Part shown: positions 1 to 64,000 of the stretch, piece after piece
Position numbering within the stretch: position 1 is the first letter of the stretch
How the letters are laid out: every line of letters starts with the position of its first letter
Source: Pengzhenrongella frigida
GTDB taxonomy: Bacteria > Actinomycetota > Actinomycetes > Actinomycetales > Cellulomonadaceae
Length of the DNA stretch: 64,000 nt
Assembly: GCF_004168625.1 (NCBI RefSeq)
Contig: NZ_SDWW01000015.1
Span: 1-64,000 of the forward strand
Direction of reading: 5' to 3'
Program-made: the position numbers and the translations under genes
The notes under the pieces: generated by a model
Told to the model about the DNA's origin: nothing
Databases searched by the model: none
What the model saw: the letters and a program-made list of their open reading frames with translations, nothing else

Positions 1-2
1 CC

Positions 3-842
3 GAGACCACCTGGCACGCCGCCACCACCGAACTCACCCGCCGCCGCACCGCCCTGCAAACCTTCGGCTTCCCCCTCCCCGACCACGACAGTGAGGGCGG
101 CAACGGCACGGACGGCGACGCTGCTGCTCGTGACTGCGCCGATGGCGCTGCGGGTGCGCCCGGGGCGATGTGTTTCCCGCCCGCGACCTGGGAGGACGGC
201 ACCCCGGTCCCGTTCACCGTGATCGCCGTCGCCCTGTGCGACTGCGAGATCACCCGCATCGTCCTGGACGCCCAGGGGACCCCGGTGAACCTGGGCCGCA
301 CCCAACGCCGCTACACCGGGGCCCTGCGCCGCGCGGTCATCGCCCGCGACCGCCACTGCTCCTGGCCCGGCTGCGCCCTGAACGCCCGCTGGTGCCAGAT
401 CCACCACCTGCTCCACTGGGGCCGCGACCACGGCGAGACGTCCGCCGACAACGGCGTGCTGCTGTGCGACTTCCACCACCACGAAACCCACCGCCGCGAC
501 CTGACCATCACCCGCCACCCCAAGCACACCCCCGGATACACCGGCGACGGCATCGCCCTGGTCAGCTACCAGTTCCGCGACCGGAACGGACACCCGATCG
601 GACGAGAAGCCGCACGCCATGGCGGGCACGACCCTGGGGACGGCGGCCGGGCTGGACCGCCGCCCGGGCTTGCGCCACCCCCGCCACAAGGAGCGGCGCC
701 GCCGCCGACCGGACTGCCTGCCCCGCCGCCGGCGCCGCCGTCAACCAATGAAGCATCGCGATCGGGGTGGGGATCGACTCTCCAGCCACCGGACGAGCTC
801 GACCTGGGCGGTCTTGGTGATGACGACCTCGTCGGCACGTGA
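3..842 (+). CDS. HNH endonuclease, 13E12/DUF222 family (5' end outside window)
   Basis: Reading frame 3 is open from the first bases of the window, so the N-terminal DUF222 part lies upstream and only the last 279 residues are seen. The HNH nuclease core is clear: a CxxxxC pair (first Cys codon 357-359), the HH pair at 403-408, then an Asn-Gly and a terminal FHHHETH near 470-490. A Pro/Ala-rich tail follows. Proteins of this family are multi-copy in actinobacteria and their cellular role is not established; by family they are presumed metal-dependent DNA endonucleases. It ends 146 bp before the convergent helicase gene. A short ACGGAC hexamer run lies in that gap (about 919-939). Confidence 0.88.
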   Translation, partial: ETTWHAATTELTRRRTALQTFGFPLPDHDSEGGNGTDGDAAARDCADGAAGAPGAMCFPPATWEDGTPVPFTVIAVALCDCEITRIVLDAQGTPVNLGRTQRRYTGALRRAVIARDRHCSWPGCALNARWCQIHHLLHWGRDHGETSADNGVLLCDFHHHETHRRDLTITRHPKHTPGYTGDGIALVSYQFRDRNGHPIGREAARHGGHDPGDGGRAGPPPGLAPPPPQGAAPPPTGLPAPPPAPPSTNEASRSGWGSTLQPPDELDLGGLGDDDLVGT

Positions 843-988
843 TGAGCGGTCCGGGTCGCCAACCCCGCGGGCTGACCGACGGCGCTCGCCTGACAAGTGC
901 CGGAGCCGTCCGCGGGTGCACGGACACGGACACGGACACGGGACCGTTCACGGTTCGCCCCAGGGCTCCTCGGCGGTTGGAGGTGGCG

Positions 989-3550
989 TCAGGTTCCGGC
1001 TGGGGCGTGGGCCAGTACCGCGTCGAGCAGGCGGATTGCCGCCGCCTTTTCGAGCGGGTTGTTGGCGTTGCCGCACTTCGGCGATTGCACGCAGGCGGGG
1101 CAACCGGACGCGCACCGGCACGTGGCGATCGCCTCGCGGGTCGCCCGCAACCAGGTCGCACCCAGCCGGAAGCCGCGTTCGGCGAAGCCGGCACCGCCGG
1201 GGTATCCGTCATAGACGAAGACCGTGGCCTGCTCGGTGTCGACGTGCAGGGCGGTCGATACACCGCCGAGGTCCCAGCGGTCGCAGGTCGCGAGGAGGGG
1301 GAGGAGCCCGATCGACGCGTGCTCCGCCGCGTGCAGGGCCCCGGGAGCGACCTCAGCGGTGATTCCCGCCTCCGTCAGGACGGATGCCGGTGCGGTCCAC
1401 CAGACCGCGGTGGTCGTCAGAGTCCGGGCGGGCAGGTCGAGGGTCTCGGTGCCCAGCACCCGCATCTCGGGGATCTTCTTGCGCTGGAAGCTCATGACCT
1501 GTGTTGTGACGTCGACCTGGCCGAATCCCCAGGTCACCGGCCCCCAGTCTCGTTCCTCGGTGGTGGCGCGGATCTCTATGGAAGTCATCCACCGCGCCCA
1601 GGTTCCGAAGTCGACGGTGCGCTGCCCGACGAGCGCGACGCTGTCGGCCAAGTTGAGCTCGTTCACGACAAACGTGGTGCCCTGGTGCACGTAGACGGCG
1701 CCCGGATGAACAGTCGCGTCCGCCGCCGCCGCATCGACGGTGCCGAGCATCCGCCCGGTCGACTCCTCGACGACGCGCACCGGGTCGCCGCCGGTCCCGC
1801 GGAGGTTGGTGAGCCGGGCCGCGCTTTCGTGGTGGGTCCAGTACCAACCCGAGGGGCGCCGCCGCAGAGCCCCCCGTTCGACCAGCACGTCGAGCAGCGC
1901 GCGGGTGTCGGCGCCGAAGAGCGCGAGCTCCTCCGCCCGCAGCGGGAGCTCGGCCGCGGCCGCGCAGAGGTGCGGGGCGAGCACGTACGGGTTCGCTGGG
2001 TCGAAGACGGTGGCCTCGACCGGTGTCGCGAAGATCGCCTCCGGGTGGTGCACGAGGAACGTGTCGAGCGGGTCCTCCCGCGCGACCAGCGCGACGAGAC
2101 CGTCGGCACCCGCCCGGCCCGCTCGCCCCGCCTGCTGCCAGAGGGACACCCGGGTGCCGGGCCAGCCCGCGATGAGGACGACGTCGAGCCCCGAGATGTC
2201 GACCCCGAGCTCGAGGGCATTGGTGGTCGCGAGCGCGCGCAGCGTGCCGTTGCGGATCGACGCCTCGAGGGCCCGTCGCTCCTCGGGCAGGTAGCCACCG
2301 CGGTACGCGGCCACCTGGCCGGCGAGCCGGCGATCGACGGCGATCAGGTGCCGTTGGGTGACGGTCGCGACCGACTCGGCCGCGCGTCGGGACCGGGTGA
2401 ACGCGAGGGTGCGCGCCCCCGCGACCGTGAGGTCGGCGAGCAGCTCGGCGATCTCCGCGGTGGCCGACCGGCGGGGGCGCTCCGGGTCGTCCTCGACCGC
2501 GCTCCAGGGCGATGCATCGGCGCCGGCCCCGGTGCCGGTGCCGGTGCCGCGGCGGGGACCGACCGGGCCGGGGTCGGCGCCGCCGACGGTCGCCCACGGG
2601 TCGGCGCCGCCGACGTCGGTCGCCCACGGGTCGATCTCGAGCGGAGCGCTGGACCACGGCGCGGCCGCGCCGGGCAGCTCGGGCGGCTGCCACAGGGCGA
2701 AGGTCTTGCGCCCGGCGGGCGACGCGTCGGCGGTCACCGCGACGACGTCGTCCGCGTCGACCCCCAGCAGGCGTGCCGCGCTGGCGGCCGGGTCAGACGT
2801 GGTGGCCGAGGCGAGCACGAACGTCGGTCCCGGTCCGGTGCCGTAGTACTCCGCCAGTCGGCGCAGTCGGCGCAGCACCAGGGCCACGTGGGCGCCGAAG
2901 ACGCCGCGGAACGCATGGCATTCGTCGACGACGACGTAGCGCAACGACGCCAGCAGCCGGGCCCAGCGGCGATGGCCCGGCAGCAGGGCGAAGTGCAGGA
3001 AGTCGGGATTGGTGAGCACGACGTCGGCGTAGTCCTGGACCCAGCGACGCTCCGAGACTGCCGTGTCCCCGTCGCAGGTCGCCACCCGCAGATCCCGGGA
3101 GTGCGCCGCGGTGAGCAGGCGGTCGAGCGCGACGAGCTGGTCGGCTGCCAGCGCCTTGGTGGGGCAGAGGTACAGCACCGAACCCCGCCGCTGCACCGAT
3201 TCGATCCGGCCGGGGTCGAGGATCCCGGCGCCGATGTCCGCCCGCACGGCGGTCAGGGCCGGGAGCCAGAACGCGAGGGACTTGCCCGATCCCGTGGACG
3301 TGGCGATCACCGTGTGTCGGCCCGACCAGGCGGCGTCGGCCGCCTCGGCCTGGTGCCGCCACGGACGCTCGACCCCCAGCGCGCGGTACCCGGCGACGAT
3401 CGAGCGGTCGGCCCAGGCGGGCCAGTCGACCTGCTCGCCGGCTCGCGCCGGGATGTGCTCGACATGGGTGAGCCGGTCGGCCCGGCGTCCGCCCGCGCGC
3501 AGCACGTCGAGCAGCGCGTCCGTGTCACTCACCGGCTGACCACGCCACAT
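989..3550 (-). CDS. DEAD/DEAH-box helicase with C-terminal DUF1998 (MrfA/YprA-like)
   Basis: Superfamily 2 helicase of about 853 residues. Walker A (TSTGSGKS) is at residues 84-91 and the DECH box at 209-212. A second RecA-like lobe carries the QAGRAGR motif. The C-terminal DUF1998 region ends in a four-cysteine cluster (CRCASGCPAC...C), as in B. subtilis MrfA, which acts in repair of mitomycin C damage; that role is transferred by family only. A Gly/Pro/Ala-rich linker between the lobes is encoded by a 28-30 bp direct repeat (about 2573-2630) and a GTGCCG run, so this stretch is probably slippage-prone. Start is uncertain: ATG 3550 is used here and GTG 3532 is as likely; the frame stays open to 3631. 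It is divergent from the STAS gene. Confidence 0.9.
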   Translation of the reverse strand: MWRGQPVSDTDALLDVLRAGGRRADRLTHVEHIPARAGEQVDWPAWADRSIVAGYRALGVERPWRHQAEAADAAWSGRHTVIATSTGSGKSLAFWLPALTAVRADIGAGILDPGRIESVQRRGSVLYLCPTKALAADQLVALDRLLTAAHSRDLRVATCDGDTAVSERRWVQDYADVVLTNPDFLHFALLPGHRRWARLLASLRYVVVDECHAFRGVFGAHVALVLRRLRRLAEYYGTGPGPTFVLASATTSDPAASAARLLGVDADDVVAVTADASPAGRKTFALWQPPELPGAAAPWSSAPLEIDPWATDVGGADPWATVGGADPGPVGPRRGTGTGTGAGADASPWSAVEDDPERPRRSATAEIAELLADLTVAGARTLAFTRSRRAAESVATVTQRHLIAVDRRLAGQVAAYRGGYLPEERRALEASIRNGTLRALATTNALELGVDISGLDVVLIAGWPGTRVSLWQQAGRAGRAGADGLVALVAREDPLDTFLVHHPEAIFATPVEATVFDPANPYVLAPHLCAAAAELPLRAEELALFGADTRALLDVLVERGALRRRPSGWYWTHHESAARLTNLRGTGGDPVRVVEESTGRMLGTVDAAAADATVHPGAVYVHQGTTFVVNELNLADSVALVGQRTVDFGTWARWMTSIEIRATTEERDWGPVTWGFGQVDVTTQVMSFQRKKIPEMRVLGTETLDLPARTLTTTAVWWTAPASVLTEAGITAEVAPGALHAAEHASIGLLPLLATCDRWDLGGVSTALHVDTEQATVFVYDGYPGGAGFAERGFRLGATWLRATREAIATCRCASGCPACVQSPKCGNANNPLEKAAAIRLLDAVLAHAPAGT

Positions 3551-3642
3551 TCTCCCATCGCATGTGCGCAGGCGAGTTGCCCGATGCGGGTTCGCGGGCC
3601 TCCGTTTGGTTGAATGTGTCGCAGCATCCAAGGGGGTGAGTC

Positions 3643-3978
3643 ATGGAACTCTCAGTCACAAGCCGCGAACGCGGTGACTTCACCGTCGTGGAGGTCTCGG
3701 GCGAGGTCGACGTGTACACAGCGGCCGTGCTTCGCGAGAAGCTGGCGGACCTGATCGACGCCGAGCACACCGACATTATCGTCGACCTGACCGGAGTGGG
3801 TTTTCTCGACTCCACCGGGCTCGGCGTGCTCGTGGGTGCGCTCAAGAAGATCCGGGGTTTCGGTGGCCGGCTGCAGTTGGTCATCGACCAGGAGAAGGTC
3901 TTGAAGGTCTTCCGGATCACCGCGCTCACTCAGGTGTTCACCATCCACCCCGCGATCGAGGATGCGCTCGCTGGTTGA
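3643..3978 (+). CDS. STAS-domain anti-sigma factor antagonist (RsbV/SpoIIAA-like)
   Basis: Compact 111-residue protein consisting of one STAS domain. The conserved loop has Asp56-Ser57-Thr58; the Ser is the residue phosphorylated by the cognate anti-sigma kinase in this family. Unphosphorylated, such proteins bind an RsbW-type kinase and free its sigma factor. The start is fixed by a strong ribosome site (AAGGGGGTGAG) 4 nt before ATG. It stands alone with no kinase or sigma gene next to it; an RsbW-like protein is encoded far away at 50619-51107, and whether they pair cannot be told from sequence. Confidence 0.92.
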   Translation: MELSVTSRERGDFTVVEVSGEVDVYTAAVLREKLADLIDAEHTDIIVDLTGVGFLDSTGLGVLVGALKKIRGFGGRLQLVIDQEKVLKVFRITALTQVFTIHPAIEDALAG

Positions 3979-4108
3979 CCGGCCCGGCGGCAATAGTGAC
4001 GGTTTGCCGGATTGCCCTGACTAGACTTCGCCTCGACCGCACGGCAATGACGCCGCGTGGCCCCGGGGCCAGGAACGACACAGGCCACGCAGTCGTCAAG
4101 GAGGACGG

Positions 4109-6415
4109 ATGCTCACGCTCGGTTCCACGAGCCTCACCATCGTCAGCATCGTTGCCGCCATCGCCGTCGCCTGTCTGTTCTTCGCGATCGTGCTCCGCCG
4201 TCAGGTGCTCGCGGCCGACGAGGGCACCCAGAAGATGCAAGACATCGCCGCAGCGATCCAGGAGGGTGCGGCGGCGTACCTGAACCGACAGTTCCGCACG
4301 CTCGCCCTGTTCGCCGTGATCGTGTTCGCCCTGCTGTTCCTCCTGCCCGGAGACGCCGGGATCCGGATCGGTCGATCGATGTTCTTCCTGCTCGGGGCCG
4401 GTGCCTCGGCCGCGATCGGCTACCTGGGCATGTGGCTCGCGACCCGGGCCAACGTGCGCGTCGCTGCGGTCGCCTCGCTGCCCGGCGGGCGCGCCGAGGG
4501 TGCCCAGATCGCGTTCCGGACCGGCGGGGTCGTCGGCATGTGCGTCGTCGGCTTCGGCCTGGCCGGGGCCGCGTCCGTCGTGCTCCTCTACAAGGGCGAC
4601 GCCCCCGCGGTGCTCGAGGGCTTCGGCTTCGGCGCGGCGCTGCTGGCGATGTTCATGCGGGTCGGCGGCGGCATCTTCACCAAGGCGGCCGACGTCGGCG
4701 CCGACCTCGTCGGAAAGGTCGAGCAGGGCATCCCGGAGGACGACCCGCGCAACGCTGCGACGATCGCCGACAACGTGGGCGACAACGTCGGCGACTGCGC
4801 CGGCATGGCCGCGGACCTGTTCGAGTCGTATGCCGTGACGCTCGTCGCCGCGCTGATCCTGGGCAAGGCCGCGTTCGGCGAGCAGGGCCTCGTCTTCCCG
4901 CTGATCGTGCCGGCCATCGGCGCGCTCACCGCCGTGCTCGGCGTCCTGATCACCCGCGTCCGGGGCCAGGAGAGCGGCCTCGCGGCCATCAACCGCGGGT
5001 TCTACATCTCGGCCGCGGTCGCCGCCGTGCTCTCGGGGATCGCCGCATTCGTCTACCTGCCGTCCACCATGGCCGACCTGCCCGGCATCGGGGCCGCGCT
5101 CGCCGAGAACACCGCCGACCCCCGCCTGATCTCCACCGGCGCGGTCATCATCGGGATCGTGCTCGCGGGGATCATCCTCAAGCTCACCGGCTACTTCACC
5201 GGCACCACCTCGAAGCCCACGCTGCACGTCGCCCGGACCTCGCTCACGGGCGCGGCGACCGTCGTGCTGTCCGGGATGGGCGTCGGCTTCGAGTCGACCG
5301 CGTACACCGCGGGCATCATCGCCGCGGCGATCTGTGCGGCGTTCCTGCTCTCGGGCGGCTCGGTCGTGCTCGCGCTGTTCCTCATCGCCCTGGCCGGGTG
5401 CGGCCTGCTGACGACCGTCGGGGTGATCGTCGCGATGGACACCTTCGGGCCGGTCAGCGACAACGCCCAGGGCATCGCCGAGATGTCGGGCGACGTCACG
5501 CCCGAGGGCGCGAAGGTCCTCACCGACCTCGACGCCGTCGGCAACACGACCAAGGCCGTGACCAAGGGCATCGCGATCTCGACCGCCGTGCTCGCCGCCA
5601 CCGCGTTGTTCGGCTCCTACGCCGACACCGTCACGACGTCCCTGGCCGAGCTCGGGAGCGAGGCCGAGGTCGGTGGGATCCCCGCCGCGATGCTCGCGTA
5701 CGACATCATCTCGCCCATCACCCTGGTCGGGGTGATCCTGGGCGGCGCGACCGTGTTCCTGTTCTCGGGGCTGCTGATCGACGCGGTCACCCGGGCCGCC
5801 GGCGCGATCGTGTTCGAGGTGCGCCGTCAGTTCCGCGACAACCCCGGGATCATGACCGGTGAGGTCCGGCCCGAGTACGGCAAGGTCGTCGACATCTGCA
5901 CGCGTGACTCGCTCCGTGAGCTCGCCACCCCGGGTCTGCTCGCCGCCTCCGCGCCCATCGCCGTCGGCTTCGGGCTCGGCGTGGGCCCGCTCGCCGGGTT
6001 CCTCGCGGGGGCGATCGCGACCGGCGTGCTCATGGCGGTGTTCCTGGCGAACTCCGGCGGATCGTGGGACAACGCCAAGAAGATCGTCGAGGACGGCCAC
6101 TACGGCGGCAAGAACTCGCCGGCGCACGAAGCCGTCGTCATCGGCGACACCGTCGGTGACCCGTTCAAGGACACGGCCGGGCCGGCGATCAACCCGCTCA
6201 TCAAGGTGATGAACCTGGTCTCGTTGCTCATCGCGCCCGCGATCGTCGCGGTGACCGTCGGGGAGAACGCGAGCACGCCGGTGCGGCTCGGGATCGCCGT
6301 CGTGGCCGCCGCCGTCGCCTTCGGTGCGGTGATCGCGTCCCGGCTGCGGGCGGCCAGGTTGGGTGCCGAGGTCGAGTCGCACGCTGTCGCCGCGAACACC
6401 CCCCAGCCCGGCTGA
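4109..6415 (+). CDS. hppA: Membrane-bound proton-translocating pyrophosphatase
   Basis: Polytopic protein of 768 residues, the usual length, that couples PPi hydrolysis to proton export. The PPi-binding DVGADLVGKVE signature lies at residues 195-205 and the acidic DNVGDNVGD motif at 221-229; a second acidic motif (GDTVGDPFKD) is near the C-terminus. Lys482 in GNTTKA marks the K+-independent H+-pumping subclass, since K+-dependent enzymes have Ala there. Start ATG has AAGGAGG 6 nt upstream. A TAGACT box near 4022 could be its -10. The EEP gene follows after 37 bp and may be co-transcribed. Confidence 0.97.
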   Translation: MLTLGSTSLTIVSIVAAIAVACLFFAIVLRRQVLAADEGTQKMQDIAAAIQEGAAAYLNRQFRTLALFAVIVFALLFLLPGDAGIRIGRSMFFLLGAGASAAIGYLGMWLATRANVRVAAVASLPGGRAEGAQIAFRTGGVVGMCVVGFGLAGAASVVLLYKGDAPAVLEGFGFGAALLAMFMRVGGGIFTKAADVGADLVGKVEQGIPEDDPRNAATIADNVGDNVGDCAGMAADLFESYAVTLVAALILGKAAFGEQGLVFPLIVPAIGALTAVLGVLITRVRGQESGLAAINRGFYISAAVAAVLSGIAAFVYLPSTMADLPGIGAALAENTADPRLISTGAVIIGIVLAGIILKLTGYFTGTTSKPTLHVARTSLTGAATVVLSGMGVGFESTAYTAGIIAAAICAAFLLSGGSVVLALFLIALAGCGLLTTVGVIVAMDTFGPVSDNAQGIAEMSGDVTPEGAKVLTDLDAVGNTTKAVTKGIAISTAVLAATALFGSYADTVTTSLAELGSEAEVGGIPAAMLAYDIISPITLVGVILGGATVFLFSGLLIDAVTRAAGAIVFEVRRQFRDNPGIMTGEVRPEYGKVVDICTRDSLRELATPGLLAASAPIAVGFGLGVGPLAGFLAGAIATGVLMAVFLANSGGSWDNAKKIVEDGHYGGKNSPAHEAVVIGDTVGDPFKDTAGPAINPLIKVMNLVSLLIAPAIVAVTVGENASTPVRLGIAVVAAAVAFGAVIASRLRAARLGAEVESHAVAANTPQPG

Positions 6416-6452
6416 CGTGGTGCCGGCAACCATCCGGCGGTGAGGTGGGGCG

Positions 6453-7106
6453 ATGGGCCGGCTGCGCGTGATGACGTACAACATCAAGGGGTGCAAGCTC
6501 GACCAGGCGGCGCTCGTCGAGGTCATCAGGGCCGCGGCGCCCGACGTCCTGGGCATCCAGGAGCCGCCCCGCGGTCCGTTCGGGCGGCGTCGGCTGCGGC
6601 GCCTCGCTGCCGACTGCGGCCTGCAGGTCGCGGTCGGCGGGCACGGCGCACGCACGACGGCGCTGCTCGTCGCCCCGGGAGTCGACGTCACCGCGGCGCG
6701 CGCGTACCGCCTGCCGTGGCACCTGGGCCGCACGCGACGGGGGTACTCGGTCGCCCGCGTCGACGGGGTCCTGGTCGTCGTGGTGCATCTGGCCCTGGCG
6801 AGCGCCGAACGCCTCGATCACGTCGACCGGATCCTCGGCGGGCCGGCGTCGGCACCCGGGCCGCGCGTCGTCGTCGGCGACGTGAACGAGGTGCCCGGCG
6901 GCCCCACCTGGCTCCGGCTGACCCGGGAGCTGCGCGACGCCGTGGATCCACCACGGCCGACGTTCTCGGCGCTGCGGCCGCGCCGTCGCCTGGACGCCGT
7001 ACTGATCAGCCCCGCGGTGGGCGTGACCGGCTCGAGCGTGCCCGACGACGCCGCGACCCGCCGGGCGAGCGACCACCTCCCGATCGTCGTCGACCTCACG
7101 ACGTAG
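6453..7106 (+). CDS. Endonuclease/exonuclease/phosphatase (EEP) family hydrolase
   Basis: 217 residues, the size of a minimal EEP (DNase I-like) domain. Family motifs are in order: TYNIKG at the N-terminus, IQE near residue 36, GDVNEVPGGPTW (catalytic Asp/Asn) about residue 147, and the final SDHLP with the catalytic His. There is no signal peptide, so it is likely cytoplasmic. Substrate cannot be told; family members cut DNA, RNA, phospholipids or phosphoinositides. A GAGGTGGGG ribosome site precedes ATG. A second, unrelated EEP gene lies at 51082-51882. The stop is followed by a 15-bp tandem repeat. Confidence 0.85.
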   Translation: MGRLRVMTYNIKGCKLDQAALVEVIRAAAPDVLGIQEPPRGPFGRRRLRRLAADCGLQVAVGGHGARTTALLVAPGVDVTAARAYRLPWHLGRTRRGYSVARVDGVLVVVVHLALASAERLDHVDRILGGPASAPGPRVVVGDVNEVPGGPTWLRLTRELRDAVDPPRPTFSALRPRRRLDAVLISPAVGVTGSSVPDDAATRRASDHLPIVVDLTT

Positions 7107-7115
7107 GTCACCGGT

Positions 7116-7167
7116 CGACGTCGCGCGGTACGACGTCGCGCGGTACGACGTCGCGCGGTACGACGTC
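7116..7167. repeat. 15-bp tandem repeat, about 3.4 copies
   Basis: Unit CGACGTCGCGCGGTA, three perfect copies at 7116-7130, 7131-7145 and 7146-7160 plus a partial fourth. It begins 9 bp after the EEP stop codon and lies before the methyltransferase. No inverted symmetry that would make it a terminator. Confidence 0.9.
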
Positions 7168-7240
7168 CCGGCGTCACGTCCCGCGGAGTCGGTGTCCCGC
7201 GGTGTCGACGGCATCCACTGCCGGCGCGGGAGAATGGCGC

Positions 7241-8839
7241 GTGACCACGAATGACGCAGTGCCCCGGGCAGCGACCCACCCGTCGACCGACGCTCCGCGG
7301 ACCGAACCGGCCCTGCTCGACGCGTTGCGCGCCGACCTCACCGGTGCCGGGTACACCGTGCCCGCCGTCGAAGACCTGCTCGGCCCGCTCGCGTCCGCGG
7401 CGCTGCACCGCGAGGAGCCGCTGCCGGCGCTGCGTGCCACCGCCCGGGTGATGGCCGGCCGTGACGCGCGGCTCGCCGCCCTGGTCCGGCTTTTCGTGCT
7501 CGGAGCCGAGGTCCCGCGGGAGGCGGTCGAGCAGGCATTCGCCCGGTCGGGGGTCGACGGCGCCGTGCGCCTCGGGCTGGTCGAGGCGGCGGGATCGCAA
7601 GGCAATGACGTCGTCCGCGCGGTCGTCGACCTGCGCCCCTACGAGGCCGCGGATGCCGCGGGGACCGTCGACTGGTGGCTCGCGTCCGACCTCGGCGAGC
7701 TCGCGACCGGTCGGGCCTTGCGCACCGACCACGTCCTCGGCGTCGGCGGGGCCTCGACCACGCTCGCACAGGTGACGGTCCGCGACCGGCGCGACCGGGT
7801 CCTCGACCTGGGTACCGGCTGCGGCATCCAGGCGCTGCACGCGTCCCGGCACTCCCGCGCGGTGACGGGCACCGACATCTCGGCCCGCGCGCTCGCGTTC
7901 GCCCGGTTCAACGCGGCCCTGGCCGGCGTGGGGCCGGATCGGCTCGAGCTGCGCGCGGGCTCGATGCTCGAGCCGGTCGCCGGCGAGCGGTTCGACCTGG
8001 TCGTGTCGAACCCGCCGTTCGTGATCACCCCGCGAGCGGCCGGCGTCCCCGAGTACGACTACCGCGACGGCGGGCGCGCGGGTGACGCGATCGTGCGGGA
8101 GCTCGTGACCGGGGTCGGTGCCGTGCTCGAACCCGGCGGCGTCGCCCAGCTGCTCGGCAACTGGGAGGTCCGCAGCGGTGAGGCGTGGCACGAGCGGGTC
8201 GGGGAGTGGCTCGACGCCGCGGGCCTGGACGGCTGGGTCATCCAGCGCGAGCTCCAGGACCCCGCCGAGTACGCCGAGACCTGGATCCGCGACGGTGGCT
8301 CGACCCCCGATCGCGACCGTGCCGCGTGGGCCGCGCAGTACGCGGCCTGGCTCGACGACTTCGCCTCGCGCGACGTCGCCGGGATCGGTTTCGGCATCAT
8401 CACCCTGCGGCGCCCGCTCGCCGGTCCGCCGACGCTGCGTCGGCTCGAGGAGCAGACCGGCGCCCTGCACCAACCCCTCGGCGCGCACCTGGCGGCGAAC
8501 CTGGCCGCGCACGACTGGCTCGAGTCGACCGACGACGCCGCGCTCGCCGCCGCGCACCTGACCGTGGCCGGCGACGTCACCGAGGAGCGCTACTTCACCC
8601 CCGGCAGCGCCGACCCGAGCGTCGTCCTCGTGCGCCAGGGCGGCGGGCTCGGCCGCGCGGTCCAGGCCGGCACCGCGCTCGCGGGCTTCGTGGGCGCGTG
8701 CGACGGCGAGCTCGCCGTCGGGCAGCTCGTGGGCGGGATCGCCGCGCTGCTCGGGGTCGCGGCCGACGACGTCGCGGCGGACGTCCTGCCCTCGCTCCGC
8801 GGCCTGGTGCGCGACGGGCTGCTGCTGGTCACCCCGTGA
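7241..8839 (+). CDS. SAM-dependent methyltransferase, HemK/PrmC-like
   Basis: 532 residues. The central Rossmann methyltransferase domain has motif I DLGTGCG at residues 189-195 and the NPPF catalytic motif at 257-260. NPP(Y/F) is the signature of N-methyltransferases acting on Gln, Asn or adenine. The N-terminal ~150 and C-terminal ~150 residues are winged-helix-like or unassigned, an arrangement seen in actinobacterial proteins annotated only as class I or HemK-like methyltransferases. It is longer than true PrmC (about 280 residues) and is not next to prfA. GTG start has GGGAGA about 6 nt upstream; the frame is open further upstream but that part is low-complexity and overlaps the EEP gene. 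Confidence 0.87.
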   Translation: MTTNDAVPRAATHPSTDAPRTEPALLDALRADLTGAGYTVPAVEDLLGPLASAALHREEPLPALRATARVMAGRDARLAALVRLFVLGAEVPREAVEQAFARSGVDGAVRLGLVEAAGSQGNDVVRAVVDLRPYEAADAAGTVDWWLASDLGELATGRALRTDHVLGVGGASTTLAQVTVRDRRDRVLDLGTGCGIQALHASRHSRAVTGTDISARALAFARFNAALAGVGPDRLELRAGSMLEPVAGERFDLVVSNPPFVITPRAAGVPEYDYRDGGRAGDAIVRELVTGVGAVLEPGGVAQLLGNWEVRSGEAWHERVGEWLDAAGLDGWVIQRELQDPAEYAETWIRDGGSTPDRDRAAWAAQYAAWLDDFASRDVAGIGFGIITLRRPLAGPPTLRRLEEQTGALHQPLGAHLAANLAAHDWLESTDDAALAAAHLTVAGDVTEERYFTPGSADPSVVLVRQGGGLGRAVQAGTALAGFVGACDGELAVGQLVGGIAALLGVAADDVAADVLPSLRGLVRDGLLLVTP

Positions 8840-8841
8840 TT

Positions 8842-8858
8842 CACAGGTAGTACATGGG
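8842..8858 (+). promoter_or_regulatory. Candidate response-regulator direct repeat upstream of efflux operon
   Basis: CACAGG-N5-CATGGG, an 11-bp-period direct repeat about 76 bp before the adaptor start. It resembles the perfect CACAGG-N5-CACAGG upstream of the OmpR-type regulator gene (18694-18710, reverse strand). OmpR-family regulators typically bind such 10-11 bp direct repeats. The second half-site matches at 4 of 6 positions, so this is a weaker case. Confidence 0.35.
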
Positions 8859-8933
8859 TTGGTGCTGGGGAGAGCCCAGGACCCGTTCCTATCGTCTGTG
8901 GCGTCCAGGTAGGCGCACGTCGTCAGGGAGACC

Positions 8934-10170
8934 ATGCTCAAGCTGTTGCGGCGAACCCGCGTCCGAACCCGGGTGTCCGCCGGGATCCTCACCGTCATCG
9001 TCGCCGTGACGGGGGTGTACTGGTTCGGCATCCGGGACGCCTCGGCGAGCACGACGGCACCCGAGGTGACGAGTCAGGCCGTCGCTGCGAGCCTCACCAC
9101 GCTCGAGCAGAGCGTCGCGGCGAGCGGGACCGTGACCCCCACCGTCCAGGAGGACGTCAGCTTCGCGTCGGGCGGCACCGTCACGGCGGTCGCCGTCGCG
9201 GCGGGCCAGACGGTCACCGCGGGGCAGACGCTTGCGACCATCGACACCCTCAATCTCAACGCCGACCTGCTCGCCGCGAAGGCGACCCTCGCCTCGGCGG
9301 CCGCGAAGCTGTCCGACGCGCAGGACGACGACGACGGCACCGACGCCTCGGCGGCGCAGATCGCGGCCAGCTCGGCGCAGGTCGACGTCGCGCAGGCGGA
9401 GGTGGACACCGCGACCGAGGCGATGGCGGGCTCGACCCTCACCGCTCCGGTCGCCGGGCTGCTCACCGAGGTCAACCTCACGGTCGGCGAGGCGGTCACC
9501 GGGTCCGCCTCGTCGTCGGGCACGGGAAGTGGCGCCGGCGCCGGCGCGACGGCCGGCGCGACCACGACCGCCACCACGACCTCGAGCGCCCAGTTCGTCA
9601 TCGTCGGTACCGACAGCTGGCAGCTCGACCTCACGGTCGACGACGCCGACGTCGCCCTCATCGCGGTCGCCGACCAGGTCGAGATCACGCTGGACGGCGC
9701 GGAGGCCCCGATCTTCGGGACGGTCGCCGAGATCGGCCTGATCTCGACGTCCACCGGCGGGGTCGCCGGCTTCCCCGTCGCGGTCGCGGTCACCGGCGCC
9801 CCGGCGGGGTTGTACGACGGCGTCTCGGCCGACGCGGTGATCGTCTACGAACGCCGCGTCGACGTTCTCACGGTCCCGAGCGGCGCGGTCCGCACGGTCG
9901 ACGGCGAGTCGACCGTCACCCAGGCGGGCACGGGCGACGACGCCGCGGACATCACCACGGTCGTGACCGTGGGGGACACCGTGGACCAGATGACCGAGAT
10001 CCTCACCGGCCTCGTGGAGGGCGACGAGGTGCTCGTGACGGTCGTCACGGCGTCGACCCAGCAGGAGGGCACGGAGCAGGACTCCACGCAGGAGCGGGGT
10101 ACCGGGGAGTTCCCGTCCGACTTCCCCGCCGGCGGGATGCCCGGCGGCATGGTTCCGGGGGCGCCGTCCA

Positions 10171-10178
<8 letters not shown>
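8934..10178 (+). CDS. Efflux periplasmic-adaptor (HlyD/MacA-like) subunit
   Basis: 414 residues. One N-terminal membrane anchor (about residues 11-33) is followed by a beta-barrel/lipoyl region split by a short helical hairpin (about 95-165), then C-terminal barrel and membrane-proximal parts. In Gram-positive relatives (B. subtilis YknX) this protein links the MacB-type pump to its substrate on the outer face of the membrane. The lipoyl half-motif GTVTAVAVAAGQTVTAGQ near 80-100 is typical. ATG preceded by AGGGAG. The stop overlaps the ATPase start by 8 bp, showing translational coupling. The substrate is unknown. Confidence 0.9.
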
Positions 10179-10946
<768 letters not shown>

Positions 10947-10950
<4 letters not shown>

Positions 10951-12179
10951 GCTGGACCGAGACCCTGCGCACCGGCCTGTCCGCGGTGCGCGCCCACGGT
11001 CTGCGATCGACCCTGACCGTCCTCGGGATCCTCATCGGCATCGCCGCGGTGATCCTCACGGTCGGGCTCGGCCTCGGCACGCAGAAGGACGTGTCGGCGC
11101 AGATCAGCGCGCTGGGCAGCAACCTGCTCATCGTCACGCCGGGGAGCAGCACGGACACGTCGGGGATGCGCGGCGGCTTCGGGTCGAGCGCCACGCTCAC
11201 CCGCGCCGACGCCGCGGCACTCACCTCCGAGGTCACGGCCCCGGATGTCGCGGCGGTGGCCGCGGAGAAGACCAGCTCGCTGTCCGTCGAGACGAGCTCG
11301 ACGAACTGGACCACGTCGGTGGTCGGCACGAGCGCGGCGTGGACCGACGTCCGTGGCCGCGAGCTCGCCTCGGGTGCGTTCTTCACGGCCGACGACGACG
11401 CCGCGGGCGCGGCCGTCGTCGTGCTCGGGTCGCAGACCGCCACGGAGCTGTTCGGCACGACCGACGCCGTCGGGCAGGTGGTGACGATCGAGGACCTCAC
11501 CTTCACGGTCGTCGGCGTGCTGACCGAGGAGGGTGCGGACGCCGCGAGCGACCTCGACGACCTGGCGGTCATCCCGCTGTCGACGATGGCGGACCAGGTC
11601 GTGGGCGGGACGGATCGCAACTCCGTCTCCACGATCTACCTGCAGGCCGAGTCGACCGATCAGCTCTCGGCCGCGAACCAGGAGGCCGAGACCCTCCTGC
11701 TCAACCTGCACTCGATCAGCAGCGTGGACGACGCCGACTTCTCGATCAACAGCCAGGACTCGCTGGTCAGCACGGCCACGGCCGTCTACCGGACGTTGAC
11801 CGTGCTGCTCACCGGGATCGCGGGCCTGTCGCTGCTGGTCGGGGGGATCGGGGTCATGAACATCATGCTGGTCTCGGTCACCGAACGGACCCGGGAGATC
11901 GGGCTGCGCAAGGCGCTCGGCGCCCCGCCGTGGGCGATCCGGCGCCAGTTCCTCGTCGAGGCGACGGTGCTCGGGCTCGCCGGTGGCGTGCTCGGCGCCG
12001 GGCTCGGGATCGTCGCGGCCCGGGTCCTGCCGGACCTGCTGGACACGTCGATCGTCGTCTCGGGCGTCGCCGTCGCCGGATCCATCGCCATCGCGATGGC
12101 GATCGGCCTCGTGTTCGGCGTCTATCCGGCCACCCGAGCCGCGCGGCTCGCTCCGATCGATGCGCTCCGCAGTGAGTGA
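10947..12179 (+). CDS. ABC transporter permease, MacB/FtsX family
   Basis: 410 residues with the MacB layout: one N-terminal helix (about 20-45), a large extracytoplasmic MacB_PCD domain (about 45-270), then three C-terminal helices. The conserved GGIGVMNIML and TERTREIGLRKALGA segments before and in the cytoplasmic loop identify the FtsX fold. ATGA overlap with the ATPase gene. Together with the adaptor and ATPase it forms a tripartite pump that would export or extract a hydrophobic molecule or peptide from the membrane. Confidence 0.94.
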
Positions 12180-12198
12180 CGCGGCAGCGAGTGACGCA
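12169..12198. repeat. 15-bp direct repeat across the permease stop codon
   Basis: GCAGTGAGTGACGCG and GCAGCGAGTGACGCA, adjacent copies at 12169-12183 and 12184-12198. The first contains the permease stop codon. Another case of short tandem duplication at a gene's 3' end in this window. Confidence 0.7.
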
Positions 12199-12246
12199 CC
12201 CGTCCGTACGACTTCCGTTCTTCCGGCACGACGTCAGGAGCCCCCC

Positions 12247-13224
12247 ATGTCCAGCTCGACCTCCCTCACCCGCTCGAAAACCCGGCTCGCCGTCCCCGCC
12301 GTCGCGATCGCCCTGCTCCTGCTGACCGGGTGCTCCGGCGCGACCGAGTCCAGCGCCGCGGCCGAGCCGACCGCGGCCACCCAGGACGAGGCGACGTCCG
12401 ACCGGGGTGTCGGGGGCATGCCCGACGGCGGCGGCGGCGTGAGCGGCACCATCGCGGCCGTCACCGGCGCGGTGCTGCAGGTCCAGAGCACCGACACGCA
12501 GACCGCCGTCACCTACACCGACGCGACCGTGATCACCCAGACGGTCGGTGCGACGCTCGATCAGGTCACGGTCGGCTCGTGCATCGTGGCCTCGTCGCAG
12601 TCCGCGGCCGACGATGCCGCGACCGACGACACCGCGACCGACGACACCGCGACCGACGACACCGCGGCCGACGATGCCGCGGCCGACGTGGCGACGACCG
12701 TACGCATCACCGCCGCCGTGGATGGGGCCTGCGCGACCGGGTTCGGCGGGGGGCCGATGGCGGGCGGCACGGCACCGACGGACCTGCCGACGGATATGCC
12801 GACCGACGGCGACATGCCGGCCGACATGCCGACCGACATGCCGGCGGACCTGCCGACCGACGGCGCGATGCCGGGCGGCTTCGGGCAGCGGGTGAGCGGC
12901 CTCGTCACCGCCGTCCTCGGTACGACCATCACCGTCCAGGTCACCGGCCAGGACGGTGCGACCACGTCCGAGACGGTTGAGGTCAGCGCCGCAGACGCGA
13001 CCGCCACCACCTACACGTCGACCATGGCGGCCGATGCCACGGCGATCGTCGTCGGGCAGTGCGCCACGGCACAGGGGGAGAGCGACGACAGCGGCCAGCT
13101 GACCGCGACGACGCTCGCCCTGTCGGTCGCCGACGACGGCGGCTGCTCGCAGGCCACCGGGATGGGCGGGATGGGTGGCGGCATGGATCGTCGCCCCACC
13201 GGAGACGCGGCCAGCGATGACTGA
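12247..13224 (+). CDS. Secreted lipoprotein with two DUF5666-like beta segments and Asp/Thr/Met repeats
   Basis: 325 residues. Lipoprotein signal peptide with lipobox LLTGC near residue 31. Two similar beta-rich modules (about 58-110 and 216-285, each starting VSGxxxAVxGxxxxVQ) recall the DUF5666 fold. They are separated by a DDTAT run, encoded by a 15-bp unit repeated nearly six times at 12602-12687, and by a DMPTDMPAD run (12776-12870). Both tracts look like recent expansions. No enzyme motif is seen. It sits between the permease and the second adaptor, so it probably works outside the membrane with the pump, perhaps as a substrate-binding or scaffold protein; that is inference. AGGAG precedes ATG. 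Confidence 0.75.
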   Translation: MSSSTSLTRSKTRLAVPAVAIALLLLTGCSGATESSAAAEPTAATQDEATSDRGVGGMPDGGGGVSGTIAAVTGAVLQVQSTDTQTAVTYTDATVITQTVGATLDQVTVGSCIVASSQSAADDAATDDTATDDTATDDTAADDAAADVATTVRITAAVDGACATGFGGGPMAGGTAPTDLPTDMPTDGDMPADMPTDMPADLPTDGAMPGGFGQRVSGLVTAVLGTTITVQVTGQDGATTSETVEVSAADATATTYTSTMAADATAIVVGQCATAQGESDDSGQLTATTLALSVADDGGCSQATGMGGMGGGMDRRPTGDAASDD

Positions 13225-15358
13225 GCGTCCGGCGACAGAGCATCCAGTGACTCAGCCTCGATCGACGGAGCGTTCGTCGACGGAGCGGACGGCGGACCGG
13301 GTCTCGGTGCGGCAGGCCGCAGCGCGTCGGCGGGTCCGTCGACGCCGGCTGGTCGCCGGTGGGGCGGGCGTCCTGGCCTTGTGCCTCGCTGGTGGCGGGG
13401 TCGCGCTCGCGACCGGCCGTGACGCGGGGCCGGCGTACCGCACCGCGACCGCCTCGGTGGGGGCCGTCGAACAGACGCTGGGTGCCGTCGGCACGGTCTC
13501 GTCCGCGACGCGGTTCGACACCGCCTTCTCGGTCGGGGGAACCGTCGCGGCAGTCCCGGTGGCGGTCGGTGACACGGTGGCCGCCGGAGCGGTGCTCGCC
13601 ACGCTCGACTCGGCCTCGCTCGAGACCGCGGTCGAGGACGCGGCGTCCGCGCTGGCCGACGCCGAGCAGCAGCTCGAGGATGACCTGGACTCCCAGACGG
13701 CGACCTCCACGACGGCGACGGCGACCTCCTCGGCGGCGTCGGGGAGTGCCTCGGCCGGCGCGGCCACCGGTGGCTCCGCTGCCGCGGCGGCCACACCGGC
13801 CACCGGCGCGGTCGATCCGGCTGCGGGCGGATCGACGACGCCTTCGACGGGCGCCCCCGTCGCGGACCCGGTGGCGACGGCCGTGGCGGCGGTCAGGCTG
13901 GCGCAGCAGGAGCTGCTGGCCCAGTACGAGCTCGCGTCGGCCGCCCTCGAGGTGAGCACGACGTCCCTCGCGACCTCGCAGACGACCTGCGAGGCGTTCC
14001 TCACCGCCGACACCGGCGCTGCGGCGGCCGATGACAGTGCGGTCGATGACAGTGCCGGGGACGATGCCAGCGCCGCCGATGCCAGCGCCGCCGACACCAG
14101 CGCAGGTGAGCCGACGGACGTGGGGTCGGCCGACGACGCTGCCGCTGCTGCCGCCGCTGCTGCCGTTGAGGGCGCTGCCGTCGAGCCCGACGCCGGGGCG
14201 TCCACGGATCCGGCGACACCCGCCGAGGCCCTGGCCGCCTGCCAGTCGGCGATCGGACAGGTCCTCACCGATCAGACGAGCGTGAACACCGCGCAGGCGG
14301 ACCTGCTCGCGTTGGCGACCGCCTTGGACGATGCGGTGACCGGCGCGCAGGCCGCCGTTGCCGCCGCCACAGCCTCGGCCGGTACGTCGGCCGGTTCCGC
14401 GACATCCACGGGATCGACATCCATGGGATCGACGACCCCCTCGGTGACCTCCTCGACGACCGGTACGCAGTCGAGCGCTGCTTCTGGTGCAGCGGCGACC
14501 ACGACGGCGGCCCCGACCACGGCGTCGTCGTCCGCGGGAACGACGGGGCAGGCGACCGCGACCGGGCAGGCGACGACGTCCGTCGCGTCGGCCGCGACGA
14601 TCCTCGCCGACAAGGCAGCGATCGCGCTCGCGGAGGCCGAGGTGGCGATCGCACAGGATGCGATCGGTCGCGTCGACCTCACGAGCCCGGTCGCGGGCAC
14701 GGTGGCGGCCGTGTCGATCGCCGCTGGTGACACGGTGGCGGCGTCGTCGGCCACGGCGGTCATCACGGTCATCGGAGACGACGGCTTCGTCGTGACGACC
14801 ACGGTCCCGCTGTCCGCGATCGACACCGTCGCGGTAGGCCAGGAGGCGGCGATGACGGTGGCGAGCACGCCGGAGGTCCTGGCGGGCTCGGTCAGCAGCA
14901 TCGGTGTCCTCAATGCGTCCACGAGCTCGTCCGATCCGTCGTACGCGGTGGTCATCGCGGTGGACAGCACCGACGAGCCGCTCTTCAACGGCGCGTCGGC
15001 CCAGGTCGTGGTGACCGTCGCCAGCCAGGACCAGACGCTCACGGTGCCGAGCTCGGCCGTGCACGTCGACGGTTCGGCGACCACCGTCCAGGTGCTCGCC
15101 GACGGCGTCGCCGCCGACGTGGTGGTCGAGGTCGGGGCGGTGGGCAGCGAGCTGACCGAGATCCTGTCGGGTCTGACGGAGGGTGACGAGGTCGTGCTCG
15201 CCGACCTCTCCGAAGTGCTCGTCAGCGAGGACGCGGACTCGACGGACAGCAGCCTCACGTCGCTGGGCGGGTCGACCGATCCGGTCGGCACGACCGGGCG
15301 GCCGGACTTCGGCGAGATGCCGTCCGGGGGTGCGGGCGGGTTCCGGCCCGGGGGCTGA
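13217..15358 (+). CDS. Second, very long HlyD/MacA-like efflux adaptor
   Basis: 713 residues, almost twice the first adaptor. N-terminal basic cytosolic part, one membrane anchor (about 43-65), a lipoyl half-motif (GGTVAAVPVAVGDTVAAG, about 103-125), then about 340 residues of Ala/Ser/Thr/Asp-rich low-complexity sequence where other adaptors have a short hairpin. The second lipoyl half (SPVAGTVAAVSIAAGDTVAASS) and C-terminal barrels follow. The insert has coiled-coil-like Ala/Leu/Gln segments broken by Asp-Ala-Ser repeats. Its ATG overlaps the lipoprotein stop by 8 bp, so all five genes form one operon that ends at the hairpin at 15375-15422. Why one ATPase/permease pair needs two adaptors is unclear. 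Confidence 0.82.
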   Translation: MTERPATEHPVTQPRSTERSSTERTADRVSVRQAAARRRVRRRRLVAGGAGVLALCLAGGGVALATGRDAGPAYRTATASVGAVEQTLGAVGTVSSATRFDTAFSVGGTVAAVPVAVGDTVAAGAVLATLDSASLETAVEDAASALADAEQQLEDDLDSQTATSTTATATSSAASGSASAGAATGGSAAAAATPATGAVDPAAGGSTTPSTGAPVADPVATAVAAVRLAQQELLAQYELASAALEVSTTSLATSQTTCEAFLTADTGAAAADDSAVDDSAGDDASAADASAADTSAGEPTDVGSADDAAAAAAAAAVEGAAVEPDAGASTDPATPAEALAACQSAIGQVLTDQTSVNTAQADLLALATALDDAVTGAQAAVAAATASAGTSAGSATSTGSTSMGSTTPSVTSSTTGTQSSAASGAAATTTAAPTTASSSAGTTGQATATGQATTSVASAATILADKAAIALAEAEVAIAQDAIGRVDLTSPVAGTVAAVSIAAGDTVAASSATAVITVIGDDGFVVTTTVPLSAIDTVAVGQEAAMTVASTPEVLAGSVSSIGVLNASTSSSDPSYAVVIAVDSTDEPLFNGASAQVVVTVASQDQTLTVPSSAVHVDGSATTVQVLADGVAADVVVEVGAVGSELTEILSGLTEGDEVVLADLSEVLVSEDADSTDSSLTSLGGSTDPVGTTGRPDFGEMPSGGAGGFRPGG

Positions 15359-15374
15359 GCTTCCCGATCGCGGT

Positions 15375-15422
15375 CCACCGGGTCCGCCGCACACCCTGAC
15401 GGGCGAGCGGCGGACCCGGTGG
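15375..15422 (+). terminator. Perfect 16-bp hairpin ending the efflux operon
   Basis: Arms 15375-15390 and 15407-15422 are exact reverse complements with a 16-nt loop, 16 bp after the adaptor stop. There is no T-tract, as is common for GC-rich actinobacterial terminators. Confidence 0.7.
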
Positions 15423-15438
15423 TCTGCACCCGGTTGCT

Positions 15439-15455
15439 CACAGCCGGGTGACAGG
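15439..15455 (+). promoter_or_regulatory. Candidate response-regulator direct repeat upstream of the small membrane protein gene
   Basis: CACAGC-N5-GACAGG, 11-bp period, matching the CACAGG-N5-CACAGG element of the regulator gene at 10 of 12 positions. It lies about 120 bp before the gene at 15573. Confidence 0.4.
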
Positions 15456-15572
15456 TCCACACCAGGTCGGTCGCAGTCTCGCTCTGCATCCTGACTCTCT
15501 CAGCACTCCGACGATCTCCGCGACCACCAGGCCGCGAGCCCGAGTGCAGCCAGCTCAAGGAAAGGACTCGCC

Positions 15573-16136
15573 ATGACGGACTCCAGTGGACCGCGCCGCG
15601 ACGAGCCGCAGGTCCCTCAGCCGCCGTCGACGACGTCGCAGGACCCGACCCGCCCGCTCCCGAAGGCGACGACCCCGGTGCCGGCCCAGCCCCCGGTGGC
15701 GGCCCAGACCCCCATGCCGTCTCAGGCCCCCGGCGCGTCCTACCCGCCCGGCTTCGAGCCCGGCGCAGAGAGCGCGAGCGCGGGCTCGGATGCTGGCGCC
15801 GTCAGGCAGGAAGGGGTCCCCGCCCGGCCGAGCGCCAAGGAGCGGGTCGCTCGCCGACCCGTCCTGGCCGGGTTCGCCGGCGGGGTCCTGATCGCCCTCC
15901 TCGGGTTCGGCGGGGGCTTCGCCGTCGGCCACGCGGTCGACGGCGATGGGGACGGCGACGGCGGCCGGATCGCGATGGAGGGTGGCGACCGGCCGGCTTT
16001 CGGCGAGGGCGGCCCGGGTGGTCGGCTCGACCAGGACGGTGAGCGCGGCGACCAGGACGGCGACCAGGACGGCGACCGCCTGTCCCCCGACGGCCTCCCG
16101 ACCCCGACCGACGAGAACCCGGACACGGACACGTAG
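15573..16136 (+). CDS. Single-pass membrane protein with Pro-rich N-terminus and Gly/Asp-rich tail
   Basis: 187 residues, not recognised as a named family. A Pro/Thr/Gln-rich cytosolic N-terminus of about 85 residues leads into a basic stretch (KERVARRP) and one membrane helix (about 92-113). The outside tail has Asp-Gly repeats (DGDGDGDGG, DQDGDQDGD) that could bind cations weakly. ATG has AGGAAAGGA about 7 nt upstream. It is convergent with the sensor kinase gene and carries a candidate binding site for the cognate regulator, so it may be a target of, or accessory to, the two-component system. Confidence 0.65.
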   Translation: MTDSSGPRRDEPQVPQPPSTTSQDPTRPLPKATTPVPAQPPVAAQTPMPSQAPGASYPPGFEPGAESASAGSDAGAVRQEGVPARPSAKERVARRPVLAGFAGGVLIALLGFGGGFAVGHAVDGDGDGDGGRIAMEGGDRPAFGEGGPGGRLDQDGERGDQDGDQDGDRLSPDGLPTPTDENPDTDT

Positions 16137-16143
16137 CCACCGC

Positions 16144-16163
16144 GACCGCTCGGTCGAGCGGTC
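16144..16163. terminator. Hairpin between convergent genes
   Basis: GACCGCTCG (16144-16152) and CGAGCGGTC (16155-16163) are inverted repeats in the 43-bp gap between the convergent membrane protein and kinase genes; it could act in both directions. Confidence 0.5.
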
Positions 16164-16179
16164 CGTCGAGCGGTGTCGG

Positions 16180-17895
16180 TCACGAAGCGTCAGGAGCCGC
16201 CCTCGGACTGCCCTCGGGGGCGACCGGGAGGGTGACCGTGAAGATGGTCGAGCCCGGCGCCGTGTCGACGTCGATGCGTCCGCCGTGCGCGCCGACCACC
16301 GCGTCGACGATGGCAAGTCCCAGTCCGGTCGACCCGGCGCCCGGTGAGCGCGCCGCGTTCCCTCGGGTGAACCGTTGGAACAGGTGCGAGCGCAGCGGCT
16401 CGGGGATCCCCGGACCGTTGTCCTGGATCGCCACGGTCACGTGCTCGCCGTCGGTCCGGACCGTCGTGCGCACGACCGTCCCGGGCGGGGTGTGCACGCG
16501 CGCGTTCGAGAGCAGGTTCACCAGGACCTGCTGCAGGCGGTGGTCGTCCCCGATCACGACGGCGCGAGGGGCGTCGGGCTCGTCCTGGTCCTCGTCGTCC
16601 GTGGGCTCGGACCAGTCCTCGCCGACCGGCAGGTCGAGCTGCCAGACGTGGTCGGGGCCGGCGGCGTGCGCGTCCGCGACGGCGTCGATGGCGAGTGCGG
16701 CGAGGTCGACCTCGTCGCTGCCGAGCGGGCGCCCCGCATCCAGGCGCGCCAGCAGCAGCATGTCTTCGACGAGGGCGGTCATCCGGAGCGACTCCGACTC
16801 CACCCGACCCATCGCGCGCAGCGCATCCGGGTTCAGCTCACCGGGCAGGTGGCGGACGAGCTCGGCGTACCCGCGGATGGCTGCGAGCGGCGTCCGCAGC
16901 TCGTGGCTCGCGTCGGCGACGAACTGACGCACCTGCGTCTCGCTCTCGTGCCGTGCCTCGAGGGCCTGCTCGACGTGGCCGAGGAGCCGGTTCAGCGCGG
17001 CGCCGACCTGCCCGACCTCCGTGCCCGGGTCGGTGTCGACCTCCGCGACCCGCTCGGGGAGTGCGACCGCACCGCGGTCGAGCGGGCGCTCGGACACGCG
17101 GGTCGCGGTCGCGGCCACGCGCTGCAGCGGCCGCAGCTCCCGGCGCACCAGCACCATGCCCGCCACCAGCGCGAGCAGGATGCCGAACACCGTGACGACG
17201 GCCTCGACGGCGATGTACTCCCGCACGGTGTGCATCGCCTCGGTCGTCGACAACCCGGTCACGACGCGATCGCCGTCGTCCGTGGTGGTCGAGATCGCGC
17301 GGTAGACGCCGAGCCCCGCGAGCTCGACTGAGTGCGGCTCGCCGTCGGCGGGCAGTGCCTCGAGCGCCGCGACCTGGGCGGAGGTGAGCTCCTGGAAGGT
17401 GCCAGACCGGTCGAAGTACCCGGCGGTGATCTCGCCGTCGCGCGAGAAGAGGTTCACGGTGCCGGCGCCCTGCCCGGGCACGATCAGCCCGGGGGGGAGC
17501 TGGCGGTCGGTGAGGTCGTCCTCGAGCTCGGTGAGATCGGTCGGCCGGGGCCGGTCGACGTCGTCCCGGTCGGTCGCCTTCGCAGACCGGTCGCTCGCGG
17601 CGGTGAGCTGGGAGTCGAGCTGCCCGATGAGCGTCCCACGCAGCGCGAGCGCGGACACCACGCCCATCGTCCCGGCGACGCCCGCGAGCAGGGCGATGAG
17701 CACCGCGACCAGCCGGCGCCGGAGCGTCCACCGGGACCAGCCGCGCCGCGAACCGGGTGCGGGCGGGTTCCGGCTCACCGATGCCTCGACCGTCTCGGCG
17801 CCACCGGGCTCGGCGCCACCGGGCTCGGCGCCGCCGGGCTGGGCGTCGTCGGCCGGGCTCGCCGTCGTCGGGGTCGAGGCCGTCGCCTCGGTCAT
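16180..17895 (-). CDS. Sensor histidine kinase (OmpR/EnvZ-class partner)
   Basis: 571 residues. Cytosolic Ala/Glu/Pro repeats (PGGAEPGGAE) come first, then a helix at about 60-80, an extracytoplasmic sensor of ~130 residues, a second helix (about 215-235), HAMP, HisKA with His331 in SHELRTP, and HATPase_c with N-box (NLLSNARVHTP), DNGPGIP and GLGLAIV. An acidic insert (EPTDDEDQDEPDAP) sits before the N-box. The start ATG overlaps the regulator stop (ATGA), so it is translated with it. Layout matches membrane-stress sensors such as those next to MacB-type pumps in Gram-positives; the ligand is unknown. Confidence 0.93.
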   Translation of the reverse strand: MTEATASTPTTASPADDAQPGGAEPGGAEPGGAETVEASVSRNPPAPGSRRGWSRWTLRRRLVAVLIALLAGVAGTMGVVSALALRGTLIGQLDSQLTAASDRSAKATDRDDVDRPRPTDLTELEDDLTDRQLPPGLIVPGQGAGTVNLFSRDGEITAGYFDRSGTFQELTSAQVAALEALPADGEPHSVELAGLGVYRAISTTTDDGDRVVTGLSTTEAMHTVREYIAVEAVVTVFGILLALVAGMVLVRRELRPLQRVAATATRVSERPLDRGAVALPERVAEVDTDPGTEVGQVGAALNRLLGHVEQALEARHESETQVRQFVADASHELRTPLAAIRGYAELVRHLPGELNPDALRAMGRVESESLRMTALVEDMLLLARLDAGRPLGSDEVDLAALAIDAVADAHAAGPDHVWQLDLPVGEDWSEPTDDEDQDEPDAPRAVVIGDDHRLQQVLVNLLSNARVHTPPGTVVRTTVRTDGEHVTVAIQDNGPGIPEPLRSHLFQRFTRGNAARSPGAGSTGLGLAIVDAVVGAHGGRIDVDTAPGSTIFTVTLPVAPEGSPRAAPDAS

Positions 17896-18650
17896 CACGC
17901 CTTCGCGCTCTCGCCGGGCTTGAGCAGGTAGCCGACCCCGCGCAGGGTGTGGATCATCGGCGTGCGGCCGGCATCGATCTTGCGCCGCAGATACGACACG
18001 TACAGCTCGACGATGTTCGCTTGGCCGCCGAAGTCGTACTGCCACACGCGGTCCAGGATCTGGGCCTTGGACAGCACGCGCTTGGGGTTGCGCATGAAGA
18101 ACCGCAGCAGCTCGAACTCGGTCGCGGTCAGGTGGATGTCCTGCCCGCCGCGCGAGACCTCGTGGCTGTCCTCGTCCATCGTGAGGTCGCCGACGACGAG
18201 GACGGCCTCCTCGCGCTCCGCCGTCGCCCCCGCGCGCCGCAGCAGCGCTCGCAGGCGCGCGACGACCTCCTCGAGGCTGAACGGTTTGGTCACGTAGTCG
18301 TCGCCGCCCGCGGTCAGGCCGGCGATCCGGTCCTCGACGGCGTCCTTCGCGGTCAGGAACAGCACGGGCACGTGGGGGTTCGTCACCCGGATCCGGCGCA
18401 GGACCTCGATGCCGCCCAGGTCGGGCAGCATCACGTCGAGCAGGATCACGTCCGGCTCCATCGCGCGCGCGGCGCGGATCGCGGCGTGCCCGGTCAGCGC
18501 GGACTCCACCTGCCACCCCTCGTAGCGCAGCACGGTCGAGAGCAGCTCGCCGAGGGCGGGCTCGTCGTCGACGACGAGGGCTCGAATCGGCGAGCCGTCC
18601 GCTCGGGTCAGGTTCTCGCGACCGCGGGCCGGGGTGGTGGTGGTGGACAT
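17895..18650 (-). CDS. OmpR/PhoB-family response regulator
   Basis: 251 residues. Receiver domain (about 22-135) with the acidic pair Asp28-Asp29, phospho-acceptor Asp72 and conserved Lys102; winged-helix DNA-binding domain (about 150-245) with the TATEFELLRFF and RGVGYLLKP signatures. A perfect CACAGG-N5-CACAGG direct repeat (18694-18710) lies 44-60 bp upstream of its start, which suggests autoregulation. It likely controls the nearby efflux operon and the membrane protein gene through similar but weaker repeats. Confidence 0.94.
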   Translation of the reverse strand: MSTTTTPARGRENLTRADGSPIRALVVDDEPALGELLSTVLRYEGWQVESALTGHAAIRAARAMEPDVILLDVMLPDLGGIEVLRRIRVTNPHVPVLFLTAKDAVEDRIAGLTAGGDDYVTKPFSLEEVVARLRALLRRAGATAEREEAVLVVGDLTMDEDSHEVSRGGQDIHLTATEFELLRFFMRNPKRVLSKAQILDRVWQYDFGGQANIVELYVSYLRRKIDAGRTPMIHTLRGVGYLLKPGESAKA

Positions 18651-18693
18651 GTATCGAGTCTGAGGCCATCCGCTGTGGTGCGGCTGGTGCCCC

Positions 18694-18710
18694 CCTGTGA
18701 GAAACCTGTG
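18694..18710 (-). promoter_or_regulatory. Perfect 11-bp-period direct repeat upstream of the regulator gene
   Basis: Read on the minus strand it is CACAGG-TTTCT-CACAGG, two identical hexamers 11 bp apart, the arrangement bound by OmpR-family dimers. Located 44-60 bp before the regulator start codon. Confidence 0.6.
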
Positions 18711-18825
18711 CGAGTTCTGCGTGGGTCCACAGCAAGTGCGGACCTCGGCCCCAGGCTTCTCACAGCCCGGGCCAGCAGAGTCGGGGCACTGGCCGACCAG
18801 TCCGGACGGCCCGATGGAGGTCACC

Positions 18826-19248
18826 ATGAGCACCGTCCTGGCGTCGCGCGTCCTGAGCTTCCCGGCACCGAGCCCCACAACCCGCACCGCCGTAGCCCCC
18901 CGCGCCGCGGTGCAGTCCGCCGCCCTGGTGGCGACGGAGGATCCGGCGTGGATCACCGCCACGATCCGGCCGGTGGGGAGCTTCGGGCGCAACGACACCA
19001 GCCGGCTGCGGGCCCTGCTCGACGCGCTGGCCGCCTGCGCCTCGATCGTGGTGCTCGACCTGCAGGCGGCGCGCCTGCGCAGCCCCCGCGCCGCCGAGGT
19101 GATCGAGGACGCGGCCTGGGACCTCGAGCGCCGCGGGGGCTGCCTGATGTGCGTCAACATCGACGCCGAGACGCGCGCGTGCCTCGTCGCCGTCGGGGAC
19201 CACGCCGTGCTGATGGGGGCGGCGCCCCGCCTGGTCTCGTCGCGGTGA
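18826..19248 (+). CDS. Small STAS-like protein (possible anti-sigma factor antagonist)
   Basis: 140 residues. After a ~40-residue Ala/Pro-rich leader, residues 40-135 follow the alternating beta/alpha pattern of STAS domains (ITATIRPVGSFG, SIVVLDLQAARLRSPRAAEVIEDAAWDL, GCLMCVNID). The usual Asp-Ser-(Thr/Ser) phosphorylation site is replaced by LRSPRA, so it may lack classical regulation, though the Ser could still serve. ATG has GGAGG 6 nt upstream. Family assignment is from the overall pattern only and is uncertain. Confidence 0.6.
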   Translation: MSTVLASRVLSFPAPSPTTRTAVAPRAAVQSAALVATEDPAWITATIRPVGSFGRNDTSRLRALLDALAACASIVVLDLQAARLRSPRAAEVIEDAAWDLERRGGCLMCVNIDAETRACLVAVGDHAVLMGAAPRLVSSR

Positions 19249-19253
19249 TCGAC

Positions 19254-19386
19254 CGCAGTGGCGCGCTGCCCTTTCGCGCCGCCGGTCAGCGCAGTGGCGC
19301 GCTGCCGTTTCGCGCCGCCGGTCCGCGCAGTGGCGCGCTGCCTCTTCGCGCCGCCGGTCCGCACAGTGGCGCGCTGCCTTTCCGGA
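19254..19386. repeat. 36-bp tandem repeat, nearly four copies
   Basis: Units begin at 19254, 19290, 19326 and 19362 with a period of exactly 36 bp and core GCGCGCTGCC(C/G)TTTCGCG. No spacers separate them, so this is not CRISPR. Lies between the STAS-like stop and the PAP2 start; the last copy runs up to the PAP2 -10 box. Confidence 0.92.
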
Positions 19387-19406
19387 CCGTCGCCTACCGT
19401 GGACCT

Positions 19407-20387
19407 GTGAGCACCACCGGACCCGTCACGGCACCCCTGCCGGTCGTTGTCCCGGCGCCCGCACCGAAACGCGTCTCGCGGCTCGGTGTCGCGCTCGGGA
19501 TCACGACCGCTGTGCTGGCGACCCTCGGTGTCTGGCTCACCTGGCGGGTCTTCGTGGCATCCGCGGCCGGTCAGCGCGTGGACCAGGCCGCGTTCGAGGG
19601 CGCCGAGTACGGCCGGAACCGCCTGTGGCAGGTGGCCGAGCCGGTGCTCGAGGTCGTTTCGATCCCGTACGTGGCGGTGGTCCTGGTCGCGGCGGTCATC
19701 ATCGCCGTCGTGCGCCGCCGAGGCGGGTTGGCCCTCCAGGTGGCGCTGCTCGTGGCCGGGGCGAACATCACGACCCAGGTGCTCAAGAACGTCGTCTTCG
19801 ACCGGCCCGATCTCGACGCGACCCCGGTCTTCGCCAACGCGCTCCCGAGCGGGCACACCACCGCGGCGGCATCGGTCTCCGCCGCCCTCGTGTTCGTGGT
19901 GCCCCCGCGAGCCCGACCCTGGGCCGCCGTCCTGGGTGCCGTCTACACCTCGGCGACCGGGATCTCGACGCTCGTCGGGGGCTGGCACCGCCCGGGTGAT
20001 GTCGTCGCCGGGGTCTTGGTCGTCCTGGCCTGGAGCGGGCTGGCGTGCGCCCTCGCCTCGGCCTCGCGGCCGCGAGGTGGGCCGGACACCCCGAGCACCG
20101 CAACCGGGCAGCTCGTGCTGACGGACCCGGCGCGGACGTCGCGCAGCGGGCGCCGTCGCGCCTCGATGGTCGGTGTCGGCGGCGGTCTGCTGCTGCTCGC
20201 GGCGGCCGCGGCGGCGGTTCCGGCGGCCTACGGGATGTACGCCTCGTGGACGACGGCGGGCGACCTCGACTCCCGCGCGGAGCTGCTGGTGGCGTACGCC
20301 GGCGGGGCCTCCGGAGTGGTCGCGATGAGCTGTCTGACGTTCGCCGTGCTGCTGGCCGTCCGACAGGCCGCTGGCAGAGTGGGTTGA
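19407..20387 (+). CDS. PAP2-family membrane phosphatase
   Basis: 326 residues with about six membrane helices. The three catalytic PAP2 motifs are present: KNVVFDRP, PSGHT and GGWHRPGDV (catalytic His pair and Asp). The family dephosphorylates lipid phosphates such as phosphatidic acid or undecaprenyl pyrophosphate on the membrane. The C-terminal third adds two further helices around a Gly/Ala-rich segment. GTG start at 19407 is chosen because TACCGT (19395-19400) ends 6 nt before it, the pattern of a leaderless transcript, and the frame upstream is only repeat sequence. Confidence 0.88.
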   Translation: MSTTGPVTAPLPVVVPAPAPKRVSRLGVALGITTAVLATLGVWLTWRVFVASAAGQRVDQAAFEGAEYGRNRLWQVAEPVLEVVSIPYVAVVLVAAVIIAVVRRRGGLALQVALLVAGANITTQVLKNVVFDRPDLDATPVFANALPSGHTTAAASVSAALVFVVPPRARPWAAVLGAVYTSATGISTLVGGWHRPGDVVAGVLVVLAWSGLACALASASRPRGGPDTPSTATGQLVLTDPARTSRSGRRRASMVGVGGGLLLLAAAAAAVPAAYGMYASWTTAGDLDSRAELLVAYAGGASGVVAMSCLTFAVLLAVRQAAGRVG

Positions 20388-20485
20388 CCAGAGGTCGTAG
20401 AGTGCCCGATCGACGTCAATTGTTCCGTGTCACGTCCCCGGTCGGCTGACCGGGTTGCCTCAGGTTCCTCAGGAAGCAGGTCCGC

Positions 20486-23302
20486 ATGTCCCGCAAGCTC
20501 GTCATCGTGGAGTCCCCAGCGAAGGCGCGCACGATCGCCGGATACCTCGGTTCCGGGTACGAGGTCGAGGCGAGCGTCGGGCACATCCGTGACCTGCCGC
20601 AGCCCTCCGAGCTGCCGGTCGACATGAAGAAGGGCCCGTTCGGAAAGTTCGCCGTCGATGTGCACAACGGCTTCGAGCCGTACTACGTCGTCGACGCGGA
20701 CAAGAAGAAGAAGGTCGCCGAGCTCAAGCGCCTGCTCAAGGACGCCGACGAGCTCTATCTCGCCACTGATGAGGACCGCGAGGGCGAGGCCATCGCGTGG
20801 CACCTGCTCCAGGAGCTCAAGCCCAAGGTGCCGGTGCACCGGATGGTGTTCCACGAGATCACCCCGGAGGCGATCGCCCGGGCGCTGGAGAACACCCGCG
20901 ACCTGGACACCCGGCTCGTGGACGCCCAGGAGACGCGCCGCATCCTCGACCGGCTCTACGGCTACGAGGTCTCGCCGGTGCTGTGGCGCAAGGTCCGGCA
21001 GGGGCTGTCGGCCGGGCGCGTGCAGTCCGTCGCGACCCGCCTGGTCGTGGAGCGTGAGCGCGAGCGCATGGCGTTCCGCGCCGCCGACTACTGGGACCTC
21101 AAGGCCCAGCTCGCCACGCAGGATCCGGCTGAGCCCGTCTTCGGTGCCCGCCTGTCGACCATCGACGGTGCACGCGTGGCGACCGGTCGTGACTTCGACG
21201 ACCAGGGGATCCTGACGACCCGGTCGGCCGTGCACCTCGACGAGGACGCCGCCCGCGTGCTCGTCGCCGCGCTCGAGACCGCCGACTTCGCCGTGCGCAG
21301 CCTCGAGACGAAGCCGTACACGCGCAAGCCCGCCGCCCCGTTCACGACGTCGACGCTGCAGCAGGAGGCCTCGCGCAAGCTGCGCCTGGGGTCGCGCCAG
21401 ACCATGCGCACCGCGCAGTCGCTGTACGAGAACGGCTACATCACCTATATGCGGACCGACTCGCCCGCGCTGAGCGCACAGGCGATCGACGCGGCGCGCC
21501 GTCAGGCAGCCGAGCTGTACGGCGCGGAGTTCGTGCCGAGCGGGCCCCGCATCTACACCTCGAAGGCCAAGGGCGCCCAGGAGGCGCACGAGGCCATCCG
21601 CCCGGCGGGGGACTCGTTCCGGACCCCGGCGCAGGTGGCCCACGAGCTGTCGGGGGACCAGTTCAAGCTCTATGAGCTCATCTGGAAGCGCACGGTCGCC
21701 TCGCAGATGGCCGATGCGCGCGGTTCCACGGCCTCGGTCAAGATCGGGGCCCTCACGAGCGACGGCCGCGACGCCATCTTCGCGGCGTCCGGCACGGTCA
21801 TCACCTTCCGCGGCTTCATGGCCGCCTACGAGGAGGGCCGGGACACCGAGCGCTACGCCGACGAGGCCGCTGCGCCGTCCGGCAAGGGGGCCGACGACGC
21901 CCGGCTGCCGCAGCTCGCGCAGGGCGACCCGATCACGGCGAACGAGCTCACGGCCGACGGCCACCAGACCTCGCCGCCGCCGCGGTTCACGGAGGCGAGC
22001 CTGATCAAGGCGCTCGAGGAGCGCGGCATCGGCCGGCCGTCGACGTACGCAGCGACGATCTCGGTGATCCAGGACCGCGGGTACGTCTCGAACCGCGGCC
22101 AGGCGCTCGTGCCGAGCTGGCTCGCGTTCGCGGTGACCCGCCTGCTCGAGGAGAACTTCCGCTGGCTGGTCGACTACGACTTCACCGCGAGCATGGAGGA
22201 GGACCTGGACGCGATCGCGGCCGGGGACAAGAACCGGGTCGAGTGGTTGAGCCGGTTCTACTTCGGCGACGCCGACGGCGCGGGTGCCGGCGAGATCGAG
22301 GGCCTGAGCCACGCCGTGGAGAACCTCGGCGAGATCGATGCGCGCGAGGTCAACTCGATCGCCATCGGCGACGGGATCACCGTGCGCGTGGGCCGGTACG
22401 GGCCGTACCTCGAGGAGACCCCGGTTGCGGGGGCCGTGGGCGACCCGAAGCGGGCCGCCGTCCCGGAGGAGCTGGCCCCCGACGAGCTCACTGTCGCCAA
22501 GGCGCGCGAGCTGCTCGAGACCCAGGCCGAGGGTGACCTGGTGCTCGGCGTCGACCCCTCGACCGGGACCACGATCGTGGCGCGCAACGGGCGGTACGGG
22601 CCGTACGTCACCGAGCAGCTCCCCGAGCCCGAGCTGGATCCGAGCCTGTCGGCCGCGGCGAAGAAGAAGGCGCTCGCGGCGCTGCCGAAGCCCCGCACTG
22701 GTTCGCTGCTCTCGACGATGCAGCTGCCGACGATGACGCTCGCGGACGCGCTCAAGCTGCTCTCCCTGCCGCGGGTGGTCGGTGTGGACCCGGAGTCTGG
22801 GGACACGATCACGGCCCAGAACGGGCGCTACGGGCCGTACCTGAAGAAGGGCACGGACTCCCGCACGCTGGCGACCGAGGACGCGATGTTCGACGTCACG
22901 CTCGAGGAGGCGCTCGCGATCTACGCGCAGCCCAAGCGTGGACGCGGCGGCTCGGCGGCGGCGCCGCTGCGCGAGCTCGGCGTCGACCCGGTCTCGGAGA
23001 AGCCGATCGTCGTCAAGGAGGGCCGCTTCGGCGCCTACGTGACCGACGGCGAGACGAACGGGACGCTGCGCACCGAGGACGCGGTCGAGACGATCACCCT
23101 CGAGCGCGCGGCCGAGCTGCTGGCTGACAAGCGGGCGCGCGGTCCGGTCAAGGGGCGCAAGACGGCCGCGAAGAAGACCGCCGTGAAGAAGACCGCGGCG
23201 AAGAAGGCTGCGGCGACGAAGACCGCCGTGAAGAAGACCGCGGTGACGAAGACCGCCGCCAAGAAGACGGTCACGAAGAAGACCGCCGCCGCGCAGGGCT
23301 GA
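20486..23302 (+). CDS. topA: DNA topoisomerase I
   Basis: 938 residues, type IA topoisomerase that relaxes negative supercoils. TOPRIM domain at the N-terminus (VIVESPAKA; ATDEDREGEA with the DxDxE acidic triad), the catalytic domain with active-site Tyr321 in YMRTDS, then several C-terminal repeats built on GRYGPY motifs in place of zinc fingers, and a Lys/Ala/Thr tail (KKTAVKKTAAKK) of about 50 residues. This tail type is standard in actinobacterial TopA and aids processivity. ATG follows AGGAAGCAGG. The gene ends at a perfect hairpin. Confidence 0.98.
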   Translation: MSRKLVIVESPAKARTIAGYLGSGYEVEASVGHIRDLPQPSELPVDMKKGPFGKFAVDVHNGFEPYYVVDADKKKKVAELKRLLKDADELYLATDEDREGEAIAWHLLQELKPKVPVHRMVFHEITPEAIARALENTRDLDTRLVDAQETRRILDRLYGYEVSPVLWRKVRQGLSAGRVQSVATRLVVERERERMAFRAADYWDLKAQLATQDPAEPVFGARLSTIDGARVATGRDFDDQGILTTRSAVHLDEDAARVLVAALETADFAVRSLETKPYTRKPAAPFTTSTLQQEASRKLRLGSRQTMRTAQSLYENGYITYMRTDSPALSAQAIDAARRQAAELYGAEFVPSGPRIYTSKAKGAQEAHEAIRPAGDSFRTPAQVAHELSGDQFKLYELIWKRTVASQMADARGSTASVKIGALTSDGRDAIFAASGTVITFRGFMAAYEEGRDTERYADEAAAPSGKGADDARLPQLAQGDPITANELTADGHQTSPPPRFTEASLIKALEERGIGRPSTYAATISVIQDRGYVSNRGQALVPSWLAFAVTRLLEENFRWLVDYDFTASMEEDLDAIAAGDKNRVEWLSRFYFGDADGAGAGEIEGLSHAVENLGEIDAREVNSIAIGDGITVRVGRYGPYLEETPVAGAVGDPKRAAVPEELAPDELTVAKARELLETQAEGDLVLGVDPSTGTTIVARNGRYGPYVTEQLPEPELDPSLSAAAKKKALAALPKPRTGSLLSTMQLPTMTLADALKLLSLPRVVGVDPESGDTITAQNGRYGPYLKKGTDSRTLATEDAMFDVTLEEALAIYAQPKRGRGGSAAAPLRELGVDPVSEKPIVVKEGRFGAYVTDGETNGTLRTEDAVETITLERAAELLADKRARGPVKGRKTAAKKTAVKKTAAKKAAATKTAVKKTAVTKTAAKKTVTKKTAAAQG

Positions 23303-23311
23303 CGGCGTCGG

Positions 23312-23349
23312 CCTCGCGGTCCGGCTGCGCTGTCAGCCGGACCGCGAGG
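23312..23349 (+). terminator. Perfect 16-bp hairpin after topA
   Basis: Arms 23312-23327 and 23334-23349 (CCTCGCGGTCCGGCTG and its exact complement) with a 6-nt loop, 10 bp after the stop. No T-tract. Degenerate echoes of the right arm (CAGTCGGATCGCG, CAGTCGGACCGCG) follow directly. Confidence 0.8.
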
Positions 23350-23820
23350 TCAGTCGGATCGCGTTGTCAGTCGGACCGCGCAGCCGGTCTGGCTGCGCCT
23401 CGCAACTCAGAGTGGGTGCGCCGCGCAGCGCTGTCCGATGACGCTACGCATCTGCGCGCACGTGCGTCACTCGATACCGCTGAACCGACCACCGCTGTAC
23501 TGACTGAGCAGTGTGATCCAACCGCGGCTGAGGCTACTTGCCGAACCTCCAACCACAGTTGTCGTCAGCCTGCTCCCGCATCCCCCTGCGAGGCGGGAAC
23601 GCGACCGTGCGGGACCAGAAGCCCACAGCACGGTCGGTAACACCAATTCTACGCCAGAGTCCCGGTCACAGGTAGTACGACTTTCCGGCGCGCCGCAAAG
23701 TCACTGGTCGGATCCGGCCGAACCGCCAGGAACCGGTGGAGTTCGTCGCCGCAGACCACCCGAATGCCGGACCGGTCCGTGTGTCCGCAGCCGCGCTCGA
23801 TCGGGTCGCTCCCGCGCCAC
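23350..23820. other. Gene-free gap of about 470 bp between topA terminator and oxidoreductase
   Basis: No frame here has a credible start, ribosome site or recognisable protein. Base composition is less GC-rich than the neighbours. It may be a decayed gene or spacer; nothing more can be supported. The first 30 bp carry partial copies of the topA terminator arm. Confidence 0.5.
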
Positions 23821-23833
23821 TATGTTGGGGCGT

Positions 23834-24838
23834 ATGGCACACGTCGACGACCCTCGTACAGCTCCGTCCCTCCGCTGGGGAATCCTCGGCGCCGGCAACA
23901 TCGCCGGCGCGTTCGCGGATGCGGTGAACTCGCACACCCGGTCCCCGCTCCTGGCTGTCGGCTCACGCAATCGCGACCGGGTCGAGCGGTTCGCCACGGC
24001 GCACGGCATCCCGACGACGCACCTCGGCTACCGCGGCCTCGTCGAGGACCCCCAGGTCGACGCCATCTACATCGCGACCCCGCACTCCGAGCACCGCGCG
24101 CACGCCCTGTTGGCGATCGCCGCCGGCAAGCACGTGCTCGTCGAGAAGGCGTTCATGCGCAACACGAGTGAGGCCGAGGAGGTCTTCGCCGCGGCGCGCG
24201 CCGCCGGGGTCTTCGTGATGGAGGCCATGTGGACCCGCTTCCTGCCGCACGTGGCGGCGCTGCACCAGGTGATCGCGTCCGGTGAGATCGGTGAGATCGT
24301 CAACATCACCGCCGATCACGGCCAGTGGTTCGAGCCCAACCCGGCCAGCCGCCTGTTCGACCCGAAGCTGGCGGGCGGTGCGCTGCTCGACCTCGGCGTC
24401 TACCCGGTGTCGTTCGCGCACGACTTCCTCGGCGTGCCCGACGCCGTCACCGCGGTCGGCCGCCTGACCGACACCGGCGTCGACGGCCAGGTCAGCATGG
24501 TGCTCTCCTACGGTGAGCGCGCGCAGGCCACCCTGTCGACGACGCTGTGGTCGAAGACGCCGACCACGGCGTCGATCTCCGGCACGGAGGGGCACATCCG
24601 GGTCGCCGGCGACTTCTACGCCCCGACCTCGTTCACCGTCACGCGCCGCGACGGCGCCCAGTGGACCTTCGACCGTCCGTCGGCACGCGGGCTGCAGTAC
24701 GAGGCCGCCGAGGTCGCGCGGCGCGTCGCGGCGGGCGAGACCGAGAGCCCGCGGATCACCTGGGACAACACCCTCGAGGTGCTGCGGACCCTGGACGCGG
24801 TCCGCGCGCAGATCGGCCTCGTCTACCCGGGCGAGTAG
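23834..24838 (+). CDS. Gfo/Idh/MocA-family oxidoreductase
   Basis: 334 residues. N-terminal NAD(P)-binding Rossmann fold (GILGAGNIAGAF) and EKAFMRNTSEAEE, the position of the family's conserved EKP Lys; C-terminal alpha/beta domain with GGALLDLGVYPV. The family oxidises or reduces sugars, inositols or related alcohols; the substrate is not evident. ATG 23834 is preferred because TATGTT (23821-23826) ends 7 nt before it, suggesting a leaderless transcript. It separates topA from tmk, which are often closer neighbours. Confidence 0.9.
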   Translation: MAHVDDPRTAPSLRWGILGAGNIAGAFADAVNSHTRSPLLAVGSRNRDRVERFATAHGIPTTHLGYRGLVEDPQVDAIYIATPHSEHRAHALLAIAAGKHVLVEKAFMRNTSEAEEVFAAARAAGVFVMEAMWTRFLPHVAALHQVIASGEIGEIVNITADHGQWFEPNPASRLFDPKLAGGALLDLGVYPVSFAHDFLGVPDAVTAVGRLTDTGVDGQVSMVLSYGERAQATLSTTLWSKTPTTASISGTEGHIRVAGDFYAPTSFTVTRRDGAQWTFDRPSARGLQYEAAEVARRVAAGETESPRITWDNTLEVLRTLDAVRAQIGLVYPGE

Positions 24839-24886
24839 GCGCACGCGGGTGCCGGCCCCGGGGGCGGGCCCCGATACCCTGAGGCC

Positions 24887-25603
24887 GTGAGCCCACAGTC
24901 GAGTCCCGGTTTCTTCCTGTCCTTCGAGGGCGGCGAGGGTGTCGGCAAGTCGACGCAGGCCGCACTCCTCGGCGAATGGCTGCACGACGCCCTCGGCCGA
25001 GAGGTCGTCCTGACGCGCGAGCCCGGCGGCACCACCCTGGGCATCGAGCTGCGCAACGCCGTGCTGCACGGGGAGGACGTCGATCCGCGCACCGAGGCCC
25101 TGCTCTACGCGACCGATCGCGCGCACCATGTGTACTCGCTGGTGCGGCCGGCGCTCGAGCGGGGCGCGGTCGTGATCACCGACCGGTACCTGGACTCCTC
25201 GGTCGCCTACCAGGGCAACGGGCGCGACCTGGGTGCCGACGAGGTCGAGCAGCTCTCGCTGTGGGCCACCGAGAGCCTCCTGCCGGAGCTGACGGTGCTC
25301 CTGGACCTCGACCCGCTGATCGGGCTGACCCGGCTCACCGGTGACCCGGACCGGCTCGAGCGCGCGGGTGACGAGTTCCACCGGCGCATCCGCCAGGCGT
25401 TCCTGGACCGAGCCGCCGGCGACCGGGACCGGTGGCTCGTCGTCGATGCGTCCCGCACGGTCGACGAGATCCAGGCCGACATCCGCCGCCGGGTCGCCGA
25501 GGCGCTCGGTCACGAGTCGACGGCGCTCGGGCGGCCCGCGTCCGCAGTACCCGCCGCGTCGCGCGCCGCTGCGCGCCCCGCCGAGGGCGGCTCGCACCGG
25601 TGA
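24887..25603 (+). CDS. tmk: Thymidylate kinase
   Basis: 238 residues; phosphorylates dTMP to dTDP. P-loop GEGVGKST at residues 16-23, DRY motif (ITDRYLDSSVAYQG) near 102, and a lid region after it. The C-terminal ~25 residues are an Ala/Arg-rich extension beyond the usual 210. GTG start: TACCCT (24875-24880) ends 6 nt upstream with no ribosome site, so the message is probably leaderless. The stop overlaps the holB start (GTGA). Confidence 0.96.
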   Translation: MSPQSSPGFFLSFEGGEGVGKSTQAALLGEWLHDALGREVVLTREPGGTTLGIELRNAVLHGEDVDPRTEALLYATDRAHHVYSLVRPALERGAVVITDRYLDSSVAYQGNGRDLGADEVEQLSLWATESLLPELTVLLDLDPLIGLTRLTGDPDRLERAGDEFHRRIRQAFLDRAAGDRDRWLVVDASRTVDEIQADIRRRVAEALGHESTALGRPASAVPAASRAAARPAEGGSHR

Positions 25604-26736
25604 GCGTCTGGGACGATCTCGTCGGGCAGGAAGCCGTCGTCGAGGTGCTGCGCGGCGCCGTCGCCGATCCCGCCGCGATGACGCACGCCTGGCTGATCAC
25701 CGGTCCGCCCGGCTCCGGCCGGTCCAACGCCGCGCGGGCCTTCGCCGCGGCCCTGCAGTGCCTCGAGGGCGGCTGCGGCGACTGCCTCGCCTGCACGACG
25801 GCGCTCGCGGGCACCCATGCGGACGTCACCGTCGTCGCGACCGAGACCGTCGGCATCAAGATCGACGAGACCCGCGCGCTCGTCTCGCTCGCCCAGCGCG
25901 CGCCGTCGGGCGGTCGTTGGCGCGTGATCCTCATCGAGGACGCCGACCGGATGGCCGAGCGCACGTCCAACGTGCTCCTCAAGGCGATCGAGGAGCCGCC
26001 GCCGCGCACCGTCTGGCTGCTGTGCGCACCGAGCCCGCAGGACGTCGTGGTGACGATCCGCTCCCGCGCCCGGTCGCTCGCGCTGCGCGTACCGCCCGTC
26101 GAGGCGGTCGCGGCCCTGCTGGTCTCGCGGGACGGCGTCGACCCGCAGGTCGCGGCGGTCTGCGCCCGCGCGGCCCAGAGTCACATCGGGATCGCGCGGC
26201 GCCTGGCGCGCGACCCGGAGGCGCGGGACCGTCGCGCCCAGGTGCTCGCGATCCCGGCTGCGATCCGGGGGGTGGGCGACGCCGTGCTCGCCGCCGGGCG
26301 GCTCGTCGAGGTCGCGCAGGCCGAGTCGAAGGCCGCCACCGAGCAGCGCGACGCGCAGGAGAAGACCGCGCTCCTGCGGGCGATGGGGGCCGAGGGTGCG
26401 GCGACCCTGCCGCCGAGCCTGCGGTCCCAGGTCACCCAGCTCGAGAAGGACCAGAAGAGCCGGGCGACGCGGGCGCAGCGCGACGTGCTCGACCGGTCGA
26501 TGATCGACCTGCTCTCGCTGTACCGGGATGTCCTCGTGGTGCAGCTGGGGGCTGGGGTCGACCTGGTCAACGCCGGGCAGGCGGACCAGGTCGCGGCCCT
26601 CGCCGCCTCGAGCTCCCCGGAGCAGACGTTGCGCCGCATGGACGCGATCGGTCAGACGCGCACCCGGCTGGCGGGCAACGTCGCGCCGCTGCTCGCCATG
26701 GAAGCCATGACCATCGCGCTCCGACCTCAGGGGTAG
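25600..26736 (+). CDS. holB: DNA polymerase III subunit delta'
   Basis: 378 residues; clamp-loader subunit. P-loop-like GPPGSGRS at residues 35-42 has Arg for the catalytic Lys, in keeping with delta' not hydrolysing ATP. The zinc module uses Cys54, 59, 62 and 65, then IEDADRM and the EEPPPRT sensor region. Translationally coupled to tmk by a 4-bp overlap, the usual actinobacterial order. Confidence 0.96.
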   Translation: MSVWDDLVGQEAVVEVLRGAVADPAAMTHAWLITGPPGSGRSNAARAFAAALQCLEGGCGDCLACTTALAGTHADVTVVATETVGIKIDETRALVSLAQRAPSGGRWRVILIEDADRMAERTSNVLLKAIEEPPPRTVWLLCAPSPQDVVVTIRSRARSLALRVPPVEAVAALLVSRDGVDPQVAAVCARAAQSHIGIARRLARDPEARDRRAQVLAIPAAIRGVGDAVLAAGRLVEVAQAESKAATEQRDAQEKTALLRAMGAEGAATLPPSLRSQVTQLEKDQKSRATRAQRDVLDRSMIDLLSLYRDVLVVQLGAGVDLVNAGQADQVAALAASSSPEQTLRRMDAIGQTRTRLAGNVAPLLAMEAMTIALRPQG

Positions 26737-26803
26737 GACTCACTCAGAGCCCACGGAGGGAACGCGGGCCGGCCCGGTCTCCCGGCCGGATACGGTGGAA
26801 CCC

Positions 26804-28414
26804 GTGCCCCGTCCCGCTGCCCGCGCCCTCGGCGCCGCTCGTCATCCCTCCCGTCGCCTCCAGGCCCGTCGCCCCGTGAGCCGTGGCCTTTCGGCCAGTC
26901 GTCTCCTGGTGCCGTCGGCCGTCGTCGGCATCGTCGCGCTCGTGCTCGCCGGCTGCAGCGCGCCCAAGCACCAGTCCTCGGACGGTCCCGCGACGTCGTC
27001 GGGCAATGAAGAGGTGGTCGAGCCGGCGCTGCAGCCGTTCTACGACCAGACGATCGAGTGGAGCAGCTGCGGGGACTTCGAGTGCGCGACCGCCGAGGTG
27101 CCGACCTCGTACGCCGATCCCGCGGCCGGGTCCATCGAGCTCGCGGTCAAGCGCGCACCCGCGACGGCCGGCGACCCGATGGGCTCGCTGCTGATCAACC
27201 CGGGTGGTCCCGGTGCCTCCGGGGTGGACCTGGTCGACTCGGTGGTCACCTCGTTCGGCGAGGACGTCCTCGCGCAGTACGACGTCGTCGGCTTCGACCC
27301 GCGCGGAGTGGCCGCCTCGAACCCGGTGACCTGCCTGGACGACGCGGCCAAGGACGCCCTCCTGTCGAAGGACTTCGACTACGCCACGGACGCCGGGATC
27401 GCGGAGGCGGCTGCGGCCTACGCCGCGATGGGTGCCGCGTGCGAGGCGAACACGGGGGCCCTGCTCGGCAATGTCGACACCGTCAGCGCGGCCAAGGACA
27501 TGGACGTGCTGCGGGCCGCCCTCGGCGACGAGAAGCTGACCTACCTCGGCTACTCCTACGGCACCGCGCTCGGCGCGACCTACGCCGGGCTGTTTCCCGA
27601 GAAGGTCGGACGCATGGTGCTCGACGGCGCGCTGGACCCGGCGTTGTCGTCGACCGAGCTCGGGCTCGGGCAGGCGATCGGCTTCGAGAATGCGCTGCGG
27701 GCCTACGTCGCCGACTGCCAGGGCGGTTCCGAGTGCCCGCTGACGGGCACCGTGGACGACGGCCTCACCCAGATCCGCGACCTCCTCGACCGCGCCCGGC
27801 GCAGCCCGCTGCCCACGGGTACCGACCGGGCCCTGACCAGCACGCTCGCGTTCTACGGGATCGCGGTCACGCTGTACGACAACGCGTCCTGGCAGTTCCT
27901 CACGCAGGCCCTCACGGCGGCGCTCGACGAGAACGACGGCTCGATCCTGCTGCAGCTCGCGGACTTCTACAACGACCGCAACGCGGACGGTTCGTTCGCA
28001 TCGAACTCGACCGAGGCCTTCACCGCGGTCAACTGCCTCGACGGCACGTCGTCGGCCGACCCCGCCGTGATGCGGGCCGAGGCCGCCCAGCTCGAGGAGG
28101 CGGCACCCACGGTCGGCTACTTCTTCGGCTACGGCGGTGTGATCTGCGCCGACTGGCCGTATCCCTCGACGGGCGAGCCGGGACCGATCGCGGCCGACGG
28201 CGCACCGCCCATCGTGGTGATCGGGACCACCAACGACCCGGCCACGCCGTATGCGTGGGCCGAGAACCTCGCCGCCGAGCTGTCCAGCGGCGTGCTGCTC
28301 ACGTACGAGGGCGAGGGGCACACCGCCTACGGGCGCTCGAACGAGTGCATCCTCACCGCCGTCGACACCTACCTGCTCGAGGGGACCGCGCCGGCGGACG
28401 GCACGCGCTGCTGA
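26804..28414 (+). CDS. Secreted S33-family alpha/beta hydrolase lipoprotein (tripeptidyl aminopeptidase-like)
   Basis: 536 residues from GTG 26804. Signal peptide with lipobox LAGC near residue 49. Catalytic triad visible: Ser251 in GYSYG, Asp in GTTNDPATPY and His in GEGHTAYG; the C-terminal TAP-like domain is intact. Family enzymes (Streptomyces SlpD/SlpE, Tap) release short peptides from protein N-termini outside the cell. TACGGT (26791-26796) ends 7 nt before GTG 26804, arguing for a leaderless start there. GTG 26876 would give a signal peptide of more usual length and is an alternative. Confidence 0.9.
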   Translation: MPRPAARALGAARHPSRRLQARRPVSRGLSASRLLVPSAVVGIVALVLAGCSAPKHQSSDGPATSSGNEEVVEPALQPFYDQTIEWSSCGDFECATAEVPTSYADPAAGSIELAVKRAPATAGDPMGSLLINPGGPGASGVDLVDSVVTSFGEDVLAQYDVVGFDPRGVAASNPVTCLDDAAKDALLSKDFDYATDAGIAEAAAAYAAMGAACEANTGALLGNVDTVSAAKDMDVLRAALGDEKLTYLGYSYGTALGATYAGLFPEKVGRMVLDGALDPALSSTELGLGQAIGFENALRAYVADCQGGSECPLTGTVDDGLTQIRDLLDRARRSPLPTGTDRALTSTLAFYGIAVTLYDNASWQFLTQALTAALDENDGSILLQLADFYNDRNADGSFASNSTEAFTAVNCLDGTSSADPAVMRAEAAQLEEAAPTVGYFFGYGGVICADWPYPSTGEPGPIAADGAPPIVVIGTTNDPATPYAWAENLAAELSSGVLLTYEGEGHTAYGRSNECILTAVDTYLLEGTAPADGTRC

Positions 28415-28478
28415 CCCTCGCGACCTGGCGGTGAGCCCTGCCCGACGGCGGCGGGCGGGTCGCGCCCGGCCGCTCACT

Positions 28479-28507
28479 TTGGCTCCTGGCGAGTGTGTAG
28501 GTAGAGT
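28479..28507 (+). promoter_or_regulatory. Promoter of tRNA-Thr
   Basis: -35 TTGGCT at 28479-28484, 17-bp spacer, -10 TAGAGT at 28502-28507. The start would fall near 28514, about 30 nt before the mature tRNA. Confidence 0.7.
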
Positions 28508-28544
28508 TGCCCCGCTCGTCCGACCCGCCGGTCGGATGGGTGTG

Positions 28545-28620
28545 GCCGCCTTAGCTCAGTCGGTAGAGCGTCTCACTCGTAATGAGAAGGTCAACAGTTC
28601 GATTCTGTTAGGCGGCTCCA
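28545..28620 (+). tRNA. tRNA-Thr (anticodon CGU)
   Basis: 76 nt with encoded CCA. Acceptor stem 28545-28551 pairs with 28610-28616. Anticodon stem TCTCA/TGAGA holds loop CTCGTAA, giving anticodon CGU that reads ACG. The T-arm has TTCGATT. Discriminator base is T. Confidence 0.97.
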
Positions 28621-28631
28621 CAGTAGGAGGG

Positions 28632-28661
28632 CCCCTCACCTGCGGATATGCGGGCGAGGGG
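28632..28661 (+). terminator. Hairpin downstream of tRNA-Thr
   Basis: CCCCTC/GAGGGG outer stem (28632-28637, 28656-28661) and CCTGC/GCGGG inner stem (28639-28643, 28650-28654) with one mismatch and loop GGATAT, 12 nt after the CCA. Probably ends the tRNA transcript. Confidence 0.55.
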
Positions 28662-28894
28662 GACGGAAGCGTCCATCATCGGTTCGCGGCGTTCCCATCG
28701 GTTTCACACCGAACGGGGATGTACGCCGACGGCCCGGATGAGCAACAACTCGCAGCGACAGGCAAGTAGTCGTCGCCCTTGCTGGACCAAGCCCCGAACC
28801 GTGCCGTTACCTGGTTCTCCTCCGCTGTGCCGCCGATGGTCGCCGGAGTTCCCCGCTCCCCCTTTCCTCGCCTCTCGGCGCCGATGAGGCAGAG

Positions 28895-29758
28895 GTGGAG
28901 ATCATCGCGAGTCCGTGGAAACGCTGGGGCAAGCACCGCACGTACCTGAACGGGGCGGACGAGACGCGGCTCGGGTTCTACGACCACCAGACCGGGGTGC
29001 TGGCCGTGGAGGTGGACTCAGCGCGCGCTGAACTCGAGGCCTGGGTCTCGCAGAACACGACCGAACGCGTAGCTGCCGAGGCAACTCACGTCGTCGTCGA
29101 TACCGCACCTCCCATCGCAGCCGTTGCACTCACACGAGCCTCCCCGAGGCACGTACTGACACCTGACCTCGCCCGGACGCCCGGCCCGCTCGGGTCGCTC
29201 TACGGCGTCCCTGGTGCTCTCGCGCTGGAGAAGGCAGCGACTCTTCCCGCTGAGCAGGCCGAACCTTGGCTGATGGGCGCGGCCGGCGAGCAAGCCATCG
29301 CCGCGACTCTCACCGGACTGCCCGCCGCATGGTTCTCGCTGCACTCGATCCCCCTGGGAGACCCCGACTCCCCGACCGGAGACCTCGACCATCTCGTCAT
29401 CGGACCGGGGGGTGTCTACGTCATCAACTCCAAGCACCACCCTGGCCAGGTGGTCTTCGTCAAGGGCGACATGGTCCTTGTCGCCCGACACGCCCAGCCG
29501 TACATCGCGGCCGCACGCCGGGACGCGATGACCGTCGCCGTTCGCCTCTCGGCGGCGGTCGGCACGCCCGTCACAGTGACGCCGGTGATCGCGTTCGTCG
29601 GTGCGGATGAGGTCGTGATCAAGTTCCCGCCGCGCGACACGTTGCTCACGACGCGCGGACAGGTGCTCGATGATCTGACCCGCCGCAGGGCCTCCTTGGA
29701 TGCGGCAACCGCCGCCGCCATCGTCGACGTCGCGCAACGGCCGAGTACTTGGCGGTAG
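28895..29758 (+). CDS. NERD-domain protein
   Basis: 287 residues. The NERD (nuclease-related) domain spans about 120-240: GAAGEQAIAATL, DLDHLVIGPGGVYVINSK. The catalytic-type pattern keeps Asp and Lys, but the acid before Lys is Asn (NSK), as seen in many actinobacterial NERD proteins, so nuclease activity is doubtful. The N-terminal ~110 residues are unassigned. Start GTG has AGGCAGAG upstream. Codon choice is a little less GC-biased than in the neighbours and it follows a tRNA gene, so it may be acquired DNA. Function unknown. Confidence 0.8.
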   Translation: MEIIASPWKRWGKHRTYLNGADETRLGFYDHQTGVLAVEVDSARAELEAWVSQNTTERVAAEATHVVVDTAPPIAAVALTRASPRHVLTPDLARTPGPLGSLYGVPGALALEKAATLPAEQAEPWLMGAAGEQAIAATLTGLPAAWFSLHSIPLGDPDSPTGDLDHLVIGPGGVYVINSKHHPGQVVFVKGDMVLVARHAQPYIAAARRDAMTVAVRLSAAVGTPVTVTPVIAFVGADEVVIKFPPRDTLLTTRGQVLDDLTRRRASLDAATAAAIVDVAQRPSTWR

Positions 29759-29890
29759 GCCGCCCGGCTTCGCCTCGCCGGTCCTGCACACGGCCATCCG
29801 ACGGGTTCAGATCCGTCCGGACCTACCGTCCGACGCGGTCGGCGTTGAACGACAGCCAGGCGTCAACTTCGACACGTCGATGGAGCGAGG

Positions 29891-29970
29891 CGTTCCCACG
29901 GGAACGTCTCGTCCCAAGAAGTAAGACAGGATCGTCCACATACTCCTCCGGCGCGTTCCCGCGGGAAGCG
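29891..29970. repeat. Pair of TTCCC-N2-GGGAA palindromes 63 bp apart
   Basis: CGTTCCC-AC-GGGAACG at 29891-29906 and GTTCCC-GC-GGGAAG centred near 29961. Centres are 63 bp apart, six helical turns. They lie between the NERD gene and the convergent small membrane protein. Could be operators or processing sites. Confidence 0.6.
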
Positions 29971-29980
29971 GCTGGCGCTG

Positions 29981-30235
29981 CTACTCGGCCCGCCGGCCGG
30001 CCAGATAGCCGGCCGCCCAGCTGGCCGCGACCAGACTCGCAACACCGACCGCGACGGCCCAACGATGAGTTGAATCGAGGCCGAACCCCGGCGTGAAGGC
30101 CGTCTCCGTCAGCGGCGCGTAGGCAAACCAGCCAAGAGCCACCGATGACGGAACCAGCACGAAGGCGGCGACACTGAGCAGGAAGAGCACACTCCCGGCG
30201 ACCAGCAGGGCCCTTGCGCGACGTCGTGGCGACAC
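29981..30235 (-). CDS. Small two-helix membrane protein
   Basis: 84 residues: basic N-terminus (PRRRAR), helix about 8-35, a loop with an ALGWFAYAPL stretch, helix about 58-80, and a final GRRAE. No family recognised; similar small proteins are common near actinobacterial genes. GTG start. Basic ends on both sides predict cytosolic termini. Confidence 0.6.
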   Translation of the reverse strand: MSPRRRARALLVAGSVLFLLSVAAFVLVPSSVALGWFAYAPLTETAFTPGFGLDSTHRWAVAVGVASLVAASWAAGYLAGRRAE

Positions 30236-30350
30236 GCTGCGAGCGTAGCGACCAGACGCGCCGTCGGAGGAGACATGCGGCCAGCGGCAGGACCATCGAT
30301 TTCAGAATCGCCCTCGTCGCCGTCCTTCTCGTGGATCCACGGTGCGCAGC

Positions 30351-30911
30351 TCAGGCCGTGACGCCGAAGTCGACGTCCTTGGTCTCGACCGTCCCGGCTC
30401 TCCGCCCCGGCGCTTCCTGGCCGCTCCAGTACAGATTTGTGTGCGGGATGACCTGGGCCGGCGGTGGCGCCCCCCACTCTGTCTTGTCACCGGTCGTGTG
30501 CGCGTCACTGACGAGGGTCGCGTCGTACCCGCGCACGAACGCGCCATGCAGCGTCGATCGGATGCAGGCATCGGTCTCTGCGCCCACAACTATGAGGCGC
30601 CCGACTCCGAGGCCCGACAGCACCGACTCGAGGATGGTGTCCTCGAACGCGTCGCCGTAGCTCTTCCCCACGAGCGGCTCGGCACCACGCGGGGTGAGCT
30701 CGGGGACGATCCGCCAGTCCTCGCTTCCGCTGGCGAGCTCGTCATCGGAGTGCTGGACCCAGACGACTGCGACCTGCTCTCGCCGTGCCTTGTCGATCAG
30801 GATGCCGACGTTCGCGACGACCGCGTCGCGCGTGTGAGCCGCCTCGACGACGCCGTTCTGCACATCGACGACGAGGAGCGCAGTGCTCGGCCGGTTCTCG
30901 ATCGTGGTCAT
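30351..30911 (-). CDS. Isochorismatase-like cysteine hydrolase
   Basis: 186 residues with the catalytic triad of the family: Asp16 in VVDVQ, Lys83 in GKSYGDAF and Cys116 in TDACIRST. Family members hydrolyse isochorismate, nicotinamide, N-carbamoyl amides or similar. The siderophore ABC operon lies downstream on the same strand, but a 96-bp gap and no iron box here make a link to siderophore synthesis unproven. GAGGG precedes the ATG. Confidence 0.9.
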   Translation of the reverse strand: MTTIENRPSTALLVVDVQNGVVEAAHTRDAVVANVGILIDKARREQVAVVWVQHSDDELASGSEDWRIVPELTPRGAEPLVGKSYGDAFEDTILESVLSGLGVGRLIVVGAETDACIRSTLHGAFVRGYDATLVSDAHTTGDKTEWGAPPPAQVIPHTNLYWSGQEAPGRRAGTVETKDVDFGVTA

Positions 30912-31007
30912 CGCGTGCCCTCGCTCACAGTCGGGATGTCGGTCGATTCACCCTAGGTCTCGCCACCGGTTCGCGAGCTCTGCGCCGGTGGTGTCCGCGC
31001 CGGAGCG

Positions 31008-31892
31008 TTACGCGTGGTCCGGGGTGTGTCGGACATGGGCGTTGCGGCGGGCGGGTACGACCATCGGCGTGCCGGTCTCCGGGTCGGGCAGCACGCGGCA
31101 CTCGAGGCCGAACACCTCTCGCACCAGATCCTCGGTCACCACCTCGGCGGGGGTGCCCTGCGCGACCACGCGACCCTTGCGCATCGCGATCAGGAACGAG
31201 CCGTAGCGTGCGGCCTGGTTGAGGTCGTGCAGCACCGCGACCAGGGTCCGGCCCCGCTCGTGCTGACTCGCCAGCAGGTCCATCACCTCGAACTGGTGGG
31301 CGATGTCGAGGAACGTCGTCGGCTCGTCGAGCAGCAGCAGGTCGGTCTCCTGCGCGAGAGCCATCGCCAGCCAGACCCGCTGCCGCTGGCCGCCCGACAG
31401 GTCGGCGACGTGGCGGTCGCGCAGGTCGCTGACCTCGGTCGCGGCCATCGCGTCGGCGACGATGCGCGCGTCCGCGGCGGACCACTGTCGCAGCAGGCTC
31501 TGGTGCGGGTACCGGCCGCGGGCCACCAGGTCGCCCACCGTGATCGCCTCGGGAGCGATCGGACTCTGCGGCAGCAGGGCCAGCCGCTGGGCGATCGCGC
31601 GCGTGCGCATCTTGTCCATGGGCTCGCCGTCGAGCAGCACCCGACCCGCACGAGGCTTGAGCGTGCGCGCGAGGGCGCGCAGCAGGGTGGACTTGCCGCA
31701 CCCGTTCGGGCCGATGATCACGGTGAACGATCCGCGCGGGATCGCGACGGACAGGTCCTCGGCCACCACGAGGCGGTCGTAGGCCAACGTCAGGCCCTGC
31801 GCGAGCAGCGGCGACGAGGTCGGCGCGGGATGCGTCCCCCCGCTCGTCGGTCCCGGGGGCGTCGCGGGCTTCGTCATCGGTGTGGCGGTCAT
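31008..31892 (-). CDS. Iron-siderophore ABC transporter ATPase (FecE/FepC type)
   Basis: 294 residues. Walker A GPNGCGKST at 61-69, LSGGQRQR signature, Walker B LLLLDEPTTFLD and the HDLNQAARY H-loop typical of the FecE/FepC/BtuD subgroup. A Pro/Thr-rich 28-residue leader precedes the domain. AAGGGGACGGT lies right before ATG. Last gene of the siderophore operon; overlaps the upstream permease by 4 bp. Confidence 0.95.
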   Translation of the reverse strand: MTATPMTKPATPPGPTSGGTHPAPTSSPLLAQGLTLAYDRLVVAEDLSVAIPRGSFTVIIGPNGCGKSTLLRALARTLKPRAGRVLLDGEPMDKMRTRAIAQRLALLPQSPIAPEAITVGDLVARGRYPHQSLLRQWSAADARIVADAMAATEVSDLRDRHVADLSGGQRQRVWLAMALAQETDLLLLDEPTTFLDIAHQFEVMDLLASQHERGRTLVAVLHDLNQAARYGSFLIAMRKGRVVAQGTPAEVVTEDLVREVFGLECRVLPDPETGTPMVVPARRNAHVRHTPDHA

Positions 31893-32932
31893 ACCGTCCC
31901 CTTCTTCCACTCGCCCACCAGCAGGTACGCGAGGTAGACCCCTCCGAGCCCGGCGGTCAGCACGCCGACCGGGTACTGCGCGCCCCACGGGGCATGCTGA
32001 GCGAACAGGTCCGCGGCGACCAGGACGGTCGTGCCCATGCATGCCGCCGCGACCATCCCTGGCCCGCTCGAGCCCGTCAGTCGCCGGGCGATCTGTGGGG
32101 CCGTCAGGGCGACGAACGCTACCGGCCCGGCCACCGAGACCGCGGCCGCCGTCAGCGCGACGCCCACCATGATCGCGAGACCGCGAGTCCACCCGGGCGA
32201 GACCCCGAGCCCGGTCGCGGCGTCGTCGCCCATCTCGACGATCTGCAGCCGCCGGGTCAGGGCCAGGGCCGCCGGGAGCAGGACCGCCAGCGCGACGCCG
32301 ATGGTCACGACGTCGCCCCACTGCCGCGACTGCAGGCTGCCGCTGAGCCAGGCCGCGAGCTGCACGGCCTCCTGCTGCGTGGTCCGCGCCAGTACGAACT
32401 GCACGAACGCCATGGCCATCGCGCCGACCGCGATGCCGACGACGACCATCCGGTACGGCGCCCGCAGCCCCCGACCGGACCCGAGCAGCACCGCCGCTGC
32501 CGCTACGACCCCGCCGACCAGGGCGCCGATCGGCACCGGCACCACGCCCGGCCACACGAGGGCCGCCGCGGCCGCGCCGGCAGCGGATCCCGCACCGAGG
32601 CCGATCACGTCGGGGCTGCCGAGCGGGTTGCGTGTGACGCTCTGGAAGATCGCCCCGGGCACCGCGAACGCTGCGCCTGCGCCGACCGCGACCAGGAGCC
32701 GCGGCAGGCGGTTGCTGTACAGCACCCATTCCTGCGCCCGGGAGCCCTGGTGGGCGAGCACCGCCGGCAGGTCGGCGACCGCGATGCCGAGCTCGCCGAT
32801 CGTGATGGTGAGCACGGCGAGCGCGAGGGTGAGGACCAGCAGCGCACCGCTGACCATGACGGCGCGCGGGTTCACCGGCACGGCCCGGTTCACCGGCGCA
32901 GTCCTCGGCCGCGCCACGGCGGGAGCACTCAT
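31889..32932 (-). CDS. Iron-siderophore ABC transporter permease (FecCD family)
   Basis: 347 residues, about nine to ten membrane helices. FecCD signatures are visible: LPRLLVAVGAGAAFAVPGAIFQSVTRNPLGSPD and GPVAFVALTAPQIARRL. Pairs with the other permease to form a heterodimeric channel. Four-bp overlaps on both sides. Confidence 0.95.
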   Translation of the reverse strand: MSAPAVARPRTAPVNRAVPVNPRAVMVSGALLVLTLALAVLTITIGELGIAVADLPAVLAHQGSRAQEWVLYSNRLPRLLVAVGAGAAFAVPGAIFQSVTRNPLGSPDVIGLGAGSAAGAAAAALVWPGVVPVPIGALVGGVVAAAAVLLGSGRGLRAPYRMVVVGIAVGAMAMAFVQFVLARTTQQEAVQLAAWLSGSLQSRQWGDVVTIGVALAVLLPAALALTRRLQIVEMGDDAATGLGVSPGWTRGLAIMVGVALTAAAVSVAGPVAFVALTAPQIARRLTGSSGPGMVAAACMGTTVLVAADLFAQHAPWGAQYPVGVLTAGLGGVYLAYLLVGEWKKGTV

Positions 32933-33939
32933 AGTCCCGCCCGTCCCTGCCGCACGGCGGCGATGAGGAACGGGGCCCCGACGAACGCCGTCACCACTCC
33001 CACCATGAGCTCGCCCGGGCGGGCGACCACCCGGCCGAGCACGTCAGAGCCCAGCAGCAGGACCGGGCCGAGCAGGGCGCAGTACGGCAGCAGCCACCGA
33101 TGGTCGGAGCCCGTGAACGACCGGACCACGTGAGGCACCGCCAGCCCGACGAAGCCCACCGGGCCGACCGCAGCGACCGCCGCGGCTGCGAGCAGGGTGG
33201 CGGAGGCCGCCCCGACCGCCCGGGTGCGACCCGCGCGCAGGCCGAGCGCCGTGGCGGTCTCGTCACCGAGTGCCAGCGCGTTCAGTCCACGCGGCAGCAG
33301 CAGCGCAAGCACCAGCCCGACGACGACGAACGGCAGCACCCGGTCGACCGTGTCGTCGGGGCGGCCGGCCAGCGAACCCACGACCCAGAACCGGTAGCTG
33401 TTGAACACCTCCGGCTGCGCGAGCGCGATCGCCTGCACCAGTGCGGCCAGCGCCGCGGAGATCGCGACCCCGGCGAGCACGAGGCGCACCGGCGTGGCCC
33501 GGCCGCGCGGACCGCCGGAGGCGATGACGTAGACGGCCACCGCCGCGAAGAGCGCCCCAGGCACGGCCGCCCACACCGACCGGCCGGCTCCCGCGCCCAG
33601 CGTCGCGGTGACCAGCACGACCGACGCGGACGCCCCCGCGTTCACCCCGAGGATCCCGGGGTCGCCGAGCGGGTTGCGCGTCAGGCCCTGGATGACGGCC
33701 CCGGCCACCGCGAGGGCGGCTCCCGCGAGCAGGCCGAGCTCGGTCCGGGCGAGCCGGGAGGTGACGATGGCCGACGTGTAGGAGTCGTCGGGGTGCAGCC
33801 AGGCCGACCAGACCTCGCCGAGCGGGACCGACTTGGCGCCGACGGCGACGCTGAGCCCGGCGGCGAGCACCAGCAGTCCGGCACTGACCAGCAGGCCCGC
33901 GCCCAGCAGCCAGGCGCGCGACCGCGAGCCCCGCACCAC
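32929..33939 (-). CDS. Iron-siderophore ABC transporter permease (FecCD family)
   Basis: 336 residues, polytopic, with the same signatures as its partner (GAVIQGLTRNPLGDPGILGVNAGAS and GPVGFVGLAVPHVVRSF). The start region (GTG 33939 or 33936) sits inside the 3' arm of a strong stem-loop that separates it from the binding-protein gene, so ribosome access may depend on unfolding or coupling. Confidence 0.95.
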   Translation of the reverse strand: MVRGSRSRAWLLGAGLLVSAGLLVLAAGLSVAVGAKSVPLGEVWSAWLHPDDSYTSAIVTSRLARTELGLLAGAALAVAGAVIQGLTRNPLGDPGILGVNAGASASVVLVTATLGAGAGRSVWAAVPGALFAAVAVYVIASGGPRGRATPVRLVLAGVAISAALAALVQAIALAQPEVFNSYRFWVVGSLAGRPDDTVDRVLPFVVVGLVLALLLPRGLNALALGDETATALGLRAGRTRAVGAASATLLAAAAVAAVGPVGFVGLAVPHVVRSFTGSDHRWLLPYCALLGPVLLLGSDVLGRVVARPGELMVGVVTAFVGAPFLIAAVRQGRAGL

Positions 33940-33960
33940 TTCGGTGTGCGGGGCTCGCGG
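33922..33960 (-). other. Strong intercistronic stem-loop between siderophore-binding protein and permease genes
   Basis: Arms 33922-33936 and 33946-33960 are perfect 15-bp complements with a 9-nt loop and no T-tract. In the transcript it comes after the binding-protein stop and includes the permease start. Likely role: partial termination or 3'-end protection, giving more binding protein than permease. Confidence 0.7.
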
Positions 33961-33981
33961 TGCGGTGAGGGTGACGATGGG

Positions 33982-35046
33982 TCAGGAGACCTTCGCGACC
34001 ACGGCCGCGATCTGCGGCACGTAGGTGTCGAGCGCCCACGGGATGCTCAGCGGGGACGCCACGGACACGGCCATGCCGAGCTGGCGGTCGATCATGGGGA
34101 GGTAGCCGCTGGAGCTGAAGGCCGGGATCTGCTGCCACAGGGGCTGCGCCTCGGTGGCTGCCTGCTCGTCGGTGTCGTTGAACCAGGTGAACAGCACGTC
34201 CACGTCGTCGATCGTGTCGGCGTTCTCCAGGCCGAGTGTGGAGTAGAACGAGCCCGGGTCGGGCTCGAGGTCGGAGACCGACGGGGCGAGCTGCAGGCCC
34301 AGGTCCGTCAGCAGCGCGACGCGGCTGTCGCCCGGCATGTACACCCCGAGGGCCCCCGGCTGGTCGCCGCCGTACACGTAGGCGAACGTCGTGCCCGCGA
34401 ACTCCGGGTGCGCGGCCTTGACCTCGTCATAGGCGCGCTGCACGTCAGCGACGATCTCGTCGCCCTTCTCCGGGACTCCCAGCGCCTCGGCGGCGATGGT
34501 GATCTGGTCCTGCGACGACGTCGCCCACGCCTCGCCCGGGTAGGCGACGACCGGCGCGAACTCGGAGAGCTGGTCGAAGGTGGCCTGGTCGAGCCCTGAC
34601 TGCGTGGCGAGGATCAGGTCGGGGTTCAGCCCGATGATCGCCTCGACGTCGATCTCGGGGTAGATGGTGATCGCCTCCGGCAGCTCGCCGCCCTGCTCCT
34701 CCACGGCCGCGCGGAACCAGGGTTCGAAGCCGTCCGCGTCGCCGCCCCAGGTGTCGGCCTCGACGCCGACAGGGATGGTGCCGAGAGCCACGGTGATGTC
34801 GGCGGCGCCCCAGCCGATGGCGACCACGCGCTCCGGCTTCTTCTCGATCGTGGCGTCGCCGAGCGTGGACGTGATGGTCACGGGGAACGCGGCGGACGAG
34901 GTGCTCGCGTCGTCTGCCGGGACGTCCGCGACGGCGTCGTCACCTGAGCCGCAGGCGGCGAGCGTGAAGGTGACCGCACCGACGGCGGCGAGAGCGGTGA
35001 GGCTCCGGCTGGCGGCCGGTCGGGACAACGGCGTGCTCAGGTGCAC
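33982..35046 (-). CDS. Iron-siderophore ABC transporter substrate-binding lipoprotein
   Basis: 354 residues. Signal peptide with lipobox LAAC near residue 32, then a periplasmic-binding-protein class III fold (FepB/FecB-like): PERVVAIGWGAADITVALG, EAIIGLNPDLILA. Captures the ferric siderophore outside the membrane. GTG start with GGAG upstream. First gene of a four-gene operon whose promoter region holds the iron box at 35119-35137. Confidence 0.93.
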   Translation of the reverse strand: MHLSTPLSRPAASRSLTALAAVGAVTFTLAACGSGDDAVADVPADDASTSSAAFPVTITSTLGDATIEKKPERVVAIGWGAADITVALGTIPVGVEADTWGGDADGFEPWFRAAVEEQGGELPEAITIYPEIDVEAIIGLNPDLILATQSGLDQATFDQLSEFAPVVAYPGEAWATSSQDQITIAAEALGVPEKGDEIVADVQRAYDEVKAAHPEFAGTTFAYVYGGDQPGALGVYMPGDSRVALLTDLGLQLAPSVSDLEPDPGSFYSTLGLENADTIDDVDVLFTWFNDTDEQAATEAQPLWQQIPAFSSSGYLPMIDRQLGMAVSVASPLSIPWALDTYVPQIAAVVAKVS

Positions 35047-35118
35047 GGGGGGCTCCGTTCGGGTAGGGCGTCGCCAGCCGGAGCGGGTGCGTCACGGCCA
35101 CAGGCTGCGTCGCACTGA

Positions 35119-35137
35119 TGAGGTAAGGCTATCCTAT
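35119..35137. promoter_or_regulatory. DtxR/IdeR-type iron box
   Basis: TGAGGTAAGGCTATCCTAT matches the TTAGGTTAGGCTAACCTAA consensus at 15 of 19 positions and is itself a palindrome. It is 73-91 bp upstream of the siderophore-binding protein start and overlaps a TAGGAT -10-like box on the minus strand. Predicts repression by the iron-loaded regulator and induction under iron starvation. Confidence 0.85.
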
Positions 35138-35145
35138 CTTCTGGC

Positions 35146-36225
35146 CTAGCGGACACCGGGCCCGAAGGCGAGCACGCGGAGGTCGCCCGATCCCGTCAGG
35201 GTCAGCGGACCGGCCGCAGCCGGCACGGCGAACGTCTCCCCGCGGGACACCGCGGTCACCGGACCCGCCGCGGTCGAACCCGTCGAACCCACCGAGCCCG
35301 TCGAACCCGTCGAACCCGTCGAACTCGCGGGCGCGAGGGTCCCGGCGCCGGAGAGGACCACGAGGGTCCGGTACTCGGCCGGAAGGACCGATCCGGGGCG
35401 AAAGACGGTCGCCGAGAAGTACTGCGCGGCCGGCGGCGGGAGCAGTCGACCGTCGGTGGGGAGGTCCAGGGCCGCGCGCACCACGAGTGCCTCCGCCTGG
35501 GCGGCGGACAGCCCGTGCAGGTCCACGCACCGCAGGGCCGCCGCGCGCTCGCACCCGAGAAAGGCCCCGGAGCTGTCGGGGAAGAGGCCCTTCCACTCGA
35601 GCAGGATCGACAGGTCGGCGGCCTGCTGGACCTCGACGAGGAGGATCCCCTCGCCGATGGCGTGCGCGGTGCCCGGCGGGACGTAGACGCTGTCCCCGGC
35701 CGTGACGGTGAGGGTGTGCATCGCAGCGAGCATGCCTGCGACGTCTTGCTCCTCCACCCAGCCGACCAGCTCGGCGGGGGCGATGTCGCGGGTCCAGCCC
35801 AGGTGCACGACGCCCGACGTCGGCGCCTCGACCACGAACCACGCCTCGGCCTTGCCGTTCGGCCACACGCCCAGCTCACGTGCGCACGCGTCGCTGGGGT
35901 GGGCGTGCACCGGGAGCCGCTGGCCGGCGTCGAGCAGCTTGACGAGCGGGATCGAGAGCTCGGGGGCGGGCCGGTCGACGCGGCCCAGCCAGTGCATCGG
36001 GTCGGCGCGCACCTCGTCGCGGAGCGTCCCGCCGGCGTCGAGCATCGTGAGGCCCGAGGTCTCCTCGCCCCATCGGGTCACCGTGGAAGCCACCCAGTCC
36101 TCGGGCCGCTCGCTGGCGTCGGCAGGTGCGCCGCCACGGAACAGGTCGATCCGGCCGGCGCCCCGGTAGAACGTGGGTGGCGTGTTCCGCCCGATCGGAA
36201 CGGGCCGGGGGGCGGCGATGGTCAT
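35146..36225 (-). CDS. manA: Mannose-6-phosphate isomerase-like (class I PMI) protein
   Basis: 359 residues. Cupin metal motif with VHAHPSD and PPGTAHAIGEG, and a glutamate in LLVEVQQ. Converts mannose-6-P and fructose-6-P in classic members, needing zinc. Shorter than actinobacterial ManA of ~400 residues and closer to the compact class I type. A Ser-Thr-Gly tract near residue 300 comes from a 9-bp GTCGAACCC repeat (35273-35326, six units) in a surface loop. It is divergent from deoR and probably controlled by the TTCG-box array in between, so it likely serves the adjacent sugar locus. Confidence 0.88.
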   Translation of the reverse strand: MTIAAPRPVPIGRNTPPTFYRGAGRIDLFRGGAPADASERPEDWVASTVTRWGEETSGLTMLDAGGTLRDEVRADPMHWLGRVDRPAPELSIPLVKLLDAGQRLPVHAHPSDACARELGVWPNGKAEAWFVVEAPTSGVVHLGWTRDIAPAELVGWVEEQDVAGMLAAMHTLTVTAGDSVYVPPGTAHAIGEGILLVEVQQAADLSILLEWKGLFPDSSGAFLGCERAAALRCVDLHGLSAAQAEALVVRAALDLPTDGRLLPPPAAQYFSATVFRPGSVLPAEYRTLVVLSGAGTLAPASSTGSTGSTGSVGSTGSTAAGPVTAVSRGETFAVPAAAGPLTLTGSGDLRVLAFGPGVR

Positions 36226-36264
36226 GCGAGGACTCTCCCTTGAGGTGGCGCCCGGGGCGCAGTT

Positions 36265-36309
36265 TTTCGCCGTTTCGTGCGGTGTTCGATCACTCTTCGA
36301 TTACTTTCG
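36265..36309. promoter_or_regulatory. Array of five TTCG boxes in the manA-deoR gap: candidate DeoR operator
   Basis: TTTCG at 36265-36269, 36273-36277 and 36305-36309, with GTTCG at 36284-36288 and CTTCG at 36295-36299. The last four are spaced 10-11 bp apart, on one face of the helix. DeoR/GlpR-family repressors often bind direct repeats of TTTCG-like units. It lies 40-84 bp upstream of manA. Confidence 0.6.
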
Positions 36310-36468
36310 GCGTGAGGCCGATGCTAGGGGTCCCCATGGAGGGCGGTCAACAACGAAACCTGCACAAAACTGCAAACCGGCTACACTGGCACCGGCGACC
36401 CCCTTGCAGAACCGCATCGTGGTGTCGCACGCAGGTCATCGAGCGCACGCAGCCATCGAGAGGAAGCC

Positions 36469-37296
36469 ATGACGGATACGCAGCGGCCGCCACGGCTACC
36501 GGCCCGACGCAAGGACGAGCTGGCCGCCGCGGTCATCAGGACGGGTGAGGTCACGGTCAGTGATCTCGCCGAGCAGTTCGGCGTCTCGGTGGACACAGTG
36601 CGGCGAGACCTCGACGAGCTGGCCGCGGACGGTGTCATCAAGCGCACGCACGGGGGCGCGGTCCGCAACACCCTGCCGTCGCGTACGGAGACCCCGATCC
36701 CGGATCGTATGCATCTCCACGGCGCGGCCAAGCGCCGGATGGGCGCGCTCGCCGCGTCCCTCATCGAGGACGGCCAGACCATCGTGATCAATGGCGGCAC
36801 CACCACGCTCGCGGTCCTGCCGCACCTCGCGGGGCGGCGCAACCTCACCGTCGTGACCAACAACCTGCTGGCCCCCGTCGAGGTCCCGATGCAGTGCGCT
36901 CGCGACGTGTACCTGCTCGGGGGAAACGTGCGGGTCGGCTCTCAGGTCACGGTGGGCCCGGTGGAGTTTCCCGGGACCGACGGCGGCCGCTCCCACCGGA
37001 TCCAGGCCGACGTCGCGCTGATCAGCGTGGGCGGGGTCGCTCCGGAGATGGGGTACTCGACCTCCAACCTGCACGAGGCGCGGATGATGCTCGAGATGAT
37101 GCGCGCGGCGCGACGCGTCGTCGTGCTCGCCGACAGCTCCAAGCTCGGCCGGAGCAGCTTCGCCCAGGTGGCGGAGCTCGAGGCCGCCGACGTCCTGGTC
37201 ACCAGCGAGCCGGTCGCGGAGCGCCTCGGTGAGCTGCTGGCCGCAGCTCAGGTGACCGTCCTGGTAGCAGGGGAGACGAACGGGAACGGGTCGTGA
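36469..37296 (+). CDS. DeoR/GlpR-family transcriptional regulator
   Basis: 275 residues. N-terminal HTH (about 10-62: RKDELAAAVIRTGEVTVSDLAEQFGVSVDTVRRDLDEL, KRTHGGAV) and the C-terminal DeoR sensor fold with the NGGTTTLAV and phosphate-sugar binding-type loops. Such proteins respond to a sugar phosphate. AGAGGAAGCC precedes ATG. A TACACT -10-like box is at 36382-36387. The 4-bp GTGA overlap couples it to the epimerase gene. Confidence 0.94.
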   Translation: MTDTQRPPRLPARRKDELAAAVIRTGEVTVSDLAEQFGVSVDTVRRDLDELAADGVIKRTHGGAVRNTLPSRTETPIPDRMHLHGAAKRRMGALAASLIEDGQTIVINGGTTTLAVLPHLAGRRNLTVVTNNLLAPVEVPMQCARDVYLLGGNVRVGSQVTVGPVEFPGTDGGRSHRIQADVALISVGGVAPEMGYSTSNLHEARMMLEMMRAARRVVVLADSSKLGRSSFAQVAELEAADVLVTSEPVAERLGELLAAAQVTVLVAGETNGNGS

Positions 37297-38288
37297 CCGG
37301 GCAGCGCGTGACGCCGGGGATGTTCGGGGACGAGCCGACGGTCGTCCTGGAGCTCGCGACGGCTCGTCTGGAGGTAGCGCTTCGCGGCGCCACCGTCCTG
37401 CGCTGGGTCGTTGACCTGGGCGACGGCCCGGTGGACCTGCTCGACGGCTATCGAACGGCCGAGGAGCTCCGGTCCCAGGCGGGGATCAGGAACGGCATCA
37501 TGGCCCCGTTCTGCGACCGGGTCACCGACGCTCGATACACCTTCGACGGCGTCGAGCACGACCTCCGGCCCGGCCAGGCGGATCGCCTCGTCTATCACGG
37601 TCTGGTCCGGTCGATGCCTTTCGTGCTCGGAGCCGTCACGCAGGACGCGGACGCCGTCGCTGCGACGTTCGGGTGCCAGGGCCTGGTGACCTCGCCGCAA
37701 CCGGGCTACCCGTTCGCGATCGAGGTCGAGGTCACCTACCGGCTGGGCACCGCGTCCCTCGCGGTCGAGATCGCCGGGCACAACCGGGGGAGCGGCTCGG
37801 CCCCGTTCGCGGCCGGCTGGCACCCGTACTTCCGGTTCCCCGGGGCGGACACCATCGCGGGGCTCGACCTGCAGATCAGCTCCGATGTGCGGGTCGAGAC
37901 GGATCCGGGCCTCATCCCGCTCCCCGGCGCCGGGGCGTACACCGGGATCGAACCGGGGGCCGCCCGCTGGGAGCCGATCGGCGAGGCCGTCCTCGACGTC
38001 GGGTACGTCGCGGGCGGGCGCCATGCCGAGCCCACCGTCCTGCGGGATAGCGCCAGCGGTCTGCAGCTCGCCCTCACGCAGGACAGGGGTCTGGTGCACC
38101 TGTTCACGGGGGACACCCTCGACCGCGACCGGCGCGCCTCGATCGCTGTCGAGCCCGTGGAGACCATGACCGACGCGTTCAACCGGCCGGACTGCGCGAC
38201 CGCGATCCGCCTGCTCCCCGGCGACCGACGGGCCTTTCGCGCGTCGGTGGCGCTCTCCCGGCTGAGCGACCCGGACCAGCAGGCCTGA
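37293..38288 (+). CDS. Aldose 1-epimerase (galactose mutarotase family)
   Basis: 331 residues, beta-sandwich mutarotase. Catalytic His177 in GWHPYF; the catalytic acid is Glu287 or Glu290 in VEPVETMTDAFN; NGIMAPFCDR forms the N-terminal substrate arm. It interconverts alpha and beta anomers of an aldose. Translationally coupled to the DeoR regulator. Confidence 0.9.
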   Translation: MTGQRVTPGMFGDEPTVVLELATARLEVALRGATVLRWVVDLGDGPVDLLDGYRTAEELRSQAGIRNGIMAPFCDRVTDARYTFDGVEHDLRPGQADRLVYHGLVRSMPFVLGAVTQDADAVAATFGCQGLVTSPQPGYPFAIEVEVTYRLGTASLAVEIAGHNRGSGSAPFAAGWHPYFRFPGADTIAGLDLQISSDVRVETDPGLIPLPGAGAYTGIEPGAARWEPIGEAVLDVGYVAGGRHAEPTVLRDSASGLQLALTQDRGLVHLFTGDTLDRDRRASIAVEPVETMTDAFNRPDCATAIRLLPGDRRAFRASVALSRLSDPDQQA

Positions 38289-38370
38289 CCCCGCTCGTCC
38301 CCGGACCCCGCTCGTCCCAGGACCAGCTCTCCCCAGGGCCCAGCTCTCCCCAGGACCCAGTTCACCCCTG
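38287..38370. repeat. 17-bp degenerate tandem repeat, five copies
   Basis: Units at 38287-38303, 38304-38320, 38321-38336, 38337-38353 and 38354-38370 of form GACCCCGCTCGTCCCAG / GACCCAGCTCTCCCCAG. Begins within the epimerase stop codon. Confidence 0.85.
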
Positions 38371-38689
38371 GACACGGTCAGAACTGCGCCCCGCCTTCCG
38401 GATCGGATGCGGTTCCTTGCGCGAACGATGCAACTCCCGCAGGTTCGAGGTGCGCGGCCCGCTGCGAGGACTGGACACCCGCGTCGCACCGCGACGGCGT
38501 TTCCGGCGGTGCCTCTCGTCGACCCAATGGTTCAAGCCCCCCACGATCTCGGCGCTTCTCGACCCTCTCACCTGCGGATATAGGTACGACCAACGTCGGG
38601 CCACGCCGCCACGTCCGGGCAGATCAGGTCAGGCCCGCCGGGGTGTCGGGCCTGTCTCGAGCCGGAATGGGCAGGTCCCTCCTGGGCGC
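38371..38689. other. About 320 bp without a supported gene
   Basis: One minus-strand frame (38362-38604) is open and Arg-rich but has no ribosome site or recognisable domain and is not called. No other signal apart from the promoter that follows. Confidence 0.5.
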
Positions 38690-38719
38690 TTGACGTTCGC
38701 AGGATCGTGCTACTAACAT
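38690..38719 (+). promoter_or_regulatory. Promoter of the sugar ABC-aldolase-kinase operon
   Basis: -35 TTGACG (38690-38695), 18-bp spacer, -10 TAACAT (38714-38719). Strong match to the housekeeping sigma consensus, about 65 bp before the binding-protein ATG. Confidence 0.75.
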
Positions 38720-38724
38720 GCGAG

Positions 38725-38756
38725 AACGTGCAATAAGCCGCAGAGAGCCGCACGTT
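38725..38756. promoter_or_regulatory. Inverted repeat AACGTGC-N18-GCACGTT: candidate operator
   Basis: Perfect 7-bp arms at 38725-38731 and 38750-38756, just downstream of the -10 box. Fits a repressor or catabolite-control site; the regulator is not known and could be a DeoR or LacI-type protein. Confidence 0.45.
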
Positions 38757-38783
38757 ACGGCATGTCCCGAAACTAGGAGAATC

Positions 38784-40082
38784 ATGAGCAGAGCAGCTCA
38801 CGCCGGACGAGGAGTCCTTCCCCTTCTTGGCGCAGCGACAGCGATGATGCTGGTCGCTGGATGCAGTGGATCCGCAGATGATGCGACAACCGACACCACC
38901 TCCGGCGACGAAGATGTGACGCTGGAGTTCGCCCAGTGGTGGGAGCCAGAACTTCCGGACGGTTCGCTCCGGGGACTGATGGACGAGTTCGAGGCCGCGA
39001 ACCCCGGAATCACCGTCGAGCTCCTCAGCGGTCCGTACGCCTCGACCAAGGAGCAGGTCGTCGCGGGCTCCGCCGCAGGCACCATGTCTGACGTCGTCGG
39101 CCTCGACGGCGCCTGGGTCAGCGACTTCGCGAAGCAGGGTTCCCTCGCTGACCTGTCCACGCTGATGAGCGACGCCGGGTACGACGAGAGCCAGCTGGCC
39201 AGCCAGATCCAGATCGACGGCTCCACCTACATGATCCCCGTCGTCAACTTCGTCTACCCGATGTTCACCAACTCGGACCTGCTCACGCAGGCCGGCGTGG
39301 CCGCACCCCCGACCAACCGCACGGAGTTCGCCGCCGCGGCCGAGGCCATCAGCGCCTTGGACGAGACCACCGCCGGCTGGGTCCTCCCGCTGTCCCTCGA
39401 GGCTCCGAACGGCATCCAGAACGACGTGATGTCGTGGGTCTGGTCGTCCGGCGGGAGCATGCTGAAGGACGGGCAGCCCGACCTGACGAACGACGACGTG
39501 ACGAGCGCCGTCGAGTACATCAAGGGCCTGTGGGACGCGGGCGTCGTCGCCCCCGGAGCTCTCACCATGAAGGAGCAGGACAAGGTCGAGGAGTTCACCA
39601 ACGGCCGGGTCGGCATGATGATCGACTCGCTCGCCCACATCAACCTCATCCGGGAGAACAACCCGGACCTCAACTTCGGCATCTCGGCGCTTCCCGCCGA
39701 GGACGGGTTCGAGGGCGAGCGGGGAATCCCGTACGCGTCCTGGGGCATCGGTGTCGCGGAGAACTCCGAGCACCAGGCCGAGGCCTGGAAGCTGGTCGAC
39801 TTCCTGATGAGCGAGAAGACGAACGCGGAGCTGTCCTCGGTCGCCTTCGCCTTCCCGGGCAACACCACCGCCGTGCCCGACTTCGTCGAGGAGGACGAGC
39901 TCTTCAAGACGGCCTTCGACATCTACCAGAGCGGCTTCCCGGCCAACGAGTTCACCGGCCTGCCGGTGGCCGAGCAGCTCATGCGCCTGTTCGACGAGCA
40001 GTTCCAGCTGATGCTGGAAGGCGACCAGAGCGTCGACGAGATGCTGGCGAAGACCCAAGAGGCGTGGCTGGCTGAGTTCTAG
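38784..40082 (+). CDS. Carbohydrate ABC transporter substrate-binding lipoprotein
   Basis: 432 residues, family 1 (MalE-like) extracellular binding protein. Lipobox VAGC near residue 28, then FAQWWEPE, a hinge region near SYMIP-like motifs (STYMIPVVNF) and the GRVGMMIDS segment. ATG with AGGAGA 4 nt upstream. First gene of a five-gene operon. A perfect hairpin follows the stop. Confidence 0.93.
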   Translation: MSRAAHAGRGVLPLLGAATAMMLVAGCSGSADDATTDTTSGDEDVTLEFAQWWEPELPDGSLRGLMDEFEAANPGITVELLSGPYASTKEQVVAGSAAGTMSDVVGLDGAWVSDFAKQGSLADLSTLMSDAGYDESQLASQIQIDGSTYMIPVVNFVYPMFTNSDLLTQAGVAAPPTNRTEFAAAAEAISALDETTAGWVLPLSLEAPNGIQNDVMSWVWSSGGSMLKDGQPDLTNDDVTSAVEYIKGLWDAGVVAPGALTMKEQDKVEEFTNGRVGMMIDSLAHINLIRENNPDLNFGISALPAEDGFEGERGIPYASWGIGVAENSEHQAEAWKLVDFLMSEKTNAELSSVAFAFPGNTTAVPDFVEEDELFKTAFDIYQSGFPANEFTGLPVAEQLMRLFDEQFQLMLEGDQSVDEMLAKTQEAWLAEF

Positions 40083-40107
40083 GTCACCCACCCGCAGTTT
40101 CGTGTCG

Positions 40108-40141
40108 GGCCGCGCCACGGCTCCTTCGCCGTGGCGCGGCC
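40108..40141 (+). other. Perfect 14-bp hairpin between binding-protein and permease genes
   Basis: Arms 40108-40121 and 40128-40141 pair without mismatch around a 6-nt loop, 25 bp after the stop; the permease ribosome site (40149-40155) lies just after it. Similar to the malE-malF intergenic element that tunes the ratio of binding protein to permease. Confidence 0.7.
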
Positions 40142-40163
40142 GACCCTCAAGGAGGCTCGCGCC

Positions 40164-41114
40164 GTGACCCCAGTACTCGTCGATCCCGCAACGCGACGCG
40201 GTCCTGCCACTTCGCCTCAGCGGCGTGGCAATCCATGGTCGCTGTTCAAACGGAAGCTCGCGCCGTACGGATTCATCTCCCCGACCGGCATTCTGATGTT
40301 CATCCTGACGCTCATCCCGATCGTCATGGTGATCAGCTACTCGGTCATGGACAACGTGATCGTCAACAAGTCCCCAGAGTTCGTGGGGTTCGACAACTAC
40401 ATCGAGGTGCTCACCGACCGCGTCTTCTACACCGCCGTCGGGAACACGTTGTTCTTCACCGGGGTGAGCGTCGTCGCCCACCTCGTGCTCGGCCTCTCGT
40501 TCGCGATGCTGCTGAACACGAGGTTGCTGGGCACGATGACCAAGGCGCTGTTCCGGGTGGTGTACATCCTCCCGTGGCTGTTCACCGTGGCCATCATCGC
40601 CGTCCTGTGGCGGCTCATGCTCAGCCCGAACGGCATCGTCAACTACCTGCTGATCAGCGGTGGACTGATCGATACCGGGGTCGAGTGGCTGTCCTCGCGG
40701 GACACCGCGCTGCCGGCGGTCACCTTCATCAACATCTGGGCGGGCTACCCGTTCTACATGATCAGTCTCCTGGCCGGCCTGCAGGGAATCCCGCGTGATC
40801 TCTACGAAGCGGCGACGGTGGACGGGGCGAACAGCTTCAAGCAGTTCCTCAACGTCACGCTGCCCCAACTCAAACCCATCATCATCGCCATGGCGATGCT
40901 CGACGTCATCTGGACCACCCAGCAGTTCGCGCTGATCTGGATGACGACCGGCGGTGGCCCCATCAATGTCACCGAGATGCTGAGCACCTACACCTACAAG
41001 CTGGCCTTCAGTCGCTACGAGTTCTCTGTGGCCTCAGCCAGTGCGGTCATCATCCTCCTCTTCTCGATGGTCCTGTCGTTCTTCTACGTCCGGCACCAGA
41101 AATCGCGGGACTGA
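40164..41114 (+). CDS. Sugar ABC transporter permease (MalF/UgpA-like)
   Basis: 316 residues, six predicted helices. The EAA loop is EAATVDGANSFKQF. GTG 40164 is chosen because AAGGAGG (40149-40155) lies 8 nt upstream; a longer start at 40131 would overlap the hairpin. Works with the downstream permease; no ATPase gene is in the operon, so a shared MsiK-type ATPase is expected. Confidence 0.92.
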   Translation: MTPVLVDPATRRGPATSPQRRGNPWSLFKRKLAPYGFISPTGILMFILTLIPIVMVISYSVMDNVIVNKSPEFVGFDNYIEVLTDRVFYTAVGNTLFFTGVSVVAHLVLGLSFAMLLNTRLLGTMTKALFRVVYILPWLFTVAIIAVLWRLMLSPNGIVNYLLISGGLIDTGVEWLSSRDTALPAVTFINIWAGYPFYMISLLAGLQGIPRDLYEAATVDGANSFKQFLNVTLPQLKPIIIAMAMLDVIWTTQQFALIWMTTGGGPINVTEMLSTYTYKLAFSRYEFSVASASAVIILLFSMVLSFFYVRHQKSRD

Positions 41115-41115
41115 C

Positions 41116-41961
41116 ATGAGAACAACTAAGCAGAAGAAGCTCCTAGCGCAGAAGATCGGCATCATCTTCCCCCTGCTCCTCGGGGCTTTGTTCGCCGGGT
41201 TCCCGGTGTTCTGGATGCTCGTGAGCTCGTTTAAGTCGAACTCCGAGATCTTCGAGTACCCACCGAGGATCATCACGGAGAACTTCTCCTTCGATGCCTA
41301 TGCGACGATCCTGGGCGACCCGGTCAAGGTGCGGTTCTTCATCAACAGCTACGTGGTCTCGCTGTCGGTCACCATGCTCACGCTGATCGTCGCCATCCTG
41401 GCGGCCTACGCGTTCAGCCGATATGAGTTCCGCTTCAAGAACCCGCTCAACATGATCATCGTGAGCGTGCAGGCGGTTCCGCCGATCACGCTGCTCATCC
41501 CGTACTTCGGGCTGATGGTCACGCTGCGCCTGTACAACACCTACTGGGCGTTGATCCTGACCTACATGGTGTTCACCCTGCCCTACGCGATCATCATGAT
41601 GACGGGCTATTTCAACACCCTGCCGAAAGAACTCGATGAAGCCGTCAAGCTTGATGGCGGGAACGCGATCACCGCGCTGTGGCGGGTGCTGGTGCCCATT
41701 TCTATCCCGGGCATCGTCTCGATCGGCATCTACACCTTCATGATCGCCTGGAACGAGTATCTGTTCGCGCTCACCCTCACGCGGACGGAGGATATGCGAA
41801 CCGTCCCCATCGGTATTCAGCTGCTCATGGGTCAGCACTCGTACGAGTGGAACGAGATGATGGCGATGAGCATTCTCGGGTGTATTCCGGTGCTCCTCCT
41901 CTTCCTGTTCTTCCAGCGCTACTTCATCGGCGGCCTGACCGGCGGATCGGTCAAGGGCTAG
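41116..41961 (+). CDS. Sugar ABC transporter permease (MalG/UgpE-like)
   Basis: 281 residues, six helices, with the EAA loop ELDEAVKLDGGNAITAL and the usual MalG ending. The ATG follows the upstream stop by one base; there is no clear ribosome site, which suggests translational coupling. Confidence 0.92.
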   Translation: MRTTKQKKLLAQKIGIIFPLLLGALFAGFPVFWMLVSSFKSNSEIFEYPPRIITENFSFDAYATILGDPVKVRFFINSYVVSLSVTMLTLIVAILAAYAFSRYEFRFKNPLNMIIVSVQAVPPITLLIPYFGLMVTLRLYNTYWALILTYMVFTLPYAIIMMTGYFNTLPKELDEAVKLDGGNAITALWRVLVPISIPGIVSIGIYTFMIAWNEYLFALTLTRTEDMRTVPIGIQLLMGQHSYEWNEMMAMSILGCIPVLLLFLFFQRYFIGGLTGGSVKG

Positions 41962-42014
41962 TCGTCCCCCCCAGTTTCCTCGTCAGTTCAACCAACCTCA
42001 GGAGATATCCCGCA

Positions 42015-42875
42015 ATGTTGATGAATGGTAAAGACCTGCTCGCTGTGGCGCACGCGAACAACTTCGCGGTCCCGGCATTCAACGTCAGCGACTACGCGAT
42101 GATGAACGGCATCTTCGAGATCAGCGAAGAGCTGAACAGCCCGGTGATCATCGCGATCCACCCGGACGAGCTGAGCCACATCGGCGTCGACATGCTGCCG
42201 GCGATCATCTCCCGCGCGCACCGCTCCTCGGTTCCCGTCACGATCCACCTGGACCACGGCGGCACCTACGAGCAGGTGCTGGTCGCCATCCAGAGCGGCT
42301 TCACCTCCGTGATGATCGACGGCTCGACGCTGCCGTTCGAGGAGAACATCGCCATCACCAAGCGGGTCGTCGACGCCGCCCACGCCGTGGGCCTGTCCGT
42401 CGAGGGCGAGCTCGGGACGATCGGCAAGACCGACAACGAGGCCGAGGACGGCACGGCGACGATCATCTACACCGATCCGGACGACGCGGTGAAGTTCATC
42501 GAGGCCACCGGGGTCGACAGCCTCGCCATCGCGATCGGCACCTGCCACGGCATCTACCCCCCGAGCATGAAGGCGGAGCTCAAGCTCGACCTGCTGCAGC
42601 AGATCAAGGCGAAGGTCGGCATCCCGCTGGTGCTGCACGGTGGCTCGAACAACCCGGATGACGAGATCGCCAAGTCGGTGACGCTCGGCATCAACAAGAT
42701 CAACATCTCGAGCGACATCAAGGTGACCTACCACCTCAAGATGCGCGAGGTCATGGCCGACGTCAGCCTGCGCGAGCCGAACACCATCCAGCCGCCGTGC
42801 ATCGCGGCGATGAAGGTCACTGCGGCCGAGAAGATCGAGCTGTTCGCTGCGACCGGAAAGGCTTCGCTCTACTGA
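42015..42875 (+). CDS. Class II ketose-bisphosphate aldolase
   Basis: 286 residues. Zinc and catalytic residues: Asp80-His81 in LDHGG, Glu132 in EGELG, His178 in GTCHGIY and His208 in LHGGSNN. This family cleaves fructose- or tagatose-1,6-bisphosphate, or 5-keto-2-deoxygluconate-6-P, to triose phosphates. Its place between the permeases and a sugar kinase makes it the cleavage step of an imported-sugar route. AGGAGA lies 10 nt before ATG. Confidence 0.92.
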   Translation: MLMNGKDLLAVAHANNFAVPAFNVSDYAMMNGIFEISEELNSPVIIAIHPDELSHIGVDMLPAIISRAHRSSVPVTIHLDHGGTYEQVLVAIQSGFTSVMIDGSTLPFEENIAITKRVVDAAHAVGLSVEGELGTIGKTDNEAEDGTATIIYTDPDDAVKFIEATGVDSLAIAIGTCHGIYPPSMKAELKLDLLQQIKAKVGIPLVLHGGSNNPDDEIAKSVTLGINKINISSDIKVTYHLKMREVMADVSLREPNTIQPPCIAAMKVTAAEKIELFAATGKASLY

Positions 42876-42891
42876 GCGATCTGACGACTTC

Positions 42892-44106
42892 ATGACTGAG
42901 AAACTGGTACTGGGCCTCGGTGGCACGGTCGACTACGAGATCGGGTGGGACTCTTCGGTGATCGAGGGGCTCATCACGCACTACTCGATCGGTGCGTCGG
43001 AGCTGACCACGTCGATCGCGATCGACAGCGAGCGGGACCTGGTCGTCTCGTTGCTCGGCTTCATGAAGGACGGTGTCGGAGGAGAGCGGTTCGTCGCCTC
43101 CTCCGACATCGTCGAGCAGTTCGCTTCACGGTTCGACAAGCGGATCACGCTCGGCGGTACGCCGGTCCGGGCGGCGATGGCGATGAGTGCCCTCGGGATC
43201 ACCTGCACGGTTCATCTGGTGAGCATCGACGACCACGTGCGCCGGCTGCTGCCGCCCGACTGCGCGTACATCAGCAGCGCGGTGCGGGACACGACGGACC
43301 CGCACCTCATCGTGCAGTTCGGGCAGGGGGCGCACGTGAGGTCCGGCGACATCGACCTGACGGCGCCGCACCCGAACCGGATCATCTACACGAACGACCC
43401 GCCCAACCGGGAGCTGGTCCTGAGCGACGAGCTGGGCGAGGTGCTGCAAGCGGCGGAGGTCTTCATGATCTCCGGGTTCAACGTCATCCAGAACGCGGCC
43501 GTGCTCGACGAACGCCTGCGCACCCTCAAGACGCACATGCGCGGGCTGCCCCCGCACGCCGTCGTCTACTACGAGGACGCGGGGTTCCATGTGCCGGCCC
43601 TGAGCCAGCGGGTCCGCGACGCGCTCCTGGACGTCATCGATGTCTACAGCCTGAACGAGGAGGAGATGCAGGCCTACGTGGGTCGGCCGCTCGATCTCCT
43701 CGACGTGGACGAGATGGTGCGGGCCCTCGGTGAGCTGCACGCGGCCATCCCGGCGAAGGTGCTCGTCGTCCACACCAAGTACTGGTCCCTCGCCTGGGGG
43801 GACGGTGCCGGCGCGTTCGAGGCGAGCCTGCGCGGCGGCATCACGATGGCCAGCACCCGCTACCGCACCGGGGACGGTTTCACCGAACGCGACTACCTCG
43901 ACGTGAGCCACCTGCCGGTGAACCCGCACGGCGCGGCGTTCGCGGAGAGCATCGAGGGCGCGGTGGGGAGCGCCGTCTGCTGCGTCCCCGCGTTCGTGGT
44001 CGACGTCGAGCACCCGACCACCATCGGTCTCGGTGACACGTTCGCCGGCGGGTTCATCGCCGCCCTGGCGCGCTCTGGGCTACCGCAACGTCCCTTGGTC
44101 CCCTAG
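42892..44106 (+). CDS. ADP-dependent phosphofructokinase/glucokinase-family sugar kinase
   Basis: 404 residues. Matches the ADP_PFK_GK fold by LGGTPVRAAMAMSALG (substrate Gly loop), HLIVQFGQGAHV and PNRIIYTNDPPN, VYSLNEEEMQAY, and the catalytic GLGDT with Asp382. These kinases use ADP rather than ATP as phosphate donor; they are best known in archaea and rarer in bacteria. It would make the bisphosphate for the adjacent aldolase. Substrate is not determined. Starts 16 bp after the aldolase stop. Confidence 0.82.
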   Translation: MTEKLVLGLGGTVDYEIGWDSSVIEGLITHYSIGASELTTSIAIDSERDLVVSLLGFMKDGVGGERFVASSDIVEQFASRFDKRITLGGTPVRAAMAMSALGITCTVHLVSIDDHVRRLLPPDCAYISSAVRDTTDPHLIVQFGQGAHVRSGDIDLTAPHPNRIIYTNDPPNRELVLSDELGEVLQAAEVFMISGFNVIQNAAVLDERLRTLKTHMRGLPPHAVVYYEDAGFHVPALSQRVRDALLDVIDVYSLNEEEMQAYVGRPLDLLDVDEMVRALGELHAAIPAKVLVVHTKYWSLAWGDGAGAFEASLRGGITMASTRYRTGDGFTERDYLDVSHLPVNPHGAAFAESIEGAVGSAVCCVPAFVVDVEHPTTIGLGDTFAGGFIAALARSGLPQRPLVP

Positions 44107-44172
44107 CGTCGGAGGTACGGGTCCGTCTGGATCGACTGCCCTCGCTCCAGACCAGATTGCGAGGAGTGCGCC

Positions 44173-44460
44173 ATGGTTCACACCTGGAACGTCAAGATCT
44201 TTCTCGCCGACGCCGGCGCCGACGAGGTCCGGTTCGCCGAGGAGACGACGACCGCCCATGCGGTCCTGTCGACCTCGAGCGGGACGAGCCTGGAGGGCTT
44301 CGGACGCGCTCGGCGCAACCCGAGCGACCCCAGCATCCCCGAGATCGGTGAGGAGCTCGCGGCCGCTCGCGCGCTGCGAGACCTGGCCGACCGGCTGCTC
44401 AAGGCGACCTCGGACGACATCGCGCAGATCGAGCACCACAAGGTGCATGTGCACGGGTGA
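44173..44460 (+). CDS. DUF1876 domain protein
   Basis: 95 residues, the usual length, with the dsRBD-like alpha/beta pattern of DUF1876 (WNVKIFLAD, TSLEGFGRARRNPSDPSIPEIGEELAAARAL). Function unknown; widely conserved in actinobacteria. ATG with GAGGAG 6 nt upstream. Confidence 0.88.
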   Translation: MVHTWNVKIFLADAGADEVRFAEETTTAHAVLSTSSGTSLEGFGRARRNPSDPSIPEIGEELAAARALRDLADRLLKATSDDIAQIEHHKVHVHG

Positions 44461-44469
44461 CCCATCCGG

Positions 44470-44691
44470 TCACGGGTGCGGGCGGCGGCCCCGGAGGAAG
44501 TAGGCGATCGGGCCGACGTAGTTGACGCCGATGGCGAGCGCCCAGAGTGCCTTGCGCCCGTTGACCTGGTTGTCCGGCCGCCTCGCCAGGTCGGCCCAGG
44601 CGGCCGCAGCCAGGGCGAACTGCACGACCGCCCCCAGGCTGACCACCGACCGCTGTCGCGGGTTCAGGTCGCTCCACTGCCGCTTTCCCAT
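44470..44691 (-). CDS. PLDc_N-type small membrane protein
   Basis: 73 residues with two helices and the phospholipase D-nuclease N-terminal pattern ending in NYVGPIAYFLRGRRP. Despite the domain name it has no catalytic motif. GGAG is upstream of ATG. Convergent with the DUF1876 gene. Confidence 0.8.
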   Translation of the reverse strand: MGKRQWSDLNPRQRSVVSLGAVVQFALAAAAWADLARRPDNQVNGRKALWALAIGVNYVGPIAYFLRGRRPHP

Positions 44692-44873
44692 CGCCGTCTC
44701 CTCCGTCGCGCCATCACGTGCCCCCATCCTGGTCCCGGTGCGAGCCCGTCCCCAGGGGCGAACGGCCCGGGTGCCCGTCGCGGCGGGTCCTTCGCCCCTG
44801 GCCCGGGCCGGTGCGCGCGAGCATGCTTGAGGTCTCGACCACCGAGGTCTCGACCACACCTGGGGGGCTCACC

Positions 44874-45773
44874 ATGACGACCCAGTCGCCCCGTTCCGGT
44901 CGGCCGCGCGCCGTCACCGTCGTCACCGTCGCGGTCGCCGTGGTCCTTGCGCTCCTCACGGGGTGTGCGGGCGACGACGACGGCACGACGACGCCGTCGC
45001 CCGGCGGCACGTCCAGCCCCGGCCCGTCCACGTCCGGTCCCTCGACGCCGAGCCCGTCGACCGCCCCGATCACGGTGCCCGTGTACTACGCGACCGACAA
45101 CGGCACCGACCTCAGGCTCGTGCGAGAGTTCCGTTCCCTGCCCGACGCCGGCGGCCCGGCACTCACCGCGGCCAGGGGAGTCCTGGCGGGCGACGCGCTC
45201 GACCCCGACTACGTCGGTCTGTGGGACCCGGCCGGCACCGTGCTCGCGGTGAACCCGGCGACACCCATCGAGGTCGACCTCTCTGCCGCCGCGACCACGA
45301 CGACGACCGGCTCGGCGGGCGCGGTGCTCGCGGTCCAGGCCCTGGTCTACGCGGTCACCGGTGCGCTGCAGTCCGACGCCCCGGTCCGGATCCTGGTCGA
45401 GGGTGAGCCCGTCGACGAGCTGTTCGGCGTGCTGGACGTCAGCGAGCCGATCGCCCGCGCCGACCCGATCAGCGTGCGGCTCCTCGTGCAGATCAACGAC
45501 CCCAACGAGGGCGACGTCGTCGGTTCGCCGGTGACCGTCTCGGGCGAGGCCGCCGTGTTCGAGGCGACCCTGCCCTGGCGCATCGAGTCGCCGGGCGGCG
45601 ACGTGGTGCAGGCCGGGGTGACCCAGACGGCCGAGGGGCAGACGTTCGCGCCCTTCGCCTTCGACGTGACGCTCGACCCCGGCGCCTACGTCGTGGTCAT
45701 CACGGAGGACGACCCGTCCGACGGGGCCGGCGGCCCCCTGGACACAGATTCGCGGGGGTTCGTCGTCGAGTAG
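44874..45773 (+). CDS. GerMN/Gmad2-domain lipoprotein
   Basis: 299 residues. Lipobox LLTGC near residue 26, a Ser/Pro/Gly linker, then a GerMN domain (about 64-165: VPVYYATDNGTDLRLVREF) and a C-terminal Gmad2 immunoglobulin-like domain (about 205-299: SPVTVSGEAAVFEATL). Presumed cell-envelope role, unknown. GGGGGG before ATG; a 15-bp direct repeat (44829-44858) lies just upstream. Confidence 0.85.
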   Translation: MTTQSPRSGRPRAVTVVTVAVAVVLALLTGCAGDDDGTTTPSPGGTSSPGPSTSGPSTPSPSTAPITVPVYYATDNGTDLRLVREFRSLPDAGGPALTAARGVLAGDALDPDYVGLWDPAGTVLAVNPATPIEVDLSAAATTTTTGSAGAVLAVQALVYAVTGALQSDAPVRILVEGEPVDELFGVLDVSEPIARADPISVRLLVQINDPNEGDVVGSPVTVSGEAAVFEATLPWRIESPGGDVVQAGVTQTAEGQTFAPFAFDVTLDPGAYVVVITEDDPSDGAGGPLDTDSRGFVVE

Positions 45774-45786
45774 CTAGCCTCACCCG

Positions 45787-46086
45787 GTGACCTCCTTCCG
45801 GATCGCCCTGGGCATCGGTCTGCTGCGCCCCTGCATCCGGCCCGACGTCGTCCTGCCCGCGGCGGCCGATGCTGCGCGCCGGATGACGACCGTCGAGTCC
45901 TCCGACCTCGCGGTGGTGCGCGGCGAGGCCCGGATCGACGTCCGCTTCACGGCTGAGGGGAACGACGAGGCGGCCCGGATCGCGCGCCGCGTGCACGCTG
46001 CGGTCGACGCGCTCGCGACCGTGACCGCTCCCGACCTGTCGCGCCGCTCCGGCGCGCGCTGGCACCCGGTGCCCTGGCGCCCCTGA
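45787..46086 (+). CDS. Conserved-looking small protein of unknown function
   Basis: 99 residues, alternating beta/alpha, no signal peptide; sequence motifs RIDVRF, TAEGNDEAARIARRVHAAVDAL. GTG start with TAGCCT (45775-45780) 6 nt upstream, so probably leaderless. No family recognised. Confidence 0.6.
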   Translation: MTSFRIALGIGLLRPCIRPDVVLPAAADAARRMTTVESSDLAVVRGEARIDVRFTAEGNDEAARIARRVHAAVDALATVTAPDLSRRSGARWHPVPWRP

Positions 46087-46218
46087 GCAGAACATCCGCC
46101 GAAGTTCCTCAAGGCGCGCGCCCAGCGGTCGAAGGGAACAGTGCGAGGTCCCGGATGCAGCGCCCCACGACCTCGACCGCGACGGCGGTGGGCGACGGCG
46201 CCGGGACTCGATCGATCC

Positions 46219-47466
46219 ATGGAGTGCACGCAGACGACGACCACGCGGCGCGAGCTGCGGCTGGCCGAGAAGCGCGTGCGTCGTCGGCGGTTCCGGCCTC
46301 GGCGCCCGAACAGCGCGACGGCGATGATGCTCTCCGTCGGCCTCACCGCGGCCCTGCTCGGCGCCGGCGCGTCCCAGGCCTACAGCGACCACCAGGTCCG
46401 GTCCGCGCAGGACGCCGTCGCGGACGCCGTCGCGCACGAGCGTGCCAACCGGGTGCGGTCCGACCGCGCCGACGGTGCTCGCCTCGAGGGGGTCGCGATC
46501 GCCTTCGCCACGGTCAGGCGCAGCGAGGCCGTCGTGCTCGCCCGTGCGGCCGTCGCGCAGGCCACCTCGACGCGTGCGAGCTCCGCACCCGACGTCACGC
46601 CGGAGACCCTCACCCCGCTCGACGAGGCGATGGTGAACCTCGCCGCGCTGATCGAGGCGGCACCGCCCGCTCCGGTCCCGACCCCTCTCGCCGCGCTCGA
46701 CGCGGCGGCGACGGCGGTGCCCGCGGCCGCATCCGCCGTGTCGAACGACCTCGCACCCTCGAAGGCGGCCGACGGCGAGGCCGCGAGCGCCGGTGCGACC
46801 GACGCCGACGCGGGCGCGACGGCGGTCAGCCTGGCCGCGGTCGACCTCGGCGTCAGCGCGCAGCTGCTCCTGGCGGCCCAGCGCGTCAACGAGCTGTCCG
46901 TCCAGGTCGAGGCGGTGGCGGACGCCAACCTGGCCGCTGCTGCGCAGGCCGCCGCGGAAGCCGCCGCCGCGGCGGCCGCCGCCGAGGCCGCTCGGGTGGC
47001 GGAAGCCGCTGCCCAGGCCGCCGCGGCCGAGCTGACTCGCAAGGTTGCCGCGGTCGAGGACGCCCCGAACGGGGCCGTCTCGACCGAGCTGTTGTGCGGG
47101 GTGGCGTTCGACTCCGCCGTGCTCCTGCGGTGCGACGCGGCCCAGGCACTGGACCAGCTCGCCGTGGCGTACCGCGACGACTTCGGTCGCTACCCGAGCC
47201 TCGTCAGCTCGTACCGCTCCCTGGCCGACCAGGTGTCCGTGCGCCGGGCGCGCGGCGGCTTGGCGGCGTTGCCCGGCTCGTCCAACCACGGTCGGGGACT
47301 GGCGATCGACCTGGCCGACTTCGGCTCGCTCGGCCAGTTCAGCACTCCCGGCTACCGATGGATGAAGGAGCACGCCCGCGAGTTCGGCTGGCACCACCCG
47401 GCGATCATGGAACCGGGCGGCGGCGGACCGCAGGAACCGTGGCACTGGGAGTTCGAGACGGACTGA
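46219..47466 (+). CDS. D-alanyl-D-alanine carboxypeptidase, VanY/M15B family
   Basis: 415 residues. Basic N-terminus, one membrane anchor (about 33-55), a long Ala-rich helical stalk with coiled-coil-like repeats (about 60-290), and the peptidase domain at 295-415. Zinc ligands are visible in SSNHGRGLAIDL (His, Asp) and EPWHWE (His). Trims the peptidoglycan stem peptide outside the cell. The stalk would span the wall. Start at ATG 46219; no good ribosome site. Confidence 0.88.
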   Translation: MECTQTTTTRRELRLAEKRVRRRRFRPRRPNSATAMMLSVGLTAALLGAGASQAYSDHQVRSAQDAVADAVAHERANRVRSDRADGARLEGVAIAFATVRRSEAVVLARAAVAQATSTRASSAPDVTPETLTPLDEAMVNLAALIEAAPPAPVPTPLAALDAAATAVPAAASAVSNDLAPSKAADGEAASAGATDADAGATAVSLAAVDLGVSAQLLLAAQRVNELSVQVEAVADANLAAAAQAAAEAAAAAAAAEAARVAEAAAQAAAAELTRKVAAVEDAPNGAVSTELLCGVAFDSAVLLRCDAAQALDQLAVAYRDDFGRYPSLVSSYRSLADQVSVRRARGGLAALPGSSNHGRGLAIDLADFGSLGQFSTPGYRWMKEHAREFGWHHPAIMEPGGGGPQEPWHWEFETD

Positions 47467-47482
47467 GTGGCACCCGTCGCCG

Positions 47483-48571
47483 TCAGGAGTCCTTGCGGTC
47501 GCGGTCCCGGCTCGGCTGGACCCGCTTCGGTTCGCCGGGCATCTTCGGGTACTCCGGGGGGTAGGGCAGGTCCTGGTGGCCGTGGTCGCGCTCGTCGGCG
47601 TCGGCCAGCTCGAGCAGCGGCTCGAGGGAGTACGCGAGCCGCTCGGGCTCGCCCGGGCCGGGGACGCTCAGGGGTGCGAACAGGTCCCCCACCTCGGCGA
47701 ACCGCGCCGGCAGGGTCGTCAGATCGAAGTCGTTCGGAACGACGTCGGGCACCTCCTCCCAGCGCAGCGGGGCCGAGACGGTGGCCCGCGGGTTGGCGCG
47801 CACGGAGTACGCCGACGCGATGGTCCGGTCGCGCGCCATCTGGTTGTAGTCGACGAAGACCTTGACCCCGCGCTCCTCCTTCCACCAGTTGATCGTCACC
47901 TGGTCGGGCAGTCGGCGCTCGAGCTCGCGGCCGACGGCGATGGTCGCGCGCCGCGCCTGGGTGAAGGTCCACCGCGGCTGGATCGGGACGAAGACGTGCA
48001 GACCGCGCCCGCCCGAGGTCTTCGGGAAGCCCTCCATCCCGAGCTCGTGCAGCAGGGCGCGCAGCTCAGGCGCGACGCGCGCGGCGTCGGCGTAGTCGGT
48101 CCCGGGTTGCGGGTCGAGGTCGATGCGCAGCTGATCGGGGGCTTCGACGTCGGTCCGGCGCACCGGCCACGGGTGGAACGTGAGGGTTCCGAGGTTCGCC
48201 GCCCACGCGACCACGGCGAGCTCGGTCGGGCACACCTCGTCCGCCGTGCGCCCGCTCGGGAAGGCGATCGTGGCGGTCTCGACGTAGTCCGGGGCACCGG
48301 CGGGTATCCGCTTCTGGTAGAAGGCGTCACCGGTGGAGTCCATCCGGGTCGCGAGCTTCGCGCCCTCGAAAACCCCTTTGGGCCAGCGTTCGAGCGTCGT
48401 CGGCCGGTCGCGCAGCGCACCAAGGATCCCTTCGCCGACCGCGACGAAGTACTGCACGACGTCGAGCTTGGTGAACCCGCGCTCGGGGAAGACCACCCGG
48501 TCGGGGCTGGTGACGCGGACGGTCCGGCCCCGAACCTCGAGCTCAACCGCAGGAGTCGTCGCGCGCGCCAT
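47483..48571 (-). CDS. ligD: LigD-type polymerase/primase domain protein
   Basis: 362 residues, the archaeo-eukaryotic primase fold of LigD-Pol, used in non-homologous end joining to fill ends with a ribonucleotide preference. RIDLDPQ supplies the metal Asp pair and SGGRGLHVF the nucleotide-binding region. It is the polymerase domain alone, with no ligase or nuclease domain and no Ku gene in the window. TAGCGT (minus strand, 48578-48583) ends 6 nt before ATG: leaderless start. Confidence 0.92.
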   Translation of the reverse strand: MARATTPAVELEVRGRTVRVTSPDRVVFPERGFTKLDVVQYFVAVGEGILGALRDRPTTLERWPKGVFEGAKLATRMDSTGDAFYQKRIPAGAPDYVETATIAFPSGRTADEVCPTELAVVAWAANLGTLTFHPWPVRRTDVEAPDQLRIDLDPQPGTDYADAARVAPELRALLHELGMEGFPKTSGGRGLHVFVPIQPRWTFTQARRATIAVGRELERRLPDQVTINWWKEERGVKVFVDYNQMARDRTIASAYSVRANPRATVSAPLRWEEVPDVVPNDFDLTTLPARFAEVGDLFAPLSVPGPGEPERLAYSLEPLLELADADERDHGHQDLPYPPEYPKMPGEPKRVQPSRDRDRKDS

Positions 48572-48625
48572 CCACCCACGCTAGTCACGCGCGGCAGCGC
48601 GCGCCCGGTCGCGGGGCGAGGCGCG

Positions 48626-49351
48626 TCAGACCAGCGCGGCGCGGGGCGCGACGATCGGGGCCGTGATCGTGGTCGCGGCGGCGCGCAGCTCGTGGATGAC
48701 GCCGAGCAGGATCCGGTTGAACGCGGCCGGGGCGTGGCTGTTGACGTCGTGCCCGGCGCGCGGCACGACCGTCAGGCGGGTTCCGGGCAGGGCGGCGAGG
48801 TAGCGACGCTCGTCCAGGCGAAGGAGGTCGCGTTGACCGTTGACCAACCACACGGGCACGTCCATCCGACGCAGGTCGGCGAGCGAGGAGTGCCCCTTCA
48901 TCGCGGCGAGCATGTCGGCCACCACGTGCCAGGTGCCGCCGCCGGCCGGGCGGAACGCGCGGTCCATCTGGAGCGAGAGGCTCCGGTACGCGCCCAGGGG
49001 CCAGCCGCGGATCTCCGTCGAGCACCCCGACAGCACGACGCCGGACACGGTGTCCCGGTGCCGGGCTGCATAGGCGAGCGAGGAGTACCCGCCGAGGGAC
49101 AGCCCCACGAGCAGGGGCACCTCGGTGAAGCTGCCGACCGCCGCGTCGATGGTCTCCATGGCCCCGCGCAGGGTGAACCGCTCGTGCGAGCGTGCGCCGT
49201 GCCCGGGCAGGTCGACCGCGATCGAGTCGTGGCCTTCGGCAGACATGGCGGCGATCTGGTCGGTCCAGATGTCGCGGGACGTGCGTACTCCGTGAACAAA
49301 GACGATGGGCGCGATGGGAGGAGCCGTTTCTCGAGCGAGCGCGCGGCCAGG
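48626..49351 (-). CDS. Alpha/beta hydrolase, start codon unresolved
   Basis: Frame encodes a typical alpha/beta hydrolase: oxyanion-hole motif IVFVHGVRTSRD, DLPGHGARSH, nucleophile elbow GLSLGGYS, Asp in NGQRDLL and His in AGHDVNS. The only ATG (49246) lies after the HG motif. Between it and the in-frame stop at 49352-49354 there is no ATG, GTG or TTG, so the true start is not visible. Options are a non-standard start, a lost start codon, or a frameshift; another frame begins TTG 49355. The coordinates given extend to the stop to include all conserved sequence. Confidence 0.7.
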   Translation of the reverse strand, partial: PGRALARETAPPIAPIVFVHGVRTSRDIWTDQIAAMSAEGHDSIAVDLPGHGARSHERFTLRGAMETIDAAVGSFTEVPLLVGLSLGGYSSLAYAARHRDTVSGVVLSGCSTEIRGWPLGAYRSLSLQMDRAFRPAGGGTWHVVADMLAAMKGHSSLADLRRMDVPVWLVNGQRDLLRLDERRYLAALPGTRLTVVPRAGHDVNSHAPAAFNRILLGVIHELRAAATTITAPIVAPRAALV

Positions 49352-49486
49352 TCAAGCTCGGGGGGACTCAGTGTGGTCGCACCGCGCGTCGTCGACCCTT
49401 GAGTGTCGCCAGTCTAGTCGGCGAACCTGGGAGCTTTCTGGGTAGACCAACCAAGCAGCCAGCCAAGCCAATCGGTCGCACCGCGG

Positions 49487-49510
49487 CGGCTCGCGGGCTC
49501 GCGCGAGCCG
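49487..49510. terminator. Hairpin downstream of the DUF1918 gene
   Basis: CGGCTCGCG (49487-49495) and CGCGAGCCG (49502-49510) form a 9-bp stem with a 6-nt loop, about 50 bp past the DUF1918 stop. The rest of 49355-49562 shows nothing else. Confidence 0.45.
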
Positions 49511-49562
49511 CCCGGACGCCCACCCACCGCGGCGTGGGGCGTCATGCGGTCAGCGACGCCCG

Positions 49563-49763
49563 TCAGGACTGCTGGGCGTGCTTCGCGTGCTCGATCGTGC
49601 AGTCCGGTCCGGGAAACACGAGCGCCTCGTGCCCGTTCTCGTACCGCACCAGATAGGGCGGGGCGCCGTTCTCGCCGTGGATCTCGATGACTTCGGCCAG
49701 CTGCCCCGTCTGCCCGACCGCTCGACTGTGCACGTGCAGCCGGTCCCCGATGGTTGCCTGCAT
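49563..49763 (-). CDS. DUF1918 protein
   Basis: 66 residues, full-length DUF1918: MQATIGDRLHVHSR, GEVIEIHG-like VIEIHGENGAPPYLVRYENGHEALVFPGPD. SH3-like beta barrel, function unknown. Start ATG 49763 is set by AAGGAG just upstream. Confidence 0.92.
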   Translation of the reverse strand: MQATIGDRLHVHSRAVGQTGQLAEVIEIHGENGAPPYLVRYENGHEALVFPGPDCTIEHAKHAQQS

Positions 49764-49830
49764 GGCTGCTCCTTCCGTCGTCTCTCCACTGTGCACCTTC
49801 GGCGCGCGGGGAGGGAAGGGTCAGGTGCGG

Positions 49831-50106
49831 CTACGTGTAGCGGTGATTCGTCTCGGGGTGTCCCGCGGGCCGCTTGCACGACTTGCCGGCCATGCTGCGG
49901 TGACCGCAGAGCTCGGGGGCTTCCTCGTCGGTCTCGGGCAGGACGACGACGGCGGCCTTGGTCCGCGACTTGGCCGTGGTCTTCGCGCGCGGCGCCGCCG
50001 GGGCGCCGGACGTGGTCGCTGCCTTGGCCGGACGACCGCTCGATGCACCATGCGCCGCGTCGTACTTGGCGGCCCGCATTGCGCGTTGGGCCTCGAGTTT
50101 GCTCAT
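49831..50106 (-). CDS. Small basic protein with C-terminal CGHRS...CKRP...H motif
   Basis: 91 residues: a Lys/Ala/Thr-rich tail of low complexity, then LCGHRSMAGKSCKRPAGHPETNHRY, where two Cys and two or three His could bind zinc. The pattern recurs in actinobacterial small proteins of unknown role. ATG 50106 chosen; no clear ribosome site. Confidence 0.65.
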   Translation of the reverse strand: MSKLEAQRAMRAAKYDAAHGASSGRPAKAATTSGAPAAPRAKTTAKSRTKAAVVVLPETDEEAPELCGHRSMAGKSCKRPAGHPETNHRYT

Positions 50107-50292
50107 GAACTCCAGGGTAGAGGACTCGCGGCACCGCTTCGGTGGATCGCGCACACCCTGACTTCGCCCTGACGGTCCGGCCGGTCGAGATCAGGGCCCG
50201 GTCAGGGATGTACCCGATGTGCCGGGCGGTGTCCGCGCGGCACGCTGAAGGCATCCGCAAGACCACCACGATCTGGAGAGTAGCGAGCCACC

Positions 50293-50550
50293 ATGACTGA
50301 CATCCACGACACCTTCGGACGGCAAGGCCTTGTCCGCCCTCGCGACGGACGAATCCTCGGGGGCGTGTGCGCCGGTCTGGGCCGCAGGTTCGGTCTCGAC
50401 CCCTGGGCCGCCCGCGCGTTGTTCGTCCTGCTGCTCATGGTCCTGCCGGGCAGCCAGCTGATCGTCTACCCGATCCTGTGGATCCTCATGCCGTCCGAGA
50501 CGTGGGCCGAGCGTCCGAGCGCGGGGTATGGGGCCACGCCTGCCGGCTGA
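50293..50550 (+). CDS. PspC-domain membrane protein
   Basis: 85 residues. PspC motif GRILGGVCAGLGRRFGLDPWAARALFVLL is near-complete, with one or two helices and a short cytosolic tail. Family members respond to envelope stress. GGAGAG precedes ATG. The RsbW-like gene follows 68 bp later. Confidence 0.9.
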   Translation: MTDIHDTFGRQGLVRPRDGRILGGVCAGLGRRFGLDPWAARALFVLLLMVLPGSQLIVYPILWILMPSETWAERPSAGYGATPAG

Positions 50551-50618
50551 CCGCCTGCGCCGGGCCCGACCGGCGGCCCGAGTGTGCTGCAACCCTTGGC
50601 GTCGGGCAGAGTGTGCGC

Positions 50619-51107
50619 ATGGGCGAGCAGGAACAGCCACGCCCCGATTCCGCGAACCGGCCTCCAGCACCTCTGGAGCTCGTTGCCGGCGGAGGCGGGG
50701 ACATGTCGTCGGGACCAGGCGGCTCCGACGAGCTGTGCCTGCCGGCGAGCCGGGCGTCGGCCCGCGCGGCCCGCCACTGGGTGATGAACGAGCTCGCGGC
50801 CGAGGGGGTCTTCGGCGCCGAGAACCAGATCGTCGAGCTGCTCGCCGGTGAGCTCGTCGCCAACGCGGCCCTGCACGGTCCGGCCGACGGCATGATCCGG
50901 GTCCGGGTGGGTCGTACCGGCCGGGTGGTGCGGGTGGCCGTCCGCGACAGCAGCGTGACGGTCCCGGTCGTGCGTCACCCCGAGCCGTCGTCGGCCAGCG
51001 GACGCGGCCTCGAGCTCGTCGACTCGCTCGCGGCCCAGTGGGGGATCGAGCACCACGGCGCCGAGGGCAAGACGGTCTGGTTCAGCGTCGAGCTCGAGCA
51101 GTCGTAG
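50619..51107 (+). CDS. RsbW-like ATP-binding anti-sigma kinase
   Basis: 162 residues. HATPase_c_2 fold of serine kinases that regulate sigma factors: N-box ELVANAALHGPADG, VRDSS (G1-like) and GRGLELVDSLA (G2). The first 40 residues are low-complexity. Candidate partner for one of the STAS proteins in the window, not proven. The 3' end overlaps the convergent EEP gene by 26 bp. ATG has CAGAGT 6 nt upstream, a near TANNNT box. Confidence 0.85.
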   Translation: MGEQEQPRPDSANRPPAPLELVAGGGGDMSSGPGGSDELCLPASRASARAARHWVMNELAAEGVFGAENQIVELLAGELVANAALHGPADGMIRVRVGRTGRVVRVAVRDSSVTVPVVRHPEPSSASGRGLELVDSLAAQWGIEHHGAEGKTVWFSVELEQS

Positions 51108-51882
51108 GTCGCCCGCCGGAGCCGAGCACGACGTCGACCGCCAGGGCACGGTGGTCGGAGACCCCGAGATCGATCCCCGTCCCGTCGGACGTGGGCCGCA
51201 CGGCTCCGGTACCGAGGATGTGGTCGAGCTGGCGGACCGGTGCGGACAACGGGATCGTCCGGGCGTTCGCGAGCGGCCGCATCCCGGTCACGCGGGCGGG
51301 CCACGCACCGGCGAGGTTCAGGTCACCGAGCACCACCAGCGGCTGCGGCAGATCGCGCACCCGGTGGACCAGATGCCTGAGCTGGACGGCGTTCCAGCCG
51401 GGGATGAGGGTCAGGTGGGTTGTGACGACGGTGATCGGGCCGGCGGCGGTGTCCAGCACGGCGGCGATCGCAGCCCGCGGCTCGTCCCGGACGACCGTCG
51501 GTCGGCGGTCGCCCGGCAGGAGCACCGGGATGCGCCCGTGCAGCACGGGCAGGCGGATCGTGCGCCACGCCCGGACCGGGAGCCGAGTGAGCAGGGCGAT
51601 CCCGTAGCTCGCGCCGTCCGGCGGGCGGTCTCCGGATGCGGCCGACCACAGGCGCGGCGCCCCGGACATGGTGGCGAGGTAGCGGTACTCCCGGGCGCCC
51701 ATGGCCGCCGCGGCGACGGCGGCGAGGTCCGCCCCGTGCGAGCGGGGCTGACCGCGGTCCACCTCCTGCAGCGCGAGCACCTCGGCATCGAGGCTCGCCG
51801 CCGCGGCGGCGAAGCGGTCGACATCGACCAACCCGTCCGTGAGGGACTGCCCGTGCAGGATGTTGAAGGTGGCGAGCCGCAT
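51082..51882 (-). CDS. EEP-family hydrolase
   Basis: 266 residues, DNase I-like fold: TFNILHG, LALQEVDRGQPRS, VTTHLTLIPGWNAVQLR, VVLGDLNLAG and SDHRAL in order. No signal peptide. Longer than the EEP at 6453 and not closely similar to it. Substrate unknown. Start ATG 51882; weak ribosome site. Confidence 0.88.
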   Translation of the reverse strand: MRLATFNILHGQSLTDGLVDVDRFAAAAASLDAEVLALQEVDRGQPRSHGADLAAVAAAAMGAREYRYLATMSGAPRLWSAASGDRPPDGASYGIALLTRLPVRAWRTIRLPVLHGRIPVLLPGDRRPTVVRDEPRAAIAAVLDTAAGPITVVTTHLTLIPGWNAVQLRHLVHRVRDLPQPLVVLGDLNLAGAWPARVTGMRPLANARTIPLSAPVRQLDHILGTGAVRPTSDGTGIDLGVSDHRALAVDVVLGSGGRPTTARARR

Positions 51883-52019
51883 CGAGGGTGGATCTCTTCC
51901 GTTGGGCGTGAACCGGCCACGATCGTAGGCGAGGTCGGCAGACGGCCGACGACGCTGGGGTGGCGCGCGCCGGGCGGCACGATGAACGGGGCGCGCCCAG
52001 GCGGGGTCGGACTTCGGGG

Positions 52020-52751
52020 TCAGGCGCCGTACCGCCGGACGAAGTTCGCCAGGATCCGGGGCGGCACGTTCACCTCCGCGTCCTGGACACCGGCGACCAC
52101 GTGCTCGGTGTCGTCGGGCGGGAAGTACCCGGCATTCCGGTAGGTCTTGATCCGCAGCACGATGCCCGGCACGTCGAGCTCGGGGTGGAACTGGGTGGCG
52201 TACAGGTTCTGCTTGACCCGGAACATCTGGACCGGGCACGTGGGGGAGGACGCGAGGAGCGTCACGTGGTCGGGGAGCGACCGGCAGGCCTCCTTGTGGC
52301 CGACGAACGCGTCGAACCGGGGCGGGATCCCCGCCAGGAGCGGGTCGGCGCGGCCGGCCTCGGAGAGCGTGATGGAGACCGAGCTGACCGGCTCGCCGAA
52401 CGTCGAGTCGATCACCGCTCCCTGGTGCACGCCGAGCGTGCCGACGCCGTAGCACGCGCCGAGGAACGGGAAGTCGCGGTCCACGATCTCGTCCAGCAGC
52501 CCCGCCAGCTCCGCCTCGACCCGTCGCTGGACCGCGGACTTGAGATCCTCCGGGTCGCTCGAGTTGAACGGGCTCCCGCCGATGAAGACCCCGGAGTACC
52601 GGTCGAGGTCCAGGTCAGGGAGGGGCTCCGCCTCCAGCCGCACACGGTGCAGGAGATCCGGGGTCAGTCCGCCGAACCGGACGAACGCGGCATGCTCCTC
52701 CGCCGCGGCGCGGTCGTCCGCCCGGGTCGACAGGAGCAGGAATGGCTTCAT
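52020..52751 (-). CDS. Class I glutamine amidotransferase (GATase1-like)
   Basis: 243 residues. Nucleophile Cys100 in GACYG, His189 and Glu191 in QFHPE. Domain occurs alone, as in GMP synthase-like GATases of unknown acceptor. TACGCT ends 8 nt before ATG on the minus strand, so possibly leaderless. Confidence 0.9.
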   Translation of the reverse strand: MKPFLLLSTRADDRAAAEEHAAFVRFGGLTPDLLHRVRLEAEPLPDLDLDRYSGVFIGGSPFNSSDPEDLKSAVQRRVEAELAGLLDEIVDRDFPFLGACYGVGTLGVHQGAVIDSTFGEPVSSVSITLSEAGRADPLLAGIPPRFDAFVGHKEACRSLPDHVTLLASSPTCPVQMFRVKQNLYATQFHPELDVPGIVLRIKTYRNAGYFPPDDTEHVVAGVQDAEVNVPPRILANFVRRYGA

Positions 52752-52965
52752 AGGGCGCGAGCGTAGGCGTGGAATCGCGGATCGGCTGCACGTCCGCGCC
52801 GCTCGAACGGCCGGACGTCGTCCGCAAACGGGTGAGCGTCACGCTCATGGCGGGTGATGATCCACCCGTATCGGGTGCACGATCGGGTAGCCGGTCGATA
52901 ATCCACATACCGTTGGCGCGCCCGGCGGAGCGGACCGGGGGGCGGTCGGACGAGATGAGGCATGG

Positions 52966-54537
52966 ATGCTCGCGTCGACCAGCGGTGCGCTCGTCGCGCC
53001 CGGGGAGTTCGGACCGTACGACGAGCTGGCCGACTCGGCCCATCGGCTCTACATCGACGGGTTCTCGGAGCGTGCCGCGCTGTCCTGCCGGGCCTGGCGG
53101 CTCCTGACGATCGCGGCGGGCGACCGCGTCACCGGCCAGTTCCTGCACTACATCGAGGGCATCGCCCTGCAGGAGGCGGGCCGGCACCGCGAGGCGGTGA
53201 CCGTGGCGCTCGATCTCCTCGACGAGCTCGAGGACGAGCCCGACCCGCTCTGGCGCGCCAAGGCCCTGGCGCTCCTGGCCGAGTCGTCGACGCAGGTCGG
53301 CGAGGTCAGTCGGGCGATGGATGCGCTGGCCGAGGGGACCTGGATCGTCGCGCACACCACCCCGGGCCGCTACAGCCACCTGTCGGCGAGCATGGCGGTC
53401 GCCCTGGCGCTCCGTGCCGTCTTCCTCTTCGAGCAGTCGGACGAGCTGCTCGCCGGCATCCTGCTCGGGAGCGGCCCGGAGACCGACCTCTTCATCGCGC
53501 AGGAGCAGGCGCTGCTGAGCGCCTACTGGGCGACGACGCTGCTGGTCGTCGGGGAGACCACGGCTGCCGCACCGGTGTTCGTCACGGCCGCGCAGCGGGC
53601 CCTGCGGATGGGGCGGATCGCGGTCCTGGCGGGCAACCCCGAGATGGTGGCGCGTGCGGCGGTCATCGAGGCCTACGCCGTCAGTCGCCTCGGCTATCCC
53701 GGACTGGCCGCGGCGCGGATCCGCGAGGCCAGCGGGCAGTTCCTGCTCCGCGACGAGCTCGTCGAGACGAACCTCGCCCGCCTCGTGCTCGGCCTGGCCG
53801 CGATGGACGACGGCGATTTCGCCGCGGCCCGCGCGGAGCTGCGCGGCGCGTGGGAGAGCTCCCGGCGCGCCAGTCGCGAGATCTGGTCGTCCGCCGCGAT
53901 GGAGGCGATGGCCGACGTCGACGTGGCCGAGTACGGTCCGCACCCGGCCGTCGACCGGTGGAAGCTGCTGGCACGTGAGGCCCTCGGGCGGGTCTGGGTG
54001 GAGCGGGACGGCCGGTTCACCTCGCTGCAGACCCGCCACCAGGTCCGTGCCCTGACGGCCGAGACCAACCGGATGGGTCAGGCCGCGCTGCTCGACCCCC
54101 TGACCGGGCTCGGGAACCGGCGGATGCTCGCGGGCGCGATCGACTCCGCGATCGACGATCTCGCGGCGGTGTTCGTCGACGTCGACCAGTTCAAGCTCGT
54201 GAACGACCACTTCTCGCACGCCGTGGGAGACGAGGTGCTGCGCCGGATGGCGGTCATCCTCCGGGCGCACTGCCGGACCGACGACGTCCTGGTCCGGTAC
54301 GGCGGCGACGAGTTCGTCATCCTGGTGTTCGGCGGTGGACCGGCCGCCGAGGAGGTCGCGGCACGGCTGCACAGCGCGGTGCGCCACGCTCCGTGGGGGC
54401 AGATCGCCGCCGGCCTGGCGGTCACCGTCTCGGTCGGCGTCGGTCGGCCGGTCCCGGCGCACGGCGCGATCGCCGCGGCCGATGCGGCGCTCTACGCCGC
54501 GAAGCGGGCCGGACGCGATCGTGTCGTCACTGTCTGA
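52966..54537 (+). CDS. GGDEF diguanylate cyclase with helical-repeat N-terminus
   Basis: 523 residues. Residues 1-340 are all-alpha, TPR-like (repeated ALxLLxExxxxxG patterns), without membrane helices. GGDEF domain at about 365-523 has DPLTGLGNRR, intact GGDEF at 446-450 and the RTDD inhibitory I-site at 437-440. Makes cyclic di-GMP and should be product-inhibited. The helical part probably binds a partner protein or ligand. ATG 52966. Confidence 0.93.
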   Translation: MLASTSGALVAPGEFGPYDELADSAHRLYIDGFSERAALSCRAWRLLTIAAGDRVTGQFLHYIEGIALQEAGRHREAVTVALDLLDELEDEPDPLWRAKALALLAESSTQVGEVSRAMDALAEGTWIVAHTTPGRYSHLSASMAVALALRAVFLFEQSDELLAGILLGSGPETDLFIAQEQALLSAYWATTLLVVGETTAAAPVFVTAAQRALRMGRIAVLAGNPEMVARAAVIEAYAVSRLGYPGLAAARIREASGQFLLRDELVETNLARLVLGLAAMDDGDFAAARAELRGAWESSRRASREIWSSAAMEAMADVDVAEYGPHPAVDRWKLLAREALGRVWVERDGRFTSLQTRHQVRALTAETNRMGQAALLDPLTGLGNRRMLAGAIDSAIDDLAAVFVDVDQFKLVNDHFSHAVGDEVLRRMAVILRAHCRTDDVLVRYGGDEFVILVFGGGPAAEEVAARLHSAVRHAPWGQIAAGLAVTVSVGVGRPVPAHGAIAAADAALYAAKRAGRDRVVTV

Positions 54538-54643
54538 GGTCCGATCCTGACCCGAGCCACGGGTGCGTGGCTCACCCGGCCCGCACGTCAGAGGGGGTGT
54601 TCGGGGGGTTGGATGCCGGACTGTGACCTGGTCGGGTTGTGCG

Positions 54644-54672
54644 TTCCGTTCCCCTGAGCCGGTCCCTACGCT
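54644..54672 (+). promoter_or_regulatory. Candidate cspA promoter
   Basis: TTCCGT (54644-54649), 17-bp spacer, TACGCT (54667-54672). It would give a 5' leader of about 145 nt, fitting cold-shock leaders that fold differently in the cold. Confidence 0.35.
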
Positions 54673-54826
54673 AGGCTTGCGCGTGAAGTTGCTGTGCATC
54701 GAACGTCTTAAACGCTCTCGGCCTCGGCCGGGGCGCCTTGTTCCTTTCCCGGAGCGGACGACGAACACTGCGACGAGCGACCTCGACAGTCGGGGTCGAC
54801 CGAACGCTCCTGGAGGAGATTTTATT

Positions 54827-55030
54827 ATGGCTACTGGCACCGTGAAGTGGTTCAACGCCGAAAAGGGCTTTGGCTTCATTGCTCCCGACGACGGCGGCGC
54901 TGACGTCTTCGCCCACTACTCCGCGATCTCGAGCAGCGGCTACCGCTCGCTCGACGAGAACCAGAAGGTTGAGTTCGACGTCACGCAGGGCCCGAAGGGC
55001 CCGCAGGCCGAGAACATCCGCCCCCTCTGA
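54827..55030 (+). CDS. cspA: Cold-shock protein
   Basis: 67 residues, standard [22 protein letters not shown] (RNP1), DVFAHYSAI (RNP2). RNA/ssDNA chaperone. Strong TGGAGGAG before ATG and codon use fit high expression. Confidence 0.98.
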
Positions 55031-55049
55031 TTTCTTCACAGGGCGTGGC

Positions 55050-55068
55050 GAGCCTGTCTGACAGGCTC
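55050..55068 (+). terminator. First hairpin after cspA
   Basis: GAGCCTGT (55050-55057) / ACAGGCTC (55061-55068) with a 3-nt loop, 20 bp after the stop. Confidence 0.55.
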
Positions 55069-55078
55069 TAGAACCTCG

Positions 55079-55109
55079 CGAATGCCCCGGCCTTGTGCCG
55101 GGGCATTCG
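55079..55109 (+). terminator. Second, perfect 13-bp hairpin after cspA
   Basis: CGAATGCCCCGGC (55079-55091) pairs fully with GCCGGGGCATTCG (55097-55109) around CTTGT. Main terminator of cspA; may serve the convergent gene as well. Confidence 0.8.
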
Positions 55110-55132
55110 TGCGTCCGGGGCCGGTCCAGAGC

Positions 55133-55369
55133 TCAGGGAAGCTCGTGCACCTCCACCTCGAACGTGTAGCCGTCGAGCACCTCGGCGGCGTGCTGACGCC
55201 CGGCCGCCGTCGCCGCGGACAGGTCCGGCGCTTCGCCCAGCACGTGGAAGATGACGCCGCCGTCGGACATCTCGTGGTCCGCGTCCGCACCCAGAGCGTC
55301 GGCCATGCCGAACCGTTCGCCGTCGTCGGGCACGGGGGAGACGGTGATCCGGGCGAGGTAGGCGGGCAT
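55133..55369 (-). CDS. Small hypothetical protein
   Basis: 78 residues, beta/alpha, no membrane helix (PAYLARITVSPVPDD, GVIFHVLGEAPDLSAATAAGR). No family recognised. ATG with GGGGG upstream. Convergent with cspA. Confidence 0.6.
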   Translation of the reverse strand: MPAYLARITVSPVPDDGERFGMADALGADADHEMSDGGVIFHVLGEAPDLSAATAAGRQHAAEVLDGYTFEVEVHELP

Positions 55370-55501
55370 GCCCCCATCCTGGCCGATACGAGGGCGCGTG
55401 TGCTTCCCGCGGTCAACCCGGCGTAGGTTCAGTGGACAGGGGTTTGCCCGATCCGTCCTCAATACGTCGTGACAAGGTCCTCGAAAGTGGGAATCAGATC
55501 C

Positions 55502-56956
55502 ATGAGTGATCCCGGCAATGGGCCTGTCGACATCTCGCCGCGCGCCGTGGTGGGACCAGACGGCGGCGCCGAACTGGTCATCGATGGCACCGTGCACCGC
55601 TTCACCGGGGTGAGCGCGGGCGAGGCCGGTGGCCTGGTGACCCAGTTCATGGCGCGCCGGGCGGCCGACGAGGGCCGCGTGCTGGCCCTGAGCATCGAGG
55701 ACCCGGACGGTGAGTGGCTGCTGAGCATCCACCCGGACGGCACCGTCGACGAGGCCGGGAGCCCACCGCCGGAGCGGCGTGGACGCCGGTCGGCCGGATC
55801 AGAGACCGAGCGGGACGCCGACCGTGCAGCAGCGCCGGACGTCGAGCCGGAGCCCCGGACCGAGTCCGATCCTGAGCCCGACGAGCAGTACCACGAGCGA
55901 GAGGCCGACTACGAGGTGCCAGACGACCGAGCCGTGACCGAGTCCACCGCACCGCTGCGTGCCGTCTCGAACCCGTTCCCGCCGAGGTTTCCGACCGTGG
56001 CGACGCCGGCGGACCACCACGAGCTCCCCACGCTCGACGACCTTCTTGCCACCCGGCCCGAGCCCCCGGTGGGTCCCGCGGAGTGGGGCTGGCGGCGCAC
56101 GCTGCGGCACCTGACGTTCGGGATCGTCGCGCCCGCGCCGGGACGGGTCGAACGGCATCACCGTGACGCGATCGTCGCGGTGCAGCGGAGCCTGGACGGA
56201 CCCAAGACGGTCGTCGTGCTCAATCCCAAGGGCGGCGCGCACAAGACGACCGCCGCACTGCTCATCGCCGCCACGTTCGGGATCCACCGAGGCGGGTACA
56301 CGCTCGCGTGGGACAACAACGAGACGCGCGGGACCCTCGGCTGGCGGTCCGCGCACGCCCGGCACGCGAACACCGCCGTGACGCTGCTGCGCGACCTCGG
56401 CCGGTTCACCGACCTGGGCTCGGCGCGGGTCGGTGATCTGGACAACTACGTCCGGTCGCAGGGGTCCGCGCAGTTCGACGTGCTGGCGTCCGACGAGGAT
56501 GCCGCGTCCGCGGCGTCGATCGACGCGGAGGCGTTCACCGCACTGCACCGCACGCTCGTGCGGTTCTACCGCGTGATGGTGATCGACACGGGCAACAACA
56601 TGCGCGCGTCGAACTGGCAGGCCGCGATCAACGCCGCCGACCAGCTCGTGATCGTGTCGACGATCCGCGAGGACACCGCGCAGTCGGCGGCGTGGGCGAT
56701 CGACGCGCTGCGGGCGTCCGGGCACGAGGACCTCGTGAGCCGCGCCGTCACCGTGCTCTCGGCCCCGGCGGCCGACGTCGACGCCAAGCTGCGTGCGCGC
56801 CTGCACCACCACTTCGGCCAGCTCACCCGCGTCGTCATCGACGTGCCGCACGACCCGGCCCTCGTGGCGGGCGGACCATTGCTCATCGAGGCGCTCCAGG
56901 GCAGCACCCGCGAGGCGTGGCTCCAGGTCACCTCCGCGGTCGCCGAGGGGCTCTGA
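55502..56956 (+). CDS. ParA/MinD-like ATPase with atypical P-loop
   Basis: 484 residues. The N-terminal ~80 residues form an unassigned beta-rich domain, then ~130 acidic, disordered residues, then the ATPase (about 235-484). The P-loop is NPKGGAHKTT at 241-250: the signature Lys243 and Lys248 remain, but the usual GVGKT is AHKT, with His247 in place of Gly. VIDTGNNMRAS supplies the Walker B-like Asp. Related proteins work with partition, pilus or type VII secretion systems; the context does not show which. An ECF sigma gene follows. Confidence 0.8.
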   Translation: MSDPGNGPVDISPRAVVGPDGGAELVIDGTVHRFTGVSAGEAGGLVTQFMARRAADEGRVLALSIEDPDGEWLLSIHPDGTVDEAGSPPPERRGRRSAGSETERDADRAAAPDVEPEPRTESDPEPDEQYHEREADYEVPDDRAVTESTAPLRAVSNPFPPRFPTVATPADHHELPTLDDLLATRPEPPVGPAEWGWRRTLRHLTFGIVAPAPGRVERHHRDAIVAVQRSLDGPKTVVVLNPKGGAHKTTAALLIAATFGIHRGGYTLAWDNNETRGTLGWRSAHARHANTAVTLLRDLGRFTDLGSARVGDLDNYVRSQGSAQFDVLASDEDAASAASIDAEAFTALHRTLVRFYRVMVIDTGNNMRASNWQAAINAADQLVIVSTIREDTAQSAAWAIDALRASGHEDLVSRAVTVLSAPAADVDAKLRARLHHHFGQLTRVVIDVPHDPALVAGGPLLIEALQGSTREAWLQVTSAVAEGL

Positions 56957-57127
56957 GTCCCGAACCTGCTGCCCGGGGTGATGCGGCGGACAGATGCGGC
57001 GGACTGATGTCGCGGGGTGGTCCCGCGGCGGACCCGACGCGCGACCGGTCCGACCGATGGTGCAAGAAGCGGCTCCGGTGCGACACAGTGCAGGTGTAGG
57101 TAGCCGCAGACCGTGGAGGAGATCCTC

Positions 57128-57616
57128 GTGCCCGCCCGCGACGACGCCTGGTTCGAGGACCTCTTTCGTGCCCATGCCACCGCGCTCTTCCGGTACTTCG
57201 TGCGCCGCGGCCCCCGCGACGACGCGGAGGACCTCACCGCAGACGTGCTCGCCATCGCCTGGCGTCGGCGCGACGACGTGCCCGACGGCGCCGAGCTGCC
57301 GTGGCTGTACCGGACGGCGGGCTTCGTGCTCGCCAACCACCGACGCAAGGGGCGACCCGTACCCGTCGGCGAGGTGCCGGACGAGGTCGACGACGCGGAT
57401 CCGGCGACGTTGGCACTCGACGACGTCGAGCTCCGCGCCATCCTGGCCGCGCTGAGCCCGCGCGACCGGCGGATCCTGCTGCTGCACGGGTGGGAGGGTC
57501 TCGACGCCGCCGGGCTCGCGGAGGTGCTCGGGATCTCCTGCGGCGGCGCGGACGCCGCGCTCTCGCGGGCCCGGTCGCGCCTCCGGGACGCCTGGTCGGA
57601 GCGGCTCGACGCCTGA
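57128..57616 (+). CDS. ECF-type RNA polymerase sigma factor
   Basis: 162 residues: region 2 (FRAHATALFRYFVRRG, DLTADVLAIAWRR) and region 4 (LSPRDRRILLLHGWEGLDAAGLAEVLGISCGGADAALSRARSRLR). GTG 57128 is set by GGAGGAG 6 nt upstream. Followed by a membrane protein that is probably its anti-sigma. GCCTGACGGGC repeats begin at its stop codon. Confidence 0.92.
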   Translation: MPARDDAWFEDLFRAHATALFRYFVRRGPRDDAEDLTADVLAIAWRRRDDVPDGAELPWLYRTAGFVLANHRRKGRPVPVGEVPDEVDDADPATLALDDVELRAILAALSPRDRRILLLHGWEGLDAAGLAEVLGISCGGADAALSRARSRLRDAWSERLDA

Positions 57617-57670
57617 CGGGCTGCGCAGGACGCCTGACGGGCAGGGCCTGACGGGCTGCGCCTGACGGCC
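57611..57670. repeat. GCCTGACGGGC repeat, four copies across the sigma stop
   Basis: Copies at 57611-57621, 57632-57642, 57646-57656 and 57660-57670 (last GCCTGACGGCC). The first contains the sigma-factor stop codon. Confidence 0.85.
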
Positions 57671-57747
57671 CGTGCAAGCCGGACCTCGATCGGCACATAG
57701 GGCAGGTAGAGGACCACCCCACCCGCGTCCCACCCCAGGAGGTCGCC

Positions 57748-59193
57748 GTGAACGACAGCACCCGCCCGTCCGAGCAGCCCGACCCGATCTTCGACCGGCT
57801 GCGTGGGGCGGATCCGGCCGCCGGCGCCGAGCCCGACCGGGCGTCGCTCGAGGCTGCCGTCCGCGCCCGCCGGGCGGACCCGGGCGACGAGCTCGCCACC
57901 GCCCGGGCGCGCCGCGGACGGGCGACCTGGTGGCCGGTGGCCGCCGTTGCGGCGAGCGCGCTGCTGTTCGGCACGGCCGGGTACGCGGTCGGCACCGGGG
58001 ACGGGGGCACCGCCGTCCCGGCCGCCGGGGTGATCACTCTCAGCCAGTCGGGCACGACCGGGACAGCCGCTCCCGAGTCGGCGATGGGCTCCGCGGACAG
58101 CAAGTTGAGCAGCTCGATGCTGGCCCCCTGGTACGGCGGCCGGACGGTGTTCACCGCTGTGGGTCTGTCCGACGAGGCCGGGTCGGCGCAGGCGTGGACG
58201 TTCGACCCGGCGCAGGTCTTCACCGCGGCGACGGCCGACCGGCTCGCCCAGGCGCTCGGCCTCGCGGGAACGGCCGTGCTCACCGACGGCGCGTGGACCG
58301 TGGGTCCGGTCGACGGCAGCGGGCCGTCGCTCCAGCTGCAGCCCGACGGCCTTGCGAGCGTGAACTTCTACGACCCGGGCCTCGACCCGTACGCGTGCGG
58401 CAGTGACCGGCTCCAGGGCGTGGAGCCGGGATCGACCGGCGACGGGGCCGCGGACAGCTCGACGGGTACGCCCGAGCCGGCGACCGAGCCCGCCCCGGGC
58501 CTCGAGCCCGAGGCGATGCCGTTGCCGGAGCCCCCGCAGACCTGCATCACGACGATCGGTCCGGCCCCGCAGGGCGATGCCGCCGTCGCGAAGGCCCGCG
58601 ACCTGATCGGGGCGTTCGGGCTCGACGCGAGCGCGTTCGAGTACGAGACCTCCGAGTCCGGCATGACTGAGCTCGCCTACGTGGCGGCCTACCAGGTCCT
58701 CGACGGCCAGCGCACCGGGTCGGTCTGGAACGTCAGCTTCGTCGGCGACGGGGTGCAGTCGCTGTACGGCTCGATCGCGCCGCTCGTCTCGCTCGGCACG
58801 TACGACGTGGTCAGTGCCACCGACGCCGTCGCGCGCCTGGCCGACCCGCGCTTCGGGGCCAGCTACGGCGGGCCGATCATGTACGCAGCGGAGCAGCGGA
58901 TCGCGGCGGGCGATGCGGCGTCGGCTCCGGACCAGGCCGAGTCGAGCATCGCGCCCGAGGTCGCCCCGGCGCCGGAGCGGACGGTTCCGCCCACGGCGGA
59001 CCCCGGAAGTGCGATCGCCTGGCCCGTCACCGAGGTCGCGCTCACCTCGTCACGGCTCGGCCTGACGATGTACACCCAGCCCGACGGTTCGACCGTCTTG
59101 CTGCCCGCATATGAGCTGACCAGCGACGACGGTCAGGTCTGGTCCGTCATGGCCGTCACCGAGGCGCAGCTGGACTTCGCCCCCGTCGGCTAG
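57748..59193 (+). CDS. Membrane protein, putative anti-sigma partner of the ECF factor
   Basis: 481 residues: ~60 cytosolic residues with a short basic helix region, one helix (61-82), and a ~400-residue extracytoplasmic part with Pro/Glu linkers and beta-rich segments. No classic ZAS zinc motif is seen in the N-terminus, so the role rests on gene order alone. GTG 57748 has GGAGG upstream. Outer part not recognised. Confidence 0.65.
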   Translation: MNDSTRPSEQPDPIFDRLRGADPAAGAEPDRASLEAAVRARRADPGDELATARARRGRATWWPVAAVAASALLFGTAGYAVGTGDGGTAVPAAGVITLSQSGTTGTAAPESAMGSADSKLSSSMLAPWYGGRTVFTAVGLSDEAGSAQAWTFDPAQVFTAATADRLAQALGLAGTAVLTDGAWTVGPVDGSGPSLQLQPDGLASVNFYDPGLDPYACGSDRLQGVEPGSTGDGAADSSTGTPEPATEPAPGLEPEAMPLPEPPQTCITTIGPAPQGDAAVAKARDLIGAFGLDASAFEYETSESGMTELAYVAAYQVLDGQRTGSVWNVSFVGDGVQSLYGSIAPLVSLGTYDVVSATDAVARLADPRFGASYGGPIMYAAEQRIAAGDAASAPDQAESSIAPEVAPAPERTVPPTADPGSAIAWPVTEVALTSSRLGLTMYTQPDGSTVLLPAYELTSDDGQVWSVMAVTEAQLDFAPVG

Positions 59194-59251
59194 TCGCACG
59201 GACCCGCGAGATCCGGTGTTGCGTGCGCGCTCCACAGCCCGCGAAACGCGC

Positions 59252-59316
59252 TAGAATAATGAGTGACGGCCCGACGTTCCCAGCCCCCTGCGGATGCGTC
59301 GGGTCGTCCTTTTTTC
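59252..59316 (+). ncRNA. Candidate short RNA: -10 box plus terminator hairpin
   Basis: TAGAAT at 59252-59257 is followed within 8 nt by a 12-bp stem (59265-59276 and 59297-59308, one G.T pair), a 20-nt C-rich loop (CCCAGCCCCCTG) and six T's at 59310-59315. It could be simply the terminator of the gene ending at 59193, or a ~50-nt transcript with its own promoter, perhaps of the C-rich-loop type known in actinobacteria (6C-like). Downstream gene is 66 bp away. Confidence 0.4.
59265..59315 (+). terminator. Rho-independent terminator with T6 tract
   Basis: GACGGCCCGACG/CGTCGGGTCGTC stem with one wobble pair, followed by CTTTTTT. The only hairpin in the window with a proper T-tract. Confidence 0.75.
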
Positions 59317-59381
59317 TGCCCGGACGACGAGGACCAGGGCCACGTGCGGTGCGGGTTCCCGCGGTGAACTAGCGTCAGGGC

Positions 59382-60110
59382 ATGGGCGCGACCGAACTGC
59401 TGCTGGTCCGGCACGGCGAGAGTCTCAGCAACGTCGCAGCCGATGTCGCCGAGGCGGCGCACGCCGACGTGATCGACGTCCCGGTGCGCGACCCGGACGT
59501 TCCCCTGACCGCTCGCGGTGTGGGGCAGGCCGAAGCGGTCGGCGCGTGGCTCCGCACCCTCGGGCCCGACGCCGTCCCGCAGAGCGTCTGGTCCTCGCCG
59601 TACGTCCGCGCGCTGCAGACCGCACAGCTCGCCGTCGAAGGCAGCGGGTTGGCGCTGACGATCTGCACCGACGAGCGGCTCCGCGACCGCGAGCTGGGCG
59701 TGCTCGACCGGCTGACGACGGCCGGCGTCGAGGCGCGGGTTCCTGCGGAGGCGGAGCGGCGGCGCTGGCTGGGCAAGTTCTACCACCGGCCGCCGGGCGG
59801 GGAGTCGTGGGCGGACGTCGCGTTGCGCGTGCGGACCGTGCTCGTGGACCTCGACCGGCAGGAGCACGGCCGGCGCGTGCTGGTCGTCTGCCACGACGCG
59901 GTCATCATGGTCGTCCGGTACATCTGCGAGGGCCTGTCGGAGGCCGACGTGCTCGAGATCAGCCGGACCGCGAACGTCCGGAACGCGTCGGTGACCCGGC
60001 TGGTCCGCCCGGACGGCACCGGCCGGTGGTCCGTGGACGTGTTCAACATCGAGTCGCATCTCGGTGACCTGCACCGAGGCGAACCGCACCGAACGGAAGG
60101 CACCCGATGA
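59382..60110 (+). CDS. Histidine phosphatase (phosphoglycerate mutase-like) family protein
   Basis: 242 residues. RHGES with catalytic His11, and VVCHDAVIM with the second His. Cofactor-independent of the N-terminal RHG type; substrate not evident. TAGCGT (59370-59375) ends 6 nt before ATG: probably leaderless. The stop overlaps the exonuclease start (ATGA), so the two are translated together. Confidence 0.9.
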   Translation: MGATELLLVRHGESLSNVAADVAEAAHADVIDVPVRDPDVPLTARGVGQAEAVGAWLRTLGPDAVPQSVWSSPYVRALQTAQLAVEGSGLALTICTDERLRDRELGVLDRLTTAGVEARVPAEAERRRWLGKFYHRPPGGESWADVALRVRTVLVDLDRQEHGRRVLVVCHDAVIMVVRYICEGLSEADVLEISRTANVRNASVTRLVRPDGTGRWSVDVFNIESHLGDLHRGEPHRTEGTR

Positions 60111-61111
60111 CGTCGTCCCTGCCCGACCCGGCTCCGGCCGTCCGCCCCGGCGGGCTGCTGCTGCTCGACACCGCCTCGCTGTACTTCCGCGCGTTCTTCG
60201 GGATCCCGGACTCGATCGTGTCTCCCGACGGCCTACCGGTCAACGCCGTGCGGGGGCTGCTGGACATGACCGCGCGCCTGATCGCCGACCGCCGCCCGGG
60301 CCGGCTCGTGGCCTGCTGGGACGACGACTGGCGGCCGGCGTTCCGGGTCGCGGCGATCCCCACCTACAAGGCGCACCGGCTCGTGGCCGGCACCGACCAC
60401 GTCGAGGAGACCCCGGCGGGCCTGCTCCCGCAGATCCCGGTGATCGTGGAGGTCCTTGCCGCGCTCGGGATCGCCCGGGTCGGCGCGCCGGGGTTCGAGG
60501 CCGACGACGTCATCGGCACCCTCGTGGCGCGCGCCGCGGCCGAAGGGGGTGCGGCCGAGGGGGGTGCAGCCGGGCATGCGAGGCCGGGCGGGGTCGAGAT
60601 CGTCACGGGGGACCGCGACCTGTTCCAGCTCGTGGACGACGAGACCGGCGTGCGGGTGCTCTACACGTCCCGGGGGGTGCGCGACCTCGACGTCGTCGAC
60701 CAGGCCCGGTTGCGGGCCAAGTACGGCGTGCCCACCGGCCAGGCCTACGCCGACATGGCGGTGCTGCGCGGGGACCCGAGCGACGGGCTGCCCGGCGTGC
60801 GCGGGATCGGCGAGAAGACCGCCGTCGCGCTGCTCGAGCGGTACGGGGACCTGGCCGGGGTCCTCGCGGCGCGGGACGCGCGCGACCCGGGGCTGACCGC
60901 GACGCAGCGCGCCCGCTTGACGGAGGCGGACGCGTACCTCGAGGTGGCGCCCGACGTCGTCCGGGTCGCGCCGGACGCGCCGCTCGGGGTGGTCGACGAC
61001 GCGATCCCGATGACCCCCGCCGATCCGGACGCGCTGGTCGCGCTGGCCGAGCGCTGGGGGCTCGCCTCGAGCATCACCCGGATCGTGGCGGCGATGTCGG
61101 CGGACCGCTGA
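60107..61111 (+). CDS. 5'-3' exonuclease (PolA N-terminal type)
   Basis: 334 residues. Flap-nuclease fold: LLDTASLYFRAFFG, EADDVIGTL, VTGDRDLFQLV (acidic metal residues) and GDPSDGLPGVRGIGEKTA (helix-hairpin-helix). A Gly/Ala tract from a GGTGC run (60545-60580) is in a loop. Stand-alone version of the Pol I 5'-nuclease, as in many actinobacteria. Confidence 0.93.
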   Translation: MTSSLPDPAPAVRPGGLLLLDTASLYFRAFFGIPDSIVSPDGLPVNAVRGLLDMTARLIADRRPGRLVACWDDDWRPAFRVAAIPTYKAHRLVAGTDHVEETPAGLLPQIPVIVEVLAALGIARVGAPGFEADDVIGTLVARAAAEGGAAEGGAAGHARPGGVEIVTGDRDLFQLVDDETGVRVLYTSRGVRDLDVVDQARLRAKYGVPTGQAYADMAVLRGDPSDGLPGVRGIGEKTAVALLERYGDLAGVLAARDARDPGLTATQRARLTEADAYLEVAPDVVRVAPDAPLGVVDDAIPMTPADPDALVALAERWGLASSITRIVAAMSADR

Positions 61112-61157
61112 CGTCGCGGGGTGCGGTCGACGCGCCGCGACGAGGGACGTGCCGGGC

Positions 61158-61598
61158 TCAGTCGCGGACGGGCTCGAGGACGAAGACCGGGATCGCGCGC
61201 GAGGTGCTGGTCTGGTAGTCGGCGTACGGGGGGTAGGCCGCGACGGCGCGTTCCCACCACAGCGCCTTCTCCGTGCCCGTGACCTCGCGCGCGGTGAGGT
61301 CGCGCACCACGGGTCCGTCCTGCAGCTCGACCAGCGGGTGCGCCAGCACGTTGTGGTACCAGACCGGGTTCTTGGCGGCGCCGCCCAGGGACGCGACGGC
61401 CGCATAGACGCCGTCGTGCTCGACCCGCATCAGGGCGGTCTTGCGGAGCTTGCCGGACTTCGCCCCGACGGTCGTGAGGATGATGACGGGCATGCCCCGC
61501 AGGGTCGTGCCCTTCGTGCCGCCCGAGCCCTCGAAGAGCTCGACCTGGTCGCGGACCCACTTCTCGGGGCTGGGCTGGTATTCACCGATGAGAGGCAT
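61158..61598 (-). CDS. Deazaflavin-dependent nitroreductase (DUF385/Ddn family)
   Basis: 146 residues. [12 protein letters not shown] and [12 protein letters not shown] are the F420-binding motifs of the Ddn family, which reduces small substrates with F420H2. ATG 61598 chosen; a GTG at 61625 would add nine residues. Confidence 0.88.
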
Positions 61599-61705
61599 GG
61601 AACAAGTCAAACACCCCGTGGGCACCCGTTCCGCCCGCGCCGGCCCGCGGCAGGGCAGAATGCTCCCGGCCCGGGCACCTCCGGGCGCGATGCGAGGAGC
61701 GCCAC

Positions 61706-62185
61706 GTGATCACGGTCAGCACCGACGGTTCCTGCCTGCGCAACCCCGGCGGCGCGAGCGGCTGGGCCTGGGTCAACCACGACGGGACCTCGTCGTCGGG
61801 CGGGGTGGCCTCCGCGACCAACCAGATCGCCGAGCTCATGGCGGTGCGGGCCGCGATCCTGGCCCACCCCGGGGCCGAGCACCTGCAGATCGAGTCGGAC
61901 TCGCAGTACGCGATCAAGTGCGCCTCGGTGTGGGTCGCCGGGTGGAAGCGCAAGGGCTGGCGGACGGCGAGCGGCTCGCCGGTGCAGAACCTCGCCCTGG
62001 TCCAGGGCATCGAGCGCGCGATCGCCGAACGTGTCGGGCCGGTGGCGTTCACCTGGGTGCGCGGCCATGTCGGCAACGAGTTCAACGAGCGGGCCGACGT
62101 GCTCGCAGGCAAGGCCGCACGCGAGGCGCTCGCCGGCCGTGGGACCGCGCCGGAGACCAGCGCGGCGTACGACGTGCTGTTCTGA
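61706..62185 (+). CDS. rnhA: Ribonuclease HI
   Basis: 159 residues with the catalytic Asp7, Glu43, Asp65 and a late Asp in NERADVLAG, plus WVRGHVG. Removes RNA from RNA:DNA hybrids. No hybrid-binding domain. GTG with GAGGAG upstream. Followed by a 19-bp tandem repeat. Confidence 0.94.
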
Positions 62186-62238
62186 GCTGCCCTTCTCGCG
62201 ACGAGCTGCCCTTCTCGCGACGAGGTGCCGTCCCGCGA
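62184..62238. repeat. 19-bp tandem repeat after rnhA
   Basis: GAGCTGCCCTTCTCGCGAC at 62184-62202 and 62203-62221, then a degenerate third copy. Core CTGCCCTT..CGCG resembles the 36-bp repeat at 19254. Confidence 0.85.
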
Positions 62239-62256
62239 CAAGCCTGAGGGCCCGCG

Positions 62257-64000
62257 CTACTTCGTTCGCAGCGTGCGGGTCTCGGTCTGCGGGCGGTAGC
62301 CGGCGTCGCCGCCGTAGAGGGCCGTGACCAGGCGGGTGCCGGTCACCTTGGGCAGCGTCACCGTGAGCGTCCCGTTCGCCGCGACCGGCTCGGAGGCGAT
62401 CCGTTGGCCGTTGACGAGCACGGTGACCGTGCCGGTCGGCGTCGGCGCCCCCTGCTCGCTCGCGACCGTGACGATCACCGCGGGCGTGCTTCCGCGGGGC
62501 ACGGTCCAGGTCTGCGTGGCCAGGCTGACGCGGGCCGTCGCCTTCTCGACGCGGTAGGAGGCCCGGCTGGACGAGCCGGCGACGTCGGCGGTGCCGGCGA
62601 AGACCGCGGTGAGCACGTGCCGACCGACGGCGAGGTCGCGCGGGAGGTCGATCGTGACCTTGCCCGTCCGGCGGTTCACGACGAGCTCGCCCGAGGCGAT
62701 CTCGGCGCCGTTCTCCTGGATGGAGACCGGGCCCGACGGCGCGGCGGTGCCGCCCCGGACCGTGACGTTCGCGGTGACGGCCCGGCCGAACGCACCCGAG
62801 TCGCGAGACAGCCGGAGCTCGGTCGAGGACGACGACGGCGCGACGGCGACCGTGACGGGCGCGGACGTCGAGCCGAGCCACTGGGCGGCGTCGGGCGTGA
62901 ACTGCGCGGTGAGCGTGTGCTCCCCGCCGCCGAGGGACACCGTGAGCTGCGCCGTGCCGCGGCGCGCCCGCGTGCTGCCGAGCTCGGTGGCCCCGTCGAG
63001 GAACCGGACCGTGCCGGTGGCCGCGCGCGGCTCGACCGTGGCGCTGAGCCGCAGGTCGGCCCCGACCCGCTTGCCGCCGCCGACCGTGAGCCGGGTCGTC
63101 GTCGCCAGCGGCACCGGCGCCGTGACCGCCACAACCTGGGCCCGCGTCTGCGGGGTCGCGTTGTGCGAGCTCAGCACCAGCAGCTGCGGCGCCGTGGCGC
63201 CAGGGGCGAGCGAGCGGTGCACCGTGACGGGGGTGCCCGGTGCGCCGACGAACCACAACGAGCCCGGCTCGCCGCCGTCGAACCAGTACGCCGGGGCGTA
63301 CGGGTCGACCGAGAACGGCTCGACCTGGTCGAGCAGGCCGCTGGGGTCGGGGGCGTAGCCGGAGTAGGTCCACACCGAGAACGTCGCGGCGACCCCGGGG
63401 GTGAACCCGAGGGCCAGACTCATCGGGACGACCAGGACGTTGCTGTCGAAGACGGTGGTGTCGACGTCCGCGAAGACGCCGTTCACCGGCACCTCCTCGA
63501 GCAGCTCACCGGTCGCGGCCGAGTACGTCTGGGCGGTGGTGAAGTCGACCTCCGCCGAGTACTTCTGGACGACCGTCTGCAGGTCGGGCGTCCCGTCGCC
63601 GTCCACGTCGGTGTCGATGATCGGGACCACGGCGGTGCCGAGGTTGGCCCAGTCTCCTTGCGTCGCGATGCCGATGCCGATCGTGCCGCCGGCCGGATCG
63701 GCGCCCGCCGCCGCGAGCTGCGGCGCGGTCGAGGAGAACCCGACGTACCGCACGTCACCGGCGTCGACGGACGACGGCGACGTCTCGACGGTCGAGGCCG
63801 CCAGCTCCGGGCTGGTCGCCGCGAGCTGCATCGGTGCCATCAGCGAGAGCCAGCCGCCGGCATCCACGCCCCGGCCGGTGAGCGTGAGCGGGGCGGTGTC
63901 GGCGGCGACGCTCGCGAACCCGACCGGCTGGGCGGTGAGGTCGCTGACGAGCTTGGGGGCGGCCGAGACCGGGACCCGGAGCTCGTCGGTGGGGGAGGTG
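62257..64000 (-). CDS. C-terminal part of a secreted S8 (subtilisin-like) protease with Ig-like repeats (5' end outside window)
   Basis: The frame is open to the window edge; 580 residues are visible and the catalytic domain lies beyond. The visible part starts RVPVSAAPKLVSDLTA, the segment after the peptidase in actinobacterial S8 proteins, contains the IDTDVDGDGTPDLQTV calcium-type loop, and ends in three bacterial Ig-like (Big_3_5-type) domains of ~90 residues each with TVTVLVNGQRI and GDAGYRPQ motifs. Exported, probably wall-linked or released. Assignment to S8 comes from context motifs, not from catalytic residues. Confidence 0.75.
   Translation of the reverse strand, partial: TSPTDELRVPVSAAPKLVSDLTAQPVGFASVAADTAPLTLTGRGVDAGGWLSLMAPMQLAATSPELAASTVETSPSSVDAGDVRYVGFSSTAPQLAAAGADPAGGTIGIGIATQGDWANLGTAVVPIIDTDVDGDGTPDLQTVVQKYSAEVDFTTAQTYSAATGELLEEVPVNGVFADVDTTVFDSNVLVVPMSLALGFTPGVAATFSVWTYSGYAPDPSGLLDQVEPFSVDPYAPAYWFDGGEPGSLWFVGAPGTPVTVHRSLAPGATAPQLLVLSSHNATPQTRAQVVAVTAPVPLATTTRLTVGGGKRVGADLRLSATVEPRAATGTVRFLDGATELGSTRARRGTAQLTVSLGGGEHTLTAQFTPDAAQWLGSTSAPVTVAVAPSSSSTELRLSRDSGAFGRAVTANVTVRGGTAAPSGPVSIQENGAEIASGELVVNRRTGKVTIDLPRDLAVGRHVLTAVFAGTADVAGSSSRASYRVEKATARVSLATQTWTVPRGSTPAVIVTVASEQGAPTPTGTVTVLVNGQRIASEPVAANGTLTVTLPKVTGTRLVTALYGGDAGYRPQTETRTLRTK

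Follow-up and report, generated by a model that had tools for sequence, protein, structure and literature searches.

A ParA/MinD-like family with a clade-fixed histidine in the P-loop and relatives inside actinobacterial conjugation clusters

TadZ/CpaE-type proteins are MinD-like in fold and have a Walker A motif that departs from the standard, and the partition proteins SopA and P1-type ParA are ATPases that bind the nucleotide and hydrolyse it. We confirmed that the SopA gene in the plasmid F sequence encodes Tyr directly before the P-loop Lys, and the P-loop of PDB 3ez9 (molecule 'ParA') reads KGGVSKT. In the available part of PMC9178275, the deviant Walker A consensus of the superfamily is given as KGGXXK[S/T], and Table 1 of that source lists KGGVYKT for SopA and RGGVGTT for BcsQ. 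Previous studies of StbB and VirC1, as far as the accessible text of PMC3098194 and PMC4949242 goes, describe both as ParA-like proteins that are required for conjugation and for polar placement of DNA, so that a positioning role of this kind has precedents. A literature search, with subscription papers mostly outside its scope, found no mention of GGAHKT or DUF6668 and no description of a GGAHKTT family; SCO6880 was likewise absent from the papers listed for it, and a protein of the GGAHKTT kind is not mentioned in the available portions of PMC12857230 and PMC9513070. The available portions of PMC7439463 are silent on BcsQ as a precedent for ATP binding by a degenerate MinD.

The window analyzed here is a stretch of 64,000 nucleotides from Pengzhenrongella frigida (positions 1 to 64,000 of contig NZ_SDWW01000015.1, forward strand), and the gene in question occupies 55502-56956 on its forward strand, with a coding part at 55502-56953, a stop codon ending at 56956 and an intact frame for a ParA/MinD-like protein of 484 aa. 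The ATG at 55502 is backed as the start by a relative (L004) that aligns from residue 1, and the gene is present once in its own genome. A structure model built from a 42-sequence alignment (mean pLDDT 76.9) shows an N-terminal module predicted with confidence, then an acidic linker predicted to be disordered, and finally the ATPase domain. The compact N-terminal alpha/beta module spans residues ~10-86 (55529-55759) and was delimited from structure models and a profile match described below. It is followed by the acidic low-complexity linker at residues ~87-171 (55760-56014), which had been noticed in an earlier note made from these letters alone; the linker exists, being legible directly in the sequence and modelled at pLDDT mostly <50. 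Alignment then defines a conserved pre-ATPase segment, LPTLDDLLATRP...GWRR..., at residues ~172-231 (56015-56194), in which L178, D180, R185, G196 and G207 are invariant (alignment A1), and the ATPase domain itself takes up residues 232-484 (56195-56953).

The ATPase domain has the ParA/MinD fold according to both VIA-align and Foldseek. By VIA-align it matched 3ea0, a ParA-family ATPase, with Z 23.9 over 235 aligned residues (rmsd 2.7), and E. coli MinD 3q9l and Soj 1wcv each with Z 22.9, and many MinD, Soj and FleN structures were among its fold matches. The best family-library matches were NCBIfam NF041546 ParA_partition (23.8 bits against a curated cut-off of 180) and, likewise below their cut-offs, Pfam AAA_31 (14.8 of 27 bits) and CbiA (16.3 of 25.4 bits). 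Since all Pfam and NCBIfam matches are sub-threshold, no model in either library describes the GGAHKTT family, and AAA_31 matched every one of the 42 aligned relatives when E values up to 0.1 were accepted. Sequence searches of the PDB, by single sequence and by profile, returned no more than brief segments of ParF/ParA around the P-loop (E ~0.01-0.03).

The deviant Walker A motif reads NPKGGAHKTT (residues 241-250, 56222-56251), with GGAHKTT starting at residue 244, which is the replacement of GGVGKTT that the earlier note had pointed out. His247 (codon CAC, 56240-56242) replaces the Gly that immediately precedes the P-loop Lys, the last Gly of KGGxGK. When one genome per species was scanned, 215 coding relatives were obtained, and among the best 80 of these 215 His is found at position 247 in 77, the exceptions having Thr (L042), Ser (L073) and Cys (L081); close homologues therefore carry His, and not the normal Gly that would have pointed to a local mutation or error. 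Of 109 KGGAHKTT loci, 104 encode the His by CAC and 5 by CAT. Across 179 rows pooled from overlapping collections, position 247 is H in 114, G in 36, A in 12, N in 11, T in 2, R in 2, S in 1 and C in 1, and the P-loop Lys is lost in two rows (L217, GGAGTTT; L135, GGAGRTP). The former is the Kitasatospora plasmid member (L217:11368-12783, forward strand), which keeps the Gly.

A tree of 99 rows at <86% identity, computed by a quick method with the P-loop columns excluded, places 45 H, two T, one S and zero Gly in a single 48-row clade (SH-aLRT 95), so that the divergent subfamily with an unusual loop, one of the possibilities raised earlier, gains support from a His that is fixed in its clade. 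Ala rows form their own clade (8 rows, SH-aLRT 99), as do Arg rows (2 rows, 99), and Asn and Gly rows are intermixed in one clade with KTP motifs. As the H, A and R clades are separate on the tree, distinct lineages fixed distinct residues, and ten residue changes at this position, Gly included, are distributed across it. More distant relatives retain Gly, and because long branches join in several places and the method is quick, neither the branching order among these distant Gly relatives nor a Gly ancestry is secure. The other ParA/MinD-type P-loops of the own genome, compared for the 16 of 18 matching loci with a motif shown (several loci repeat one gene), read KGGVGK[T/S] or, in a single case, KGGVGTT, and every one of them has Gly at this place. 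A MinD-like protein on contig 104 (L230, ~63647) reads KGGVGTT, with Lys changed to Thr, and is perhaps of the TadZ/CpaE kind.

Within the 48-row His clade 72 of the 288 columns examined are invariant, and in all 48 rows the same residues are found in the P-loop (N241, K243, G244, G245, K248, T249, T250), in switch I (D271, N272, N273, E274, T275, G277, T278) and in Walker B/switch II (D362, T363, G364, N365, N366), the last of which reads VMVIDTGNN (residues 358-366, 56573-56599) with the Walker B Asp at 362. The signature Lys (K243) and the P-loop Lys (K248), which had been described as remaining, are thus kept throughout, and KGGAHKT fits the deviant Walker A consensus together with its signature Lys. 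The active-site residues are among the best-kept of the protein, which indicates a site under selection and not one in decay, since a site that was losing its ligand would not stay among the best-kept parts; a decaying site was therefore rejected. It had also been expected that His247 would crowd the phosphates. As a general rule this expectation is not supported, because the consensus as given in the available part of PMC9178275 leaves the position free and SopA has a bulky Tyr and 3ez9 a Ser at the same spot, so that crowding does not follow from the His itself. By analogy with these proteins, ATP binding is probably kept despite His247.

A stronger departure from the norm than His247 is found in switch I, DNNETRGTLGWR. 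The rebuilt Walker A'/switch I, WDNNETRGTLGWR (residues 270-282, 56309-56347), is nearly invariant in the alignments and replaces DxDPQGN. In one register the second Asp of a Soj-size ParA aligns with Asn273, and in the other register, in which hhalign pairs EGNDPQGT of SopA with DNNETRGT, the SopA catalytic Asp aligns with Glu274, so that the correct register decides whether the catalytic acid is missing. Switch I has changed within the family too, given that KGGVGKTT relatives at ~25-35% identity mostly read DANPD here. Judged from the sequence, altered hydrolysis is possible, and the rebuilt switch I would be a better argument for it than His247. Small actinobacterial plasmids or contigs (L214:18328-18945, L220:15775-16689, L158:5462-6085) were also seen to encode partition-type ParAs in which the residue preceding the P-loop Lys is Ala, Phe or Ser (KGGSAKTT, KGGVFKTS, KGGSSKTT) while DPQG is normal.

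Five annotated plasmids carry the family gene inside a type IV secretion cluster, namely those of Mycetocola (L214), Microbacterium (L215), Cryobacterium arcticum (L216; its plasmid pP27867_2 encodes a MOBP relaxase), Kitasatospora (L217) and Pseudarthrobacter (L220; its plasmid pC is typed as conjugative). A SCO6880 protein is present in all five clusters, most of the five plasmids have ATP/GTP-binding, TraM-recognition or conjugative-transfer proteins plus M23 peptidases, and the gene order in L214-L216 is DUF6668, HTH, family gene, small hypothetical protein, M23 peptidase. Integrated members, too, occur within such clusters. Among the best 80 loci, at least three type IV markers accompany the gene in seven (L023, L037, L043, L047, L054, L072, L076) and two, at a distance, in L069; the neighbours of L054, for example, matched SCO6880_fam (3.1e-170), VirB4-like (2.1e-08), TrbC/VirB2 pilin (4.6e-05) and M23 (6.7e-14). 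Zero type IV markers were seen in 87 of 97 His loci from two overlapping collections, an absence that is soft because the marker profiles are lineage-bound, having been built from 4-33 sequences of the same loci, and the flanks are short in some loci. L172 appears to come from the same genome as L023, and genomes of the best-80 set may recur elsewhere in the wider set.

Relatives with Gly, Asn or Arg are conjugation-linked as well, with at least three markers in L153, L154, L155, L159 and L167 and one or two in L157, L158, L160, L168 and L170, so the linkage is not tied to His. For a Clavibacter relative (L219, 36.7% identity) no such cluster was found within the 16.8 kb covered. The family has a match in 389 of 72,556 plasmid records and, at E <= 0.001 and with distant matches counted, in 215 of the 394 genomes that represent the class. 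A GGAHKTT member was also seen in a human-gut record named 'Bacteriophage sp.' (L218:6864-7829); this record could be a plasmid or an integrated element under a wrong label. The DUF6668 proteins beside the family gene in the conjugation clusters (L214:4912-5397, L215:12570-13187 and L216:12570-13184, all on the reverse strand) read GVHGGAGEST or GAHGGAGETT, a P-loop-like stretch that has Glu in the position of the Lys, and may be a degenerate partner; that the two form a heterodimer is an idea only. No DUF6668 match was obtained in the own genome, but control genomes were equally without a match, so this negative does not establish absence.

The N-terminal domain, which had been left unassigned, can be assigned as a shared module. 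In the model, residues 1-89 are predicted to form three strands, a helix and three strands, and the profile of this module matches an FHA-domain protein three genes downstream of the family member in L214 (hhalign probability 96.7), with the module also present in the same-position proteins of L072, L076 and L215; two or more proteins encoded in a single conjugation operon therefore use the module. Its fold stays unmatched, with no Foldseek match at E <= 0.001 and no VIA-align Z >=5 (best 4.8, ZrgA), and such an absence of matches is not evidence of a new fold. A profile search of 22,452 ORFs in 226 records gave 193 domain matches, nine of which lack a ParA-like P-loop by our own pattern. One open frame of 616 aa (L166:3-1850, reverse strand) carries the module twice, likewise without a ParA-like P-loop by that pattern.

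The window copy is solitary and, like most chromosomal copies, lies outside any type IV cluster. A cold-shock-like protein, recognised by eye, is encoded upstream, and downstream on the same strand are an ECF sigma factor (57113-57616; Pfam Sigma70_r4_2, 1.1e-12) and a protein of 481 aa in which, judged by eye, one segment probably spans the membrane (57748-59193; no Pfam or NCBIfam match), with no parB among these adjoining genes. In 37 of the best 80 loci, nearly all of them from Cellulomonas or Actinotalea, the gene has the sigma factor beside it on the same strand, and the membrane protein is present in nearly all of those 37. In seven of the 37 (L005, L006, L010, L012, L027, L049, L079) the pair lies upstream and not downstream, so the adjacency outlived a change of order. 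Cryobacterium has two other fixed chromosomal settings of the gene, and 69 of 150 genomes of the window's taxonomic family hold a match, distant ones included. It looks as though chromosomes captured the gene more than once and then kept it vertically. The only SCO6880 locus of the own genome, on contig 42 (L222), is of another lineage and not near the window gene. The MinD-like protein of that locus (L222:13993-14829, reverse strand) reads GCLPQAGATS, without the P-loop Lys.

Several explanations of this protein have to be weighed. Sequencing error, local mutation or a pseudogene, with a practically negligible chance of being correct, was rejected on the His common to 77 of the best 80 relatives, the open frame and the strong conservation. 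A pseudo-ATPase, in which the ParA/MinD fold would be kept as a scaffold with no productive use of nucleotide and in which His247 and the altered switch I would mark the loss, deserves more attention: seven residues other than Gly (H, A, N, R, S, T, C) occupy position 247 in different rows, the tree has ten changes there with Gly included, the P-loop Lys is gone in L217 and is Arg in L135, the Asp of DxD would be Asn273 in one register, and neighbouring type IV secretion proteins (DUF6668, GGAGEST; the L222 protein) are P-loop-like without Lys. However, the His clade keeps nearly all other residues of the P-loop, of switch I and of Walker B unchanged throughout its 48 rows, which a lost ligand would not lead one to expect, and SopA tolerates Tyr at the same place in the available text of PMC9178275, so we consider a pseudo-ATPase unlikely, if still credible.

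An ordinary type Ia partition ParA of the SopA kind, left behind by a plasmid in the chromosome, would account for the non-Gly P-loop residue in common with SopA, for the pairing of the two switch I stretches and for the plasmid annotations that label relatives 'chromosome partitioning protein ParA'. The hhalign probability to SopA is only 40, however, the N-terminus is predicted to be an alpha/beta module and not the helix-turn-helix of type Ia, no parB adjoins the window gene, and L214, L215, L217 and L220 (L216 being covered in part) each have a second ParA-like or AAA ATPase annotated at another place, with ParB annotated on L214 and L215. The absence of an adjacent parB, the N-terminus and the other ParA-like ATPases led us to reject a partition ParA as the main reading, which we hold to be very improbable. 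In Cellulomonas and Actinotalea, the protein might instead work with the ECF sigma factor and the membrane protein as an envelope-response switch unrelated to conjugation, and the same-strand adjacency that survives the move of the pair upstream is in its favour; but copies in Cryobacterium, Actinoplanes and elsewhere have different neighbours, adjacency inside one bacterial family may be plain synteny, and intergenic gaps of 157 and 132 bases do not make a tight operon. We regard such a switch as rather doubtful.

The reading that we prefer, and to which we give about an even chance, is a ParA/MinD-fold family whose mobile members have a positioning or docking role in conjugative type IV secretion and whose window copy is a domesticated host gene. 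Mg-ATP would still be bound and dimerisation would proceed through Lys243; His247 and the DNNE switch I may slow or retune hydrolysis and would not abolish binding; and the N-terminal module and linker could tether the protein to a partner. By analogy with VirC1 and StbB, mobile members would place or dock the DNA-transfer machinery, and the window copy, solitary and vertically kept, was probably recruited to a host role beside the sigma factor and membrane-protein pair. Against a positioning role, the majority of His members lack type IV secretion genes as neighbours, and the only SCO6880 locus of the own genome is not near the window gene; against retained function, hydrolysis is doubtful, with one register putting Asn273 at the Soj-type catalytic Asp, and the family tolerates damage at the site, as the two members without the P-loop Lys indicate. 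Further, we speculate, and think it distinctly improbable as a whole, that a P-loop Gly given up several times together with a rebuilt switch I makes a slow ATP-bound latch, perhaps with the Lys-less DUF6668 protein, and that chromosomes repeatedly captured the solitary gene, maybe for policing incoming conjugative elements or for positioning envelope machinery.

The family, which is without a name, widespread in the class and found on many actinobacterial plasmids, merits a name, and a working ParA/MinD site cannot safely be defined by KGGxGK. Should the positioning role be correct, the family would provide a component that has been missing from Gram-positive type IV secretion. Moreover, the residues at the P-loop position (H, A, N, R, S, T, C, G) form a natural series for testing the job of that glycine.

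Among the described systems, VirC1 of the Agrobacterium Ti plasmid and StbB of plasmid R388 likewise belong to the ParA/MinD family and are linked to conjugation, and the StbB group also varies the deviant Walker A motif, in the accessible parts of PMC3098194 and PMC4949242. We liken our family to them by role and context and not by sequence, and its hosts are actinobacteria and its window copy is solitary. BcsQ shares a MinD fold and a non-standard Walker A (RGGVGTT in the available text of PMC9178275), but there the signature Lys and the P-loop Lys are changed and not the Gly, and the operons are other ones. SopA shares KGGxxKT with a bulky Tyr before the P-loop Lys and a switch I stretch of similar length, and given SopA, the His alone would not surprise a specialist; SopA differs, however, in its partition role with SopB, its N-terminal helix-turn-helix and its canonical DPQG.
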